Source of the DNA: Lactobacillus johnsonii ATCC 33200
GTDB taxonomy: Bacteria; Bacillota; Bacilli; Lactobacillales; Lactobacillaceae
Length of the DNA: 64,000 nt
NCBI RefSeq assembly: GCF_000159355.1
Contig: NZ_GG670121.1
Location: 57,958-121,957 of the forward strand
Reading direction: 5' to 3'
Shown here: positions 1 to 64,000 of the stretch, piece after piece
Layout: each line of letters opens with the position of its first letter
Numbering within the stretch: the first letter of the stretch is position 1
Made by a program: the position numbers and the translations under genes
The notes under the pieces: generated by a model
Databases searched by the model: none
The model's input: only the letters and a program-made list of their open reading frames with translations
Told to the model about the DNA's origin: nothing

Positions 1-79
1 ATTATTTTAAAAATTTTCGGCTAATTTTAAATTCATGTTAAAATAGTACCTGTCAAAATGAATTAACGGGAGAAGAAAA

Positions 80-1372
80 ATGAAATTTAGAAAAAAGATG
101 TTAACTCTTGCCGCAATTGGAACGGCACTTTTAGCAGTTGGATGCTCTAAGACTCAAACTAAGGAGTCTAGTAGCAAAATTCCGACTAAGATTACCAAGA
201 ATACTACGGTAACTTTTTGGTATTCATTAACCGGTTCTTCTGAAAAAGCCCTCAAGAAGATGACTGCGGAATTTGAAAAAGAAAATCCAAAAATCAAGAT
301 CAAGCTTGAAAGCCAAGGCGGTAATTATGCGGATCTTCAGTCTAAGCTTTCCTCAACAATGCAATCACCTGATAATTTGCCGACTATCACCCAGGCTTAT
401 CCAGGATGGTTGTATAATGCCGCTAAGCAAAAAATGCTAGTTGACCTCACTCCTTATGTTAAAAATGATGACCTTGGCTGGGGCTCCTATGCTAAAAGTA
501 ATATTAAGCAAGCACTTTGGAACGGCGCAAAAATTAACAATACTCAATACGGAGTCCCATTCAATAAGTCAGTTGAAGTACTTTTCTATAATAAGACTTT
601 ACTAGATCAATATAATCTCAAAGTTCCGCAAACAATGGGCGAGCTTAAGTCTGCTTCTGAAAAGATCTATCAAAAGAGTGACCATCAAGTAACTGGGGCT
701 GGTTTTGATGCTTTAAACAATTACTATATGTTGGGGATGAAGGAAAAAGGCATCAACTTTACTAAGAAGATTAACTTTTCTGGTAAAGATTCAAAAGAAG
801 TAATTGACTACTACGCTGATGGGGTTCGTAAGGGCTACTTCATGCAAGCTGGTACTGAAAAATATATGTCTACCCCATTTAATTCTGGTAAGGTAGCAAT
901 GTTTATCGGTTCAACTGCTAATGAAGCATATCTAAAACAAGGCTTGAAGAAAGAATATCAATTTGGCATTGCCCCTCGTCCAAGCAAGGTTAATGCGCAA
1001 CAAGGAACTGATATTTATATGTTTAACCAGGCTAGCGCTAGACAAAAGTCAGCTGCCTTCAAGTATCTAAAATTCTTGACCAGTAAGAAAGAACAATTCT
1101 ACTGGACTAAAACTACCGGCTATATGCCAGTTAATACGCAAGTCCTAAACTCACAAGCTTACAAGTCACTTAATACAAGTAAAGTGCCAGCAATCTTGGC
1201 TGAGACTACTAAAGACTTGTACTTCTTACCAGTAACTAAGAATGCCACACCTGCTTATGACCAAGTTCAAGCAAGTATGCAAGCAATCTTAGCTGATGCT
1301 AAAAAGAAGAAAAATATTAATCCAGCTATTCAGACTGCCAAGCAAAAATTTGATGCTAGCTGGAAACAATAA
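80..1372 (+). CDS. Sugar ABC transporter substrate-binding lipoprotein
   Basis: A 430-residue extracellular solute-binding protein of the family that delivers oligosaccharides or other carbohydrates to an ABC importer. The N-terminus is a lipoprotein signal: a lysine-rich start, a hydrophobic stretch and the lipobox LAVGC, so Cys22 should be lipidated and the protein anchored outside the membrane. The mature part opens with a Ser/Thr/Lys linker, then a typical first lobe (VTFWYSLTGSSEKALKKM) and a tryptophan-rich ligand region. The ATG follows a GGGAG ribosome binding site at about 68-72. No permease or ATPase gene follows; they may lie left of the window, or the protein may share a distant transporter. 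The substrate cannot be named. Confidence 0.9.
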   Translation: MKFRKKMLTLAAIGTALLAVGCSKTQTKESSSKIPTKITKNTTVTFWYSLTGSSEKALKKMTAEFEKENPKIKIKLESQGGNYADLQSKLSSTMQSPDNLPTITQAYPGWLYNAAKQKMLVDLTPYVKNDDLGWGSYAKSNIKQALWNGAKINNTQYGVPFNKSVEVLFYNKTLLDQYNLKVPQTMGELKSASEKIYQKSDHQVTGAGFDALNNYYMLGMKEKGINFTKKINFSGKDSKEVIDYYADGVRKGYFMQAGTEKYMSTPFNSGKVAMFIGSTANEAYLKQGLKKEYQFGIAPRPSKVNAQQGTDIYMFNQASARQKSAAFKYLKFLTSKKEQFYWTKTTGYMPVNTQVLNSQAYKSLNTSKVPAILAETTKDLYFLPVTKNATPAYDQVQASMQAILADAKKKKNINPAIQTAKQKFDASWKQ

Positions 1373-1387
1373 TTAAACATAAAAAGT

Positions 1388-1430
1388 ATGCCTAATTAGA
1401 TCTATCTTGGTCTAATCAGGCATATTTTTG
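1388..1430 (+). terminator. Rho-independent terminator after the sugar-binding protein
   Basis: A 13-bp stem (ATGCCTAATTAGA at 1388-1400, its partner at 1411-1423 with one G-T pair) encloses a ten-base loop and is followed by ATTTTTG. It lies 15 bases after the stop codon. Confidence 0.85.
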
Positions 1431-1465
1431 TATACGGTTAATATTAATATCGCTAATGTCCATTT

Positions 1466-1928
1466 TTATTGTTTATTTTCCACCCCTTTAGGAACTAATT
1501 GCCAGTAAGTACCATCTTGACTTCGGTAGGCACCGTCAGCAGTTTTCTTAAAATCAAAAGTTACTTTTCTAGTTTTAATTCTGTAGCCATCTTTCACTCG
1601 TTCAGTCTTACGCGACCTAGTTTTACCCATTGTCCTGCTTGAGGACGGTCACTACCCTTAACTGAAAAAGCATCAGGATGTCCTTACTTAATTTTGATGG
1701 TTTGCTTTCTTCGTTACCGCCTAAGCGAGCAGTCAGATAAGCAGTATTTTTATCAAACATTAAATAAAAAGAACTGCTTAACTTGTTGTCCGATTCTTCT
1801 AGAGTCATTAGACTTTGATTCACCCAACCCTTAGGAACGGTAGTCTGATTATGATAAAACCATGCACCGCCACCTGCTAAGAGTAGTAATACTACAAAGA
1901 AAGCTGCGAGTAACTTTTTGTTTTTCAT
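1466..1928 (-). pseudogene. Frameshifted small membrane-anchored or secreted protein
   Basis: Reading from 1928, the frame starts with MKNKKLLAAFFVVLLLLAGG, a short signal anchor, and runs 101 codons to a stop at 1623. The protein seems to continue in other frames. After a slip near 1685 the sequence reads GHPDAFSVKGSDRPQAGQWV, and after a second near 1620 it reads on through YRSQDGTYWQLVPKGVE to a stop at 1466. The lysine/tyrosine-rich tail looks like a real C-terminus. At least two frameshifts therefore separate the start from the end. The family is not recognised; function unknown. One of the two apparent shifts could be a wrong frame choice on my part. Confidence 0.55.
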
Positions 1929-1974
1929 ACTTTCATCTCCTTGTTAGTTTTTATTTATTTTTCATTAATTTTAT

Positions 1975-2005
1975 AATAAAAAAAGAATTCTGAAAACAGA
2001 ATTCT
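1975..2005 (-). terminator. Leftward terminator
   Basis: A perfect 9-bp stem (AGAATTCTG, loop AAAA, CAGAATTCT) is followed on the minus strand by seven T residues. It would stop leftward transcription from the truncated CoA-transferase gene or through the toxin locus before the pseudogene at 1928. Confidence 0.7.
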
Positions 2006-2144
2006 CGTATAATTTATATATCTACTGATAATTTTTTAGTAAAACAATATTCAGGTTCAGCGGCAGACCGCTCCTGCTAGAACTTAGTAACTTTAGCATG
2101 ACTACACACCCCTCAAACAACTTAAGTTACGGAGGTGAAAGCCT

Positions 2145-2291
2145 ATGCATAATTGGGTAGACTGGAGAGCTAGGTTGCCAAGTGATAGTAGACTCTATTG
2201 CACTAAGTATCCTCTTAGGCGCACTAGGCACTTTTATTATTCGTGTTGCTATTGCCTACACAATAATAAAAAAGCTAATCACGAGGATTAG
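2145..2291 (+). CDS. Alternative 48-codon frame of the toxin mRNA
   Basis: This ATG has the best ribosome binding site of the locus (GGAGGTG at 2131-2137, spacing 7), but the product is charged and cysteine-rich (MHNWVDWRARLPSDSRLYC...) and overlaps the hydrophobic frame throughout. It may be a leader whose translation couples to the toxin start. Alternatively, a one-base indel may have separated the true start from the hydrophobic body. It is unlikely to be a functional protein in its own right. Confidence 0.25.
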   Translation: MHNWVDWRARLPSDSRLYCTKYPLRRTRHFYYSCCYCLHNNKKANHED

Positions 2292-2295
2292 CTAA
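2182..2295 (+). CDS. Putative small hydrophobic toxin peptide
   Basis: A GTG-started frame of 37 residues: IVDSIALSILLGALGTFIIR is followed by a second hydrophobic half and the basic tail KKLITRIS. One membrane span, a glycine in the middle and a lysine-rich end are the hallmarks of Fst/TxpA-like and holin-like type I toxins. A GGAGAG lies 12 bases upstream, a long spacing; the perfect ribosome binding site at 2131 serves a different frame. The antisense RNA signals around it support a toxin role, but the family match is by character rather than exact motif. Confidence 0.5.
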   Translation: MIVDSIALSILLGALGTFIIRVAIAYTIIKKLITRIS

Positions 2296-2357
2296 CTCCA
2301 ACAACCATCTTAAGTTACGATCGGAGTTAGTGACCGGTACTCACTAGCTTCTTTTCT
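2266..2357 (-). ncRNA. Putative antisense antitoxin RNA (RNA II-like)
   Basis: It is predicted from the promoter at 2364-2392 to a leftward terminator, stem GCTAATC/GATTAGC (2274-2292) followed on the minus strand by TTTTTT. The RNA would be about 90 nt, antisense to the toxin mRNA 3' end, and would carry the complement of the CTTAAGTTACG repeat that abuts the toxin-side ribosome binding site. Confidence 0.5.
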
Positions 2358-2360
2358 TTT
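2328..2360 (+). terminator. Terminator of the rightward toxin transcript
   Basis: TAGTGA / TCACTA stem with the loop CCGGTAC, followed by GCTTCTTTTCTTTT. Confidence 0.5.
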
Positions 2361-2363
2361 ACA

Positions 2364-2392
2364 ATTATATAATTTTTTGTGATTATTGTCTA
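2364..2392 (-). promoter_or_regulatory. Promoter of the antisense RNA
   Basis: On the minus strand TAGACA (2392-2387), a 17-base spacer and TATAAT (2369-2364) form a near-consensus sigma-A promoter pointing into the toxin locus. There is no protein-coding frame for it to serve. Confidence 0.7.
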
Positions 2393-2483
2393 CATATCTG
2401 CTATCGAGGGTAAGTGTTAATATTTTTGTAGTATTGTCTTACATTCTTACCATATATTTTTAATCAGAATTATCTGTCCTATT

Positions 2484-3380
2484 TTACTCAAACTCTTTTC
2501 GAATTTGTTCACCTTGTTCATTCAATTTTGGTGCATCTTTTTGCAAGCCATATGAATTCCAAGTTCCATATTTCAAAGGAGAACCCAGGACTTCATCGCC
2601 GCAGCAAATTGCAATTGGTTGATCTTGACAGTCAAAGGTGTCGAAGGGATACATATCGGGATGTCTATTACCAATTCTGTGTGGTACTTCGTGTGGCCCT
2701 AGGACGAGCATTAAGTCTTGAACCATTAATGAAAAAGTTGAATCTAGCATTGACACATCGATTGTTGTCCCTTTTCCAGTTTGCTCACGCGCATAAAGAG
2801 CTGTAGTAATTGCACTGTAGCCCATAATTCCAGCTACTACATCAGAAACTGAGGTCCCGACACGTGTTGGTTTACCATTTGGTTCACCTGTTGCATCCAT
2901 TAAACCAGAAATTGCTTGAATAATGGTGTCATAAGCCGCTTGTTTTGCCCAAGGACCGTATTGTCCAAAGCCTGAAATTGAAGCAAAAATCAATTTAGGA
3001 TACTTTTTGACCATTTCTTCAGGATCAAAACCTAAACGAGCCATTACGCCAGGACGGAAATTCTCAACTACTACATCAGCTTTAGCAATCATCTTTTCTG
3101 CCAAAGCATGATCTTGGGCGTTCTTTAAATCTAAGGCAATCGATTCTTTACCAGTATTGCAAATTCTAAAGTATTCACTAGAACCGTCAGCAAGATAAGG
3201 TCCCATGTGACGTGTATCATCGCCAGTTTTTCTTTCAACATGGATAACGCGAGCTCCAGCATCGGCGAGCATTCTACTACAAGTTGGACCGGATAAGACA
3301 TGGGTAAAATCTATTACCAAGATTCCAGCTAACGGATAAGGCTTATTTTTATCTAGATGTGGATAATTTGGTTCTGACAT
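2484..3380 (-). pseudogene. Internally deleted CaiB/BaiF (class III) CoA-transferase, formyl-CoA:oxalate CoA-transferase-like
   Basis: The 298-residue frame begins as a class III CoA-transferase (GILVIDFTHVLSGPTCSRML, then ENFRPGVMARLGF, AYDTIIQAISG and TRVGTSVSDVVAG). The aspartate in AYDTIIQAISG sits where the family has its catalytic residue. Full-length relatives have about 380-445 residues. Here AICCGDEVL jumps directly to GSPLKYGTWNSYGLQK, a normal extreme C-terminus, so roughly 100 or more residues of the second domain are missing in frame. The fold is an interlocked dimer, and loss of this part should inactivate it. The oxalyl-CoA decarboxylase gene that accompanies frc in oxalate-degrading lactobacilli is not beside it. 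Probably a relic of an oxalate pathway. Confidence 0.75.
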
Positions 3381-3542
3381 TTTTACTTACACTTTCTGTA
3401 ATATCTGTCTTCAAATTTATTTTAGTTAAAAATACCAAAAATAAAAAGGCATCCTATCCAAATAGTAATATCATTAACTTAAGACATTAAATATGGAATT
3501 TGACCCTTTTTTATTTTTATCTTATCGCACACCCCTAAATTA

Positions 3543-4310
3543 TTAATCAGCCATCAAATATTCTTTAATTTTTCTTTTTGCACTAAATGCAAATTGAATT
3601 TCTTCACCAGTAGGAAAGAGAATCAATCTCTTCTTCAAATTTATACTTGTAATATTTTTCATATTAACTAAATAAGATTGAGAAACTTTAATAAAACCGG
3701 GTATTTTATCTTGTATATTCTTAATATCACCCGTAAATTCACTAATCTCATTTTTAGCAATAATTTTCAATCTATGCGGAAACGGCGTAGTAGAAATATA
3801 ATAAATGTCGTCTATATTTACTCTATAAAAATTATTACCTATTTGATAAGTAAAAATATTATTTTTCTTTTCAAGAAATTCTTCTAATTTATAAGCTGAT
3901 TTTTCTAAATCTTGTGTTATTTTAGTTTGAATTTTAGCTTCTTCATTACTTTTTACAATATAATCCAATGCTTCTATTTGATATTCAAAAGTTAATAAGG
4001 CTAATTCATCATGAGTAGTTATAAATATAATCTGTGCGGTCTTCTGCTTGTTACGTATTAAATTTGCTAATTCAATTCCATTTTTATCATCTGGTTTCGA
4101 ACTCAATTGAATATCTAAAAAATAAATGTCAGGAAGTTTAGAGCTAGAATTAATAAACTGAAATATTGACTCATAGGAATAAAAAGTGTTACTTATCTCA
4201 AATTTTTGATGTTCACTAGATAAAAATATACATGATTTTTTAATCATATAATTGATATGTTCATTTTGATCTCTATCATCTTCACAAATAGCGATTTTAA
4301 AAGTTCTCAT
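3543..4310 (-). CDS. LytTR-family response regulator (AgrA-like)
   Basis: A 255-residue response regulator. Residues 1-125 form a receiver domain: acidic pair in AICEDD, phosphoacceptor aspartate in YFLDIQL, and FITTHDELAL near the signalling threonine. Residues about 150-255 form a LytTR DNA-binding domain (YYISTTPFPHRLKIIA, then FIKVSQSYLVNMKNI). Such regulators drive peptide-pheromone and bacteriocin circuits. It is intact, but its kinase gene immediately upstream (23 bases) is frameshifted, so it may no longer receive a signal. Direct repeats for LytTR binding were not identified. Confidence 0.9.
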   Translation of the reverse strand: MRTFKIAICEDDRDQNEHINYMIKKSCIFLSSEHQKFEISNTFYSYESIFQFINSSSKLPDIYFLDIQLSSKPDDKNGIELANLIRNKQKTAQIIFITTHDELALLTFEYQIEALDYIVKSNEEAKIQTKITQDLEKSAYKLEEFLEKKNNIFTYQIGNNFYRVNIDDIYYISTTPFPHRLKIIAKNEISEFTGDIKNIQDKIPGFIKVSQSYLVNMKNITSINLKKRLILFPTGEEIQFAFSAKRKIKEYLMAD

Positions 4311-4333
4311 CTATTCATCTACTCCAACTATAT

Positions 4334-5555
4334 TTAAAACCAATTATTATTTATTCGATAATTTACAAATAATGTAGGATATTTTTGTTTTAATTGATTA
4401 ATATTTGAAAGTCCTAATCCTTGATGATTCTTCTTAGTAGAAAAACCAGTTTGTTGAATTTTAGACAGTTGAGGAATATTTTTTATTTTATTTCTAATCT
4501 CAAAAGTAAATGTTTTTCCATTTTGAAATATATATGCATTTATTTCACCAATTTGATTATTTTTACTTTCTTCAATTGCATTATCAAAAGCAATTCCAAT
4601 AATTCTACTTAAATCAAAAGGATTAACTAGTTTATCTAAATTATCAATCTTAGTGGCACATTCAAAACTAAATTTTATATTATTTCTATCAATTTCATTT
4701 ATTTTGCTAATCAAAATACTTTTAACTTGCAGATCCTTTACTCTTATCAAATCTTTGTATTCTTCAAAATTTTCTTGATCTATTTTCTGAATATCTGTCT
4801 AACTTATTAATTAATATATCATTATCATCTTCTTTAATAGCATTACGTAAGCTTATTAACATATTTCGATAATCATGTTTAAATCTGCGTAATTTTTCTT
4901 CACTATATTCTAAGTTTTTCAAATATGACTTGAGGTTATTTTCTCTTTCTTTATTAAGTCTATCCTCTAATCGTCTATCAAATAACTTATTCTGAATATA
5001 GAATGCATATATCATAAACAAAAATTGAATAAATAAAAGGAGCGCAGTAATTAAAATTCCAGTTAAATCTTGATTTGCTTTCATACTTATTAAGCCAATT
5101 ATATGGAGCGCTATAAATGCATAAACAATTAATCCAAGAAGAAGATAGTTTTTTTCTTTAATAAATAATTGGTATAATTTTACTCTTTTAATTAAAAAAT
5201 AAACCAAAACATAATAAGTAACTGCTATTGGCACAAAATATGATGTAATTATTGGAAATGACAGTCCAATTAATCGTATAAACAAATCAGCCGCATAAGT
5301 AATCAAATTAGCAAATAAAATTGTACTAACTATTTTACTTAACTGACTTTTCTTACTATAAAAAAATATTACTAAAATCAAAAAAATAGCTTGCCCAATT
5401 ATAAAATCTAGAATAATTATACTAATCACTAAAATTATTATAATTTTTAGTATATCCTTTATACTACCTAGTCTATATTGATTTAATTTATAAAATATTA
5501 ATAACTGATAACTATAGGAAAATAGAAATAGCAAATAAGTGAAAATAGCAAACAT
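4334..5555 (-). pseudogene. AgrC/BlpH-like sensor histidine kinase, frameshifted
   Basis: The first frame (5555-4764) encodes six or so hydrophobic segments (MFAIFTYLLFLFSYSYQLLI onward), a coiled linker and the phosphoacceptor box RRFKHDYRNML. It stops soon after, at NKLDRYSENRSRKF. A one-base shift in the AAAA tract near 4775 restores KIDQENFEEYKDL, and the second frame (to 4334) supplies the GHKL ATPase domain with NAIEESKNN (N box) and GLGLSNI (G box). The membrane sensor and the ATP-binding domain are thus in different frames. The class is the six-to-seven-span peptide-pheromone kinase. Restoration of one base would give about 405 residues. Confidence 0.8.
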
Positions 5556-5615
5556 TATAACTACTCAAACTTTCTAAAATAAATCTTAGGATATCATCTA
5601 TTTTTTCAATAGAAA

Positions 5616-5639
5616 AGAGGATGATTATTTTCATCCTCT
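5616..5639. terminator. Hairpin terminator between the secreted-protein relic and the kinase
   Basis: Perfect 9-bp stem AGAGGATGA / TCATCCTCT with a six-base loop. On the minus strand it is followed by TTTTC, so the kinase-regulator pair probably has its own promoter downstream of it. Confidence 0.65.
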
Positions 5640-5643
5640 CTTT

Positions 5644-6269
5644 TTACCACTTTCCAAACGAAGGGACATAGACCCAATTAATATCCATATAAATTTTACT
5701 ATTTCTATGAGCATTATTATATGATTCTAATTGCCATGCTACTCCTTGATAATATAAAGATCCAAAAGTGGCAATTTTATATTTAGTAACATGACTAATC
5801 AGTCCTAAAACATCATTATAGTTTCTATACTTATTTACTGTATAGGCAACAACCGCATTCGAACTGTAATAAGATTGTTGTCCCCACCAAAACCATTTTG
5901 CTTGCAAGCCAGGTTTAATATTAAAGGCTCCTTGAACAAACATAGTATATGGATTATATTGAACAATTTCTTTAGTTTCAGGATCAATTAAAAGATTATT
6001 ATTTTTAATACTATTGTTTACACTCTCAATTTCTTGTCGTGCCATTTGTACTTTTTCAGAAGAAATATTAGAATTTTCAGGAACATTTAGTACAAATGTA
6101 TTATTTCCTACACTAACATATTTATCTAATTCATTTATATCAGTTTGAGATAGATTATTATTTACTGATTGTTGATTAGTTGGTGGCATTTCATCTGCTT
6201 GAACCTAATTAGAATAAATTAAAGATAATCCTAAACTAGCAGCTGCAATGACAAGATAATTTTTTTCAT
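5644..6269 (-). pseudogene. Secreted protein of unknown function with a broken signal peptide
   Basis: An open frame of 181 codons ends at 5644. Its proper start appears to be the ATG at 6269, behind the site AGAAGGAAT. Two lesions separate them: the A-run at 6260-6266 is one base short for the frame of a good signal peptide (YLVIAAASLGLSLIYSN), and an amber codon stands at 6205-6207 just before VQADE, the likely cleavage region. The mature part has LNVPENSNISSEKV, an aromatic centre (WFWWGQQSYYSSN) and an aromatic C-terminus (WVYVPSFGKW). I do not recognise the family. Its place upstream of a pheromone-type kinase suggests a regulated secreted product, perhaps bacteriocin-related, but that is a guess. 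Confidence 0.6.
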
Positions 6270-6271
6270 TA

Positions 6272-6517
6272 TTATTTATTCCTTCTTTTAACTAAAAAAA
6301 TAATTAAAAATATTAAACCAAAAATCAAACTATAAAAACTGATTGCATATAAAGCTAAATCCCAATTATCTTTTGAAAAGTAGACTAACATAAAATTTGC
6401 TATACTAAATGCCATAAAAATAATTGCTAGCAAGAGCCAAATTCATTGTGGCCGTTTTTTACTTATTAACAAAATAATGCCCAATATTATTAGGATTAGC
6501 ACTATATCTATCATCAT
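6272..6517 (-). pseudogene. Small two-to-three-span membrane protein with an internal TGA
   Basis: From an ATG at 6517 with a good GGAGATGAG site, the frame reads MMIDIVLILIILGIILLISK, reaches KKRPQ, meets TGA at 6443-6445, then continues in the same frame with IWLLLAIIFMAFSIANF and two more hydrophobic spans to KRRNK and a stop at 6272, two bases before the next gene's start. Total 81 codons. The sense of the frame after the stop and the TGA (possibly a former TGG, Trp) indicate a nonsense mutation. It heads the decayed operon; function unknown. Confidence 0.55.
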
Positions 6518-6650
6518 TTTTTCTCATCTCCGTTTTGGTTTTATAAGTACTATATAGTTCTTATCATTAAGCCTCTATTTATATTCAAATTCATTAACAT
6601 TCTATTCAAATTCATTTATCTATATAAAAAATTTTAATTTTAGCAAAAAT

Positions 6651-6679
6651 AAAAAGTCGTTCAATCAAAACGACTTTTT
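6651..6679. terminator. Bidirectional terminator
   Basis: AAAAAGTCGTT / AACGACTTTTT, 11 perfect pairs with a seven-base loop. It ends the leftward Nudix transcript and overlaps its stop codon region. Confidence 0.8.
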
Positions 6680-7129
6680 ATTCATGTTCAAGCAAATAAG
6701 TATTAGCCTTAGCCAAAATTGCTGATAAATCTTCAAATTTAAATTCTTTAAAGTTCTGTTTTCTAATTCTATCTTGCGCATCTCTATAATTTAACCATTC
6801 AGTCGATCTAATTTCACTTTCTTGCCGCTTTATTTTTGGGTCAGCTCTATATTTGGCTAAAAAAAAGTTACAGTCTTTTCAATTTCACTAGTAACCTTGT
6901 AGGAATAACTCTCGTGAAAATCAAAATCAAATTCAGGCTTTAAGCCTACTTCTTCAAAGACTTCCCTCCTTGCAGCATCCCGTTCTGTCTCACCTGCTTC
7001 AAGATGTCCCTTTGAAAATGCCCAAGCACTCTTGAATTGTTTATATGGTTGACTTTGAATTAACAAATATTCGATTTCTTCATTATTTTTACGCCAGATA
7101 ATAGCGCCTGCAGAATGTTCAGCTTTCAT
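6678..7129 (-). pseudogene. Nudix hydrolase (Ap4A hydrolase-like), homopolymer frameshift
   Basis: The first 90 codons contain the complete Nudix box ([15 protein letters not shown] then REVFEEVGL, with the metal-binding REVFEE) after an N-terminus like bis(5'-nucleosyl)-tetraphosphatases ([19 protein letters not shown]). At the eight-base A/T run 6859-6866 the frame stops (TVTFF). One more T on the coding strand, or two fewer, would let it continue as [15 protein letters not shown] and on to a stop at 6678, giving a normal length of about 150 residues. The catalytic box is intact, but the last 60 residues are lost from the frame. Genuine mutation and sequencing error are both possible. Confidence 0.75.
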
Positions 7130-7138
7130 GATTCCTCC

Positions 7139-7185
7139 AAAAAAAACGCCTTGTCAGACACAATTATATCTAACAAAACGTTCTT
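7139..7185 (-). terminator. Terminator downstream of purB
   Basis: An imperfect hairpin (AACG..TTGT.AGA paired with TCT.ACAA..CGTT) is followed on the minus strand by a run of eight T. It lies just after the purB stop. A TATAAT at 7168-7163 inside it may be the -10 of the Nudix gene. Confidence 0.55.
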
Positions 7186-7194
7186 ACTTCTATC

Positions 7195-8490
7195 TTAATC
7201 TAAGCCGCACTTTTCAAAAATTTCATCAACATGCTTCAAGTGATAGTGATAATCAAAAGCATCGTCTAGATCTTCTTCAGACAAGTAATTCATAACTTCA
7301 CTGTCTTCAATTAACTTTCTAAATGAAGTTTGTTCTTGCCAAGACTTATTAGCTAGCTTTTGCACCATGTCATAAGCCTTTTCACGTGATAAACCTGCCT
7401 CATCAATTAACTTCAAAAGCATACGTTGTGAATAGATCAAACCATAAGTACGATCCATATTCTTGAGCATTGTTTCTGGGAAAACATCCAAGTTAGTTAA
7501 AATGCTGTTGAAGCGATTCAACATGTAATCAATTCCAATTGTTGCATCAGGTAAAATTACACGTTCAGCACTTGAATGAGAAATATCTCTTTCATGCCAT
7601 AAAGCTACATCTTCATAAGCTGGAACCATGTAGCCACGCATTACTCTAGCCATACCAGATAAGTTTTCTGAGCCGATTGGATTATGCTTATGAGGCATTG
7701 CAGAAGATCCCTTTTGACCAGCTCTAAAGTGTTCTTCAACTTCGTGAATTTCACTTCTTTGCAGTCCACGAATTTCAGTAGCCCAGTTCTCAATACTTGT
7801 TGCAATTAAAGCAATAGTAGCAATGTAGTAAGCATGTAAGTCTCTTGGCAAAACTTGACTAGTTATAGGTTGCTGAGTTAAACCTAATTGCTTTAAAACG
7901 CTAGTTTCAACTGCTGGTGGCACATTGGCAAAAGTACCAACGGCACCAGAAATTTTACCAGATTCTACATCTTTAGCTGCTACTTTAAAGCGTTCAATAT
8001 CACGGTTAATCTCGGCATACCAGCGAGCAAGTTTCAAACCAAAAGTAGTTGGTTCTGCTTGAACACCGTGAGTGCGTCCCATTTCAACAGTGTATTTATA
8101 TTTTCTAGCCTTATCTGCAATAGTTTCTTTTAAAGCTTCTAAGTCTTTCAAAATGATCTCATTAGCTTGCTTTAAGATATAACCTTGTGCAGTATCAACA
8201 ACATCAGTTGAAGTTAAGCCGAAGTGAACCCACTTCTTCTCCTCACCCAAGCTTTCAGAAACTGTTCTAGTAAAAGCAACCACATCATGGTGGGTAATGG
8301 CTTCAAGTTCTGAAACACGCTCAACAGTAAAAGAAGCATTGTCAGCAATCTTCTTAGCATCTGCTTCTGGCACTTCACCAAGTTCTGCCCAAGCATTAGT
8401 TGCAGCGATTTCTACCTTTAACCAGGCAGCATATTTATTTTCTAAGGACCAAATTTTGCCCATTTCTGGACGAGTATAACGTTCTAACAT
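7195..8490 (-). CDS. purB: Adenylosuccinate lyase
   Basis: 431 residues, the usual length. It cleaves adenylosuccinate to AMP and fumarate, and SAICAR to AICAR, in the cytoplasm. The fumarase-superfamily signature [11 protein letters not shown], which contains the catalytic serine loop, is present near residue 265. [11 protein letters not shown] and [13 protein letters not shown] are the other conserved substrate-binding regions. The gene starts three bases after the purA stop and is surely co-transcribed from the purA promoter, so the operon makes AMP from IMP in two consecutive steps. Confidence 0.98.
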
Positions 8491-8493
8491 AAA

Positions 8494-9783
8494 TTACATT
8501 TCCCAAGGATTCTTCAAAACAATAGTTTGTTCACGGTCAGGACCAACTGAAACAGTAACTAAAGGAACACCTACTAATTCAGAAACGCGGTTCAAGAACT
8601 TCTTAGCGTTTTCTGGTAAATCTTCCCAAGTCTTTACATTGGTAATATCTTCTTCCCATGCAGGAAGTTCTTCGTAAACTGGCTTACATCTGTATAATTC
8701 CTTCAAACTTGCTGGGTAGTAGTCAATCTTTTCACCATCAAGTTCGTAAGCAGTAGCAATTTTAATCTTGTCAAAACCAGAAAAGACATCCAATAAGTTC
8801 AAACTTAAAGCATTGATACCAGCAACACGCTTAGCGTGACGAAGAGCAACTGAATCAAACCAGCCAACACGACGTGGACGACCAGTAACAGTACCGTATT
8901 CATGAGCAGTTTCACGAATGCGATCACCAACTTCATCTAATAATTCAGTTGGGAATGGTCCTTCACCAACACGAGTGGTGTAAGCCTTGCAGACACCAAT
9001 AACAGTATCTAAGCGGTTAGCACCCATTCCGATACCAGAAGCAATTCCACCTGAAATAGTGTTTGAAGAAGTTACGTATGGGTAAGTACCTTCATCAATA
9101 TCAAGCATTACTCCTTGTGCACCTTCAAAAAGAACTTTTTCGTCGTTGTCTAAAGCATCGTTTACAACTACTGAAGTATCAGTAACGTATTTCTTCATCT
9201 TTTGACCGTATTCAAGGTACTTTTCAAAGATGTCTTCAAATTTAAGTTCAGGCTTACCGTAAACCTTAGTGAATAAAGCATTCTTTTCAGCTAAATTAGT
9301 ACGTAACTTCTCTTCAAAAGTATCTCTTTCAAGTAAATCGCAAACACGGATACCAGTTCTTGAAGCCTTATCCATGTAACAAGGACCGATACCATTCTTG
9401 GTAGTTCCGATCTTCTTGTCACCCTTTGCTTCTTCTTGATAAGTATCTTGTAAAATGTGGTAAGGCATAATAATGTGTGCGCGGTTAGAAATCTTCAAGC
9501 CGCTAATATCGATACCTTCTTTTTCAAGGTTATCTAATTCTCCGAACATTACTTCTGGATTGATAACTACACCATTACCAATTACAGCACCCTTCTTAGC
9601 AGCAAAAATTCCAGATGGAATTAGGCGCATCTTGAAAGTCTTATCACCGATTTCAATTGTGTGGCCGGCATTATTACCACCATTTGAACGAACAGCCATT
9701 GCTGCTTCTTTACTTAAGAAATCAGTAATTTTACCCTTTCCTTCGTCGCCCCATTGACTACCTACAACTGCTATTGCTGTCAT
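8494..9783 (-). CDS. purA: Adenylosuccinate synthetase
   Basis: 429 residues, standard length. It joins IMP and aspartate at the cost of GTP, the first committed step to AMP. The N-terminal [16 protein letters not shown] contains the GTP-binding/catalytic loop, [10 protein letters not shown] supplies the IMP-contacting histidine, and [15 protein letters not shown] and the C-terminal [12 protein letters not shown] are also conserved. The ATG follows TGAGGTGA. Its promoter has a PurBox just upstream of the -35, so it is likely controlled by PurR according to purine or PRPP supply. Confidence 0.98.
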
Positions 9784-9826
9784 TTGATTTCACCTCATAA
9801 AAATCACTTTCTTAAAACCGAAGACT

Positions 9827-9855
9827 AGTTTAACAATCTATATCTTAATAGTCAA
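9827..9855 (-). promoter_or_regulatory. purA promoter
   Basis: Minus strand TTGACT (9855-9850), a 17-base spacer and TAAACT (9832-9827), about 45 bases before the purA start codon. Confidence 0.75.
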
Positions 9856-9858
9856 TTG

Positions 9859-9871
9859 ATTTCCGAACATT
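9859..9871. promoter_or_regulatory. PurBox (PurR operator)
   Basis: ATTTCCGAACATT matches the lactic-acid-bacterial PurBox consensus AWWWCCGAACWWT at every position. It sits three bases upstream of the purA -35 and 36 bases from the guaC -35. A single box was found; PurR usually binds two, so a degenerate partner may exist. Confidence 0.7.
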
Positions 9872-9907
9872 TTTAATAATCAATAAAATAAATATTCATT
9901 TTTATTC

Positions 9908-9936
9908 TTGACTTTGGCTAACTTCACCCGTATATT
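9908..9936 (+). promoter_or_regulatory. guaC promoter
   Basis: TTGACT (9908-9913), 17-base spacer, TATATT (9931-9936). It diverges from the purA promoter, with the PurBox between the two. Confidence 0.75.
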
Positions 9937-9973
9937 AACTCATGTAGTTTTTAAAGAGCACGAGGTAAATTAA

Positions 9974-10966
9974 ATGAGCAATTACTTTAGTATGGAAGCT
10001 TTCGATTATGATGACATCCAACTTGTACCCAATAAATGTATTATTAAGAGCCGGAGTGAGGCTGATACAGGGATCAAATTTGGAAGTCGAACATTTAAAA
10101 TCCCTGTTGTTCCTGCAAACATGGAAAGTGTTATTGACGAGGATTTAGCCATCTGGCTTGCAGAAAATGGCTACTATTATGTTATGCACCGTTTTTACCC
10201 AGAAAAACGCGCTGACTTCATTAAGATGATGCATGATAAGGGATTATTTGCTTCAATTTCAGTTGGAATTAAGGATAGCGAATATGACTTTATTGACTAT
10301 CTTGCTAAGGAAAACATTATTCCAGAATATACAACAATTGATGTAGCACATGGTCATTCTGACTATGTCATTAAAATGATCAAGTATATTAAGGAAAAAT
10401 TACCTGATACCTTCTTAACGGCTGGTAATATTGCTACTCCTGAAGCAGTTCGTGAGTTAGAAAATGCTGGAGCTGATGCAACTAAAGTTGGTGTAGGCCC
10501 TGGTAGAGCCTGCATCACAAAGCTTAAGACCGGTTTTGGTACTGGTGGCTGGCAATTAGCAGCGCTTAGAATGTGTTCTAAAGCCGCTAGAAAGCCTTTA
10601 ATTGCTGATGGTGGAATTCGCCATAATGGTGATATCGCTAAGTCTGTTCGCTTTGGTGCTTCAATGGTTATGATTGGCTCACTTTTTGCTGGTCATGAGG
10701 AATCCCCTGGCAACTTAATTACTATCGATGGTAAGCGTTATAAACAATACTGGGGTTCAGCTTCTGAAGTTCAAAAAGGTGCCTACCGCAATGTCGAAGG
10801 TAAGCAAATGTTAGTTCCATACCGTGGCTCAATTAAAGATACCTTACGTGAGATGCAAGAAGATCTCCAGTCTTCAATTTCTTATGCTGGTGGAAAAGAT
10901 CTAAGTGCAATCAGAGTAGTAGACTATGTTATTGTTAAATCTTCTATTTTTGATGGAGATAAGTAA
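9974..10966 (+). CDS. guaC: GMP reductase
   Basis: 330 residues of the IMPDH/GMPR TIM-barrel family without CBS domains. It reduces GMP to IMP and ammonia with NADPH, allowing guanine nucleotides to be turned into adenine nucleotides. The active-site loop [17 protein letters not shown] contains the catalytic cysteine of the GRACIT motif; [13 protein letters not shown] and [12 protein letters not shown] are typical N-terminal segments. The length and lack of a CBS insert fit the GuaC form rather than IMP dehydrogenase. It is divergent from purAB, whose enzymes consume the IMP it makes. A GAGG site precedes the ATG. Confidence 0.96.
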
Positions 10967-11002
10967 TAAAACTAAGATAGACCACAAAATATTAATATTC
11001 AG

Positions 11003-11038
11003 AAATAACGATAGTAAAACGCTATCGTTATTTTTATT
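11003..11038 (+). terminator. guaC terminator
   Basis: AAATAACGATAG / CTATCGTTATTT, 12 perfect pairs with a seven-base loop, followed by TTATTTT. Confidence 0.9.
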
Positions 11039-11098
11039 TTGGGCTTATTAATTTGATGTAAACTAGGCTTATCACAATCTTTAGAAAGCTGGCAGAAA

Positions 11099-12454
11099 AT
11101 GATTAAAACGGCCAAACAAATTTTAGCCAAACCATTTACATCAAATTTTTTCTTTATCTTTTTGCAAGGAATTATCATTGGATTAATTACTGGCCTAATT
11201 GTTGGGACTTTCCGGTGGATTATTGACCACACAATGAAATTTCTATTTTTCATCTATCCTTTAATGCGTCAAAAGCCGATCTATCTTGTTCCTTACCTGC
11301 TTGGGACCGTGATAATTTGTCTGATTCTTGCTCAAGTTATTAAACCAGTCCTCAACAATATTACTGGTTCAGGTGTTCCTCAAGTTGAAGCCATCATGCT
11401 TGATGAAAATAAAATGAATTGGTGGAGCATCTTGTGGCGTAAGTTTGTTGGAGGACTTTTAGCAATTTGTCCGGGACTTTTTCTTGGACGAGAAGGTCCT
11501 TGTATTCAAATGGGCGCTATGGTTGGACAAGCTTTTGGTCAGAATCTTTTTCATGCCGATGATGAAGATCTTAAGAGACTCCAGGGATGCGGGATTGCTG
11601 CTGGCTTAAGTGCAGCTTTCTCAGCTCCATTAGCTGGGGTCTTCTTCTTAGTAGAAGAAATAACCTTTAGTTTTGATCCGAAAGAATGCCTAACTGCTCT
11701 AGCTGCTGCAATGACATCTGACCTAATGACATTATGCTTTTTTGGCACTACTCCCTGCCTTTATCTTCCCTTAGATAAGTCTTTACCTTTAACTTCTTAT
11801 TGGTTTGTAATCTTAATGGGAGGTCTTTTGGGCTTACTTGCTTATTTCTACCAATACTGCCTCTTAAGCCTTAAACCCATTTATTCAAAACTTACTATCA
11901 TCCCTAAAATCTACCACAGTATTATTCCGCTAATCTTAGTAATTCCAATTGGCCTTTGGAATGCGAAGCTGCTTGGCGGTTCTCACGATTTTATCTCTGG
12001 TCTTTTTGAACCAACCTTTATGAAAAATATCCAAACTGGGATGCTAAGTTTAACTTTGTTGCCACTTATTTGGTTTATTGTTCGATTTATTTTTTCAATG
12101 ATCTCATATGGTGCCTCAGTTCCTGGTGGTATTTTTATGCCAATTCTTGTTTTAGGAGCCTTACTAGGTGTTATCTTCGCCGTGATTATGATTCACTACG
12201 GAATTGCTCCAAAGCGTTGCTATGGCATTATTATTGTTACCTCCATGTGTGCTTACTTTGGTGCTATTGAAAAAGCACCCTTTACTGCTTTAACCCTGCT
12301 AACAGAAATGGTTGGCTCAGTTGAACAGATCTTTCCAATGCTCGTGGCAACTTTTATTGCTTATTTCGTTTTAGATCTCTTAGGTGGAAAACCAATCTAC
12401 GAGGCCTTAAGAATTCAAATGGATTTTCAGAAGTTATATGCTCCCAAACGTTAA
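11099..12454 (+). CDS. ClC-family chloride/proton antiporter
   Basis: 451 residues with about ten hydrophobic segments. The three ClC selectivity signatures are present: GSGVPQVEA, GREGPCIQMGA with the gating glutamate of GREGP, and GGIFMPILVLGALLG. FFLVEEITF keeps the second (proton) glutamate found in exchangers rather than channels, so a 2 Cl-/H+ antiporter is likely. Such proteins aid acid resistance by allowing charge movement during proton-consuming decarboxylation. No C-terminal TrkA or CBS domain is fused. It has its own terminator and no operon partner. Confidence 0.92.
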   Translation: MIKTAKQILAKPFTSNFFFIFLQGIIIGLITGLIVGTFRWIIDHTMKFLFFIYPLMRQKPIYLVPYLLGTVIICLILAQVIKPVLNNITGSGVPQVEAIMLDENKMNWWSILWRKFVGGLLAICPGLFLGREGPCIQMGAMVGQAFGQNLFHADDEDLKRLQGCGIAAGLSAAFSAPLAGVFFLVEEITFSFDPKECLTALAAAMTSDLMTLCFFGTTPCLYLPLDKSLPLTSYWFVILMGGLLGLLAYFYQYCLLSLKPIYSKLTIIPKIYHSIIPLILVIPIGLWNAKLLGGSHDFISGLFEPTFMKNIQTGMLSLTLLPLIWFIVRFIFSMISYGASVPGGIFMPILVLGALLGVIFAVIMIHYGIAPKRCYGIIIVTSMCAYFGAIEKAPFTALTLLTEMVGSVEQIFPMLVATFIAYFVLDLLGGKPIYEALRIQMDFQKLYAPKR

Positions 12455-12483
12455 AAATACAACTGACAAATAACCCTCACAAC

Positions 12484-12541
12484 AAAAAAGATGTCGTTTA
12501 ATCAACGCGTAGTGCGAAGATTAACGACATCTTTTTTGTTT
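12484..12541. terminator. Bidirectional terminator between convergent genes
   Basis: AAAAAAGATGTCGTT pairs with AACGACATCTTTTTT across a loop of about 26 bases that has some further pairing. It serves the ClC gene and the convergent membrane-protein gene. Confidence 0.85.
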
Positions 12542-12548
12542 AATATTT

Positions 12549-13172
12549 CTACAAGTTGATCATAATGCTGAAGGCTAAGCCCCAAATAATAGCATAGATG
12601 ACAACAATCATTACTAGGTAAATTACTGCACCCCAGAATGGATCATGGATCATCTTTTCGGTTCCTGGATCAGGACAAACAACCAGTAAGAATGAACCTA
12701 AAGAAAACAGTGCATAGAAGATCCAAACTAAGGCTTCTCCAAATCCGAGCAAGCCTGAACTTAAGCTTAGGATTAAGAAGAAGAATGCACAAATTACAAT
12801 CCAGAAATTCCAGTTAGTTACTTGTGCAACCTTGTTGACATACTGCCAAAAGCCACCGGTACTACCGAACACGAACAAGTGACCAACCATGGAACAAAGA
12901 ATCGTAATAATTTGAACACAGAACAGAATTACGATTGACCAGAAGGTAAAACCTGATGCATGATGGATCAGCGTAATATCAAACATATTAGCAATATAAT
13001 TACTAGTAATAGCTAAACCAATGAATAATACAATATCTTCACCTAATAAGGTAACGACTCCGTACCACTTTTCCCCTAGGTTGTGGCCGAGAGGATAGCG
13101 CCATGACTCTACTAGCCAACGCCAATAAGTGTTAGGAGTTTCCTCTTGTGGAGCTTGAACTTCATCTTTCAT
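12549..13172 (-). CDS. Multi-span membrane protein of unknown function
   Basis: 207 residues from the ATG at 13172, which has an AGGAGG site nine bases upstream. A longer TTG start would overlap that site and is unlikely. A short charged N-terminus (MKDEVQAPQEETPNTYW) precedes five hydrophobic segments; WRYPLGHNLGEKWYGVVTL is a soluble stretch before the first. The pattern resembles Lactobacillus proteins with a Yip1/DUF-type membrane domain, but I cannot assign a family. Monocistronic, convergent with the ClC gene. Confidence 0.75.
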   Translation of the reverse strand: MKDEVQAPQEETPNTYWRWLVESWRYPLGHNLGEKWYGVVTLLGEDIVLFIGLAITSNYIANMFDITLIHHASGFTFWSIVILFCVQIITILCSMVGHLFVFGSTGGFWQYVNKVAQVTNWNFWIVICAFFFLILSLSSGLLGFGEALVWIFYALFSLGSFLLVVCPDPGTEKMIHDPFWGAVIYLVMIVVIYAIIWGLAFSIMINL

Positions 13173-13269
13173 AATAAATTTCCTCCTCAAGATTATTGAT
13201 CTTTCACTTATTATTATAACAATAATCCTTATTTATAGGCAGAATAAGGTCTTTTTTGTTATTAAACAC

Positions 13270-13299
13270 AAAAAAACAAGCAACCATTCAGTTGCTTGT
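13270..13299 (-). terminator. Leftward terminator after the nuclease gene
   Basis: ACAAGCAAC / GTTGCTTGT, nine perfect pairs with loop CATTCA; seven T follow on the minus strand. Confidence 0.85.
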
Positions 13300-13414
13300 T
13301 TTCGATGAAAAATGTTAAACGATATTTTATGTAAAAATAAAATAAAAGATAAGTGGATTAGAGCTTTCACCCTAATAAAAAATCAAACTGTTATTTATTC
13401 TTTGGAGTATCAGC

Positions 13415-14296
13415 CTATTTCCATTTTAGACTGTTCAAATCACCTCCTTTAAAGAAGGCGCGATAATCATCTACCGTATTTTCGGGTTTCAAAACTGACT
13501 TTGGATCCTCTTCTGCGTAGTCACAGTTAGGAATGAAGACGTGGAAAGAAATTGCATCCTCATCAGGTGCCACCATATATTTATCATTTTCTTTTTCAAT
13601 TTTGACAATTTTAATTCTTGTTCCAATAGGAACCTTGTCATCAAAATTAGCGAAGATAGCTTCTGCCTCATAGTAAATTGGAGTATCTTTATGCTTGCCA
13701 ATCAAATGTTCAAAGTACAATTGACCATGATCATTTTTAGCATTTTCATTTGCACGCTTAAATTGAGGATAAATATCAACGTTGTTGACATTTTGCTCAT
13801 CGCCTAGGAATTGTTCAATTTGTGAAAGCAAATTGCTAAACTTTCCTAAGATATGACCTCGATCAATTTTTAATCTACTCAAACCAGCTTCTTGCTCTTT
13901 TTCATCTATTAAAACTGTTGCCTTTTTACCAAGCATTAGTCTATCAATAGATGAAACATTATTCTCATCAGATTTTGCGCTAATCCATGATTGATTATAA
14001 CGTAAATCTGATTTACTCTTAGGCTCATTCTTATTTGAGCTATTAGCGTTGATATTTAAAAGTGCACGCCAACCATTTATAATTACTCGACCATAAACAC
14101 TGTAATAGAAAATTGGCATAAATTGCTGAGTATCGGATAAGCGATTCAAAGAATTCTGTACTGCTGTTTTATTCCTTTCTACCAGATCAAAATGGTCATC
14201 AACATAGTTAAGCTCATAATTCTTTAACTGATCTACCGCTTGTAATGATGCTTCATCTTTAAAGCCAAGCTTTTTTAGAACCTCTCTCTCTTTCAT
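13415..14296 (-). CDS. DNA/RNA non-specific endonuclease (beta-beta-alpha metal type)
   Basis: 293 residues. KIDRGHILGKFS carries the DRGH motif, whose histidine is the general base of this nuclease superfamily, and 30 residues on NVDIYPQFKRANEN corresponds to the N-x(n)-PQ-x3-N metal-binding helix. The N-terminal 110 residues (MKEREVLKKLGFKDEASLQ onward) are charged and match nothing I know. There is no signal peptide or transmembrane segment, so secretion is not evident. The ATG lies four bases after the stop of the LPQTG surface-protein gene, which indicates coupled translation, and a strong terminator follows. Roles in DNA uptake, nutrition or competition are possible; the link to the surface protein is the main clue. 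Confidence 0.7.
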   Translation of the reverse strand: MKEREVLKKLGFKDEASLQAVDQLKNYELNYVDDHFDLVERNKTAVQNSLNRLSDTQQFMPIFYYSVYGRVIINGWRALLNINANSSNKNEPKSKSDLRYNQSWISAKSDENNVSSIDRLMLGKKATVLIDEKEQEAGLSRLKIDRGHILGKFSNLLSQIEQFLGDEQNVNNVDIYPQFKRANENAKNDHGQLYFEHLIGKHKDTPIYYEAEAIFANFDDKVPIGTRIKIVKIEKENDKYMVAPDEDAISFHVFIPNCDYAEEDPKSVLKPENTVDDYRAFFKGGDLNSLKWK

Positions 14297-14300
14297 CGGC

Positions 14301-17296
14301 TTAGTTACGCTTTCTCTTCTTGTCGCCTATTAAAGAGCCTAGGCCTAGGGATGCTAAAGACAATCCTGCTAAAGCAGCAAATACGCTAAGCTTATCGTTA
14401 GCACCAGTTTGTGGTAATGAATTCTTAGATGCATTAGCTTGGGCAACTAACTTCTTAGTTTGAGGGCTTAAAACAGATGCATTATTTGATCTTACTACAG
14501 AGTTAGTTAAGACTTCACTTCTTTTAGTAGTAGATGCAGCAGCGTCTGAAACTACAGAGCTAGAAGTGCCAGCTTGAACACTAGTAGTTGTAGCAGCATG
14601 CTTAGGAGATGAAACATTATCTAGAGCCTTGTTGATTTGAACATCAAGAGCAGCACGTTTTTGGTCTGCCTTTTGCTTGTTGATTGTAGTATTTAATTGC
14701 TTGATCTTAGATTCATAGTTAGTGATAGCTGTTGATAAGTCTTCAATATGATTGTTTAACTTAGTCAATTCATCTTGAGCGGCTTGGTATTCCTTATTAG
14801 TCTTAGCAGCGTCTTCTTTTGCTTCGTTATAAGCTTTAGTCTTATCTGCTAATTCAGAATTTGCCTTGTTCAAGTTATCAATTACATCTTTATGGGTGCT
14901 TACATATTCATCATATGCAGCCTTAGCCTTAGCTAAGTTAGCGTCAGCTTGTTCTTTAGTAGTTTTAGCAGTTGATAACTTAGCATTTAGTTCATCTAAA
15001 CGAGAAGAAATAGCTGATAATTCACTTGTTGCCTTGTCTAAGTTAGCTTTGCTTTCTGCTACTGCACTTTCGGCCTTACTCTTTGCACTGTTAAGGTCAT
15101 TTAGCTTAGCTGTTAACTTATCTAAGTTAGATTTAGCAGCGTTAAATTGAGCAAGAAGATCTTTATTCTTAGCTTGATAAGTGGCTAAATCAGCTTCTGC
15201 CTTAGATTGAGCTTTATCAAGGGATGCTTGTTTATCTTTCAATTCTTGAACGCGACCTGGTAGAACTGCAATCTTCTTGTCTGCATCTGCCTTAGTTGCT
15301 TTTGCTGCTTCAAGCGTCTTATTACTGTCACTAATTGATTTAGTTAAATCATTAATACGTGAAGTGAGATCTGAAATGCTCTTAGTTAAACCGCTAATTT
15401 GATTATCTAAGTTTGATTTCTTAGCACTTAATTCATTTGTGCTAAGCTTTCAGAATATTGTTTATCTGCATCGGAGTTGTGTGAATCTAATGGAATATTT
15501 GCATTTACATTAAATACTTTTGGATCTAAAACCATTGATTCATGGACATTGATGAAATGTAATTGTAAATCGTCATCGCCCCAATGGTTAGGTGTTGGTT
15601 TCGCACTGAAACTAATTGCTGCATAGTTTTTACCTTTTGCACTATAATCGAAAAAGTCTTGTGACAAAATACCATATGCATGCATCCATTCATTATAATT
15701 GAATACAAATCGTTTGATTGCATTATAAACTTGGTTCTTTAAATGATCCATGTCATCTAAACGATTGTTATAATCATCTTGTGAATGACTATATGTCAAT
15801 GATACATTATATGCCTCCTTGTGTAGGTCGAAGTTCGGATAATCTTTCACCATTTGTTGTGCTTGTGCATATGTTGGCTCTGTTTCTCCAAATCTATCAG
15901 TCATCATATTTTCATAATATTGACTTGATTTACTGAATGAACCATCTCTATGCATTGCTGAGTGTAAGCCATATTTATGTGCTAATTCATTGATTGCTTC
16001 ACTATCATGGTGATTTGCATCAGAATCCCAGTCATCTTTTACATATCTATCTGCAATTGCATTTGCAAAATCTAATGCTGATTCATTAAATGTCCATGGA
16101 TCTACCCCAATTTGACGTCTTAATTGATTGATTAAATCAATACCAAACTTGTTCAATTCGATTTGGTCAGCTCTTGACATATGCTTTAAATCAACCATAT
16201 GATTCTTTTCAGCTTCATTATGCTTGTATTCGTTTTGTGTCCAGCCAATCCAACTTGCGGCTTCCATTTCTTTGTAGTAGTTATCAGTATGATCTTTGGT
16301 TGACCACTTCTTTACGGTATCTTTGTAAACTTGTGGCATGACCATAGTGTTGACTACTGCATCTTTATCTGCATCTAATTCTGCTTTTGCAGTGTTCATT
16401 TTAGTTTGAGCTGCTTGCAAATCTTTAGCTACTTGATCTCGTTGACTTGTTAAGTCGCTTGCTTGTTTTTGCTTTGAACTTAATTCACTCTTTGCACCAT
16501 TTAATGCTTCAGTATCACTATTTAATTTTGCTTGCGCATTATTAATGGTTTCTGCTGCTTTATTTGCGGTGTCTTGCTCAGTCTTCAACTCATTTTGTGC
16601 TTGAGTTAATTCTTTAGCATTTTCTTGTGCAGCCTTTTGTGCATCTTGCGCTTCTTTTGCTTGTTTATCTAATTCTGCTTTAACAGGTTGATAAGCTTTG
16701 TTGACATCATCATAAGTCTTTTGGGCTTGTTCAACTTGACCTTGAGTCTTACTAATTTCTTCATTAGTCTTGTTCAAAGTTTCAGTATTAGTCTTTAATG
16801 CTGCTTCTTGCCCTTTTTGATTGTTTAAAGCTTCTGCTTGCTTAGCATTTTGAACATTGACTTGTTCTTGCGTAGTTTGAACATCAGCATTTGCTTTATT
16901 TACATTATTTTGTGCCGACTTGACATTATTTTCGTAAGAAGCATCATAACTTGCTTGAGCTTTAGCTTGTGCATCTTGCGCAGTCTTTAATTGATCTTGA
17001 GCGTTAGCTAAAACATTTTGAGCTGATTGATTATTTGAATCAGCGGTTAAAACATTTGCTTGCGCGTCGGAAGTTTTACGAACCGCATCATCATGCTCTG
17101 TTTGAGCTTTGTTTAATTGATCTTGAGTTTGAATTGAATCTTTTTGATTTTGATCAATTGTCTTTTGTGCTGCATTCTTATTAGCTTGCTTTTGAACTTC
17201 AGCCGCATGAGCATTTTGAGTATTAACGCCAGCTACTGCACCAGCAGCAAGTACTGCAGCGGAGACATACATTAACTTATTATTTTTACTTTTCAT
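14301..17296 (-). pseudogene. SEC10/PgrA-like LPQTG surface protein, one frameshift
   Basis: From 17296 the frame gives a Sec signal peptide (AAVLAAGAVAGVNTQNAHA), a long alanine/glutamine-rich coiled coil to about residue 310, and then a globular domain of the SEC10/PgrA surface-exclusion type (WIGWTQNEYKHNEAEK, DLINQLRRQIGVDPWTFNE, ANHHDSEAINELAHKYGLHS). It stops at ESLAQMN (15428). In another frame the sequence continues without a break as STNELSAKKSNLDNQ, a second coiled coil, the sorting signal LPQTG, a hydrophobic span and KKRKRN. One inserted base near 15435 would restore about 998 residues. As read, the secreted part would not be anchored. Relatives on enterococcal plasmids reduce entry of a second plasmid and bind surfaces. 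Confidence 0.8.
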
Positions 17297-17404
17297 TCTT
17301 ACTCCTCCAAATATAATTAAATAACTGGTTTCGATCTAAAAGGTAAACTCATGCCTAGTTTACCCCTCCCATTTTTTATTTTGTCAAGGTGTTTTACGAA
17401 CAAA

Positions 17405-17461
17405 GCAAAAAAACCAAACGACATCGAAGAAAAAACGTTCTTCTTCAACATCATTTGGTTC
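17405..17461 (-). terminator. Terminator of the tsaB-rimI-tsaD operon
   Basis: A 20-bp stem with a few mismatches (AACCAAATGATGTTGAAGAA against TTCTTCGATGTCGTTTGGTT on the minus strand) followed by TTTTTTTGC. Confidence 0.85.
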
Positions 17462-17514
17462 TTTATAAAATAACTTATTCTGTTAACTATTCTTTATCGT
17501 TTATTTTCTAGCTC

Positions 17515-18561
17515 TTACTTCAACATACTTTCGGCATATGGCAACTCAAGTGATGGATCTGCATTCAAGTTCACATCACTAAATTTACCTGCTTGATACA
17601 AGTTATAAGCAGCTGCACCAATCATAGCTGCATTATCTCCGCAAAGCTTCAAGTCTGGTAAGATCACCTTCGGCTTAATATCAGCATGCAACTTCTCAAT
17701 CTCTTCGGCTAAACGGTCACGTAAACCATGGTTTGCGGCGACACCGCCGCCTAGAATAAAGGTCTTTGGCTTATATTCCTTAATGGCTCTAATTGTCTTG
17801 TGACTTAACACATCAACAACTGAAGCTTGGAAGCTTGCAGCTAGGTCATACTTATCAAGTTCTTCGTGAATTTGGTCTGCATGGTGGCAAGTATTAATGA
17901 AGGCACTCTTAAGACCTGAGAAGGAGAAGTCATAATCATCATCTTCCATCATTGCTCTTGGGAAGTGGAAGGTATCTTTCCCCTTATGTGCCCATTCATC
18001 AATGGTCTTACCTGCTGGGTAATTAACTCCTAAAACGCGGCCAATCTTATCATAGGCTTCACCAGCTGCATCATCCCTCGTATCACCCACAATTTCAAAG
18101 TGAATCGGATCCTTCATCAACACAATCTCAGTATGTCCACCAGACACCTGCAAGGCAAGAGCCGGATATTCAATCTCATCTTTTAATTGCGCTGCCATAA
18201 TGTGGCCCATAATGTGGTCAACACCAATTAACGGAATTCCAGTTGCCATTGAAGTTGCCTTTGCTGCACTAACACCAATCAAAAGTGCACCAACTAGACC
18301 TGGTCCATAGGTGACCGCAATTGCATCAATATCATCCCAAGTCGCATTTGCTTCATCTAAAGCTTCCTTAGTAATCTGCGTAATTACTTCAATATGGTGA
18401 CGACTTGCTACCTCTGGCACAACCCCACCAAAGCGTTGGTGACTTTTAATTTGAGTAGCTACAATTAAGCTTTCGATTTCACGACCATTTTTAATCACAG
18501 CAGTTGAAGTTTCATCACATGAGCTTTCAAATGCTAAAATTCGAACATCTTTTTTAGTCAC
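17515..18561 (-). CDS. tsaD: tRNA N6-adenosine threonylcarbamoyltransferase
   Basis: 348 residues of the Kae1/Qri7/YgjD ASKHA family. It transfers the threonylcarbamoyl group from TC-AMP to A37 of ANN-decoding tRNAs. The metal-binding HxxxH is [24 protein letters not shown] is the N-terminal phosphate loop, and [17 protein letters not shown] is the C-terminal nucleotide region. It is third in the tsaB-rimI-tsaD operon, 17 bases after rimI. TsaE and TsaC are encoded outside the window. Confidence 0.97.
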
Positions 18562-18578
18562 TTTATCTCTTCCTGTTC

Positions 18579-19115
18579 TTAATCTGTCAATTCCTTAATC
18601 ATGCTAATCGCATCTGCTTGTTCAGTAGTATAGTAGTTCTTCCGGATAAAATTATCCTTAAAGCCTAACTTACGATACAAACTCTGAGCATTATAGTTAT
18701 CGCTACGTACCTCTAAAGTCATCTGAACTGCACGATTTTTCTGAGCAATCCCAATCATCGTTCTCAGCAAAAACTCACCAATTCCTCTTCGTTGATAGGT
18801 AGGCTTTACCGCAATATTGGTAATATGACCTTCTTGAGCCTGCATTCTCATCCCCACAAAGCCCACCAAAGTTGAGCCTTGATAAACTACCAAGTACAAG
18901 GAATTCGCATGCTTTTTTAATTCACTCTTAAAAGAGAATCGACTCCAAGGCGTCCGTCCAAAATACACTTCTTGCTCTAAACCTAGCAAGTCCGCAATAT
19001 TCTCATCGCTAGCCTTCATAATCTGATAAGTTTCATTATCTAGCCTTAATGCAAAGGGCGTAAAGCTGAGGTCTATTTCTACCGGATGAAAAAATAAACT
19101 AAACTTCTTCAACAT
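18579..19115 (-). CDS. rimI: GNAT N-acetyltransferase, RimI-like
   Basis: 178 residues from the ATG at 19115. I chose this start because it overlaps the tsaB stop (TATGTTGAAGAAGTTTAG), a common coupled arrangement; an upstream start six codons earlier has no ribosome site. The GNAT core is clear: [21 protein letters not shown], the acetyl-CoA loop [11 protein letters not shown], and [17 protein letters not shown]. RimI acetylates the N-terminal alanine of ribosomal protein S18 in E. coli; in Firmicutes the partner is less certain, but fusion or adjacency with TsaB/TsaD is usual. Confidence 0.92.
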
Positions 19116-19824
19116 AGTCGCTATCGGGGCCAAATGCCTTTCCAGTCTTATTATGCCAGTCCATTTCAGCTTGCGTACGTCTCAAATATTTTGGCACCAT
19201 CTTGTCAGGATCTACTGCTTCTTTATCAAGAGCTAACTTTCCAATTTCACCCGCATGAATTTGGTTGTCTCCAGCATCTTGAGTGAAATTGTCTGAACCT
19301 AGTAAGTCCTTAATTTCATCTTGGTATTTTTCAATTGGGCTACCAACAAAGATAACTTGTTCAGATAAGCCAAGGTCTTTCACCTTATTCATCAAGTCAT
19401 CTAAATAGTAGTGACCGTCAGGAACTAGATTCTCTAACTTGCCGTCAGCTTTACGATAAACACCAGCAAAGAAGTTCTTGTTACGAGCATCTAATTCACT
19501 CACGATTAAGCCATCGCTTGCGCCATTAGCTAATGCAGCTAAAGTTGATACCCCAACTAAGTCTTTATTTAAAATAGAAGTAAACATCTTTGCAGTAGTA
19601 ATTCCAATTCTTAAACCAGTATAAGAACCAGGACCTTCTGCAACTGCAAAACGATCAATATCTTTTAAAGTAAGATCATTTTCCTTCAACAATTCATTAA
19701 TTAAAGGATCTAAATGTTCACTATGATTTCGATGATCTTCTTCGTTCTTTTCCCAAATTTTATCTCCATCATTCAAAGCCACGCTCAAATGATTGGTTGC
19801 AGTAGTAATACTTAATATTTTCAT
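19099..19824 (-). CDS. tsaB: tRNA threonylcarbamoyladenosine biosynthesis protein TsaB
   Basis: 241 residues, a TsaD paralogue that lacks the metal site and acts as the scaffold binding TsaD and TsaE. Conserved segments are MKILSITTATNHLSVAL, RNHSEHLDPLINELL (where TsaD has its HxxxH region) and AVAEGPGSYTGLRIGI. It is the first gene of the operon; the 3' end overlaps rimI by 17 bases when the preferred rimI start is used. Confidence 0.95.
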   Translation of the reverse strand: MKILSITTATNHLSVALNDGDKIWEKNEEDHRNHSEHLDPLINELLKENDLTLKDIDRFAVAEGPGSYTGLRIGITTAKMFTSILNKDLVGVSTLAALANGASDGLIVSELDARNKNFFAGVYRKADGKLENLVPDGHYYLDDLMNKVKDLGLSEQVIFVGSPIEKYQDEIKDLLGSDNFTQDAGDNQIHAGEIGKLALDKEAVDPDKMVPKYLRRTQAEMDWHNKTGKAFGPDSDYVEEV

Positions 19825-19853
19825 TTAAATTCTATCCTTGATTATTATCGAAA

Positions 19854-20375
19854 TTACCTTCTTATTTTAACACGTTGAAGAGCATTTAAAATCACGTAAA
19901 GAACGACAATTTGAATCCAAGGAGTGATCAACTCTTTTAGAATTCTTTGTAGAAATGCTGCTCTTAAATCTAAGCCACGTAATAGATGAATCCAGTAAGT
20001 ATTCATTAAAACATTAACCACTAAGGTAACTAATAAGGTTGAAGCAATAATACGCCACCACTTAATTGGTTTTTGATATAAGAAAAGAGCATAAATTACC
20101 ACAGCAACAATTGCTGACAGCGTAAAGCCTGGGAAGAAACCTCCATCAACTCCAAAAATCGCTGACCGCAACAAGTCACTAACTAATGCCCCAATTCCGC
20201 CCCACAAGGGACCAAAATAATAAGCAAGCAATGCACTTCCAATAAATCCTAAACCTACCTTTAAGGTTAATGAACCAAAAGATATCTTCCCAAGCACAAC
20301 ATCCATTGCTACAAAGAGTGCTAGGGTAACTAACCCCTGCAAATCTAATTTCTTTATTCCTGTCTTCATTGACAT
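19854..20375 (-). CDS. folT: ECF transporter S component for folate
   Basis: 173 residues, six hydrophobic segments. The pattern KVGLGFIGSALLAYYFGPLW then GALVSDLLRSAIFG and GGFFPGFTLSAI is typical of the FolT branch of ECF substrate-binding subunits, which capture folate and dock on the shared EcfAA'T module encoded elsewhere. The ATG or the ATG two codons later may be used; both sit behind AAAGGTAGGG. Only 48 bases separate it from the next gene upstream, too few for a THF riboswitch. Its 3' neighbour is tsaB, 30 bases away. Confidence 0.88.
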   Translation of the reverse strand: MSMKTGIKKLDLQGLVTLALFVAMDVVLGKISFGSLTLKVGLGFIGSALLAYYFGPLWGGIGALVSDLLRSAIFGVDGGFFPGFTLSAIVAVVIYALFLYQKPIKWWRIIASTLLVTLVVNVLMNTYWIHLLRGLDLRAAFLQRILKELITPWIQIVVLYVILNALQRVKIRR

Positions 20376-20423
20376 CCCTACCTTTCAAAAAAAGCACGAC
20401 TGTACTAACAACAAATCATGCCT

Positions 20424-21158
20424 TTAATTTTCTTTCCAATTAATTTCAGCCAAGGCAGACGCCTCACCCTGATTAGAAATCAAATGATACGAAGTCAATG
20501 TATCTTGGTCAAGCTCTACTTCTGCTAGTGCTTGGTTTCCATATTGAACTTCTTTTTTAAATGAAATATCGATACTTTTGACAGTATGAGAATTCAAGAA
20601 TTCTCTTGGCAAGGTATCAATCATCCAATCGAAATAAATACTATTAGTTAAATGATGGTTTGTATCTAAATCATAATATCTAACAGTATATTTCTTACTT
20701 GAGCGATATTCTTTTAAGGGACGTAATCTCTTAAAGCGCGGCATATGTTTCAAGTATGGATTTCCAAATTTCTGCATCATTTGATCATCTGCTTCAGTAA
20801 TTTTGCGATTTTTTAAATCTAAAATTACCCATTGGCTTTTGACATCCACTATCTTTTCGTTAGTAGAATCAATTATACCAAAATCTCTGTATTCAAAAAA
20901 GCGATTATATCCACTACCGTTGGTAGTAACAGTAATTTTTTCACCAGCTTCAGGCAAGCGGTCAATATCAAGATGATACTCAACTACAACCCAGCCTAGA
21001 TTTTGCTTTAGTAAATCATGAATCCCAGCACCACCTGAAGTTAATTGATCATTTGAAACCTGCATAAAATGCTCAATTAAATGAGAAAGTTGAATTTTTC
21101 CTGTTTCATCACAATCACCATAGCTAACTTGGTGCTCTTCTTTAAAAATCTTTTCCAT
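20424..21158 (-). CDS. Acyl-ACP thioesterase
   Basis: 244 residues, two hot-dog domains as in bacterial FatA/FatB-like enzymes. It hydrolyses acyl-ACP to release fatty acids. The first domain has YGDCDETGKIQLSHLIEHFM. The second has YDLDTNHHLTNSIYFDWM, in which the Asn-x-His pair belongs to the catalytic set of the family. It lies 15 bases downstream of rsmI and ends the rsmI-side operon before folT. Confidence 0.9.
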   Translation of the reverse strand: MEKIFKEEHQVSYGDCDETGKIQLSHLIEHFMQVSNDQLTSGGAGIHDLLKQNLGWVVVEYHLDIDRLPEAGEKITVTTNGSGYNRFFEYRDFGIIDSTNEKIVDVKSQWVILDLKNRKITEADDQMMQKFGNPYLKHMPRFKRLRPLKEYRSSKKYTVRYYDLDTNHHLTNSIYFDWMIDTLPREFLNSHTVKSIDISFKKEVQYGNQALAEVELDQDTLTSYHLISNQGEASALAEINWKEN

Positions 21159-21172
21159 CTTAATCCTCGTGC

Positions 21173-22033
21173 TTAATTTTGATGGTATTTGTCATAAAGT
21201 TCATTCTTTGAAACCTTATTTGCCTTAGCAACTGACTTAATCGCATCTTTTTTACTTTCACCAGCTGCTACTTGGTCGGCTACTTGCTTGATTAACTCAT
21301 CCCAAGAAAGTTGCTTTTCTTCCTCTTCATTAGGAGAAACTAAAACCACAAATTCACCTCGTGGATCGTTCTCAGTGAAGTATTCATTAATTTCACTGAT
21401 TGATCCTCTGATATATTCTTCATGAATCTTGGTTAATTCACGAGCCAAGGCAACTTTTCGATCTGGCTTAATTACTTCAGCTAAAGTCTTCAAGGTTTTC
21501 TTCAAGCGATGCGGTGCTTCATAAAAGATTGAAGTAGCACGCGAAGTGTTCATCATTTCAAAGTACTTCTTCTGCTCACTGCTCTTACGCGGCAAAAAAC
21601 CATAATAAGTAAAGGGTTGTGCATCAAACCCCGAAGCAATTAAGGCAGTCGCAAAAGCTGAAGGACCAGGAAGAGAGACAACTGGAATATCATTTTTGAT
21701 ACATTCTTGCACCAAGACATAACCAGGATCTGAGATTACTGGCATCCCAGCATCAGAAATCTCAGCAATTGTCTTTCCTTCCTTAAGCAGCTTAATCAAT
21801 TCTGGAGCACGTTCTTTAGAATTATACTTATGAAAAGAAATCATCTTATTATGAACGCCAATCTTTTCAAGCAAGATCCCACTAGTTCTGGTATCTTCAG
21901 CTGCAATGTAATCAGCTTCAGTTAGAATTCTTTTAGCTCTTAAAGTAATATCTTCTAAATTTCCAATTGGAGTAGGGACAAGATACAGACGCCCCTTATC
22001 TTTTTCATTAAAACTACTCTGCACTTGCATCAT
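21173..22033 (-). CDS. rsmI: 16S rRNA 2'-O-ribose C1402 methyltransferase
   Basis: 286 residues of the tetrapyrrole-methylase fold. YLVPTPIGNLEDITLRA and AEDTRTSGILL at the N-terminus, and EISDAGMPVISDPGY and VSLPGPSAFATALIASG in the SAM pocket, are diagnostic of RsmI. It methylates C1402 of 16S rRNA. It follows yabA by two bases, as in Bacillus. The first two codons are both ATG; either may start. Confidence 0.96.
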   Translation of the reverse strand: MMQVQSSFNEKDKGRLYLVPTPIGNLEDITLRAKRILTEADYIAAEDTRTSGILLEKIGVHNKMISFHKYNSKERAPELIKLLKEGKTIAEISDAGMPVISDPGYVLVQECIKNDIPVVSLPGPSAFATALIASGFDAQPFTYYGFLPRKSSEQKKYFEMMNTSRATSIFYEAPHRLKKTLKTLAEVIKPDRKVALARELTKIHEEYIRGSISEINEYFTENDPRGEFVVLVSPNEEEEKQLSWDELIKQVADQVAAGESKKDAIKSVAKANKVSKNELYDKYHQN

Positions 22034-22035
22034 TT

Positions 22036-22380
22036 TTATCCCCTACTCTTTTGTCCGTGATTTACAAAATTATCTAAAATATCTAAGCAAAACATGCAAT
22101 CTTCACCTGATTCACGGTGAGAACCATAGTACATATTGCAGATATGGTAACCAGAATCGTAAATATTTCTCAGTGACTTCAAACCAGCTTGTGACTTATT
22201 TTCAGCTGGTTCTTTATTTGCATCTAGCTTACTAATCTTTTCTCTTAATAGTTGGTTTTCAACTTTTAATTCTGTATTTTCTTTCAATACTTCAAGCATG
22301 TCATTTTCCAGACCGGCAACAGTTTTTGTCATTGCCTGAAGATTGTGCTGTAATTGTGACAATTGTGAAAATGGATCCAC
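22036..22380 (-). CDS. yabA: DNA replication initiation control protein YabA
   Basis: 114 residues. An N-terminal leucine-zipper coiled coil (residues 1-50, DPFSQLSQLQHNLQAM onward) gives the tetramer, and the C-terminus carries the zinc motif HICNMYYGSHRESGEDCMFC (His-Cys plus CxxC) that binds DnaA and DnaN. YabA limits re-initiation. It lies between holB and rsmI, the conserved Firmicute order. Confidence 0.94.
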   Translation of the reverse strand: MDPFSQLSQLQHNLQAMTKTVAGLENDMLEVLKENTELKVENQLLREKISKLDANKEPAENKSQAGLKSLRNIYDSGYHICNMYYGSHRESGEDCMFCLDILDNFVNHGQKSRG

Positions 22381-22390
22381 TCAAAAACAC

Positions 22391-23248
22391 CTACCGTTCA
22401 AAACTCAATACTAAATAATCTAATGTATTGTGGAAACTAACATTACTAGCTCGCATCTTATCGCAAGTCATTAATAACTCTAATAAAGATGCACTTTCCC
22501 TTAACTTTTGACCAGTTTCTAAGCTCTTCATAGCCAAAGTTTTAAGCTGATAAAAAACAAACTTTTGACTCGCTGGCTTAGCAGCAAGACTGCTAATCTG
22601 ATTCACACGCACCAAAGCTAAATCATTACGTTCTAACAGCTCTTGAAACAAGTATTTACTCTCTTCTTCAAGCTTACTTGTATCGCCTAGATCATCAATT
22701 TCTTCATCTGTTAAGCCATATTCAAGTAATTGTGCTCTTTTACTATCAATCTTTTCATCAGAGAAATTAAGAATCTGGGTTCTAGATTTAACCGTTGGTA
22801 AAATTTGATTTTCATTATTTGTGATCAGAATGGTAACGACCGGCGCTACTGGTTCTTCTAATAAATTAAGCAAGGCGTTGCTTGCAGCTAAAGTTAATTT
22901 TTCCGCATTTTCAATTATAAAAAAGCGGCGATTCCCTTCAACAGGGCTCTTAGCAAGTTCTTCTTTTAAAGGACGAATCTGATCAATCGAGAGAGTCTGC
23001 TTACCTTCTAGTTTTACTAAGAAGACATCTGGATGATTTCCATCTAAGATTCTCTGGCAATTGTTACAAGTGCCATCCGGTTTGTCTTCTCCTACACAAT
23101 TAAAGAGACAAGCTAGCCAGTAAGCTGTATTAATTCCCTTCTTTTGCATGAGATCAACAAACAAGTAACTATGGGCAACTTTTTTATTTAAATATGCATC
23201 CCTTAAAAGATTAGCCTGCTTTTGGCCGATATTTTTTAAATCAATCAT
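22391..23248 (-). CDS. holB: DNA polymerase III subunit delta prime
   Basis: 285 residues of the clamp-loader AAA+ family. It retains a zinc module (CLFNCVGEDKPDGTCNNC) and the SNALLNLLEEP segment, while the Walker A is degenerate, as expected for delta prime. It is shorter than Bacillus HolB (about 329), as in other lactobacilli. Its ATG shares one base with the darA stop codon, so translation is coupled. Confidence 0.93.
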   Translation of the reverse strand: MIDLKNIGQKQANLLRDAYLNKKVAHSYLFVDLMQKKGINTAYWLACLFNCVGEDKPDGTCNNCQRILDGNHPDVFLVKLEGKQTLSIDQIRPLKEELAKSPVEGNRRFFIIENAEKLTLAASNALLNLLEEPVAPVVTILITNNENQILPTVKSRTQILNFSDEKIDSKRAQLLEYGLTDEEIDDLGDTSKLEEESKYLFQELLERNDLALVRVNQISSLAAKPASQKFVFYQLKTLAMKSLETGQKLRESASLLELLMTCDKMRASNVSFHNTLDYLVLSFER

Positions 23249-23574
23249 TAAAAGTGTTTAAATTCCTCAACTGGTAATACAAAGACAGTCGCTCCGCCAA
23301 CAGTAACTTGAACTGGTTTTCCAAGCATGGAAGTGCCTGCAGCATCCATGTTCATATTCGAGACATATTGTTCTCTAGTATGGGAGCTCTTTTTAATGAT
23401 TTCTAATACTTCATTTACGCGGTCATCTTCAATACCCACGATAAAAGTTGTATTTCCTGCTCTCAAAAAGCCACCGCTGGTAGCTAATTTAGTTGCACGT
23501 ACATCATTTTGAATAAATTCTTTTGCTAAGGTATCTGCATCTTTATCCTGTACAATTGCTAAAACAAGTTTCAT
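23248..23574 (-). CDS. darA: Cyclic-di-AMP-binding PII-like protein DarA/PstA
   Basis: 108 residues from the ATG at 23574 (MKLVLAIVQDKDAD). The start three codons upstream lacks a proper site; AAGGA lies ten bases before the ATG. The PII-like fold is shown by KLATSGGFLRAGNTTFIVG, the nucleotide-binding loop region, and GGATVFVLPVEEF at the end. Homologues bind c-di-AMP; the downstream target is not settled. Its position between tmk and holB matches yaaQ in Bacillus. Confidence 0.93.
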   Translation of the reverse strand: MKLVLAIVQDKDADTLAKEFIQNDVRATKLATSGGFLRAGNTTFIVGIEDDRVNEVLEIIKKSSHTREQYVSNMNMDAAGTSMLGKPVQVTVGGATVFVLPVEEFKHF

Positions 23575-23587
23575 TCTTACCAAATCC

Positions 23588-24229
23588 TTACATAAAAATA
23601 TCAGGTAATTGTTTTCTTATTATTTTAACACTATTAGCTGCAACATCCTTGATCGGCAAATTAGCATCTACTTTTTTAATTCGATCAGGATAGCGTTCAA
23701 GTAATTCACGATAACCAGCATAGACCTTATTATGGAAGTCAATTTTTTCTTGTTCAAGTCGATCTTCTTGACCAGCGCGCTCTTTTTCAATTCTAGCTAA
23801 ACCAACAGCTGGATCTAGGTCTAAGAAGATGGTTAAATCAGGCTCAAGTCCGCCAGTTCCGAAATCATTAATTTGCTTTACTTCTTCAATGCCTAAATTT
23901 CTACCTACACCTTGGTAAGCGAGTGAACTATCAATGAACCTATCTGATAAGACTACTTTACCCGCTGCTAAGGCTGGACGAATCACTTCACTTACGTGTT
24001 GACTTCTTTGGGCTGCATAAAGCAAAGCCTCAGTTCGATCGTCCATTTCTTTATTTTCTGGGTCTAAAATAATTGTTCTGATATTTTCTGAAATTTTAGA
24101 TCCACCTGGCTCACGCGTGATAAGAGTCCGTTCTTGTAAACTTTGCGGTAATTGCTTAATTATTTCGTTAATAACTGTAGTTTTTCCTGCCCCATCTGGG
24201 CCTTCAAATGTAATTAAATATCCTCTCAT
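23588..24229 (-). CDS. tmk: Thymidylate kinase
   Basis: 213 residues from ATG at 24229; a GTG four codons upstream is in frame, but the GGGGG-type site spaces correctly only for the ATG. P-loop GPDGAGKTT, the DR-x motif [17 protein letters not shown] and the LID arginines ([12 protein letters not shown]) are present. It phosphorylates dTMP to dTDP. A terminator separates it from yaaL upstream, so tmk-darA-holB-yabA-rsmI-thioesterase forms its own transcript. Confidence 0.96.
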
Positions 24230-24307
24230 GTCTACCCCCACTTGGCATTGTACTGTAAAAGAAAAAAGAAAGACAGACTTGTTTTTTCAAGATTATTTAT
24301 TTTTCCA

Positions 24308-24332
24308 CAAAAAAAGTCCACCACAGTGGACT
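24308..24332 (-). terminator. Terminator between yaaL and tmk
   Basis: AGTCCAC / GTGGACT, with seven T following on the minus strand. It closes the dnaX-ybaB-recR-yaaL transcript. Confidence 0.85.
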
Positions 24333-24335
24333 ACA

Positions 24336-24572
24336 TTATCTAGTAATAACGCTTGATGAGCTACTAGATTTAGTGTTTCTTCTTCTAGCTTCTTTATACA
24401 AAAAAATAAATTTTGCATGGAGAATTTTATTTAAAACTCGATTATCAAATGAATAATCAATTGTCGTTTGATCGAAAACTTTTTGTTCAGCAAGTTGTCT
24501 TTGCAGTTGAGCAACAATTCTTAGTAATCGTTCGTCGCCTGCTTTTTTAACTTTGTTCCTTTTTCCAATCAT
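24336..24572 (-). CDS. yaaL: YaaL family protein (DUF2508)
   Basis: 78 residues, basic and helical ([41 protein letters not shown]). It overlaps the recR stop by four bases (ATGA). Function unknown. Its conserved place after recR in Firmicutes suggests a role in recombination or replication, but that is by context only. Confidence 0.85.
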
Positions 24573-25168
24573 AGATCTGTTCTCCCTTGAACAGCGCGCT
24601 TCAAAGTAATTGAGTTAGCGTATTCAATGTCGCTACCTACGGCTAAACCAGCAGCAAGACGCGTTACCTTTAAGCCAGCTGGCTTAATCAGCTTAGCTAG
24701 ATACATAGCAGTTGCTTCACCTTCTGGGCTGGAGTTTAGAGCAAGAATGACTTCTTTAATTTCATCTTGTTTCTGAAGTCTGGTGATTAAACTTTTAATG
24801 TTAATTTCTTCTGGTCCTACTCCATCCATTGGGGACAAGACACCATGTAAGACATGGTACAAACCATTATATTCGCCCATTTCTTCAAAAGCCATGACAT
24901 CTTTTGGTTGCTCAACCACCATTATCGTTGAACGGTCACGGTTTTGATCGCGGCAAATTTCACATGGATCACTTTCAGTAATATTTCCACAAATAGAACA
25001 AGAATGAAGATTTTCTTTTACCTGAATTAATGACTTAGAAAAGTCTTCCACATCCTGTTCTGGCATGTCCATTGTGTAAAAGGCTAAACGTGTTGCTGTT
25101 TTTTCACCAATACCAGGCAGCTTCATATAATTATCAATTAAACGGGCAATTGGTAATGGATATTGCAT
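24569..25168 (-). CDS. recR: Recombination protein RecR
   Basis: 199 residues: helix-hairpin-helix ([16 protein letters not shown]), the C4 zinc finger ([16 protein letters not shown]) and a Toprim domain ([19 protein letters not shown]). It acts with RecF/RecO to load RecA at gaps. It starts one base after the ybaB stop. Confidence 0.97.
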
Positions 25169-25169
25169 C

Positions 25170-25499
25170 TTACATCAAACCTTTAGTGTATTTGCCCATT
25201 GATGCTTGAGTAGCATCATCTACTGCCTTGATTCCCTTGTTTACAGCATCGATAACAAGATCTTGAAGCATATCTGGATCATCTGGATCGATTGCTTCTT
25301 TATTAATCTTCAAGTCTTTTAGCTTGCGGTCGCCGCTAAAAGTAGCAACTACCATGTCATCAGCAGACCTACCAACAAATTCTTGAGTAGCTAAGTTTGC
25401 TTGTTCAGCTTCCATTTGTTGTTGCATCTTCTTAGCTTGCTTAATTAAACCTTGCATGTTACCCATGCCCATACCACCAAAATTAGGTCTCTTACCCAT
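25170..25499 (-). CDS. ybaB: YbaB/EbfC nucleoid-associated protein
   Basis: 109 residues, YbaB fold, with a glycine/methionine-rich N-terminus ([18 protein letters not shown]) and the helical [17 protein letters not shown]. It binds DNA as a dimer. It sits 12 bases after dnaX and directly before recR, the usual cluster. Confidence 0.95.
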
Positions 25500-25511
25500 A
25501 GTTTTCTCTCC

Positions 25512-27320
25512 TTAATCTTTAACTTGTGCTAGATCTCCAAACAATTCTTTAGCCTTATCAATGACTTCTTTTTTTGCTTGAGGATCTATCTGATTACCAT
25601 TTGCTTCTTGTTCAGATTTTTCTAGTCTTTGAAATTTTTTAGCAAGTAACTCTTCTTTATGACTTGCCACAAAATCATGCCGTACTTTCAACCATGAAGA
25701 ATCTGCAACTAAAACAATACTATAATTATGCTTTGTTAGCTTCGCAATTTCAGCTTCAAGTTGAGAAATTAGATCTCCGTCTTGATTTGCTCGCTCAAAC
25801 CATAATTCATACTTACATTTTAAAACAATTTGCTCGTGACTTGCAGCTACAGGATCTAAAACTTCCATTACAGCTCTTTGAGATACCTTTAGCGTAGACA
25901 GTAAGTCTGGCCAAATATCTTTTACTGTATTTAAGTCTTCCTTAGTGGCATTTTCAAGCACATGATATACCTGCCGGCGGTTATTTTCTTGAGCCGCTTG
26001 GTTATTAGAACTGGCCTTTCTTCTTTTCGGCTTTTGTTCTGGCTTATTTTCTTTATCGACAACGCGCCTAATTTGTGACCTAGTTTCAGTTTTAATTGTG
26101 CCTGAAAAGTCTGAAGTAGTACTTCTAGCAGGTGCTGGTCTGTTTTTCAATTCCGCAATTTGCTTACTTAAAGTGTCAATTTGATTTTTTAGAGTTTGAA
26201 CAACATCTGACGAAATTGCTTCAGCTTGTTGAGGTGCATTATCAACTTTTACTGGAGCTTGAGTCACTTGAACTACAAATACATCAAGCGGAATTTGTTG
26301 CTGGTTAGTGTAGCGCAAGTCATTTAAGGCGTTATTAGCTGCTTGCACAAGAGAGTAGAATTTTTCTTCTGGAATTTTAGTTAATTCAGAAACATAATCC
26401 TCAGTTAAAAAAGTTTCTTCCTTATTACTCCTAATGGCCAGCATCCCTTTAACAGTTAAACTAATCAACTCATCTAAAATATTCTTAGTTGATGCTCCAT
26501 CCTGCAAAAGTGCATGAACTATTTCAAGAGCTGCTGAAGTTTCGCCATTAAGTAAATTTAATAATACTTGTTCAATTTTTTCTTGAGCCGCATAACCAGT
26601 TATTCTTAAAGCATCTTCATATTTAACTTTATCTTGATCATAAGATAAAATCTGATCCAAGATACTTAAACTGTCACGCATTCCACCATCAGCTACTTGA
26701 GCAATTACTTCAAGGGCCTTTTCTTCAAAGTCAATTTTTTCTTGGCCAAGAATATAGGTCATGCGAGCGATTAAATCATGTTGATCAATCCGCTTGAAAT
26801 TGTAGCGCTGGGTTCTAGAAATAATAGTTGCTGGAACCTTTTGAAGCTCTGTTGTAGCTAAGATAAAGACCACATGCTCCGGCGGCTCTTCTAATGTCTT
26901 AAGTAAGGCATTGAAGGCCCCCATCGAAAGCATATGAACCTCATCGATGATGTAGACTTTATATTTACCCTGTGTTGGGGCGTATTTTACTTTATCTCTG
27001 ATATCTCGAATTTCATCGACACCATTGTTAGATGCAGCATCGATTTCGATGATATCGTTCATTGTTCCTTGATCTGCTGCAAGACAGTTTTCGCATTCAT
27101 TACATGGTTCTCCGTCTTGCAGATTAGTACAATTTAAGGCCTTGGCAAAAATTTTAGCACATGATGTTTTACCAGTACCACGTGGTCCTGCGAATAGAAA
27201 AGCATGTGATATCTTGCCACGCTTGATTGCATTTTTTAATGTATCAGTAATCGCTGTTTGTCCTACGACTCCATCAAAAGTTCGCGGACGCCATTTACGA
27301 TATAGCGCTTGATAAGCCAT
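25512..27320 (-). CDS. dnaX: DNA polymerase III subunits gamma/tau
   Basis: 602 residues. The AAA+ core holds Walker A (FAGPRGTGKTSCAK), a C4 zinc module (CTNLQDGEPCNECENC), Walker B (VYIIDEVHMLSMGAFN), and sensor 1 (ATTELQKVPATIISR). Domain III follows to about residue 370, then a basic low-complexity linker and a tau-like C-terminal part. It loads the beta clamp and couples to the polymerase. No obvious programmed frameshift signal was needed for the frame; one product is expected from the sequence. Confidence 0.97.
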   Translation of the reverse strand: MAYQALYRKWRPRTFDGVVGQTAITDTLKNAIKRGKISHAFLFAGPRGTGKTSCAKIFAKALNCTNLQDGEPCNECENCLAADQGTMNDIIEIDAASNNGVDEIRDIRDKVKYAPTQGKYKVYIIDEVHMLSMGAFNALLKTLEEPPEHVVFILATTELQKVPATIISRTQRYNFKRIDQHDLIARMTYILGQEKIDFEEKALEVIAQVADGGMRDSLSILDQILSYDQDKVKYEDALRITGYAAQEKIEQVLLNLLNGETSAALEIVHALLQDGASTKNILDELISLTVKGMLAIRSNKEETFLTEDYVSELTKIPEEKFYSLVQAANNALNDLRYTNQQQIPLDVFVVQVTQAPVKVDNAPQQAEAISSDVVQTLKNQIDTLSKQIAELKNRPAPARSTTSDFSGTIKTETRSQIRRVVDKENKPEQKPKRRKASSNNQAAQENNRRQVYHVLENATKEDLNTVKDIWPDLLSTLKVSQRAVMEVLDPVAASHEQIVLKCKYELWFERANQDGDLISQLEAEIAKLTKHNYSIVLVADSSWLKVRHDFVASHKEELLAKKFQRLEKSEQEANGNQIDPQAKKEVIDKAKELFGDLAQVKD

Positions 27321-27336
27321 TTTGCACTTCCTTTAT

Positions 27337-27368
27337 CAAAAAAACTCCTAGCTCAAACGAGCTAAGAG
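27337..27368 (-). terminator. Terminator between SRP RNA and dnaX
   Basis: CTCTTAGCTC / GAGCTAGGAG with a four-base loop, followed on the minus strand by seven T. It ends the SRP RNA; some read-through into dnaX is likely since dnaX begins 17 bases on. Confidence 0.8.
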
Positions 27369-27388
27369 CTGTTTAAATTCTCAAAAAA

Positions 27389-27473
27389 AGGCACATGCCC
27401 AAGCAACCTTAGTGCTGCTACCTTCCGGTCCTGACACAATTTGGAGGTCGGACATTGCCCACAAACTATAATA
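27389..27473 (-). ncRNA. ffs: Small signal recognition particle RNA
   Basis: The minus strand contains the SRP Alu-less helix 8 core: GACCGGAAGGTAGCAGCAC with the GGAAG tetraloop and the asymmetric internal loop that bind Ffh, flanked by complementary arms (GGGCAATGTC... GGCATGTGCC). About 85 nt, the short bacterial form. A TATTAT lies seven bases before the predicted 5' end. It is located between tadA and dnaX, as the scr gene is in Bacillus. Confidence 0.9.
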
Positions 27474-27496
27474 CAGTATTTTGATTTATTTTTCCA

Positions 27497-27979
27497 CTAT
27501 TTATCTTGCTTTTGTTTACGTCTAATTTCACGGAAAAAATCCTTTAACATTTGGGCTGCTTGATCCCTAAATAAACCGCCATAAATTTTAGGATGATGAT
27601 TAAATTTTTCTACCTTAAATAAGTCAATGACACTGCCTGCTGCTCCAGCTTTTGGATCAAAAGCACCATAATAAACTTCAACTAATCTTGAATTAATGAT
27701 AGCACCGCTGCACATGGGACAGGGTTCAAGTGTAATAAACAAACTACAGTCGACTAGGCGCCAGGAATTTAACTTTTTACAAGCTTGTCTAATCGCAATC
27801 ATTTCGGCATGTTGCGTCGCATCTTCATCAAGCTCGCGTCTATTATATCCTTCACCAATCACATTGCCATCTTTATCTACAACAACTGCACCAATTGGTA
27901 CTTCACCTTGTTCTTCAGCCTTTTTTGCCTGTTCAAAGGCTAGGTGCATATATTTTTCTTTTTGCTCTTTAGTTAACAT
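27497..27979 (-). CDS. tadA: tRNA-specific adenosine deaminase
   Basis: 160 residues of the cytidine-deaminase fold. Zinc site and proton shuttle: HAEMIAIRQA and PCPMCSGAIINS. It converts A34 of tRNA-Arg(ACG) to inosine. The ATG follows GAGGAAGATAT. Confidence 0.95.
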   Translation of the reverse strand: MLTKEQKEKYMHLAFEQAKKAEEQGEVPIGAVVVDKDGNVIGEGYNRRELDEDATQHAEMIAIRQACKKLNSWRLVDCSLFITLEPCPMCSGAIINSRLVEVYYGAFDPKAGAAGSVIDLFKVEKFNHHPKIYGGLFRDQAAQMLKDFFREIRRKQKQDK

Positions 27980-28017
27980 ATATCTTCCTCTTTAATTTCT
28001 GCTTATATTCTAACAAA

Positions 28018-28044
28018 AAGAAAAAAGCTAGCGACCTGCTAGCT
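28018..28044 (-). terminator. Terminator after the YxeA-like gene
   Basis: AGCTAGC / GCTAGCT perfect stem with a five-base loop, followed by TTTTTTC on the minus strand. Confidence 0.75.
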
Positions 28045-28052
28045 AAAAATTT

Positions 28053-28379
28053 TTATTGTTGGTTATAAAACTGATTTTTTTTAATGTATGAAATTGATTT
28101 TACATATTGGCCCTTATGATGGATCTTAATATATTTCTGATTTGGATCATAGCCACCCACTTGTTTTATTTTATAAGCCCTAGTTTTACCATCCTTTAGG
28201 TTAATGATCGTTACTTGTTTGTAATTCTGAGTGTTTATTGGAACCTTAGCATAACTAACTGTTTCACTAACCAATGGATTTAAACGATCGGTAGCAGATG
28301 TATGAACAGTCAAAACGCCAATAATTGCTATTACCAGTACAGTCAGAAGTGAAATAACTCCTATTTTAAATTTCTTCAT
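28053..28379 (-). CDS. YxeA family secreted/anchored protein (DUF1093)
   Basis: 108 residues: an N-terminal signal anchor (FKIGVISLLTVLVIAIIGVL) and a small OB-like domain with YKIKQVGGYDPNQKYIKI and KGQYVKSISYI, the YxeA signature. In streptococci and bacilli such genes often sit with bacteriocin-immunity or two-component genes. Here the gene follows an Rgg regulator by 112 bases in the same direction, with its own GGAGGG site. Function unknown. Confidence 0.8.
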   Translation of the reverse strand: MKKFKIGVISLLTVLVIAIIGVLTVHTSATDRLNPLVSETVSYAKVPINTQNYKQVTIINLKDGKTRAYKIKQVGGYDPNQKYIKIHHKGQYVKSISYIKKNQFYNQQ

Positions 28380-28491
28380 ATTTACCCTCCTTACACTAAA
28401 CTTATCGATTAATTATTTTAGATTGATTATGTGTTACTAAGAAAGTATCGTCATCAACAATTAAATTTCGATATTTCGAATTATTTTTATA

Positions 28492-29346
28492 TCAGCTTTC
28501 ATTCTGTAATCGATTTGCAAGTTTCGTTAGACCTGCATGTCTCAACACATCTTTTAATTGCTGCATAGATTTTTTATCTCCATTTCTCATATATTCAAAA
28601 TATTGAGTAATGAGAATCTTTAATCCAAACCTATCGTCAAAAGGCAATGTACGAATAAGAGCCATTATTTCTGACACATATTTATCAATTTTTCTAATAC
28701 AAAGCGCCGTGTATAAATAATTAACACAAACTGTGGATACTCTCCGTTGAAAAGTAGCTGGACAATTTTCTAAATTTTTATAGTAGCGTAAGACCTTTCC
28801 CATTCTAGCAATCAAAATGTCTGTATCAGAAATAGGCATAGAGTTACCAAAAATTGTCAATGCCTCGTTATCTGTAACCCAATTATCTTTTTGATAAATA
28901 TATTGATTAATTTTTGTTCGAGTTGCTTTATCCATTGAAGTCATTTCATCCTTTAAATAAGCCCTGATTAATACAGCCCGATAATATGTAATTTTTGGAA
29001 CAGCAGGCATATTTTCCAATTCATGAGTAATTTTCTCGACTTTTTCTAAATCATTATTATTAAAAGCAACCGATAATTGATTAGAAATATTCTCTATCAT
29101 CCTTGCACGTTCATCAATTTTGTATGAGCCATTGACTGACTCAAAAAATTTTATTATATCTACATGATTAGATTTAAGAAGTAAAATTAATTTTTCACTA
29201 TCAATATCTGCTTCTTTTCCATTTTTAGCATAACCTGTTTCTATTTCTGAATAGTGAAAAACAGACATAGGTATATTTTTAATCCAAGCGGCTTGTGTTT
29301 TATGCTGAGCCAATCTTTCTTTTCGAAGAGCTTCTCTTATTTTCAT
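28492..29346 (-). CDS. Rgg/GadR/MutR-family transcriptional regulator
   Basis: 284 residues. An N-terminal helix-turn-helix (LRKERLAQHKTQAAWIKNIPMSVFHYSEIETG) is followed by a long all-helical TPR-like domain (LENMPAVPKITYYRAVLIRAY ... GDKKSMQQLKDVL) as in the peptide-sensing Rgg/MutR regulators. I searched both flanks for a short hydrophobic peptide gene, the usual partner, and found none. The downstream YxeA-like gene is the likely target. Confidence in the family is good; the target and signal are inferred. Confidence 0.85.
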   Translation of the reverse strand: MKIREALRKERLAQHKTQAAWIKNIPMSVFHYSEIETGYAKNGKEADIDSEKLILLLKSNHVDIIKFFESVNGSYKIDERARMIENISNQLSVAFNNNDLEKVEKITHELENMPAVPKITYYRAVLIRAYLKDEMTSMDKATRTKINQYIYQKDNWVTDNEALTIFGNSMPISDTDILIARMGKVLRYYKNLENCPATFQRRVSTVCVNYLYTALCIRKIDKYVSEIMALIRTLPFDDRFGLKILITQYFEYMRNGDKKSMQQLKDVLRHAGLTKLANRLQNES

Positions 29347-29413
29347 ATCATCATCTATTCCTATGTTTGAGCTTATAAGTACTAGTATTTGTAATATAAT
29401 ACCCTTTATAACT

Positions 29414-29440
29414 AAAAAAAGCTGGCTAAATTAACCAGCT
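29414..29440 (-). terminator. Terminator of the 60-residue membrane-protein gene
   Basis: AGCTGG / CCAGCT stem with extra pairing towards the loop, then seven T on the minus strand. Confidence 0.7.
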
Positions 29441-29521
29441 CAATTAAATAAATTCATCATAAAACGTATTCGTGTATAGGATAATAAGTAAAAATAAAAA
29501 AGATCCTCTGACCCTTTCTAT

Positions 29522-29704
29522 TTAAATACGACCACGTTTTTTAATCGTATAACAGTTAACAAAATAGCCGATTGATCCAATGAAATAAAGCATTGCTAAC
29601 CCGGCTGCACCTAAGAAACGATTACCATTAACTGATAAATAAATCATTCCACCAAGACCAGCTAAAACAATCAAGACTAAAATAATGTTAATAAACAGTT
29701 TCAT
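29522..29704 (-). CDS. Small membrane protein of unknown function
   Basis: 60 residues, two spans (LFINIILVLIVLAGLGGMIY and AAGLAMLYFIGSIGYFV) joined by a short VNGNRF turn, with a basic end (KKRGRI). It has a reasonable ribosome site (GAAGTGAATTC) and its own terminator, so it is probably real. No family recognised. Confidence 0.65.
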   Translation of the reverse strand: MKLFINIILVLIVLAGLGGMIYLSVNGNRFLGAAGLAMLYFIGSIGYFVNCYTIKKRGRI

Positions 29705-29779
29705 AATGAATTCACTTCTTTCAAAGTATTTTTCTCTACTTTGTATCCGCTTTCATTATAAACCTTTATTGCTATTTTT

Positions 29780-30391
29780 TTAATTGTTTGTACTCATTAA
29801 AATGTAGTAGCCCTTGTCACGAGCTAGAATCTCACAATTTCCGTATATCTTTGTCATTAATTTCTTGGCACTAGGTGCACCTTGTTTCTTCTGAATTACT
29901 ACCAATAAGATGCCGTTTTCTACTAGATGATCTTTTGCATCAGCTAAAATTTGGTCAACTACCTTTTTACCAGCACGAATCGGTGGATTAGTAATAATTA
30001 GCCCATATTTTTTATCCACTTGTTCATAAATATCTGACTGATAAATATTTACATTATCAATTCGATTGAACTGTGCATTTCTTTTAGCTAAGTCTAAGGC
30101 ACGCTCGTTTACATCTACCATATCAACTTCTTGATCAGGCCAAAACTTGGCCGCAAACAATCCCGTTGGACCATAACCAGTCCCAACATCTAAGATGCCA
30201 TCTTTAGGAAAATCAACGTTTTTCATTGCCTTTATTAAAACGCCAGAACCATAATCAACTCTTAATTTTGAAAAAACGCCCGCATCAGTTGTAAACTTTA
30301 AATCAATATCATCAATATGATAGTCAACTAAGTGTTCATCATGCTTGGCATCAGGATTAGCCGCAAAATACATTTGATTCTTTTTTGTCAT
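29780..30391 (-). CDS. RsmC/RlmG-like class I methyltransferase
   Basis: 203 residues: GILDVGTGYGPTGLFAAKF is the SAM loop, VDMVDVNERALDLA the second acidic site, and IITNPPIRAGKKVV the NPPxR motif of N2-guanine methyltransferases acting on 16S (G1207) or 23S rRNA. It has only the catalytic domain, about half of E. coli RsmC, as is common in Firmicutes. Confidence 0.88.
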   Translation of the reverse strand: MTKKNQMYFAANPDAKHDEHLVDYHIDDIDLKFTTDAGVFSKLRVDYGSGVLIKAMKNVDFPKDGILDVGTGYGPTGLFAAKFWPDQEVDMVDVNERALDLAKRNAQFNRIDNVNIYQSDIYEQVDKKYGLIITNPPIRAGKKVVDQILADAKDHLVENGILLVVIQKKQGAPSAKKLMTKIYGNCEILARDKGYYILMSTNN

Positions 30392-30494
30392 AATTATTCT
30401 CGCTTCTTTAATTTCTATTTATAGTTTATCAATTCTGCTTTGTTTTTTTCCATAAAGCCTTATAATTAGAATGTTACAGAAAGGAAGAGATAGA

Positions 30495-30719
30495 ATGATG
30501 ATTTCTATTCCTATATTTATTTTAGCAATTATTATTGGAATTATCTGTTTATGGGTAGGATTTAGAATAAAAGGCAATCAAGCAGTTTTTGGTCGTGTTC
30601 TTTCAACAAATAGACAAACCTGGGCAAGATTTTGGTTAACCGCCGGTTGGGTTATCATTATTATCGCCGGATGTTATCTTCTATTTATGATTATTCTACA
30701 TTTTTATTTGAAGATGTAA
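30495..30719 (+). CDS. Small membrane protein of unknown function
   Basis: 74 residues from ATG at 30495, behind AAAGGAAGAG. Two spans: IPIFILAIIIGIICLWVGF and WVIIIIAGCYLLFMIILHF, with a basic amphipathic loop between (RIKGNQAVFGRVLSTNRQT). The architecture resembles the C-terminal part of SdpI-type membrane proteins, but the match is weak. A bidirectional terminator follows. Confidence 0.65.
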   Translation: MMISIPIFILAIIIGIICLWVGFRIKGNQAVFGRVLSTNRQTWARFWLTAGWVIIIIAGCYLLFMIILHFYLKM

Positions 30720-30721
30720 AA

Positions 30722-30756
30722 AAGCGTAAATTCATTTTTGAATTTACGCTTTAATT
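30722..30756. terminator. Bidirectional terminator
   Basis: GCGTAAATTCA / TGAATTTACGC, 11 perfect pairs with a four-base loop, flanked by A-rich and T-rich arms; shared by the small membrane-protein gene and the potassium-channel gene. Confidence 0.85.
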
Positions 30757-31587
30757 TTTATCTTTTTTCTTTTCAATCCATTCTTTAAATTTATCCCACT
30801 CTCGAGGAGGGCGACTTTCTTTTAATTCTTGGATTTGCTTTTGCAAGTTTTGATTTTGCTCAGCCAACATTTTATTTTGATCTTCTAGCCGGTCTAATTT
30901 ATCTAAAATTAAGGTCAAATCTGCATCTTTATCTTTAATACTGATTTTACCTTCATTTCTTCTCATCAAGTAGGCAGTAAGCGAACTAGTAACGATTCCC
31001 ATTACCCCTACTCCAATCAGAATCATCGCTAAAATCACTAATTTTCCCAGTAAAGATTGTGGTGAAATTGTGTGTTTAGAAATATCTCCATATCCTACCG
31101 TGCTTGCTGTAGTAATTGCCCACCAGAATGCTTGATCAAGTGAAACATGCTCAGTAATCGAAATTGCAACTGATCCTAACATCAAAAAGGCAATACTAAA
31201 GTATATTACATATAAAATCCCATGAGTATGTAAGATATCTTTTAGCATACCCACTAGACCAGCCAACCGGATTAAACGTAATAGCCTAAAATATAAACCA
31301 ATATCTCCCAACTGAGCCAGTTTCATCCAACTAAAGGCAAGACCAACGGGAATAATTGCTAGCAGCTCAAAAATATTATTTCTAAAAAATACTTTCTTAT
31401 TTTTTGCAAGATAGAGCCGAGAAAAGTAATCTATTGCCAAAATAATTAAAATAAGGTTATTTAGCCAAAACCACTTACTATTCCTACTATTAATATCAAT
31501 TATTGCCGCAAAATCTAACACAAGCAGAATAATTGAAATAATAGCTAAAGCAGCTTTAAACCATTTATAAAAATTTTTCTTAAACAT
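30751..31587 (-). CDS. Voltage-gated-type potassium channel
   Basis: 278 residues from ATG at 31587 (MFKKNFYKW). The frame is open 16 codons further, but those overlap the rplL terminator hairpin and have no ribosome site. It has six transmembrane segments. S4 is basic (YFRLLRLIRLAGLVGML), the pore loop carries the selectivity filter TASTVGYGD, and a C-terminal coiled coil (LDRLEDQNKMLAEQNQNLQK) probably stabilises the tetramer. No RCK domain. Confidence 0.88.
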   Translation of the reverse strand: MFKKNFYKWFKAALAIISIILLVLDFAAIIDINSRNSKWFWLNNLILIILAIDYFSRLYLAKNKKVFFRNNIFELLAIIPVGLAFSWMKLAQLGDIGLYFRLLRLIRLAGLVGMLKDILHTHGILYVIYFSIAFLMLGSVAISITEHVSLDQAFWWAITTASTVGYGDISKHTISPQSLLGKLVILAMILIGVGVMGIVTSSLTAYLMRRNEGKISIKDKDADLTLILDKLDRLEDQNKMLAEQNQNLQKQIQELKESRPPREWDKFKEWIEKKKDKN

Positions 31588-31603
31588 AATTTTATTGTAA
31601 ACA

Positions 31604-31638
31604 AAAATGAGGACTCCGTAAAATAGAGTCCTCATTTT
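31604..31638. terminator. Terminator of rplJ-rplL
   Basis: AAAATGAGGACTC / GAGTCCTCATTTT, 13 perfect pairs with a nine-base loop; TTTTTGTTT follows on the minus strand. Confidence 0.9.
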
Positions 31639-31664
31639 CAGTAGGATGTTCAGTTAAGACATTA

Positions 31665-32027
31665 TTACTTAACAGTAACAGTTGCGCCAACTTCTTCAAG
31701 CTTAGCTTTGATGTCGTTAGCTTCGTCTTCAGAAACGCCTTCCTTAACGTTCTTAGGAGCACCATCAACAAGGTCCTTAGAATCCTTAAGGCCAAGACCA
31801 GTGATGTCACGAACAACCTTGATAACCTTAACTTTTTCTTGACCAACATCAGTCAATTCAACGTCAAATTCAGTCTTTTCTGCACCTGCGCCTGCAGCAC
31901 CTGCAGCAGCAACTGGAGCAGCAGCTGAAACACCAAATTCGTCTTCAATAGCCTTTACTAAGTCGTTTAATTCAAGGATTGAAGCACCTTTTAAATCTTC
32001 AATAATCTTTTCAGTATCTAAAGCCAT
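31665..32027 (-). CDS. rplL: 50S ribosomal protein L7/L12
   Basis: 120 residues. N-terminal dimerisation helices ([17 protein letters not shown]), an alanine/glycine hinge ([15 protein letters not shown]) and the factor-binding C-terminal domain ([19 protein letters not shown]). Forms the ribosome stalk on L10. It follows rplJ and ends at a strong terminator. Confidence 0.98.
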
Positions 32028-32070
32028 TATAAGTTTCCTCCGAAATTAGATATGTGTAAATTTACTAATA

Positions 32071-32571
32071 TTATTCGTCTTTTGAATCAGCGACAGCCTT
32101 AACAGCGTATGCAAAGTTGCGAACTGGAGCTTGTAATACAGATACAAGCATTGAAAGTAAACCTTCGCGACCTGGAATAGCTGCAAGTTTCTTGATTTCT
32201 TCTTGGCTGGCAACCTTACCTTCGAGCATACCACCTTTAATTGATAATGCGTCGATATCATCTTCGTATTTAGAAACAATACGAGCTGGTTCAGTGATGT
32301 CTTCTGCATCAGCAGTGTAAACAACAGCAGTAGGACCAACAAAAGTATCTTCTAAACCTTCAATACCAGCCTTTTCAGCAGCACGCTTTAAGTAAGTGTT
32401 CTTGATAACTTTCATCTTAACGTTAGCATCACGTAGATCCTTACGTAAGTTAGTTACTTCTTCAACAGTTAAACCTAAGTAGTCAATTACTAAGATAGCC
32501 TTAGCTTCCTTAAGTTCTGCTGCAAAGTCATCAACAAGCTTTTCTTTTTTAGCAATGATTGCTTTACTCAA
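32071..32571 (-). CDS. rplJ: 50S ribosomal protein L10
   Basis: 166 residues from a TTG codon at 32571, which lies five bases after GGAGGTGA; the product begins (M)SKAIIAKKEKLV, the normal L10 start. The frame is open 24 codons further up, but this part overlaps the leader attenuator. L10 is the stalk base and, with L7/L12, represses its own mRNA through the leader. Confidence 0.96.
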   Translation of the reverse strand: MSKAIIAKKEKLVDDFAAELKEAKAILVIDYLGLTVEEVTNLRKDLRDANVKMKVIKNTYLKRAAEKAGIEGLEDTFVGPTAVVYTADAEDITEPARIVSKYEDDIDALSIKGGMLEGKVASQEEIKKLAAIPGREGLLSMLVSVLQAPVRNFAYAVKAVADSKDE

Positions 32572-32614
32572 CGAATTCACCTCCAAATTTACTTTAAGAT
32601 AAATTCTATCAGCC

Positions 32615-32726
32615 GAAATAAAAACTCCATGCCAAAAAGACATGGAGTTGTAAAACTCTTTGTTTTTCTGGCCTCGGCGGGATATTAAGGCACGTTAGCC
32701 ACCCGAGTCTTAGGTAGAATTTACTG
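32615..32726 (-). promoter_or_regulatory. L10 leader RNA with attenuator
   Basis: The leader contains the conserved L10 leader core (CCTAAGACTCGGGTGG ... TCCCGCCGAGGCC on the minus strand), and then mutually exclusive hairpins: GAGTT / AACTC (32645-32658) versus the terminator ACTCCATG / CATGGAGT (32624-32648) followed by TTTTTATTT. Binding of L10-(L12)4 would favour the terminator and reduce rplJL transcription. Confidence 0.85.
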
Positions 32727-32732
32727 TACAAT

Positions 32733-32761
32733 ATATTACCTTAAATTAGATAAGTCGTCAA
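32733..32761 (-). promoter_or_regulatory. rplJ promoter
   Basis: TTGACG (32761-32756), 17-base spacer, TAATAT (32738-32733) on the minus strand, immediately before the L10 leader and ten bases from the stop of the ABC-transporter operon. Confidence 0.8.
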
Positions 32762-32770
32762 TAGCTTTTT

Positions 32771-33562
32771 TTAATTAAACCATTTTTCGCGAATCTTTTT
32801 TAGCTCTCCCGTCTTCTCTAAGTGGTCAAGAGCTTGATTAATCTTGTTTTTAAGAGTTTTATCTTTTTTATTGATTCCTACTGAAAATTTTTCACTTGGA
32901 TATGGTAATTTTTCTTTTTTAAATTCTTTTTGATACTTACTATGAGCTAAATAATAATTTGCATATACCCCATCAATTAATAAGCCATCAATTCTGCCAG
33001 CTTTTAAATCAATGAAGGCATTGTTATAAGTATCATACAAAACTGTACTTTTGACACGTTTCTTTAAGACTTTCGGATAATTATCCAAATCATCGGCTCC
33101 TGAAGATCCTGTTTGAACTCCAAGAATCTTCCACCTCATTTGTCGATAATTATTTATTCCTTCATTTTTTCGTGTAACCAGAATCTGATCATTTTCAAGA
33201 TATGGTTTTGAAAATGCTACTTTCTTTGCCCTAGCCTTCGTCTTAGTATACCCATTCCAGATAACATTTATTGTCCCATTGCGAAGTTCTGTTTCTTTCA
33301 TTGACCAATCAATTGTTTGAAAATCAGGTTTTAAACCGATCTCCTTGCAAACAGCCTTAGCTAAGTCAACATCAAAGCCAACGAGCTTACCATTCTTTTG
33401 GCGAAAATCCATTGGTACGAAGCTGTCGTCAACACCAATTACTAAAGTACCACGTGATTTAATCGCCTGCCATGAGTTTTCCTGTCCTTGACACCCAGCT
33501 ACGCCAACAGAAGCTAACACAATGATCAATAGACTCAAAAATCGTATTATTTTTTTCATCAT
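32771..33562 (-). CDS. Amino-acid ABC transporter substrate-binding lipoprotein
   Basis: 263 residues of the PBPb/SBP_bac_3 family. The lipobox ASVGVAGC follows a typical signal. GTLVIGVDDSFVPMDFR, GKLVGFDVDLAKAVCKEIG and the domain-swap region VLYDTYNNAFIDLKAGRIDG are typical of polar amino-acid binders (cystine, glutamine or arginine); the exact ligand is unclear. It is third in the operon permease-ATPase-binding protein and overlaps the ATPase stop by four bases. Confidence 0.92.
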   Translation of the reverse strand: MMKKIIRFLSLLIIVLASVGVAGCQGQENSWQAIKSRGTLVIGVDDSFVPMDFRQKNGKLVGFDVDLAKAVCKEIGLKPDFQTIDWSMKETELRNGTINVIWNGYTKTKARAKKVAFSKPYLENDQILVTRKNEGINNYRQMRWKILGVQTGSSGADDLDNYPKVLKKRVKSTVLYDTYNNAFIDLKAGRIDGLLIDGVYANYYLAHSKYQKEFKKEKLPYPSEKFSVGINKKDKTLKNKINQALDHLEKTGELKKIREKWFN

Positions 33563-34206
33563 TTTTCTATTGGCTCAACTTTTAAGATTTTATCAGCAAC
33601 AGCTTTTCCAAACTGGTGATCGTGAGTGATAATTACCTGCGTCATTCCTGTTTGTTTAAGCTTTAAGAAAATATCTTTTACTTTTCCTACTAACTCGGGA
33701 TCTAAGGCAGACGTAGGCTCATCATAACACAAGATTTCAGGTTTCATTTGCAGGGCTCTGGCAATGGCTACACGCTGCTTTTGTCCTCCTGATAATTGGT
33801 ATGGATATAAAGTTTTAAACTTGTCTAAGTCTAATTGATCTAAAACAGGTGCAGCTGCTTTTTCAGCCTCTGCTTTACTCATCTTATTTACCATAATTGG
33901 AGCAAGCGTAATATTATCCATTACTGAAAGGTTTGGAAAAAGATTGTAATCTTGAAAAACCATCCCTACCAAATGATTATTACGATCTGTAGGATCAAAT
34001 TCTTTTCCATTATGGAGGAATTTTCCACTATCGGCACTTTCAAGCCCTGCGATCAAACGAAGCAGTGTAGTTTTTCCTGCACCTGAAGGGCCAATAATAC
34101 TTAAGATATCTCCTTGATCTAGTGACAAATTTAACTTATCAATAATTTTTCTCGTGCCAAAACTCTTACTTATATTCTTGAGCTCTAAAACTTTATTTCC
34201 AGACAT
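33559..34206 (-). CDS. Amino-acid ABC transporter ATP-binding protein
   Basis: 215 residues. Walker A IGPSGAGKTT, Q-loop GMVFQDYNLFPNL, signature LSGGQKQRVAIARAL, Walker B ILCYDEPTSALDPE and the H-loop ITHDH are all present. It powers the permease encoded just upstream, overlapping its end by 14 bases. Confidence 0.96.
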   Translation of the reverse strand: MSGNKVLELKNISKSFGTRKIIDKLNLSLDQGDILSIIGPSGAGKTTLLRLIAGLESADSGKFLHNGKEFDPTDRNNHLVGMVFQDYNLFPNLSVMDNITLAPIMVNKMSKAEAEKAAAPVLDQLDLDKFKTLYPYQLSGGQKQRVAIARALQMKPEILCYDEPTSALDPELVGKVKDIFLKLKQTGMTQVIITHDHQFGKAVADKILKVEPIEK

Positions 34207-34837
34207 TGCTTCTCTTCTCCACTACTCTCAATAAAGCTGTTAAAACTGCTGTCATTGCCAAATATACGCACCCTACTAATACTAGTGGAACTAAAGACAC
34301 GTCTCTTGCAGTCGCAACATTTCCGGCACGTAAAAGGTCTCCTAAACCAATTACATAGACCAAACTGGAGTCCTTAACTAAGTTTATCAGCTCATTACCA
34401 ATCGAAGGCAAAACAATCTTAACAACTTGTGGACGCACAATACGATTAATTGTTTGCCATCTACTTAAGCCTAGCACTTGTGCTGCCTCAAATTGACCGA
34501 CGGGTACTGCTTGCAGTCCACCACGGAAGATTTCTGCAAAGTAAGCAGCATAATTGATAATAAATGCGACTAATGCAGCCTCGTATCTTGGAAAGACAAT
34601 TCCAACAGTTGGTAAGCCATAAAAAATAAAAATTAATTGTAGTAAAAGTGGTGTACCACGAATAATCCATACATAAAATTTTAAAATAGCTTTAACTAAC
34701 TTCAATTTTGAATGTAAACCAAAGGCAACTAATAAACCTAGCGGAATAGAAACTACTGTCGTCCAAAAAAAGATCTCAATAGTTAACCAAGCACCGGAAA
34801 ATAATGAAGGTAAAATACTAAAAATATAATTTAGCAT
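34193..34837 (-). CDS. Amino-acid ABC transporter permease
   Basis: 214 residues from ATG at 34837, five bases after AGGAGGTGA; an upstream start would cover that site. HisM/GlnP type with five spans, TLEIFFWTTVVSIPLGLL-like N-terminal region, RGTPLLLQLIFIFYGLP and the EAA loop EAAQVLGLSRWQTINRIVRPQ that docks the ATPase. The operon stands between rplA and rplJ, which are adjacent in Bacillus. Confidence 0.94.
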   Translation of the reverse strand: MLNYIFSILPSLFSGAWLTIEIFFWTTVVSIPLGLLVAFGLHSKLKLVKAILKFYVWIIRGTPLLLQLIFIFYGLPTVGIVFPRYEAALVAFIINYAAYFAEIFRGGLQAVPVGQFEAAQVLGLSRWQTINRIVRPQVVKIVLPSIGNELINLVKDSSLVYVIGLGDLLRAGNVATARDVSLVPLVLVGCVYLAMTAVLTALLRVVEKRSNVWK

Positions 34838-34913
34838 TTCCTTCACCTCCTGTTCTAAAAATAGCATATTGTTTGATTTTAACTAAAATCTCATTACACT
34901 TTCAACCTTAGTA

Positions 34914-34949
34914 CAAAAAAAGACTTCACAATTGTGAAGTCTTTTTTGC
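34914..34949. terminator. rplK-rplA terminator
   Basis: AGACTTCACAATTGTGAAGTCT is a 22-bp perfect palindrome (34921-34942) flanked by seven A and six T. Confidence 0.88.
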
Positions 34950-34968
34950 TTAATTAAACAACTATTAA

Positions 34969-35661
34969 TTAGTCTAAGTTTAATGGATCCAAGTGGATAC
35001 CAGGGCCAAAGGTTGCAGAAACGGCAACACTCTTAACGTATTGACCCTTAGCTGATGCAGGACGTGCACGAAGAATAACGTCACGTAATGCATCAAAGTT
35101 TTGTGCTAATTTTTCAGCGTCAAATGAAGCCTTACCGATTGGTGCATGGATTAAACCTTGCTTATCAACACGGTATTCAACTTGACCTGCTTTTTGGTTT
35201 TCAACAGCTTTAGCAACGTCCATAGTAACAGTACCAGTCTTAGGGTTTGGCATTAAGCCTTTAGGTCCTAAGATACGACCCAAACGCCCAACCTTAGCCA
35301 TCATCATTGGAGTAGCAATAACTACGTCAAAGTCTAAGTAACCGTTTTGAACCTTTTCTACTAAATCATCAGAACCAACTTCATCGGCACCTGCTTCTTT
35401 AGCTTGATCAGCTTGTGGACCTTCAGCAAAAACAACAACCTTCTTAGATTTACCAGTACCGTTTGGAAGTACCAATGCACCTCTAATTTGTTGATCTGCT
35501 TGCTTAGGGTCAACGTTTAAGTTATATGCAACTTCAATAGTTGCATCAAAGTTTGCGTATGAAGTTTCTTTTGCTAACTTCATAGCTTCATCTACTGAAT
35601 AAAATTTAGTTGAATCAACTTTTTTAGCTGCTTCTAAATATCTCTTTCCATGCTTTGCCAT
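34969..35661 (-). CDS. rplA: 50S ribosomal protein L1
   Basis: 230 residues. [14 protein letters not shown] at the start and the signature [16 protein letters not shown]... [29 protein letters not shown] are conserved. L1 forms the mobile E-site stalk and represses its own mRNA. It follows rplK by 97 bases that contain an L1-site-like motif. Confidence 0.98.
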
Positions 35662-35699
35662 GTAAAAATCCTCCTGAAAATGTGGTCAAACGAGTCTTC

Positions 35700-35738
35700 T
35701 CACACTCTCCCACCTTGATTCGTTAATTTTGATTAACG
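35700..35738 (-). promoter_or_regulatory. Putative L1 binding site in the rplK-rplA spacer
   Basis: On the minus strand a stem CGTTAAT / ATTAACG with loop CAAA (35738-35721) is followed by AATCAAGGTGGGAGAGTG. GGTGGGAG also occurs in the L1-binding stalk helix of 23S rRNA (from memory of the E. coli sequence), and mimicry of that site is the known mode of L1 autoregulation. A related GTGGGAG lies before rplK. Confidence 0.5.
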
Positions 35739-35758
35739 ATCCGACGTTCCTAAAAACA

Positions 35759-36184
35759 CTAGTCTTCTACAGTGAAGCCCATGCTTCTAGCAGTACCTTC
35801 AATCATGCGCATAGCAGCTTCAATATCTGCAGCGTTTAGATCTTTCATCTTGGTTTCGGCAATTTCCTTAACTTGGTCCTTAGTTACCTTAGCAACCTTC
35901 TTAGTGTTAGGTTCACCAGAACCCTTGTCCACTTTAGCAGCCTTCTTCAAAAGAACAGCAGCTGGTGGAGTCTTAGTAATGAATTCGAATGAACGATCTT
36001 CATATACAGTAATAACTACAGGGATAATCATACCCTTTTGATCAGCAGTACGTGCGTTGAAGTCCTTAGTGAAACCAACGATGTTGATTCCAGCTTGACC
36101 TAATGCAGGACCAACTGGAGGTGCAGGAGTTGCTGCACCAGCAGGAATTTGCAGTTTAACTACGTTAATAACTTTCTTTGCCAC
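35759..36184 (-). CDS. rplK: 50S ribosomal protein L11
   Basis: 141 residues, the standard length, from GTG at 36184; AGGAGG is eight bases upstream. A TTG two codons earlier is in frame but too close to the site. [36 protein letters not shown] and the C-terminal RNA-binding [12 protein letters not shown] are conserved. Part of the GTPase-associated centre and needed for RelA activation. Confidence 0.97.
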
Positions 36185-36235
36185 GGTCAATACCTCCTTG
36201 ATTCCGTGATGCGGTTATAGTGGAGAATTTTCCTT

Positions 36236-36297
36236 CTTCTCCTCCCACAATAATAAAGATACTCTAATATACTACCAGCAATTTATTAAATTGACAA
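36236..36297 (-). promoter_or_regulatory. rplK promoter and leader with GTGGGAG motif
   Basis: TTGTCA (36297-36292), 17-base spacer, TAGTAT (36274-36269). The leader then has TTATTGTGGGAGGAGAAG (about 36253-36236), which resembles the motif in the rplK-rplA spacer and is a candidate L1 operator. Confidence 0.6.
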
Positions 36298-36314
36298 TAG
36301 CTAATTAAATTTTA

Positions 36315-36866
36315 TTATTGGTCAAATTCTTTTACTTGGTTATAGTCAAGTTCAGCATTTGTTTCTCTGCCGAACATATCAATAGAAACATAAAGTTTAT
36401 CTTTTTCTGGATTAATTTCAGTAATCTTACCACTCATGCCACTAAATGCACCATCAATAATAGTTACGGTTTCACCAACTTCATAGTCAGCTTTAGGTTC
36501 TTTAGCCGGTTGGCCTTGAGAAGCAAGAATTCTTTCAATTTCATCATCGTATAAAGGCGATGGCTTTGATCCACCACCGTGACTGCCAACAAATCCAGTA
36601 ACGTTTGGCGTGTTTCTGACAACATACCAACTTTCATCAGTCATTACCATTTCTACTAAAACGTAACCTGGAAATACCTTTTCATCTACTTCTTGCTTCT
36701 TACCACGAACAGTTTCAGTCTTTTGTTCTTCAGGAACAATTACTCGAAAGATATAATTTTGCATACCCATTGATTGGGCTCTTGAAAGTAAATCTTTCTT
36801 AACCTTTTCTTCGTAGCCAGAATAAGTGTGTAAAACGTACCATTTCTTTTCGCTGGTTTCAACCAT
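36315..36866 (-). CDS. nusG: Transcription termination/antitermination factor NusG
   Basis: 183 residues. NGN domain (KKWYVLHTYSGYEEKVKKDL ... FPGYVLVEMVMTDESWYVVRNTP) and KOW domain (VGETVTIIDGAFSGMSGKI). It binds RNA polymerase and affects pausing. A terminator stands between secE and nusG, so its expression may need read-through or a separate weak promoter. Confidence 0.97.
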   Translation of the reverse strand: MVETSEKKWYVLHTYSGYEEKVKKDLLSRAQSMGMQNYIFRVIVPEEQKTETVRGKKQEVDEKVFPGYVLVEMVMTDESWYVVRNTPNVTGFVGSHGGGSKPSPLYDDEIERILASQGQPAKEPKADYEVGETVTIIDGAFSGMSGKITEINPEKDKLYVSIDMFGRETNAELDYNQVKEFDQ

Positions 36867-36903
36867 GTTTCTAAACTCCTTAAAATAATACCTTTATGCA
36901 AAT

Positions 36904-36930
36904 AAAAAAACCTCCGAGGGAGGCTTTTTT
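36904..36930 (-). terminator. Terminator between secE and nusG
   Basis: GCCTCC / GGAGGT with a tight CTC-type loop, flanked by A6 and, on the minus strand, T7. It is downstream of secE and 38 bases before the nusG start. Confidence 0.75.
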
Positions 36931-36961
36931 AACTGATTTAATTATAACACATATACTGTTT

Positions 36962-37132
36962 TTATAAGAACATTTGCGTTAAGTAGCTAAATAATAAATC
37001 TAGCAAACCAAGGTAAGCACCAAACAAAATTGAGCTGATGATTACAACACCTGTATCACGTCTATTTTGTTTCCATGTAGGCCATGATACTTTTGCCATA
37101 GTTTGGTTAACACTCTTAATAAACTTAAACAT
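36962..37132 (-). CDS. secE: Preprotein translocase subunit SecE
   Basis: 56 residues. The short single-span SecE: an amphipathic helix (MFKFIKSVNQTMAKVSWPTWKQNRRD) with the invariant VSWPT, then one membrane segment (TGVVIISSILFGAYLGLLDL). It clamps SecY in the translocon. It begins seven bases after rpmG and precedes nusG, as in all Firmicutes. Confidence 0.93.
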   Translation of the reverse strand: MFKFIKSVNQTMAKVSWPTWKQNRRDTGVVIISSILFGAYLGLLDLLFSYLTQMFL

Positions 37133-37139
37133 TGCTTAC

Positions 37140-37289
37140 CTACCTCGTTTCTTTGTGCAAAGTTTGCTTTCCGCAATGCTTGCAAAACTTCTTAAGTTCA
37201 AGTCTTTGCGTTCTATTCTTGCTTGCTGCAATAGAATAATTGCGAGAACCACATACAGTACATGCAAGAGCTGCTTTCTTTACTGCCAT
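37140..37289 (-). CDS. rpmG: 50S ribosomal protein L33 (zinc-binding form)
   Basis: 49 residues: [18 protein letters not shown] and [15 protein letters not shown]. Both CxxC pairs are kept, so this is the C+ (zinc) form. Position before secE is the conserved one. TGCCAT start region is preceded by AGGAGTGG on the minus strand. Confidence 0.94.
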
Positions 37290-37619
37290 AAAACCACTCC
37301 TAAACTGCATTTATCTTAGCAAAAAAATGCTATTTTAGCAATTCCTATCAATAAAGTAAAGAAGAATCTAATTTACTCATCAAAAAATTATATCTCCTTT
37401 TAAATAATATTAATAGATAGTGTAGAATTATACTTATAAGATCTTTTTTAATTAAAAATAAAGCTATCTTCAAAATTGAAAATGAAATAAAAAATAACAA
37501 TTTTACTTCATTAACTTTATTTCCGTTTAATTTTAACTGCTCTTATGCTGATATTCAACTGATTGAGAGGATTTATTAATTAAAAGGAGCAACTTTTTCC
37601 TTTTAATTAAATATTTATC
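37290..37619 (+). promoter_or_regulatory. Intergenic region with a hairpin over the polyprenyl-synthase ribosome site
   Basis: No gene is seen in these 330 bases. At 37576-37610 there is a perfect 13-bp inverted repeat, TTAATTAAAAGGA / TCCTTTTAATTAA with a nine-base loop. Its left arm contains the only good ribosome site (AAAAGGAG), which lies about 30 bases before the ATG at 37620. Without another structure the site would be paired. There is no T-run after it, so it is not a terminator. Confidence 0.5.
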
Positions 37620-38672
37620 ATGGCAGAAAATTCAACTCATCCACTACAAAATTTACTTCCCGAAAAAAGAAACAATAACAAGAGTAATTTCACTTTTTGG
37701 GACAATTTTCCAGAAACTCAAAAAGATATGATTGCCATCAATCGTATTATTTTAAAACATGTAAATACTGTTCCGGGTCTACTAGGAGACGCCTTAAAAG
37801 ATACTTTTGCTTCCCCTGGGAAAATGCTACGTCCTGCTTGTGTAATGCTCTTTGGCTCTTTTGGGCCAAACGCTAACCAAAAACGCGAAGAACTACAAAA
37901 AATAGCAACCTCAATTGAGACACTCCATAATGCTACTTTAATTCACGATGATATTATCGATGAATCGAGCATGCGCCATGGAAGACCCTCAATTCAAACA
38001 AAATATGGCAAGCATATCGCAGTTTACGCTGGCGATTATTTATTTGCTTTATCACTCACTCTTTTAAGTGAAAATGCTCAAAGTTTGCACAGTGTTATTG
38101 CAGATGGAAAAACCATGCAAAATATCCTAGTTGGTGAAACTGAACAGTATAACAATGCCTATAACATTAATATTTCTGAAAAGGAATACTTAGACCAAAT
38201 TAAGGGTAAAACTGGAGTCTTATTTGGCTTAGCTTGTTTTATTGGCGCTTATGAGAGTGGTCTTAAAGTAACTAGGGCTCTAAAAGCTAAAAAGTTTGGT
38301 GAATACTTGGGCCAAGCTTTTCAACTAAGAGATGATATTTTAGACTATACAACTACTAGTTCTACTTTTAAAAAGCCGGTCTTATTAGATGTTAAAGATG
38401 GTATCTACTCTGGCCCCTTAATTTTCGCCTTACAAAACGACTCTACAGGCTGCTTACATGAGTTAGTTAAATTAGGAAAAGATTTGACTAAGGAACAACT
38501 ACAAGAGATAGAAAAAATGGTTAATGACCTTGGCGGGGTAAAACGAGCACAAAAGTTAGCTGATAAATTCACTGATAAAGCTTTACACAACTTGCAAAAG
38601 CATTGGCCAGACAACAAAACTCGCCAGCAACTTGAAGAGCTGACAAGTATTTTATTAAAGAGAAGCTATTAA
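37620..38672 (+). CDS. Polyprenyl diphosphate synthase
   Basis: 350 residues of the trans-isoprenyl synthase family. FARM and SARM motifs are LIHDDIIDESSMRHGRPS and FQLRDDILDYT; GKMLRPACVMLFG is the N-terminal substrate region. The residue order suggests a long-chain (heptaprenyl-type) enzyme that extends farnesyl diphosphate for a quinone side chain or carrier lipid. It is the first gene of a block inserted between rpmG and sigH. No ribosome site lies at normal distance before the ATG. Confidence 0.87.
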   Translation: MAENSTHPLQNLLPEKRNNNKSNFTFWDNFPETQKDMIAINRIILKHVNTVPGLLGDALKDTFASPGKMLRPACVMLFGSFGPNANQKREELQKIATSIETLHNATLIHDDIIDESSMRHGRPSIQTKYGKHIAVYAGDYLFALSLTLLSENAQSLHSVIADGKTMQNILVGETEQYNNAYNINISEKEYLDQIKGKTGVLFGLACFIGAYESGLKVTRALKAKKFGEYLGQAFQLRDDILDYTTTSSTFKKPVLLDVKDGIYSGPLIFALQNDSTGCLHELVKLGKDLTKEQLQEIEKMVNDLGGVKRAQKLADKFTDKALHNLQKHWPDNKTRQQLEELTSILLKRSY

Positions 38673-38675
38673 TTA

Positions 38676-38702
38676 AGAGAATGTTAAGACATTCTCTTTT
38701 CT
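38676..38702 (+). terminator. Terminator after the polyprenyl synthase gene
   Basis: AGAGAATGT / ACATTCTCT with loop TAAG, then TTTTCTTT. Confidence 0.85.
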
Positions 38703-38768
38703 TTCCTTATTCTTTACTAATTCGCTATAATCTTTTTTGGATTATAATTCTAGAAAGTAGGAAAAAAA

Positions 38769-40016
38769 GTGAATAAGAAAAAAGAAAATTCGCATTTTTT
38801 TGCCTGGTGGGTTTTTATTGCCTCCTGTTTAATTTCTTTAGTAGGATTTGGATTAATTGTTAATACTATTGGTTTATTCTTTGAACCAATTAGTAAAAGT
38901 TTCCATGTTGGTCGAGCAAGCGTTGCTTTAATGACAACCTTGCAAAATGCTGCTGCCGCAATTACCTTGCTGTTTGCAGGTAAAATTATGACCAAGCTTA
39001 ACTTGCGTTGGCTTTTAACTTTCTGTTTTGCTGTAATTGGAGTTTCCATGCTTAGCTTATCAGTAGCTCAAAGTTTAACTCATTTTTACATTGCTTGGAT
39101 CATCATTGGAATTTGTCAACCAATTGCTATTACTTTATCCATCCCTGTCCTATTAGGAAATTGGTTCAATGAAAAATTAGGAACTGTGATGGGAATTGCC
39201 CTTGGAGTTTCAGCCTTTGGTGGTACCATCTTTAACCCAATTATTGGTAACATCATTACCAACTTTGGATGGAGAGGTGGCTTCATCTGCGAAGGATTAC
39301 TGATTCTCGGAATTTTAGTTCCTTCAGCATTCTTCCTAAGAGAAAAACCTAACCAAAAACACCAAGCATATGGCAAAGTGAAAAATATACCAGAAAAAGT
39401 TCTTGAAACTAGTGGTATTACCCTTAAGGCAGCTCTTAAGACCCCTGTCTTTTATGCTCTAGCATTTGCAATGCTTGCACTGCAATTTGTTTCTGGATCT
39501 GTGCAACATATTTCAGGTCATATCACCAGCCAAGGCCTCCCATTAACAATTGGTGCATCAGTAGTTTCTGGGGTAATGCTTGGAGCAGCGGCTGGTAAGA
39601 TTTCTATCGGTTTTATGCTTGATCGTTTTAATACACGAGCTACTTTATTTATTTATTCTCTATTTGGCTTGTTAGGCTGGAGCGGTGAAATTTTCTTTAA
39701 GACTAGTCTTCCACTTATTGCCTCTGCCTTTATTTTAGGTTTGGGTCAAGGTGTGTGTTTAGTTGCTCTTCCTTACCTTATTCGAGAAGAATTCGGAGCT
39801 AAGGACTACAGTACAATTCTTTCAGTAATTAATATGACTGGTGCATTTGCAATGTCTGCATCTGTTTACTTGAACGGTCTTTTATTTGATACTACTGGTT
39901 CTTATAACTTCGGTTGGGCAATCAACGCAACTGCTTTTGCGCTCAGTTTTGTTGCTTTGTTCCTTACTCTCAAAAAGCAAAATGCATCTCAACCATTAAA
40001 AGAAAGTATAGATTAA
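38769..40016 (+). CDS. MFS transporter, OFA/monocarboxylate-like
   Basis: 415 residues, twelve hydrophobic segments in two halves. GTG start after GTAGGAAAA. The N-terminal FFAWWVFIASCLISLVGFGL, the loop GNWFNEKLGTVMGIALGVS and SIGFMLDRFNTRATLF resemble the oxalate/formate antiporter (OFA) branch of MFS. The substrate is probably a small carboxylate but cannot be read from the sequence. Confidence 0.85.
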   Translation: MNKKKENSHFFAWWVFIASCLISLVGFGLIVNTIGLFFEPISKSFHVGRASVALMTTLQNAAAAITLLFAGKIMTKLNLRWLLTFCFAVIGVSMLSLSVAQSLTHFYIAWIIIGICQPIAITLSIPVLLGNWFNEKLGTVMGIALGVSAFGGTIFNPIIGNIITNFGWRGGFICEGLLILGILVPSAFFLREKPNQKHQAYGKVKNIPEKVLETSGITLKAALKTPVFYALAFAMLALQFVSGSVQHISGHITSQGLPLTIGASVVSGVMLGAAAGKISIGFMLDRFNTRATLFIYSLFGLLGWSGEIFFKTSLPLIASAFILGLGQGVCLVALPYLIREEFGAKDYSTILSVINMTGAFAMSASVYLNGLLFDTTGSYNFGWAINATAFALSFVALFLTLKKQNASQPLKESID

Positions 40017-40050
40017 ACTTATAGTTATCTATGCTAACTTAATATTAGTA

Positions 40051-40093
40051 AAAGCTTACTCATTGACTTACAATAAATGAGTAAGCTTTTTTT
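40051..40093 (+). terminator. Terminator after the MFS gene
   Basis: AAGCTTACTCATT / AATGAGTAAGCTT with a loop of about 12 bases, followed by TTTTTT. Confidence 0.88.
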
Positions 40094-40115
40094 ATTAATG
40101 TTGGGGTGAAAAAAT

Positions 40116-41876
40116 ATGAACAAACATCCAGAATTTTTATTAAACAAGATTAAAAGTCCAAAAGATCTTAAAAAATTAGATCTAAAAGAACTAGAACAAT
40201 TAGCTAGTGAAATTAGAACCTTGATCCTAGAAAAAGATGCTGCTAAAGGTGGCCACTTAGGACCAGATCTAGGAATTGTCGAAGCTACAATTGCCTACCA
40301 CTATGTTTTTGATGCACCTAAAGACAAGATTGTTTGGGACGTTTCTCACCAAACTTATCCACACAAGATGTTAACTGGACGTGCTTATGGTTGGCTTGAT
40401 CATGATAAGTACGAAGAGGTAACTCCTTATTCTAATCCTGAGGAAAGTCCATATGACTACTTTGCTGTTGGTCATACTTCAACTTCAGTTGCTTTAGCAA
40501 CTGGAATGGCCAGAGCACGTGATATGCTCGGAGAACATGAAAATATTACGGCTCTTATTGGAGATGGTTCTCTAACTGGTGGCTTAGCCTTTGAAGGCTT
40601 TAATAATGCAGCTGATGAAAAGCATAATCTAATTATTGTAGTAAATGACAATCAAATGTCGATTGATGATAATGTCGGCGGTGTTGTAACTGCTTTGAAG
40701 AAATTACGTGAATCAAATGGTCAAACAGCTGATAATCCATTTACTGCAATGGGACTAGATTATAAATATGTTGGTCAGGGAAATGATATTAAAGCAATGA
40801 TTGATGCCTTCAAATCAATTAAAGATATTGACCACCCAATTGTTTTACATATCAATACCCTTAAGGGTAAGGGATATGAGCCAGCTCTTGAAAATGAAGC
40901 TAGTCACCACTGGGTATTGCCTTTTGATCTTAAGACGGACAAGACAACTGTACCAGCTCCAAAGACTCCTAATCCAACTACTGTAGTTTTGGATTTCTTA
41001 AAGAAACATATTGAAAATCAAGAAAACATCTTAGCCATCAATGCTGCTATCCCTGGCGTCTTTGGCTTAGGAGAGATTAAGAATAAGTATCCTAAGAATT
41101 ATAAGGATGTAGGAATTGCTGAACAAGAGTCTGTTGCCTTTGCTGCAGGGGCTGTTAAAGAAGGAATTATCCCCGTCTTATTTGAAAACTCCACTTTCTT
41201 ACAACGGGCTTATGATCAGCTTTCTCACGATGTAGCAGCTAACGATCTACCAGTCGTAATGGTGGTAGCTGGCGGCGGAACTACTGGCACTTCTAAGACC
41301 CACTTAGGTATTTTTGACAACGCCATGGTCGCAAATTGGCCAAACTGGGAATACTTAGCTCCTACCACCTTGAATGAATTAAAATCAATGCTTGAATGGG
41401 CAGTTAAGCAAAGAAAGCATCCCGTAGCAATTAAATCTCCAGTAAATCCAATTCCAGAAGGTGAACTAGTGGATGAAGACTATTCAACTATTAAGTATGA
41501 TGTAAAGCCCGGTTCTAAGGTTGCCATCATTGGTTTAGGTGACTTTTATCAATTAGGTGAAAAGGTAGTTGATTTATTAAAGACAGAAAACATTAATGCC
41601 ACTTTGATCAATCCAAAGTCTGCTGCTCACCTTGATTATGACGCATTAGATGAACTTCAAAACGACCATGAATTAGTGGTTACTCTAGAAGACAACAGTA
41701 TTGATGGTGGTTTTGGTCAAAAGGTTGCTAGCTACTATGGTCCAACTAAGATGATGGTTAAGAATTATGGTGCTAAAAAGGAATACACTGATAATGAACC
41801 AAAAGAATCCATCTACAAGCGTGATCATTTAATGCCTGATCAAATTGTTAGTGACATTTTAGAAATCCTAAAATAA
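40116..41876 (+). CDS. Transketolase-family protein, DXS-like
   Basis: 586 residues with the domain order of 1-deoxy-D-xylulose-5-phosphate synthase: TPP domain (IGDGSLTGGLAFEGFNNA ... VVNDNQMSID), central Pyr domain (GIAEQESVAFAAGAVKEG, with the catalytic glutamate) and C-terminal transketolase domain (AIIGLGDFYQLGEKVVDLL). It is about 40 residues shorter than typical DXS. Lactobacilli of this group make isopentenyl diphosphate by the mevalonate route and are not expected to have the rest of the MEP pathway, so another thiamine-dependent reaction is likely. It starts after GGGGTG. Confidence 0.8.
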   Translation: MNKHPEFLLNKIKSPKDLKKLDLKELEQLASEIRTLILEKDAAKGGHLGPDLGIVEATIAYHYVFDAPKDKIVWDVSHQTYPHKMLTGRAYGWLDHDKYEEVTPYSNPEESPYDYFAVGHTSTSVALATGMARARDMLGEHENITALIGDGSLTGGLAFEGFNNAADEKHNLIIVVNDNQMSIDDNVGGVVTALKKLRESNGQTADNPFTAMGLDYKYVGQGNDIKAMIDAFKSIKDIDHPIVLHINTLKGKGYEPALENEASHHWVLPFDLKTDKTTVPAPKTPNPTTVVLDFLKKHIENQENILAINAAIPGVFGLGEIKNKYPKNYKDVGIAEQESVAFAAGAVKEGIIPVLFENSTFLQRAYDQLSHDVAANDLPVVMVVAGGGTTGTSKTHLGIFDNAMVANWPNWEYLAPTTLNELKSMLEWAVKQRKHPVAIKSPVNPIPEGELVDEDYSTIKYDVKPGSKVAIIGLGDFYQLGEKVVDLLKTENINATLINPKSAAHLDYDALDELQNDHELVVTLEDNSIDGGFGQKVASYYGPTKMMVKNYGAKKEYTDNEPKESIYKRDHLMPDQIVSDILEILK

Positions 41877-41900
41877 GTCAAATTCATATTTATATTAGAA

Positions 41901-41941
41901 AAAAGGTAAATTGTACTAATTTGATACAATTTACCTTTTTA
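41901..41941. terminator. Bidirectional terminator
   Basis: AAAAAGGTAAATTGTA / TACAATTTACCTTTTT, 16 perfect pairs with a nine-base loop, between the convergent DXS-like and gluconate-kinase genes. Confidence 0.92.
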
Positions 41942-43450
41942 TTATTCAAATAATTTAGGATATTTTTTCTGAAATTGAGCTATTTTGTCATAGCTTTGGT
42001 CTAAATCATGTTCTACTTCTCGATATATCGGAATTATATCCTGGTAGACCTGCACATTTTTTTGATTTGGAAAATATACTTTACTGTCATCTATTTCTTT
42101 CACTATTTTGTCTAAGCTATTCTCTTCATTCAAGCCTAATTGTGCTAGAAACATGGCTGCTAAAGTTCCACTTTGATCATTTTTAATTACCACTACTGGT
42201 AAATTAAAAATATCAGCAATTAACTGCCTTACAAAATCACTTCTTACAAAGCCGCCAGTGACTCTTAATGCTTCTGGTTCCCCTATTTTTTCGCGCAATC
42301 CTCTAGCTGCACCTAAAAGATTAAAGACAATACCTTCTAAAACACTCCGCGCCATTTGCGGTTTAGTGTGGTTTCGACTTAATCCAATAAAAGATCCGCG
42401 AGCTTGAGCATTCCAAATTGGTGATCGTTCTCCCCCTAAATAGGGATGAAAAATCAAGCCATTACTACCAGCAGGAACAGTTTCAGCAACATTAATAAAA
42501 TCTTCTGCAGTCTGATCGGGCCCAAAAATTGTTTTTCTAGCCCACTCAAATACGATTCCTCCATTATTTACTGGGCCACCAAGAAGATAATGACTTTTAT
42601 CGACTGGATAACAAAAGAAGCGATTTTTTGAGTCAACTATTGCTTTAGGTGCAATTGCTCTTACAGCCCCTGATGTACCAACATTTAGTGCAAAGTATTT
42701 TTTATCTAAAACACCAACACCAATTGTTGATAAATATCCATCACTAGCTCCTAAAATAATTTTTGTTTCAGAATTTAAACCCAATTTTTGTACATATTCT
42801 GCTTCTACTTTTCCAACCACATATTCTGGTTTAGCTATGATTGGCAATTTTTCTGGATCTAGTTCAATTTTATCAAGTAATTTCCTATCCCAAGTTAAAG
42901 TGTGCAAGTTAAGCAAGCCTGTTCCAGCTGCCATAGTTATATCGGTAACGATCTTGCCAGTTAAACGCCAAATAATATATTCTTTAATTCCAATCCACTT
43001 TTGCACCTGTGCAAAAAGTTTAGGATTTTCTGCTTTAATCCACAGTAATTTATACACAGGAGCCATTGGATGAGGCGGCATCCCTGTCTGTTGATAAATA
43101 TCTTGCGCAAGCCCCTTTTCTTTTGCTTGGGCCACAAGCTGGCTACTTCGATTATCTGCCCAAGTAATACTGTTAGTTAGTGCTTTATCATCTTTTCCAA
43201 GACCGATCAAACTATGCATTTGGCTCGACCAAGAAATTGCTTTAATTTTTCCTGACACTCTTTTACTTAAGTCGAAAATAATCTTTTGAACAGCATCAAA
43301 TATTACTTGTGTATCTTCTTCCGCTTGATCTACTTTTTCTTGAATTAAAGGATAAGGAAGTGACATTTCTTCAATCTTCTTGCCATTTTCTTGATATAAT
43401 ACACCCTTACTTGCTGTTGTTCCGATATCCATCCCAATTATATAGTCCAT
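41942..43450 (-). CDS. gntK: Gluconate kinase, FGGY family
   Basis: 502 residues from ATG at 43450, behind AAAGGGGCGG; the upstream in-frame ATG lacks a site. FGGY fold: MDYIIGMDIGTTASKGVLY at the phosphate-1 loop, SWSSQMHSLIGL, and the C-terminal ALRVTGGFVRSDFVRQLIADIF. The overall sequence fits gluconokinases, which make 6-phosphogluconate, although xylulose kinases are close relatives. No permease gene is adjacent. Confidence 0.82.
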   Translation of the reverse strand: MDYIIGMDIGTTASKGVLYQENGKKIEEMSLPYPLIQEKVDQAEEDTQVIFDAVQKIIFDLSKRVSGKIKAISWSSQMHSLIGLGKDDKALTNSITWADNRSSQLVAQAKEKGLAQDIYQQTGMPPHPMAPVYKLLWIKAENPKLFAQVQKWIGIKEYIIWRLTGKIVTDITMAAGTGLLNLHTLTWDRKLLDKIELDPEKLPIIAKPEYVVGKVEAEYVQKLGLNSETKIILGASDGYLSTIGVGVLDKKYFALNVGTSGAVRAIAPKAIVDSKNRFFCYPVDKSHYLLGGPVNNGGIVFEWARKTIFGPDQTAEDFINVAETVPAGSNGLIFHPYLGGERSPIWNAQARGSFIGLSRNHTKPQMARSVLEGIVFNLLGAARGLREKIGEPEALRVTGGFVRSDFVRQLIADIFNLPVVVIKNDQSGTLAAMFLAQLGLNEENSLDKIVKEIDDSKVYFPNQKNVQVYQDIIPIYREVEHDLDQSYDKIAQFQKKYPKLFE

Positions 43451-43483
43451 AAGCCGCCCCTTTCTTTTAAAATATATTTTCTC

Positions 43484-43516
43484 ACAAAAAAAGAACAATC
43501 CCTAGAGATTGTTCTT
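43484..43516 (-). terminator. Terminator after the 72-residue protein gene
   Basis: AGAACAATC / GATTGTTCT with loop TCTAGG, then seven T on the minus strand. A second inverted repeat, GTGGTCA / TGACCAC (43521-43543), lies between it and the gene. Confidence 0.85.
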
Positions 43517-43571
43517 TGGTGGTCAAACAATACGTGACCACTGTGCGTAGAATTATTGTTTTTAGGTGATA

Positions 43572-43790
43572 TTACTTCTTAAGATTTTTGTTGACGAAGG
43601 CTTCGATCTTATCGTCAGAGTCTTTCAAGAACGGAAGCATGTCACTTTCCGTCTTCATGGTATCTCTACCATTCTTTTCCATAAAGTAGTCCCAAAGTGC
43701 GTCTCTAACAGGCATGTCAGAATCGCTCCAATCAAAAACTTCCTTCATGTGACGGTCTAACAATTCTGTCTTAATAACTTCATCTGCCAT
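43572..43790 (-). CDS. Small acidic protein of unknown function
   Basis: 72 residues, soluble ([20 protein letters not shown] ... [19 protein letters not shown]). It has an AGGAGGTAA ribosome site and its own terminator, so it is likely expressed. No cysteine, membrane segment or motif that I know. Confidence 0.75.
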
Positions 43791-43857
43791 CTTAAAATTA
43801 CCTCCTAAATAAATTCTACAAAACTTATTATAGTCTTTTTATTCGTTCTATGCGAAT

Positions 43858-44415
43858 TTAAAACAATTCTTTCCGCATTTTTGCCTTACACCGAGCCTTT
43901 GCTTGTAGTAATTGATAACGACTATAATTTGTCTTCTTACTCGCTTCTTCAATCGTTAATTCCCCCAGAAAAACTTTGAGAGCAATTACCTCTTTTTCTG
44001 ACAACTTGTTAATAAATTTTTGATACATTTCCTTTCTAGGTGTAATCTGCATCTCTTCAACTTCTTCTTTAATCAAATTTTTATGCACCACATTGTCATA
44101 GGAAATAGCTTTAGTAAAAGACGTTCTTTTCTGTGCTAATTCATACCTTAAGAGTGATCGGAGATGATTATAAAATTTTGTCCGATAATACGCCCCAAAA
44201 CTATTTGCTCGTTTCTCATCGTAGGTACAGCAACTTTGATAACACATGATTAATGCTTCTTGTTCCCAGTCATCATGATCAAAATTGCGAATGAAAAAAC
44301 TTAGTTTTGCTCCATTGATTAAAGGCCGATACCGCTCTACTAGTTCATGCAAAGCTTCCATATCTTGCTCTTCTTTTACACGTCGAATCAAATAAACTTC
44401 ATTCAATCTTTCCAT
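43858..44415 (-). CDS. Sigma factor of the SigH/ComX type
   Basis: 185 residues: region 2 (ALHELVERYRPLINGAKLSF, then HDDWEQEALIMCYQSCCTYDE) and a region 4 helix-turn-helix (LGELTIEEASKKTNYSRYQLLQAKARCK). It lies where Bacillus has sigH, downstream of rlmB, before the ribosomal-protein genes. In lactobacilli this protein is the presumed competence sigma factor (ComX), although natural transformation is rarely shown. Its expression signals are not evident; the 214 bases upstream hold the rlmB terminator only. Confidence 0.85.
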   Translation of the reverse strand: MERLNEVYLIRRVKEEQDMEALHELVERYRPLINGAKLSFFIRNFDHDDWEQEALIMCYQSCCTYDEKRANSFGAYYRTKFYNHLRSLLRYELAQKRTSFTKAISYDNVVHKNLIKEEVEEMQITPRKEMYQKFINKLSEKEVIALKVFLGELTIEEASKKTNYSRYQLLQAKARCKAKMRKELF

Positions 44416-44572
44416 TCCGGAAATTCCTCCTTTTCTATTTGGTAATAAGAATAAAAAAGAAAAAATCTCATTCTAAGGGAACGAATGTTTATTAATCACA
44501 GGTATAGAGCAACTGTACTTTGTTAATGATCAAGACTTTAATGTGTGTTTGTTTTTATAACTATAAGCAATA

Positions 44573-44618
44573 AAAAAATTGTCACTTAGTTCTTTATAAA
44601 ACTAAATGACAATTTTTT
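44573..44618 (-). terminator. rlmB terminator
   Basis: AATTGTCAYTTAGTT-type stem, 15-17 pairs with one mismatch, at 44578-44613, with seven T on the minus strand. Confidence 0.88.
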
Positions 44619-44629
44619 CTAATCTTTAA

Positions 44630-45385
44630 TTATTTTTCAGGATGACGACTATTGAACATTCCATAAAGCAAAACACCAGTTGCAACACTAGCATTTAATG
44701 ATTGAACATGTCCAACCATTGGAATGGTTAAAGTTTGATCCATTTGCTTTAACAATAATGGAGAAATTCCCTTACCTTCATTACCAATCACAAGCACTGT
44801 CTTTCCTTTGGCATTCCACTTACGATAATCTTCACCTTCCATTGCAGTACCAAAAATCCAGTAACCACGCTTTTTCAGCATCTTAGTAGTTTGAACTAAG
44901 TTATTAACTCGAGCTACTGGCACATAATCAATTGCACCCGTTGAAGTTTTGGCAACAACAGAAGTTAAACCACTTGCTCTTCTCTTTGGAATAATGACTG
45001 CATCCACGCCTGTCGCATCACAAGTCCTTAAGATCGAACCTAGGTTATGGGGATCTTCAATTGAATCAAGCATTAAGATAAATGGTTCTTTTCCTTCTTG
45101 GTCAAACTTATCTAAGAGTTCATCTAAATCAGCATATTCAAATGGAGCTACAGTTAAGACCAAGCCTTGGTGATTTTCATGGTTAACCATTTGATCCAAC
45201 TTATTTTTAGGAGCATTTTGAACAACTAGATTTTTTTTACGTGCTAATTGATAAACTTGATTAGCAAATTCTTCCTGAACGCCATTTTGTAAAAATACTT
45301 TATTAATTAAGTTAGCATCCTGTGTTTTTAAAAAATCAATGCCAGCATGACGTCCATATACAAATTCATCATTATTTGAACTCAT
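44630..45385 (-). CDS. rlmB: 23S rRNA 2'-O-methyltransferase RlmB (SpoU/TrmH family)
   Basis: 251 residues. Substrate-binding N-terminus (FVYGRHAGIDFLKTQ) and SPOUT knot motifs DSIEDPHNLGSILRTCDATG, VIGNEGKGISPLL and SLNASVATGVLLY. It methylates G2251-type positions in 23S rRNA. Overlaps the mrnC stop by 14 bases. Confidence 0.94.
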   Translation of the reverse strand: MSSNNDEFVYGRHAGIDFLKTQDANLINKVFLQNGVQEEFANQVYQLARKKNLVVQNAPKNKLDQMVNHENHQGLVLTVAPFEYADLDELLDKFDQEGKEPFILMLDSIEDPHNLGSILRTCDATGVDAVIIPKRRASGLTSVVAKTSTGAIDYVPVARVNNLVQTTKMLKKRGYWIFGTAMEGEDYRKWNAKGKTVLVIGNEGKGISPLLLKQMDQTLTIPMVGHVQSLNASVATGVLLYGMFNSRHPEK

Positions 45386-45815
45386 AATTATCTAGTCCTC
45401 CTTGTTCTACTTGGTCAATGCACCATTTTGCAAGTTCATCAACACGTTCTTTTTTACCTAATAAATCTAAGTATCCAAACATCGCTTCAAATCCAGTTGA
45501 GAGCTTATAAGTGTTAATTGAAGTGTTTTTTGCATGCGTATGACTTTTAGCATTTCTTCCTCTCTTGAAGGCTGCTAATTCATCTTCATCTAGCATTTCT
45601 AAGTCTTGCATTTTAGTAATTAATGCTGCTTGAGCTTTGGCGGAAACATAATGTGTTGCATATCGTTGAAGCATTTGTGGTTTTACAATTCCGCCCTTAA
45701 CCAAGTGACGTCTGATATAAACCTCATATACTCCATCCCCTAAATAAGCTAAAGTAAGAGGACCTAACCCATCTGGATTAGTATTTTTTTCTGTTAAAAT
45801 CTTCGGCTTAAGCAC
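45372..45815 (-). CDS. mrnC: Mini-ribonuclease 3
   Basis: 147 residues from GTG at 45815, three bases after AGGTGGC. RNase III catalytic domain without a dsRNA-binding domain: [17 protein letters not shown] carries the signature and catalytic aspartate, and [18 protein letters not shown] the second acidic cluster. It matures 23S rRNA ends. Overlaps cysS by eight bases. Confidence 0.93.
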
Positions 45816-47220
45816 GGTGCCACCTCGTTCCTTGTGGAGTATCTTCAATTACAATGCCTTTAGCCTGTAACTCAGCTCTTAAGCGGTCACTTTCAGCCCA
45901 ATCCTTATTTTTACGTGCTTCATCGCGTTGAGCAATTAATTTTTCAATTTCATCATCATTTTCAGCTTGCTCTTCATTAAAGCTAACTCCAAAAATTTCG
46001 AGCCAAGCAATCAATAATTTTTTAGCACGCTTTAAAGCCGGCTTATCCACTTGATCTTTTTGCAAGTGATTATTTAAAGTTGTAGCCAAATCGTACATAA
46101 TACTCAAAGCATTTTGAACATTAAAATCATCATCCATGGCCTCAATAAATTCAGCTTTTGCTTGTGTTAAATCATCTCTTAAGCCATTATCTTCAAGCGT
46201 CTCATTTTCATCATTTAGTCTAGCATCAAGATTACGCAAAGTATTTTGGTAGCGTTTAAGAACAGTTTCAGCTTGTTTTAAGCCATCTTCAGAATAGTTA
46301 ATTGGACGACGATATTGAACACTAGACATGTAAAAACGTAAAACTTGTGGATCAATTTGCTTTAGAATATCATGCACAGTCACAAAGTTATGGAGTGATT
46401 TTGACATTTTTTCTTGTTTCTTACCTACTGTCACAAAACCATTGTGCATCCAGTAATTAACAAATTTTCTACCGGTCTTAGCTTCACTTTGAGCAATCTC
46501 ATTTTCATGGTGCGGAAATTCCAAATCTTGGCCACCACCATGAATATCAATAGTATCGCCTAAGTACTTGGTTGACATTACTGAACATTCAATATGCCAG
46601 CCTGGACGTCCCTTTCCCCATGGCGAATCCCAAGCAATTTCATCCTCTTCTTTTTGAGCCTTCCATAAGGCAAAGTCAATTGGATCTTCTTTCTTACTTT
46701 GTTCTTCTTCATTAATATGCTCAGAAGCACCTTCTTCAAGTTCAGCAATATTTTGATCGCTTAGTTGACCATAGTTAGGGAATTTTCTAGCACGGTAATA
46801 TACATCCCCATCAACTTCATAAGCAAAGCCTTTATCAATTAAATCTTGAACAAAGTCGATAATTTCTTTAATTTCATGAGTTGCGCGTGGATGAAGAGTA
46901 GCTGGCTCAATATTTAATGCTTCGGTATCTTCCATAAAAGCCTTAATGTAGCGCTCAGCAAGCTTTTCGACAGTTGTATGTTCTTTATGGGCCTCATTAA
47001 TCATCTTATCGTCAACATCGGTGAAGTTAGAAACATAATTCACATCATAGCCTCGATACTCAAAATATCGACGAATTGTATCAAACGCAATCACACTGCG
47101 GGCATTTCCAATATGAATATAATTATAAACAGTTGGTCCACAAACGTACATGCTTACTTTTCCAGCTACTAATGGCTTAAACTCTTCTTTTTTTCGAGTT
47201 AAAGTGTTAAAGACCTTCAT
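45808..47220 (-). CDS. cysS: Cysteinyl-tRNA synthetase
   Basis: 470 residues from ATG at 47220; the ATG two codons earlier directly abuts the AGAGGA site. Class I motifs HIGNARS and KMSKS, and the zinc ligands CGPT..., HIECSVMS and HHENE are present. A gltX terminator precedes it. The serine acetyltransferase gene cysE that precedes cysS in Bacillus is absent. Confidence 0.97.
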
Positions 47221-47265
47221 GATCATTCCTCTTTCATTTAAGACATTCTTTCATAACTATTCTAA

Positions 47266-47294
47266 CAAAAAAAGCTACGCTTTCACGTAGCTTT
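47266..47294 (-). terminator. gltX terminator
   Basis: AAAGCTACG / CGTAGCTTT with a six-base loop and seven T on the minus strand. Confidence 0.87.
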
Positions 47295-47309
47295 AACTGT
47301 ATTAAATAA

Positions 47310-48809
47310 TTAAAGACCTAAATCACTTAATTGCTTTAAAGTTAAGTCAATGTGCTTGTTAACTTTTTCCTTACCCATTAACTCAATAGCTTCACCAATA
47401 CCAGGTCCAACCATTGAACGAGTAGCAGCAATTCTAATTGGCATAAATAATTTTCTACCCTTTACGCCAGTTTCACGACGAGTAGCTTGAATTGCGTTCA
47501 TAGCTTGTACAGCAGTAAAGCGAGGAACAGCATTTAATTGCTTCTTGAATTCTTCAATTACAGGACGAGCATCGTCTTTCTTGATTTCTTCAATTTCTGC
47601 ATCAGATAATTCTGGAGCTTCTTCAAAGAAGATCTTAGCAATATCTACAATTTGCTTAGTATAAGACATTTGTACAGCGTAAATATTTACTAATTGACGA
47701 ACCCATTCCATCTTTTCTGGTGAAATTTCTTTATCAACTAAACCTGCTTCTTGTAAGTTATTCAAAGCAAGATCTAATAAAAGATCACGGTCTGCCTTCT
47801 TAACGTATTGGTTGTTAATCCATTCAAGTTTCTTTTGGTCAAAGGCAGCTGGTGACTTAGATAAACGCTTAGGATCAAATGACTTAATTAATTCTCTTTG
47901 TGAGAAAATTTCACTTTCACCAACAGGAGACCAGCCAAGTAAGGTAATAAAGTTGAACATTGCGTCTGGTAAGTAACCAAGGTCACGGTATTGTTCAATA
48001 AATTGAAGAACTGATTCATCACGCTTAGAAAGTTTTTTACCAGTTTCAGAGTTAATGATCAAAGTCATGTGACCAAACTTAGGTGGTTCCCAGCCAAGTG
48101 CTTCATAAACAACTAATTGCTTAGGAGTGTTAGCTACGTGGTCGTCCCCTCTAAGAACGTGAGTAATTTCCATTAAGTGGTCATCAATTACAACGGCGAA
48201 GTTGTAGGTTGGCATACCATCACGTTTTTGAATAACGAAGTCACCACCGATAGTATCTGATTCAAATGATACCTTACCCTTAACCATATCTTCCCAAGCA
48301 TAAGTTCTATTTTCAGGAATGTGGATACGAACAACTGGCTTTAAGCCTTTTGCTTCTGCAGCTGCTTGAGCTTCTTTAATTTCATCAGCGGTCATGCCTT
48401 CATATTCATAAGTGTAGTGAGGAGCAATTCCCATTGCACGTTGTTCTTCACGTTGTGCTTCAAGTTCTTCCTCAGTCTTGTATGAATAGTAAGCTTTACC
48501 TTCATCAATTAATTGTTGAATATATTTATTGTAAATGTCTTTACGCTCTGATTGGCGGTAAGGGCCAAAGTCGCCACCCTTATCAGGACCTTCATCCCAG
48601 TCAATACCTAACCAGTGCAAGTTTTCCATTTGGGACTTAGAACCACCTTCAACGTTACGTTTTTGGTCCGTATCTTCAATTCTTAAGACCATTGTCCCTT
48701 TATTGTGACGTGCAAATAGATAGTTAAATAATGCAGTACGTGCGTTACCAATGTGCAAGTGACCTGTTGGACTTGGTGCGTAACGAACGCGGATTTTTTG
48801 TTTTGCCAA
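47310..48809 (-). CDS. gltX: Glutamyl-tRNA synthetase
   Basis: 499 residues. [21 protein letters not shown] contains HIGH, and [12 protein letters not shown] the KMSKS-type loop. It is the non-discriminating kind expected in lactobacilli, which make Gln-tRNA via amidation. The C-terminal anticodon-binding domain is complete. Confidence 0.97.
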
Positions 48810-48890
48810 AATTAAAGCGCCTCTTTCAAAATTTATTAAAATTCATCCATTTAAGTGTAACTTTTAACGAGCAAAAGTTCAATCTCTCTG

Positions 48891-50270
48891 CTAGTTAAAA
48901 ACAAGTTTTAAAGCTTGTGGTAAACTTGCTACTCCAATTACTTCGATCTCAGAGTTATTCTTAAGGTCCTGGTTTAAGTTGTTTTTAGGGATAAAAATCC
49001 TCTTAAAGCCTACTTTTGCAGCCTCTTTAACTCTAGCTTCAATTTGATTAACTCTTCTAATTTCACCAGTTAAGCCAACTTCACCTACAAAGCAATCAGT
49101 CGAAGAAATTTCTTTATTTTTGTAACTTGAAGCAACCGCCATACAAATTGCAAGATCAATTGCTGGTTCATTTAATTTAATCCCACCAGTTGCAGTTAGA
49201 AAAGCATCTTGATTTTGAAGCATTAAGTTGCCTCTTTTTTCTAAAACTGCCAATAAAAGTGCTACTCGATTAAAATCTAATCCTGAAGTTGTTCTTTTTG
49301 CATATCCGAATGCTGTTGGGGTTACTAAAGCTTGGATATCCGCAAGAAGCGGCCGCGTTCCTTCAAGTGAAACGACAACTGAAGATCCAGTCGAATTAGG
49401 TAAGCGTTCGTCTAAGAAAATAGCTGAAGGATTACTTACTTCTGCTAACCCTTCATTTTTCATCTCAAACATTCCAATTTCATTAGCTGCGCCAAAACGA
49501 TTCTTGACTGATCTTAAAATTCGATATGAGTGGTGCCCATCTCCTTCAAAGTAAAGGACGGTATCAACCATATGTTCCATAATCTTGGGACCAGCAATTG
49601 CTCCTTCTTTAGTTACATGCCCAATAACAAAAGTAGTTATTTGTTCATTTTTAGCAATTTTCATTAATTCACTTGTTACTTCACGTACTTGAGAAGCAGA
49701 TCCAACCATTGAATCAAGTGAAGGTTCGTTCATTGTTTGAATAGAGTCAATTACCAAAAAATCTGGCTTAATTTCATCAATCTGGTCACGAATATTCTGC
49801 ATATTTGTTTCTGGATAAAGCAAAATTCCGCTATCGCTTACTCCTAGTCGATCTGCTCGCATCTTTATTTGACTCGCAGACTCTTCTCCTGAAACATATA
49901 AGACGCTATGTTCTTTAGCTAAAGCACCAGTAATTTGAAGCATTAAGGTTGATTTTCCAATTCCTGGATCTCCTCCAATTAAAACTAAAGATCCTGGAAC
50001 AATCCCTCCTCCTAAAACTCGATTTAATTCTTCAAAAGGAGTCACAATTCTTTTTTCTTTCTCAGCTTTTACTTCAGTTAACTTTACTGGATCATTATTT
50101 CCAATTTTAGTCATCAACCGGCTTGCAGTTGCCTTAGTTGATACTTTTTTAATTTCCTGTGTCTCTTCTTCAAATTGATTCCAAGCACCACAATTGGGAC
50201 ATCTCCCAAGATAGGAAGCAGAAATATATCCACAATTACGACACTTATAACGAGTTTTAACTTTTGCCAT
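48891..50270 (-). CDS. radA: DNA repair protein RadA
   Basis: 459 residues: zinc finger (CRNCGYISASYLGRCPNC), RecA-like ATPase with Walker A GGDPGIGKSTLM and the RadA-specific KNRFG (SVKNRFGAANEIG), and a Lon-like C-terminal domain (CMAVASSYKNKEISS). It drives branch migration in recombination. Its ATG shares a base with the dut stop. Confidence 0.97.
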   Translation of the reverse strand: MAKVKTRYKCRNCGYISASYLGRCPNCGAWNQFEEETQEIKKVSTKATASRLMTKIGNNDPVKLTEVKAEKEKRIVTPFEELNRVLGGGIVPGSLVLIGGDPGIGKSTLMLQITGALAKEHSVLYVSGEESASQIKMRADRLGVSDSGILLYPETNMQNIRDQIDEIKPDFLVIDSIQTMNEPSLDSMVGSASQVREVTSELMKIAKNEQITTFVIGHVTKEGAIAGPKIMEHMVDTVLYFEGDGHHSYRILRSVKNRFGAANEIGMFEMKNEGLAEVSNPSAIFLDERLPNSTGSSVVVSLEGTRPLLADIQALVTPTAFGYAKRTTSGLDFNRVALLLAVLEKRGNLMLQNQDAFLTATGGIKLNEPAIDLAICMAVASSYKNKEISSTDCFVGEVGLTGEIRRVNQIEARVKEAAKVGFKRIFIPKNNLNQDLKNNSEIEVIGVASLPQALKLVFN

Positions 50271-50821
50271 TAGTCATCATTCCTTGTTCCAGACGAACCA
50301 AATCCTCCAAGACGCTGTCTTTGAACTGGATCATCATTATCTGCTTTTAAGTAAGGCATAAAAATTCCTTGTCCAATTCGTTCACCCTTTTTGATCTTTA
50401 GTGGACGAACGCCGTAATTAATTAATTGGAAGTAAATTTCACCTTCGTTTTTTTCATTATTATAGTAGTCACTGTCAATTACACCGATCCCATTTGGCAA
50501 AGTAACGTTTCGCTTATAAGTATTAGAAGAGCGGTTAGCTAAAATTAGAACTTCATCCTCTGGCATGTATGCCTTAATTCCAGTGGGTACTAAAAAAGGT
50601 TTTAATACTTTTTCAGCTAATTCTAGATCGTGTTCATTCAATTCATGACCATTTCTAATTAGCCTAAAAATTCGAACAAAGTTCATACACCAAATTGATG
50701 GCAAAACTATATCTTGTGCACATTCAAAGTCATAGCCTGCACTCGCAATTGTTTGGCGTTGAGGCAGGTGGAGGCCTGCATTACGGTATTTAGATACTAT
50801 TTCAAAACCACGTTTTTTCAT
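50270..50821 (-). CDS. dut: dUTP diphosphatase
   Basis: 183 residues, trimeric dUTPase with motif 1 ASAGYDFECA, motif 2 RSSNTYK, motif 3 NGIGVIDSDYYNN, motif 4 KKGERIGQGIFMP and motif 5 RLGGFGSSG. The length exceeds the usual 140-150 because of an insertion around residues 40-70, seen in Firmicute relatives. It removes dUTP and gives dUMP for thymidylate. Confidence 0.92.
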   Translation of the reverse strand: MKKRGFEIVSKYRNAGLHLPQRQTIASAGYDFECAQDIVLPSIWCMNFVRIFRLIRNGHELNEHDLELAEKVLKPFLVPTGIKAYMPEDEVLILANRSSNTYKRNVTLPNGIGVIDSDYYNNEKNEGEIYFQLINYGVRPLKIKKGERIGQGIFMPYLKADNDDPVQRQRLGGFGSSGTRNDD

Positions 50822-50895
50822 TTTTACCCTCTCTTACATTCGCTTAGACCTATATTTTACGTTAATTTATTATACTTGTCCTACTTATATATACG

Positions 50896-50935
50896 AAAAA
50901 AACACTTATTTTTTGGGCCAATAAGTGCTTTATTT
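50896..50935. terminator. Terminator after the LCP relic
   Basis: AACACTTATT / AATAAGTGCTT with loop TTTTGGGCC; T-rich on both strands. Confidence 0.75.
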
Positions 50936-50939
50936 TTTA

Positions 50940-51974
50940 TCATACTTTATTAACTGGAATATAAACTTGAGCGTCATTTGGTAAAACATAATTTACATTA
51001 TTATAGCCATTCCAGTTAGTTTGCATATCATTCATTTTGGTTTGAATATTATTAACTTTAACCTTTGTTAATCCTAGTGCTTGACGGGTATTATCTGACA
51101 AACGCTGCATTTCCCGATTTGGAGCTATTTGAAAACTAAAATTATCAATTGTCGCATTTTTTCCCTTGTAAATGATCACTCTGAGTATTGGATAATGCCC
51201 CATGATAGTTCTTATATAGAGTCATTAAATCATCTAAAGGTAAATCAGTCCGAACATTATCTTTGGCCGTATCGAGTAAAGAATTCATTTGCATAAATTT
51301 TTTGATTTATTAACTTTTGTCAGAGCACTAAGCAGAACCTGCTGTCCTCGTTTTTGACAGCCGTAGTCATTATCAGGATCATCATATCTCATTCTACTGT
51401 AGCCTAAAGCCTCGCTGCCATTTAAATACTGTTTTCCCTTAGGATATGTATGTCCTTCATACTTAAAAGCAAAAGGATTATTAACAGTAACGCCGCCAAC
51501 AGCGTCTACGGTCTTTTCTAATCCACCCATATTAACCAAGGCATAATAATCAACAGGAACATCTAGTAATTCATGAACCTGCTTTTTTATTTCTCTAGGT
51601 CCGCCTAAAGCATAGGCTGCATTAATTTTGGTATATTCTACCTTATTTTTAGTTTCAACCCTTACTAATGTATCTCGAGGAATAGCAGTTGTAGTTAAAG
51701 TTTGCTTTTTAGGATTAACAGTAATTAATTCCAAGGTATCTGTATTTCCAGCATAACTAGTTCCTCGTCCTAAGGCTCCCACATCAGTACCTAATACCAA
51801 GATTGAAAATGGCTTTCCTTGTTTTAATTGCTGACGACTGGCTAAAGAATGATTAGTAGAAATAGTATCAGCCGTCGATTGAATTTTTTGGTATTCATAA
51901 CCAAAAATTCCTAAAATCGCTACTATTAAGATCCCAACTATTGAGAAAAATAAATATTTTTTCTTGAGTTTCAT
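50940..51974 (-). pseudogene. LytR-CpsA-Psr cell-wall transferase, two frameshifts
   Basis: From ATG at 51974 (after TTTGGAGGA) the frame has a signal anchor (YLFFSIVGILIVAILGIFG) and the LCP domain: ILVLGTDVGALGRG, TTTAIPRDTLVRV, NAAYALGGPREIKKQVHELL and YSRMRYDDPDNDYGCQKRGQQ. It breaks at the six-base run near 51298-51303; one more A on the coding strand lets it read KFMQMNSLLDTAKDNVRTDL onward. It breaks again at the run 51157-51162, one base too long, after which ATIDNFSFQIAPNREMQRL continues to 50940. LCP enzymes attach teichoic acid or capsule to peptidoglycan. The catalytic arginines are upstream of the breaks, but the C-terminal third is lost. Confidence 0.8.
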
Positions 51975-52171
51975 ATTTTTTCCTCCAAATTCCGTGATCA
52001 GAATAACAAAAAGAAGCATCTAATTATCTCTTTTATCTATTTTTTTAATAAAGCTTTAGGCTAATAAAAAAATTATTTATATCATATTTAAATTTTAAAT
52101 ACCGTGACTAGACATAACTCTTTATTTTAAGCTAAAATATAATTAAGTTTTTTTTAATTAAGGAGGATCTT

Positions 52172-53521
52172 ATGAGCAAAGAAATTACAAACGATCTTAT
52201 TAATAATTTCGAAAATGACTTTAACTCAAGTAAAGCTAACAAAATTGCGGCTCGTGCTGCTCAAGAAAATGGTATTTTTAAAGCTAGTCAAAATCTACAA
52301 ACTAAGATTGACTTAGACCCAACTTTTTCAATTGAAATTGATACTGGCAAAGTTGCTAACCAAAAACAATCTGGTCGCTGCTGGATGTTCAGTGCTTTAA
52401 ACACAATGCGTCATTCAATTCAAAAGAACTTCAAAATTAAGGACTTTGAATTATCTCAAAATTACACTAACTTCTGGGACAAATTTGAAAAGTCAAACTG
52501 GTTCTTCGAAAATGTGATTGCTACTGCTGATAAAGACTTAGGCGATCGTAAAGTTGCTTTCCTATTTGCAACCCCACAACAAGACGGTGGTCAATGGGAT
52601 ATGCTTTGCGGAATAATTGAAAAATATGGTATTGTTCCAAAGAAAGTTTACCCAGAAACTGCTAATGCAATTAATTCAAGTGCTTTAAATGATACTTTAA
52701 ATACACTTCTTAGAAAAGATGGTCTTGAATTACGTAAGATGGTTCAAGATGGAAAGAGTGAAGAAGAAGTTCAAGAACGCAAAAACGAAATGCTTAAAGA
52801 AGTTTACCGTATTTTAGCTATTTCTCTTGGTGTTCCACCTAAAACTTTTGACTTTGAATACAAAGATGATGATGGTAACTACCATAGAGATGCTGCCTTA
52901 AGTCCACAAGACTTCTTTAAAAAGTATGTTGGTTGGGACTTAAGTGAATATATTTCCACAATTAATGCACCGACTAAAGACAAGCCTTTCCATAAAGTAT
53001 TTTCTGTTGAATACTTAGGAAATGTGGAAGGTGGCCGTCAAGTACGTCACTTGAACTTACCAATTGATGAAATGAAAGATTTGATTATCACTCAACTTAA
53101 AAACGGTGAAGTTGTTTGGTTTGGATCAAACGTTGTTAAAGATTCCGAACGTCAAGCCGGCTTACTTGATACTGAATTATACAAGCGTGACGACTTATTT
53201 GACGTTGACTTTGACATGTCTAAAGCTGACATGCTTGATTCAGGCGAAAGCATGATGGACCACGCAATGGTTATTACAGGTGTTGATTTAGTCGATGGCA
53301 AGCCAACTAAGTGGAAGATTGAAAATTCTTGGGGTGAAAAGCCTGGATTTAAGGGTTACTTTATAATGAGTGACAGCTGGTTCGATAAATTTGTTTACCA
53401 AGCAGTTATCAACAAGAAATACCTTAGTGATGACTTGAAGAAGGCTTTTGAAGAAGGCAGTAAAGATCCAATTCAATTACTTCCTTGGGATCCAATGGGT
53501 GCTTTAGCTAATAATTATTAG
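52172..53521 (+). CDS. pepC: Aminopeptidase C
   Basis: 449 residues of the bleomycin-hydrolase family (C1B). Catalytic Cys in KQSGRCWMFSALN, His in MDHAMVITGVD and Asn in KIENSWG. The C-terminus, which lies in the active site and sets aminopeptidase specificity, ends GALANNY. Cytoplasmic hexamer that trims casein-derived peptides. AAGGAGGATC precedes the ATG, and a TATAAT is at 52138-52143. Confidence 0.97.
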   Translation: MSKEITNDLINNFENDFNSSKANKIAARAAQENGIFKASQNLQTKIDLDPTFSIEIDTGKVANQKQSGRCWMFSALNTMRHSIQKNFKIKDFELSQNYTNFWDKFEKSNWFFENVIATADKDLGDRKVAFLFATPQQDGGQWDMLCGIIEKYGIVPKKVYPETANAINSSALNDTLNTLLRKDGLELRKMVQDGKSEEEVQERKNEMLKEVYRILAISLGVPPKTFDFEYKDDDGNYHRDAALSPQDFFKKYVGWDLSEYISTINAPTKDKPFHKVFSVEYLGNVEGGRQVRHLNLPIDEMKDLIITQLKNGEVVWFGSNVVKDSERQAGLLDTELYKRDDLFDVDFDMSKADMLDSGESMMDHAMVITGVDLVDGKPTKWKIENSWGEKPGFKGYFIMSDSWFDKFVYQAVINKKYLSDDLKKAFEEGSKDPIQLLPWDPMGALANNY

Positions 53522-53526
53522 AAATA

Positions 53527-53572
53527 AAAAATCATTCAGAATGCAACATAAAGCAAACTGAATGATTTTTTA
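53527..53572 (+). terminator. pepC terminator
   Basis: AAAATCATTCAG / CTGAATGATTTTT with an 18-base loop and T-rich tail. Confidence 0.85.
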
Positions 53573-53680
53573 TTTTATCTATCTTTCATATCTAAAAATA
53601 TAAAATTAATTTCTTTCACTACAGCTTTCTCTCTTACTTTATAATAATAGCAGTCATTAAGTAAAAAAGGATCTCATACA

Positions 53681-54783
53681 ATGCCTAACATATTAACAAA
53701 ACGTGTTTCAATGATTGAATTATTTTATGATCTTGTGTTTGCTTATATGATCTCGCAAGCAACCAGTTTGATTCATCATTTACAGCACGGAACTATTTCG
53801 CCTGTTTCATTTTTGATCTTTGCAGTTATCGTGATTGTCTTCATTAATTCTTGGATGGTTCAATCCGTTTTTACTAACCGCTATGGATCATCGAGTTGGA
53901 CAGATATTACTTTTACTTTATTGATATGATGATTTTGCTATATATGTCCAACTCTTTTAGCAATACTAGTTCAAAAGATTTAACTACTTTCTTCCTGGCT
54001 GCTAGTTTACTATCTTTTACCCTCTTTCTTCAGTATCTAATTGTTTTCTTTAAATCGTCTAATTCAAACGATAAGAATATTGCTAAAGCCTTTTGCAGCA
54101 TTTTAATCTTTAGAACTCTTGCCTTATTAGTCGTTGGTCTTTCTAACACAAGCCTGGGTCGACTAGTTTATGTCCAAATGGCTGGAATGACTATTATTGC
54201 ATATCTATTCAAATTAATTCCAAACGTAGAAGAATTTGTAATTTTACTAACACAGTGTGTCACTGTTCTATATCTCTTCTACTACATTCTAATGTTTGTC
54301 GCATTCTTACGTTTACGTTACCAACAACCTAACCGTCCTCGTTCATTTAAAGTACCTAGTGGTAAAGTAGGAGCTTGGATTATTGCCGGTGTTGGCCTCA
54401 TTTTATCAATTTTCGGTATCGTTCTTGCCTTTTATCCACCAGCACAAGTTAAGACAGAAGTCGGATCTCCAGTAACTTATATAATTGTTATTGCAGTTTT
54501 AGTTGCGGTTGTATTACTTACCTGTTTAGGACTTTATCTTCTTTCTAAAAAGCATCCAAATTGAGTAAATCCAAAAAAAGAATTTGCTCCCTTTACTTGG
54601 GAAATTGAAGGATTACCAAAGCCTGAAAAAGTTATATCAAATATTCCTACTGTATTAATGTCTAAAAATCAGAATCCAATGGGGATGCCGATTAAGCGCC
54701 CATATAAACCTGATCAACAAGTAGCTAAATCAGTAGTTGATGCGGATAAACGGAATGAGTCAGTTGAAGAGAATCAAAGCTAA
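53681..54783 (+). pseudogene. Chimeric relic: LtrA N-terminus joined to an amino-acid permease C-terminus
   Basis: After AAGGATCT the frame begins as a low-temperature-requirement A (LtrA) protein (RVSMIELFYDLVFAYMISQA). It shifts one base near 53920 and continues with LtrA-like helices (IDMMILLYMSNSFSN, then GRLVYVQMAGMTIIAYLF). At about 54230 the content changes to the end of an APC amino-acid permease (YLFYYILMFVAFLRLRYQQP, RPRSFKVPSGKVGAWIIAG). A TGA at 54562-54564, where Trp would fit, precedes the permease tail (VNPKKEFAPFTWEIEG, ending at 54783). The permease part resembles glutamate/GABA-antiporter-type proteins. A deletion fused two neighbouring genes, and further lesions followed. 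Confidence 0.7.
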
Positions 54784-54810
54784 TTTATAGTAGACTCAAA
54801 ATATATTTCT

Positions 54811-54858
54811 ATCCTGTTGATGAATATTTCTTATATTTCATCAACAGGATTTTTTTGT
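54811..54858 (+). terminator. Terminator after the chimeric relic
   Basis: ATCCTGTTGATGAA / TTCATCAACAGGAT stem (14 pairs) followed by TTTTTTG. The right arm is part of a direct repeat seen again at 56338. Confidence 0.85.
54839..54852 (+). repeat. 14-bp direct repeat flanking the IS3 element, left copy
   Basis: CATCAACAGGATTT, identical to 56338-56351. It is the right arm of the terminator above. Confidence 0.7.
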
Positions 54859-54885
54859 TTAAAAACCTTGCTTAACTTTAACTAA

Positions 54886-56339
54886 TGAGATGAAAAAAGG
54901 AATCAAACAGCTCTTTGATATGAGCCCAAAAATTAGAATATATTATTAAACTGTTTGATTTAAAACCATATTTCGATATTGAATCGGAGTATGTTTTTTT
55001 ATTGAGCTCTTAATTCTAAAATTATTATAGTAATAAATATACTCTTTGATTGCATCTTCTAGTTCATCTAAATTCTTAAAATTTTTTCAAAGCCATACCA
55101 CATTTCTCGCTTTAAGATACCAAAAAATCCTTCCATTAATCCATCATCTAATGAATTACCTTTTCTAGACATTGATTGCTCAATACCATGATCTGTAAGC
55201 CGTTTTTGAAAGGTAGAATGTTGATATTGCCATCCTTGATCAGTATGAAAAATAAGACCATTTAAAGCAGGATGAGCTTTATAGGCTAGGTCAAGCATGA
55301 TCATTACTTGTTCTAAAACTGGACGGCGACTTAATGTATAAGAAATTATCTCATGGGTACACCCATCCATAATTGGTGATAAATATAATTTTTCGCCGTT
55401 TAAATGAAACTCAGTTATATCTGAATACCACTTTCTATCTGGTAAAATGGCTAAAAAATTGCGACATATCAAATTAGGTTTGATTTCACCTACAGTTCCT
55501 CGATAAATTGAATATCTTTTTCTACGTCTAAGGGCAATACCAAATAAATGCATCTTTTTCATCAGACGCTTTACTTTCTTATGATTGATTTTAATTCCTT
55601 CAATGTGCAATTGAGCTGTAATTCTTCTATAGCCGTAGCGATGTTTATGTTCCTCAAATATTTCTTTGATACGTTTCATGATCTGATGATTTTTTGAATC
55701 TTTATCATTTTGTTTTAGAACATAGTAATAATTACTTTTAGATAGGTGAGGTAAGTCAGGATTAGAATTGATTACATTTAATATGAAACTGACGGTTACA
55801 TGAAGTTCTTGCCTTAGTTCAGTAACCACCTGAGCTATTTCTGGTGCTTTTGGTTTTTTCTTTTGGAAACTAAGGCGCTCAATTTTTTACAAATTCGTTT
55901 TCGACAGTAAGCTTGAGATTCTGTTGTTTTAAGTCTTTTACTTGTTTTTGTAGTTCTTTGATTTGTCGGTCTTTGCTTTTCATGATGTGGTCTGCCTTTC
56001 TTATGATTAATGAAACTTGATTCGCTGGTTCATCGTTAATCAATATTCTTTTAATGGCAGTTTTCTTAAATTCTACTGAATAAGAAGAATATGATTTATT
56101 CAAGATTTTTAAGCCGTGAAGGTCTATTAGACGGATTAAATAATATAAATTGTCAGGTCTTACTCTATATTCTCTACCTAGTTGAGATAGTGATTTATGA
56201 TAATGTTTCCAATTATTGTAGATGTCAATTGTGTCTTGCTTAGATAATTTAGACATAATAAAAACCTCGAAATTCTTGTCCGAATTTCGGGGTTCATATC
56301 AATTTTCTTAGCTGCTTAATTCCTTCTTAAAACTATCCA
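54886..56339 (-). mobile_element. IS3-family (IS150 group) insertion sequence, inactive
   Basis: The boundaries are approximate. Diverged inverted repeats are visible: a core TGATATGAGCCC at 54916-54927 against TGATATGAACCC read from 56301, and an outer segment GGAATCAAACAGCT (54899-54912) matching GGAATTAAGCAGCT read from 56324, with spacer lengths unequal. Between them lie the two overlapping transposase frames. The outermost ends I prefer are TGAGATG at 54886 and TGGATAG read from 56339. No 3-4 bp target duplication is evident. The transposase is broken, so the element is probably immobile. Confidence 0.7.
54946..56256 (-). pseudogene. IS3-family transposase (OrfA/OrfB), two frameshifts
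   Basis: OrfA (from 56256) has a helix-turn-helix (SLSQLGREYRVRPDNLYYL) and a coiled coil (KDRQIKELQKQVKDLKQQN). The run at 55883-55888 appears one base short, causing the early stop VENEFVKN; with one more A it would read KKLSALVSKRKNQ and reach A AAA AAC, a classical -1 slippery site, passing to OrfB. OrfB carries the DDE triad: YSDITEF, FHTDQGWQYQ and DDGLMEGFFGILKRE. A second short run (55082-55087) cuts its last 40 residues, which otherwise end at 54946 with YRNMVLNQTV. Confidence 0.85.
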
Positions 56340-56351
56340 TCAACAGGATTT
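56338..56351 (+). repeat. 14-bp direct repeat flanking the IS3 element, right copy
   Basis: CATCAACAGGATTT, second copy, at the right edge of the element. Confidence 0.7.
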
Positions 56352-56458
56352 CTTATAGAATGTCAAGTATTGTCAAAAAGAAAAAAAGTGTATACTAAAC
56401 ATAACCCCAAAAGACTAGTCTTTTGGCAGTTTTCTGCTTATTATATGCTAAGCATTAA

Positions 56459-57661
56459 TTAATGAATCGCCTTAGAATAATTATAAAATTGATGTGTGTG
56501 AACCAAATTTATAATGGTACGATTCAAATGATTAGCACATGCAATTAAAGCTACCTTGTCATGCTTATTGAAAGGTGGCTTTTTTAATTTGTAATAATAA
56601 TTAATTAAATGGTTTTGTATTCTTCCTTGGTTTCTTAACATGCTCCGAATCATATCGGTCTCAACAACTCTACCTTGACTACTACCTCGGCGATTAATAG
56701 TATCATTTTTTTAATATTTTCCGGACTGATATCTATTTAGATCAAGTCCTAAAAACACATTGAGTTGCTTATAATTATCAAAGCGAGAGATATCTCCTGC
56801 AAAGCCCAATAATAAAGCACTATTTAGCTGACCAGCTCCAGGAATACTAGAGATAAATTTAAAATTATCCAAAGAAGCAGCTGTTTTAATCAATTTATTT
56901 TGAATATAAGCTATTTCCTTATTGTAGTTTTCTATCTCATCACAATATTCTGAAATAATTTCAACTTCTAGAGAATCTGCTGGAACAGCAGGATAAGAGT
57001 TTTTAGCCGTTAACCAAACTTGAGCACAATAATTCTGAATTACATCCTTGTGTATTCGCTTATTAACTGCCTGATAAACCCTGTTAGTCATCTCCTTAAG
57101 AGTTAGTCCTACCAAAAAATCAGGATGACAATACATTCTAAACATTTGAAGAGCCAAAACTGCATAAGCATTTTTAAAAATTTGATTTAATTCTGGAAAA
57201 GTAATTTCCAATCCAGACCGAAGAAAATTGATTATTCTAGTTCTACACTTAATAAGTTGTCTGTATCTCAAAGACAAAATCCGCAATGAATCATATGGCT
57301 AAGTAGATTGCTTATTACAATGATTCTTTATTTCTGACAATTGCGTTGCACCTAATAACGCTAATTTAAAAGAATCATTCTTATCAGTTTTATTTCGTCT
57401 TAAAGAAGCCATTCTTAATTTGGCTTCTAAGAGATTTAGTTCATAAAATCGAACCTTTTTACTTTTTAGATAAGCAGTTAATTGTGCTGAATAAACACCT
57501 GTAGTTTCAAATATTATTACAGTATCAGACTTAATGTACGAATTTAATATTTGAAAACCACTTTTATTATGTTCGAATTTAAAAGTTACTTTTTCCACTT
57601 CTTTTGATATCAAGGTCGCATGATTTTTACCTTGACTAACATCAATACCAATAATATTCAC
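56459..57661 (-). pseudogene. IS110-family DEDD transposase with two in-frame stops
   Basis: From 57661: RuvC-like domain with IIGIDVSQGKN (first D), IFETTGVYS (E) and RRNKTDKNDSFKLAL (D pair), then an amber codon at 57299-57301 in the same frame. The protein goes on with LRYRQLIKCRTRIINFLR, and the Transposase_20 domain with SSIPGAGQLNSALLLGFAGD, which includes the region of the catalytic serine. A TAA at 56711-56713, again in frame, is followed by NDTINRRGSSQGRVVETDM and an end at 56459. About 400 codons, the usual length. Confidence 0.85.
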
Positions 57662-57845
57662 CTAATCACCTCATTTTAAATTAATTGAGGCAAATATTTA
57701 TTTTTAGCTTAATTTCTTGATTATACGATCTCTCAGATCCACACCCTTAATCTAGTTTTATTAAAAATAAATATTAATGGGCCCGTTTGACAATCGAATT
57801 TAACATTCCTTTCTGTTGTCGACCTCAACCTCAATCTAAGTATAA
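57662..57845 (-). ncRNA. Candidate bridge-RNA region of the IS110 element
   Basis: In IS110-group elements the structured RNA that pairs with target and donor DNA is encoded in the non-coding end upstream of the recombinase. These 184 bases are non-coding, sit in that place, and contain small hairpins (GATCT CTC AGATC at 57727-57739). I have not folded it, so this is position-based inference only. Confidence 0.3.
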
Positions 57846-57846
57846 G

Positions 57847-57892
57847 AAAAAAGGTAGATAAAAACATCGTCATGTTTCTATCTACCTTTATA
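57847..57892. terminator. Terminator of the kinase-like gene
   Basis: AAAGGTAGATA / TATCTACCTTT, extended by further pairing (AAACAT / ATGTTT) around a four-base loop, with six T on the minus strand. Confidence 0.88.
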
Positions 57893-57923
57893 CTTTAGGG
57901 TGTTTGACAAAGAGCCTTTTTTA

Positions 57924-58859
57924 TTACCAAATATGTAGCAAACGTGTGGGATCAATCTTACTTAAATTAAATTGATGAACATGCTGGTGTTCATTCTCTG
58001 GAAATTCTTTTACAAAATCAGCAATATTATATAGCCCAGTTGAATAAGACCAAACTCCCTTTACTTTTCGAATAGGATCTAACATTTCATTTCGAATTGG
58101 ATATGCAGAAATTAAAAAGTGCTTATGGTGAAATTTAAATACAAAATATGGAAGCCTAAATTTTTCGATTACTTCTTCTCTAGTTTTACCTAAAGTTATA
58201 ACGTTTCTATATGTTCCGTATTTCTTAGTAAATTCATCATTAAAAGAAAAGTAAAAGTTAGAAATATGCACATGTGGAAAATCTTCTGGTCTTACCTTAT
58301 CTGGTACACAAATCACATGTGAATACTGATCTAAATTCTTTTCTTTTTGACTTAAGGCCCGTTCCATTCCATTCGGTAAAATTGAATAAGCCCAAGACGG
58401 AACTTCCGGATGAGCTTTATATTGCTCATACATCATTTTAATTACGTCAGGTTTCACCCAATCATAGTGCATTCTAACCTGATTACGCTGCAGTAAGCTT
58501 TCTAAAGTGTTATTTTGCATTAAATCGACTACAAATAATTCATAGCGATATTTTTCAACCCATGGACGAAAATGTTCAATTTTATCTGGCGTGATATGAG
58601 TTCCATCAACAATGATAGTTTCTCCATAGGCCATCTTATGCTGTACCAAATTATCAACCATTTGCTCTGTACGTACAGTAACATGACGTGGAATAACTTG
58701 ATGCAGGTGATCTGTACTTTCCTCATAATAAACCGTCAAATCAGCTAATAGCAGCCTAATTTCATCACGAGAAATAGCGTAAGGCTGCAAGTGGTGACGA
58801 GCAATAAAGGAAGATTTTCCAGATCCAGGTGCTCCTCTTAGTAAAAATATTTTACGCAT
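57924..58859 (-). CDS. Polynucleotide-kinase-like ATP-binding protein
   Basis: 311 residues. The N-terminal half is a P-loop kinase like the kinase domain of T4 PNK: FLLRGAPGSGKSSFIARH (Walker A), ISRDEIRLLLADL, TIIVDGTHITPDKIEHFRPW (Walker B region) and an arginine-bearing lid (LLQRNQVRMHYDW). The C-terminal 130 residues (HVHISNFYFSFNDEFTKKYG ...) are not recognised. RNA repair or a nucleoside kinase role is conceivable; neither a ligase nor a phosphatase domain is present. Single gene with its own terminator. Confidence 0.75.
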   Translation of the reverse strand: MRKIFLLRGAPGSGKSSFIARHHLQPYAISRDEIRLLLADLTVYYEESTDHLHQVIPRHVTVRTEQMVDNLVQHKMAYGETIIVDGTHITPDKIEHFRPWVEKYRYELFVVDLMQNNTLESLLQRNQVRMHYDWVKPDVIKMMYEQYKAHPEVPSWAYSILPNGMERALSQKEKNLDQYSHVICVPDKVRPEDFPHVHISNFYFSFNDEFTKKYGTYRNVITLGKTREEVIEKFRLPYFVFKFHHKHFLISAYPIRNEMLDPIRKVKGVWSYSTGLYNIADFVKEFPENEHQHVHQFNLSKIDPTRLLHIW

Positions 58860-58968
58860 TATTTTCTCCTACTCTACAAGAATTTGTTCAAATATACTCG
58901 TAAAAAATTTTACCATAAAAATACCTATACAAACTATTAAAAAAAGAGTAGACTAGTCGGCTACTCAA

Positions 58969-59646
58969 TCAATGTAGAATTTCTTTCTTTATAATATGCA
59001 AATTAGTATCAAAAGTATAAACAATTGGCTCTGCATTGGGCACCTCTACTTTTACAATATCCTCATTACTGATATCTTCAATTTTTTTAATCAAGGCACG
59101 TAAACTTGAGCCATGGGCTACAACCAATTGATCATGACCTGCCATTAATTCAGGTGCAATATGATCCCAAAAATAAGGCATTAATCTCTCCTGCGTTTGA
59201 TGTAGACTTTCTCCTTGGGGCATTAGACGCATATCATACTTTTGATATCTACGATCTTGCACGGGCTGCGTTAATAAAGGGGGCACACTGTCAAAACCAC
59301 GTCTCCATTCTAAGACTTGCTTAGTACCAAAAATTTTCTTTGAAACATCCTTATTAATACCGCGAAGTGCTCCATAGTGACGCTCATTTAAACGCCAAGT
59401 CTTAGTAATAGGTAAATATAAAAAGCTGCAAACATCCGCAATAATATTAGCTGTCATAATTGCACGCGATAAGACAGAAGTATGAATATGCGTTGGCACA
59501 AATCTGGCTATTTTTTCCACCTTAAGACCTGCATTTTTTGCCTGTTCAATCCCCTTTTTACTTAAAGGCACATCATTCCAGCCCGTATAAACATTGTCAC
59601 GATTAGCTATACTTTCACCATGCCTAACTAAAACTAATTTGGCCAA
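58969..59646 (-). CDS. gpmA: 2,3-bisphosphoglycerate-dependent phosphoglycerate mutase
   Basis: 225 residues from TTG at 59646, which follows AGGTGAGAAG; the upstream frame would include that site. LVLVRHGESIANRDNVYTGWNDVPLSKKG holds the phospho-histidine of RHG, RLNERHYGALRG the catalytic glutamate, and VVAHGSSLRAL the second histidine. It may be a second copy; glycolytic gpm usually stands elsewhere in lactobacilli. Confidence 0.88.
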   Translation of the reverse strand: MAKLVLVRHGESIANRDNVYTGWNDVPLSKKGIEQAKNAGLKVEKIARFVPTHIHTSVLSRAIMTANIIADVCSFLYLPITKTWRLNERHYGALRGINKDVSKKIFGTKQVLEWRRGFDSVPPLLTQPVQDRRYQKYDMRLMPQGESLHQTQERLMPYFWDHIAPELMAGHDQLVVAHGSSLRALIKKIEDISNEDIVKVEVPNAEPIVYTFDTNLHIIKKEILH

Positions 59647-59667
59647 CTTTCTTCTCACCTACTTCAT

Positions 59668-59910
59668 TTAAATCATAAAAAACAAAACAATTCCGGTAAT
59701 GGTAAAAACGACTCCTAATATTGTAAAGGAAATGATATCAGCTTTACTATCAGATGGAATACCAGTAAGCAATTTTTTTGTTCCATTAATAGAATCACTT
59801 TGAATTTCTTTCGTTGCTACTTTATGTTTTTGATAACGATTGTAGGCAGTGTATAAATCCCATAATCCAATTAATAAAACTATGACTGCAACCCAAATAT
59901 TTACCTTCAT
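59668..59910 (-). CDS. Small membrane protein of unknown function
   Basis: 80 residues from ATG at 59910, after AAGGATGATAAATAAA. Two spans (IWVAVIVLLIGLWDLYTAY and IISFTILGVVFTITGIVLFF) and a polar middle (KHKVATKEIQSDSINGTKK). It overlaps nothing but starts at the stop of the gene upstream, so the two are coupled. Confidence 0.65.
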   Translation of the reverse strand: MKVNIWVAVIVLLIGLWDLYTAYNRYQKHKVATKEIQSDSINGTKKLLTGIPSDSKADIISFTILGVVFTITGIVLFFMI

Positions 59911-59911
59911 T

Positions 59912-60169
59912 TTATTTATCATCCTTGTGTATGCTTGTGCCATTTACTTTTTGGTCTAAGTTTCGAACTGCTTTCTTAAAAGCTTTAACCGAATTCTGAT
60001 AAGCTTTGCCACCGTTTTGTTTCAAAAAATCCCCAGCTTGTTGTCCTTTTTCAGTTAAGTGGTCTTTGATATCGGGCCAATCATTTTCAGCAAAATCTTT
60101 AAATTGGTCTGTAGCTTTCTTTTGATAATTTTTTAGATTTTCTTTTAGATCATTAGTATCGAATTTCAT
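59912..60169 (-). CDS. Small hydrophilic helical protein of unknown function
   Basis: 85 residues, lysine/aspartate-rich amphipathic helix (NLKNYQKKATDQFKDFAENDW ...) like YtxH/CsbD-type stress proteins but without a clear match. Good AAGGAGAA site. It is the first gene of a pair with the small membrane protein. Confidence 0.65.
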   Translation of the reverse strand: MKFDTNDLKENLKNYQKKATDQFKDFAENDWPDIKDHLTEKGQQAGDFLKQNGGKAYQNSVKAFKKAVRNLDQKVNGTSIHKDDK

Positions 60170-60232
60170 TTTTTCTCCTTAAAATAAAAGGCTTTGCCCC
60201 TATTTTACCAAATAGCAGCAAAACCAGATTAA

Positions 60233-61117
60233 CTAATCTTCTTTATCATCAAAAATCATTTTATCACTAATTCCACGTGTGCATTCTGCTTGAAGTGTCA
60301 CATGGTTAATTCCAAGCGGCTTTAATTTTTTTGCAATTTCTGTGTATATCTTTTCTAATTGCACAGCATCTAAATTTTTATCCACATTAATATGTGCATC
60401 TAACATCGTCACATTATCTGAATATTGCCAAACATGCACATGGTGAATGTTATTCACATGTGGACAAGATAAAACTAATTCATTTATCTTATTTAAATCA
60501 ATGCTAGGATTCGTTTCCATTAAAATATTAGCTGCTTTAATAGTAACTTCATAAGCTTCTTTAAGTAAAAAGACAGAAGCTGCTATCGTTAAGAATGGAT
60601 CGACCCAGTAAATTTTCCAAATTGAAATCACAATCGCTCCAATTACAACTGCTACACTAGTTATTGCATCTGAAAGCATATTTAAAAATGTAGCTTTTGC
60701 ATTAAGACTCGTCTTAGCTTCCTTCATAACTACTAGCATAGAAATTAGGTTAGCAGCTAAGCCAATTAAAGAAACAATTAACATGATTTTTCCTTTAATC
60801 GGTTCTGGATGACTAAAGCGTTGAATTCCTTCGATAAATAAATAAATACTGATTACTATTAAAATTATCCCATTAGTAAAAGCTGCTAGTATTTCCGCTC
60901 GATCATAGCCAAAAGTCTTGCTATTATTTCGCTTTCTCTTAGCAATTAAATTAGCAACAAAGGCTAAAATAATTGATCCAACATCGCTTAAATTATGTAC
61001 GGCATCCGAAAGCAGAGCAAGTGAGCCTGAAACTGCTCCACCGATAAATTCCGCAATTGTAATAATAATATTTAATAAAGTTACCCAAAAATAACGTAGT
61101 GATGATTTATTCTTCAT
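60233..61117 (-). CDS. Cation diffusion facilitator (zinc-type exporter)
   Basis: 294 residues, six spans. The metal site residues are LLSDAVHNLSDVG in TM2 (HxxxD) and FLNMLSDAITSVAVV in TM5. The cytosolic C-terminal domain contains HVNNIHHVHVWQYSDN and DAHINV. The TM2 histidine fits zinc or cadmium specificity (CzcD/ZitB type). It is divergent from an ArsR-family regulator across a region with an 11-bp inverted repeat, so metal-induced expression is likely. Confidence 0.9.
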   Translation of the reverse strand: MKNKSSLRYFWVTLLNIIITIAEFIGGAVSGSLALLSDAVHNLSDVGSIILAFVANLIAKRKRNNSKTFGYDRAEILAAFTNGIILIVISIYLFIEGIQRFSHPEPIKGKIMLIVSLIGLAANLISMLVVMKEAKTSLNAKATFLNMLSDAITSVAVVIGAIVISIWKIYWVDPFLTIAASVFLLKEAYEVTIKAANILMETNPSIDLNKINELVLSCPHVNNIHHVHVWQYSDNVTMLDAHINVDKNLDAVQLEKIYTEIAKKLKPLGINHVTLQAECTRGISDKMIFDDKED

Positions 61118-61131
61118 ATTTTTTCTCCATA

Positions 61132-61191
61132 AATATATCGAATTTGGTATACTTATTACAGAAAGTAATAATATTCCATTTTCGATATATT
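61132..61191. promoter_or_regulatory. Divergent promoter region with inverted repeat
   Basis: AATATATCGAA (61132-61142) and TTCGATATATT (61181-61191) are perfectly inverted, and TATTAC / GTAATA lies between them. These are candidate operators for the ArsR-type protein, controlling both genes. Confidence 0.6.
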
Positions 61192-61212
61192 GTCAATAAG
61201 AGGTGCTAAATT

Positions 61213-61539
61213 ATGACACAAACAGATACAAATTTAGTCAGTGAAGCAGCCAAAATCTATAAAGTTTTAAGCAATGGTAGACGAATTTCAATTTTATTTT
61301 TTTTACGGAATGCTTCAAAAGAAGTCGACGTCTCAACAATTGCCACTACTCTCGACCTTGCGCAGCCGGTTGTATCAAAACAATTAGGTATTTTAGAAAA
61401 ATACAATTTGGTTAAACATCATAAACATGGAACTCATGTCTTTTATTTTTTAAATGACCCTGACGTTTTATCAATGATTGATGCCATGATTGAACATGTA
61501 GAACATACTGCCAAAGAACATCCCACAAACTTATACTAA
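61213..61539 (+). CDS. ArsR/SmtB-family metal-responsive repressor
   Basis: 108 residues: winged helix with IATTLDLAQPVVSKQLGILEKYNLV (recognition helix) and the wing HHKHGTHVFYFL. The last helix, DPDVLSMIDAMIEHVEHTAKEH, has D-x-D and H-x2-H at the places of the CzrA alpha-5 zinc ligands (one ligand is D instead of H). It is thus probably a zinc sensor for the CDF gene. Confidence 0.88.
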   Translation: MTQTDTNLVSEAAKIYKVLSNGRRISILFFLRNASKEVDVSTIATTLDLAQPVVSKQLGILEKYNLVKHHKHGTHVFYFLNDPDVLSMIDAMIEHVEHTAKEHPTNLY

Positions 61540-61540
61540 A

Positions 61541-61568
61541 AAAGATGCAACTTGATAGCTGCATCTTA
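61541..61568. terminator. Terminator between convergent genes
   Basis: AAGATGCA / TGCATCTT with a ten-base loop, between arsR and the histidine phosphatase gene. Confidence 0.7.
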
Positions 61569-62255
61569 TAAATTTGGAATGTCAGTGTTTTTTACACCAT
61601 AATTAATTATTTTAAATTTTCCATTATCATCAATTATTCCACGTGTCACACTGCCATTATCTGGAAAGGGAATATCGTGATCATGTGTAGTTTGATCCCA
61701 GTATTTAATTCCCAAAGTCTTAATAAAGTCTCCGTGAGACACAATTAAAACTCGTCCTAGCCCTTTTGTTTCTTCAGCTAGTTGGCTAACAGCTTGGTCC
61801 ATTCGATTATTGAGGGCTTCTGCATCTTCTGCTAAATGACGTGGATCAGCTTTCTTAGTTGCTTCACGAAAATCATGGATTCCTAGGGTTTGAATGATTT
61901 TTACCACATCATTTGTTGGTTTCATCCCTCCAGCTACAGCAACTTTTTCCCAAGTTTCGTCAATATCGTCACCTTCAAAAGTACCAAAGAATACTTCACG
62001 AAAAGCTGGAAGTTTTTTTATTTTACCAATCTCAGAAACTTCATTTGTATCAGCAATTAAGTGAACTGTATCAATGGCTCGTTTTAAGTCAGAACTATAC
62101 ATTTTATCAAAATGAACCTGAGATAAATTAGATGCTGTTATTTTTAAGTCATTAATTCCTTTTACAGTTAGTGGAGAATCAGCCCAGCCTTGAACTTTAT
62201 TCAACTGATTAAACATTGTTTCCCCATGTCTTACTAAATAAACTTCAGTAGCCAT
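61566..62255 (-). CDS. Histidine phosphatase family protein
   Basis: 229 residues of the phosphoglycerate-mutase-like superfamily. VYLVRHGETMFNQLNKVQGW has the phospho-histidine, REVFFGTFEGD the acidic residue, and VLIVSHGDFIKTL the second histidine. Lack of the GpmA-specific N-terminal segment and a different middle argue for a broad phosphatase rather than a glycolytic mutase. The substrate is unknown. Confidence 0.85.
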   Translation of the reverse strand: MATEVYLVRHGETMFNQLNKVQGWADSPLTVKGINDLKITASNLSQVHFDKMYSSDLKRAIDTVHLIADTNEVSEIGKIKKLPAFREVFFGTFEGDDIDETWEKVAVAGGMKPTNDVVKIIQTLGIHDFREATKKADPRHLAEDAEALNNRMDQAVSQLAEETKGLGRVLIVSHGDFIKTLGIKYWDQTTHDHDIPFPDNGSVTRGIIDDNGKFKIINYGVKNTDIPNL

Positions 62256-62517
62256 TTTTACCCTCTTTTCTTAAATTGTTTCACAAATTTTCTTTCAATT
62301 ATCTCAATGTTAACAGAATATTGCGTTAATTCAAGTATTTTTAAAAGCAACCCTATATTTAGTGTTTCACAAAATTCTTAGTACAACATATCTTAGTTTT
62401 ATCTATAGTTATATACGCAATTGTATGTTTATTTTTTTAATCTTTAAATTAAAAAATACTATTTTAATGGGTTAAAATAAAAGTTGTATAGTACTTAATA
62501 AAAAGGAGGACTTTTTT

Positions 62518-63102
62518 ATGACAAAAGTTGCTGTTGTCTTCGCAGATGGCTGTGAAGAAGTTGAAGGACTTAGTGTCGTTGATGTACTACGTCGTTTAGA
62601 TATTGATTGTGACATGGTCGGTCTTGATAAAAAAGAAATTAACGGAGACCATCGTATCTTACTAACCTGTGATAAAGTTGTGGATGATTCACTTTTAGAG
62701 TATGACTTAGTAGCTTTTCCAGGTGGAAGAACTGGAGCTTTAAACCTTAGAAACAATGAAAAACTAGCTAAGCTTATGATTCAAAGAAATAAAGAAGGCA
62801 AATGGGATGCAGCAATGTGTGCCGCTCCGATTGCTTTAGGTCACTACGGCTTGCTAGAAGGAGCTAACTACACCTGCTATCCTGGCTTTGAAAAAGAAAT
62901 TGAAAAAGAATGTCCAAACGGCCACTTTAGCACTGATATTACAGTTGTGGATAAAGAACACAAAATCATCACCAGTCGTGGACCAGCTACAGCCTGGGCA
63001 TACGCTTATACAATTGCTCAAACCTTAGGTTATGACACCAAAGAATTAGAAAAAGCAATGCTTTATGATTATCTAGCCAAAAATATTAATCAAAGCCTCT
63101 AG
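62518..63102 (+). CDS. DJ-1/PfpI family protein
   Basis: 194 residues. VAVVFADGCEEVEGLSVVDVL has the conserved glutamate, and AAMCAAPIALGHYGLL the nucleophile-elbow cysteine. ITSRGPATAWAYAY is the C-terminal signature, as in YajL/DJ-1. Proposed roles are stress protection, deglycation or chaperone. Strong AAAAGGAGGA site; a long 260-base upstream region holds no other gene. Confidence 0.9.
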   Translation: MTKVAVVFADGCEEVEGLSVVDVLRRLDIDCDMVGLDKKEINGDHRILLTCDKVVDDSLLEYDLVAFPGGRTGALNLRNNEKLAKLMIQRNKEGKWDAAMCAAPIALGHYGLLEGANYTCYPGFEKEIEKECPNGHFSTDITVVDKEHKIITSRGPATAWAYAYTIAQTLGYDTKELEKAMLYDYLAKNINQSL

Positions 63103-63114
63103 TTAACCACATCG

Positions 63115-63151
63115 AAAAAGAGACCAGATTTTATATCTGATCTCTTTTTTC
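63115..63151 (+). terminator. Terminator after the DJ-1/PfpI gene
   Basis: AGAGACCAGAT / ATCTGATCTCT with one G-A mismatch and a five-base loop, then TTTTTT. Confidence 0.85.
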
Positions 63152-63335
63152 GTATATAACAGCTAAAATAAGCAAATAGCTTTTAATCTATCACTTAAAT
63201 TAAAAGCTTGTGTAGTTAATATCAAGCTTACGGTCTTGTCTCAGCACTGCACTACACTTAATTACAATTAATTTTTCTCTAAGCACTTATTATACTTAAT
63301 GTAATATCTTTTATTTTAGATTAAACTAATTTATT

Positions 63336-64000
63336 TTATAAACGTGCGATTTGATAGCCATTTCTTAAAAAATGCTCCATTTCTTCTGGTTCTCTACCAG
63401 TTAAGCGATGAAAGTCATCAGATGTTGCACTAAGAAGTCCCTTAGCTCCTCCAGCATACATTGATGCAAGTTCTTTTCCATCGCCTTCAGCAGCATAAAT
63501 CTTTGCAAATTCATCAGTTGTTACAGGTGCATAGCCAATTTTATGGTCAGTGATTCGAGACATAATATATGATAATTCAACCATATTATAATTTTTATCC
63601 ATACTTAACAGATAAGTTTGCCCTTGATCTCGCATTACTGGTTGCATGGCTAAACAAGCAATTGCATGAGCACTATCATTTCTTGTAATAAAGGATAATG
63701 GTTCGGCCCCAACTGGATAAATAATATTTTTTCGTTTAATTAGTTCTTCTAGATATGGGACCAGTGGATCCGCATACAAACTATTTTTTATAATACTGTA
63801 TTCAATTCCTGAGCTAGCAAGTCTTCTTGGTACATATGCATAAAATGGAGACATTACAAATGGATTATTTTCTTGATCTGCAAAAAAACTTACAAAAATC
63901 AATTTAGATTTAGCTTCTTTTACAACTTGTAAGACATTTTCAAATTCTGTAATTATTTTCTGCAAGTTATAAGTAATGCTGGGGATATAAATTACCAGAT
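63336..64000 (-). CDS. NmrA-like NAD(P)-binding oxidoreductase, cut by the window edge
   Basis: The frame is open to the right edge of the window (IPSITYNLQKIITEFENV precedes the first TTG/ATG-like codon), so the N-terminal Rossmann part lies beyond 64000. What is visible is the atypical SDR/NmrA C-terminal half: SKLIFVSFFADQENNPF (end of the central sheet), YSIIKNSLYADPLVPYLEEL and the FITRNDSAHAIACLAM region, ending HFLRNGYQIARL. Likely an NAD(P)H-dependent quinone reductase or redox sensor; the substrate is unknown. Confidence 0.8.
   Translation of the reverse strand, partial: LVIYIPSITYNLQKIITEFENVLQVVKEAKSKLIFVSFFADQENNPFVMSPFYAYVPRRLASSGIEYSIIKNSLYADPLVPYLEELIKRKNIIYPVGAEPLSFITRNDSAHAIACLAMQPVMRDQGQTYLLSMDKNYNMVELSYIMSRITDHKIGYAPVTTDEFAKIYAAEGDGKELASMYAGGAKGLLSATSDDFHRLTGREPEEMEHFLRNGYQIARL

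Follow-up and report, generated by a model that had tools for sequence, protein, structure and literature searches.

Why should the beginning of an ltrA gene run directly into the end of an amino-acid permease gene on the chromosome of Lactobacillus johnsonii ATCC 33200? The stretch analysed here (the window) comprises 64,000 nucleotides of contig NZ_GG670121.1 (positions 57,958 to 121,957), and an original prediction made from its letters had described one gene at 53681-54783 in which an LtrA-like start and the end of an APC permease were joined in a single frame near 54230. Both parts are indeed present on the forward strand. The LtrA-like part occupies 53681-54168: its first ORF (53681-53929) exceeds the Pfam LtrA cut-off of 31.9 bits (3e-14, 53.5 bits), a second piece (53896-54228) taken alone falls below it (6.5e-4, 19.5 bits), and tblastn similarity extends over 53711-54168, where residues 1-68 and 68-153 of the LtrA protein of relative G006 match at 89.7% and 90.7% in two frames. 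The permease part occupies 54160-54783, corresponding by tblastn to residues 346-553 of the intact 553-aa G006 permease (93.75% identical), with an AA_permease_2 match on 54229-54561 (9.3e-11). The tblastn and DNA matches place the junction at 54159-54168, about 65 bases earlier than had been proposed.

The two parts share one frame at the junction itself, as predicted, but the single open gene does not survive inspection. The first ORF ends after 82 codons and LtrA similarity resumes in another frame from about 53911, which locates a frame change at approximately 53911-53914; in the permease part a TGA at 54562-54564 lies ahead of the final TAA at 54783, and no open stretch is longer than 222 aa (53896-54564, starting at a TTG). 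The frameshift falls within a T run and, this being a draft genome, may be a sequencing error. The TGA is a substitution at a position occupied by Trp in the three relatives compared. The first ORF passes the Pfam gathering score, but the locus holds no intact full-length ltrA gene, because of that frame change and because permease sequence follows past 54168. To judge from its frames, the chimera is a doubly broken pseudogene that would yield no functional protein. Codon changes unique to the window's permease part (14 synonymous and 10 nonsynonymous; 11 and 3 in G036) hint at relaxed selection, although they are too few for proof.

An intact fused protein in relatives, according to the original prediction, would point instead to a true fusion gene. 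When 53600-54850 served as a DNA query against 60 genomes, namely the window's own and 59 relatives, with six candidates scored per genome, matches were found in 22 of the 60 including the window's own (21 of the 59 relatives), and no match spanned the LtrA/permease junction in any of the 59. A functional fusion, for which the frame shared at the junction might speak, is ruled out for practical purposes by this result together with the frameshift and the internal stop. Comparison with strains that keep the genes separate, which had been suggested as a check, was also informative. In G006 the two sides lie on different contigs, LtrA on C10 (88% DNA identity) and the permease on C3 (94%); in G036 there is a close permease side (92%), and the LtrA side is represented only by distant paralogues elsewhere. 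The intact permease has 553 aa in G006 and in L. taiwanensis DSM 21401 (L034, 97.5% to the permease side of G006) and is a 560-aa ORF in G036. The window genome has paralogues of both genes that look broken by tblastn, the permease paralogue (G000:C32:978511-980051, L040) by a frame change near its start and the LtrA paralogue (G000:C30:140503-140943, L041) by an in-frame stop. The GadC-like permease paralogues adjoin PepC-like peptidase genes, identified by the Peptidase_C1_2 profile in L040 (6757-9156) and by pepC-like DNA matches in G006 (contig C13) and G036 (C1, near 588000-595000).

What separates the two genes in relatives is, to judge from its coding content, a serine-rich repeat (SRRP) adhesin with its accessory Sec (aSec) system. 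Two intact genes anchor the site in the window: a pepC-like aminopeptidase gene on the left (52172-53521, forward strand; 449-aa ORF, Peptidase_C1_2, PF03051 at 684.3 bits, 97% to G036 and G006) and a kinase-like P-loop gene on the right (57924-58859, reverse strand; 311 aa, AAA_33), recognised by ORF, profile and relatives. Window positions 19965-53609 and 57917-64000 are collinear, in inverted orientation, with the complete genome G036, where 35.6 kb lie between the two flanks. Within this interval lie an IS, the permease, a second, inverted IS, secY2, asp1, asp2, asp3, a 788-aa ORF in the secA2 position, gtfA and gtfB, followed by a 5210-aa ORF and then by a glycosyltransferase, another IS and a sugar transferase. 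SecY2, Asp1, Asp2, Asp3, GtfA and GtfB all exceed their NCBIfam cut-offs. Serine makes up 44.4% of the 5210-aa ORF, which repeats SLSNSVSMSE 374 times and has an LPQTG anchor at its end; its N-terminus scores only 22.3 of the 45 bits needed for the serine-rich adhesin N-terminal model. Read from the kinase gene, G006 contig C3 carries an LPXTG-type adhesin with MBG and Muc_B2 domains, the permease (opposite strand), secY2, asp1-3, secA2, gtfA, gtfB and, near the contig end, the start of the SRRP gene, whose match contains one TAA. For the secA2 position the best-fitting NCBIfam model is SecA2 (854.9 of 930 bits), scored on a 645-aa piece that is cut by the locus start. Contig C10 continues with the SRRP end, a glycosyltransferase, the sugar transferase, ltrA and pepC, so that the assembly break must lie in the serine repeats. 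In G006 ltrA, too, is truncated: its product has 219 aa and covers profile positions 5-179 of 356. The pepC-kinase site of relatives thus contains an SRRP/accessory Sec locus, with SecY2, SecA2, Asp1-3, GtfA and GtfB beside a serine-rich LPXTG protein. The gene order is compatible with the coordinates given for L. johnsonii MR1 in PMC12188725, where asp1 extends to 792,764 and the gene of the LPXTG protein LXB09_03700 begins at 796,306; we infer that the gap between them holds secY2 and the permease.

The G036 island differs in that it has no ltrA and its permease is in the other orientation between two IS copies. At this locus (L038 6877-12069) the permease, flanked by two inverted IS3-type copies, reads opposite to those of the window and G006, as though recombination between the IS copies had turned it round. 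An inversion in the window lineage was considered and rejected: a flip in G036 is more likely, since the window and G006 share one orientation and the G036 copy is the one that lies between inverted IS copies.

Every island gene that we searched for genome-wide, namely secY2, asp1, asp2, secA2 (part), gtfA, gtfB, the SRRP N-terminus and the sugar transferase, is missing from the window genome. Among 41 genus genomes, the window genome included, SecY2 exceeded its cut-off in five and Asp2 in 10; the window genome has neither, its sole SecY-type match reaching 203.9 bits against 249.6. The SRRP N-terminus, present in four of seven genomes queried (in more than one place in G036, G006 and G015), is absent. 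DNA of secA2 (part), gtfA and gtfB returned one 26-base match only, that of secY2-asp1 and of the sugar transferase with the ltrA 3′ end returned nothing, and the permease 5′ half found only a 70% paralogue. To judge by these genes, the window genome does not possess an SRRP/accessory Sec locus. With neither the ltrA 3′ end nor the permease 5′ half to be found, the reciprocal product is absent, which fits a deletion and not an inversion. Between the anchors (53522-57923) no remnant of the LPXTG adhesin was detected by tblastn with a 2133-aa part of the G006 protein (E 0.01).

We consider it very probable (roughly 0.87) that the chimera is a deletion scar, left when about 20-30 kb with an SRRP adhesin and accessory Sec island were removed at a short homology. 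The ancestor would have carried the island between pepC and the kinase-like gene, with ltrA at one edge and the GadC-like permease towards the other, both in the same direction and separated by two glycosyltransferase genes, the SRRP gene, secY2, asp1, asp2, asp3, secA2, gtfA and gtfB. Recombination between a short homology in ltrA and in the permease would then have excised the intervening DNA and joined the two gene ends, and the joined remnant would subsequently have decayed by frameshift and stop codon. The lineage would thereby have lost a glycosylated SRRP adhesin and its own export route, with a presumed effect on adhesion.

Short repeats at the junction had been suggested as a check; the window has ten bases there, TCGACTAGTT (54159-54168, forward strand), identical in the permease genes of G006, G036 and L034 and matched at eight of ten positions in the ltrA of G006, where the exact run shared at the breakpoint is four bases; the lineage's own ltrA is gone. 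When places in the two G006 genes are paired at random, ten bases match with no more than two mismatches at p = 0.001, and an exact run of at least four bases across the breakpoint arises at p = 0.025. Deletion at short homology is likely, with the caveat that the original ltrA of this lineage can no longer be compared. An IS-mediated join was rejected: there is no IS at the junction, and the nearest begins about 730 bp downstream. Measured on G006, the deletion would span 15.5 kb (C3 from 125987 to its end) and 4.0 kb (C10 1-3998) plus the unassembled repeats; measured on G036 it would span about 30.2 kb (390068-420268), an IS peculiar to that genome included. The origin of the chimera by deletion, as originally proposed, is well supported by the separate genes in relatives, the short homology and the lack of any junction-spanning match.

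The evidence from the window genome comes from one draft assembly of 32 contigs, and it might be asked whether two distant pieces were wrongly joined, the more so as the frameshift in the T run could be a sequencing error. This is very unlikely: the junction is inside a contig of 550,939 bp, the flanks keep the G036 order, the searched island genes are missing although the assembly is rated 99.99% complete, and the stop at 54562 is a substitution replacing Trp.

The site between pepC and the kinase gene varies among relatives. It is empty in four of six further relatives for which the pepC region was fetched (G011, G030, G005 and G009), where the protein matches to pepC and kinase end 64-73 bp apart. 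In G015 the two genes lie at opposite ends of a one-contig genome, about 10.6 kb apart if circular; the part of the gap that was read (L052 11442-19817 and L051 1-1984) contains an ORF that carries Muc_B2 domains and an LPXTG anchor; of 15 proteins compared, only the neighbours matched there. The accessory Sec and SRRP genes of G015 are located away from this gap. No kinase match was present on the 12 kb fetched around pepC in G025. Given these empty sites and alternative contents, the site looks like an insertion point for surface-protein genes.

Sequence divergence across the region is uneven. Except in the pepC stretch, the identity of the window to G036 (96.5-98.4%) exceeds that to G006 (88-89%), which makes loss from a lineage that had the island the simpler reading; within the pepC stretch the values are 96.8% and 95.8%. 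Between the window and G006, fourfold sites diverge by 8% in pepC versus 15-49% in seven flank genes: radA (47%), dut (49%), the kinase gene (33%), gltX (15%), two phosphoglycerate-mutase-like genes (38% and 22%) and a cation-transporter-like gene (35%), all but the kinase gene named by eye. Between G036 and G006, the difference is 7-15% in secY2, asp1, asp2, asp3, the sugar transferase and the permease, 23% in gtfA and 36% in gtfB. The low divergence in pepC and in most island genes suggests that the two lineages exchanged pepC along with much of the island, although gtfA and gtfB argue against one uniform tract. In pepC, codon bias may contribute, since gltX is also low and pepC differs fairly little (21%) between the window and G015.

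These comparisons bear on a further possibility, namely that ltrA and the permease once stood side by side without an island, that a small deletion fused them, and that the aSec/SRRP island entered later in other lineages. In no genome examined do ltrA, the aSec cluster and the permease share a contig, G006 has a truncated ltrA edge and G036 none, and four relatives have no insertion at the site at all, as this history would allow. It would, however, require the island to have entered twice, or after the split, as the window is nearest to G036 on both outer flanks; moreover, the island occupies the same site in G006 and G036, the L034 contig has the permease side, and the match coordinates bring LtrA-side and permease-side matches close together in none of the 59 relatives. 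The window also shares with G036 the low fourfold-site divergence of pepC from G006, to which codon bias could contribute, as in gltX. We judge this history improbable. Within the preferred explanation, loss of an island that had been present, there is a broader and more tentative reading that we hold at slightly less than even odds: the pepC-kinase gap may be an exchange site for an adhesin cassette, made up of SRRP and accessory Sec genes and sometimes a Muc_B2 LPXTG adhesin, which would pass from one Lactobacillus species to another through recombination in pepC and be deleted later. If so, island-free strains would carry datable scars that tell loss from lack of gain where aSec is absent in a host-linked way.

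After the permease part lies a hairpin (54811-54850, forward strand; 14-nt arms 54811-54824 and 54837-54850, 100% complementary) that is possibly the permease terminator. An IS3-type insertion element follows on the reverse strand (54894-56351), recognised from its ORFs and by comparison and shorter by about 70 bp, near 56010, than two copies in G036; the ten plasmid matches listed for insertion-element sequence reach only 71-75% and say little about the host strain. Part of the hairpin sequence, CATCAACAGGATT, recurs past the far end of this element (window 54811-56354), and because of this repeat it looks as if the element inserted into a terminator. Beyond it, an IS110-type transposase gene (56711-57661, reverse strand; ORFs and profile) is split into two ORFs. 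To the left of pepC, a LytR-CpsA-Psr gene (PF03816, 50940-52019) may be frameshifted: its open frame is 244 aa long (359 aa in G036) and is followed by a separate 87-aa ORF.

According to published work, SRRP/aSec presence is host-linked and strain-variable in L. johnsonii (PMC12188725) and L. reuteri (PMC6973325; PMC4667477), and secA2 and SRRP mutants of L. reuteri are impaired in forming mouse forestomach biofilm (PMC3873254). The Fap1-like LJ0391 is reported to be conserved in L. taiwanensis BL263 (PMC2997000) and is listed with the surface proteins that a pig isolate lacks or has only in fragments (PMC3080392). The rodent enrichment of accessory Sec genes in L. johnsonii has already been published, in a study that also describes type strain ATCC 33200 as a poor mouse coloniser (PMC12188725); our addition is a physical scar that argues for loss in this lineage. 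We found no description of such a scar in the literature searched, including the accessible part of PMC12188725, and one may still be in print. A deletion scar is a real but ordinary kind of event. Its value is that a scar in an island-free relative makes gain versus loss testable strain by strain, the same junction indicating one loss event.

Three known systems provide a frame for this locus. The intact permease of relatives resembles the GadC antiporters, matching their models almost end to end, but it scores far under both cut-offs (386.8 of 650 bits for TIGR03813 and 310.6 of 640 for NF053662 in G036). The original prediction had linked permeases of this class to glutamate-dependent acid resistance and had suggested that an acid-response gene was lost. 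This is not supported: the glutamate decarboxylase model TIGR01788 reached its cut-off in none of the 41 genus genomes, of which the window genome is one (four others have weak partial matches), and no gadB-like ORF was seen, by eye, among those listed beside the permease in G006 or G036. On the decarboxylase and GadC scores we rejected acid resistance. With regard to the LtrA family (PF06772), the 5′ part of the chimera matches, but only the beginning of the domain remains, in a broken frame. The third parallel is with the SRRP/accessory Sec (SecA2-SecY2) clusters of lactobacilli: the genes missing from the window form such a cluster in G036, whereas the window, devoid of any cluster gene, retains only the fused parts of its two neighbours.
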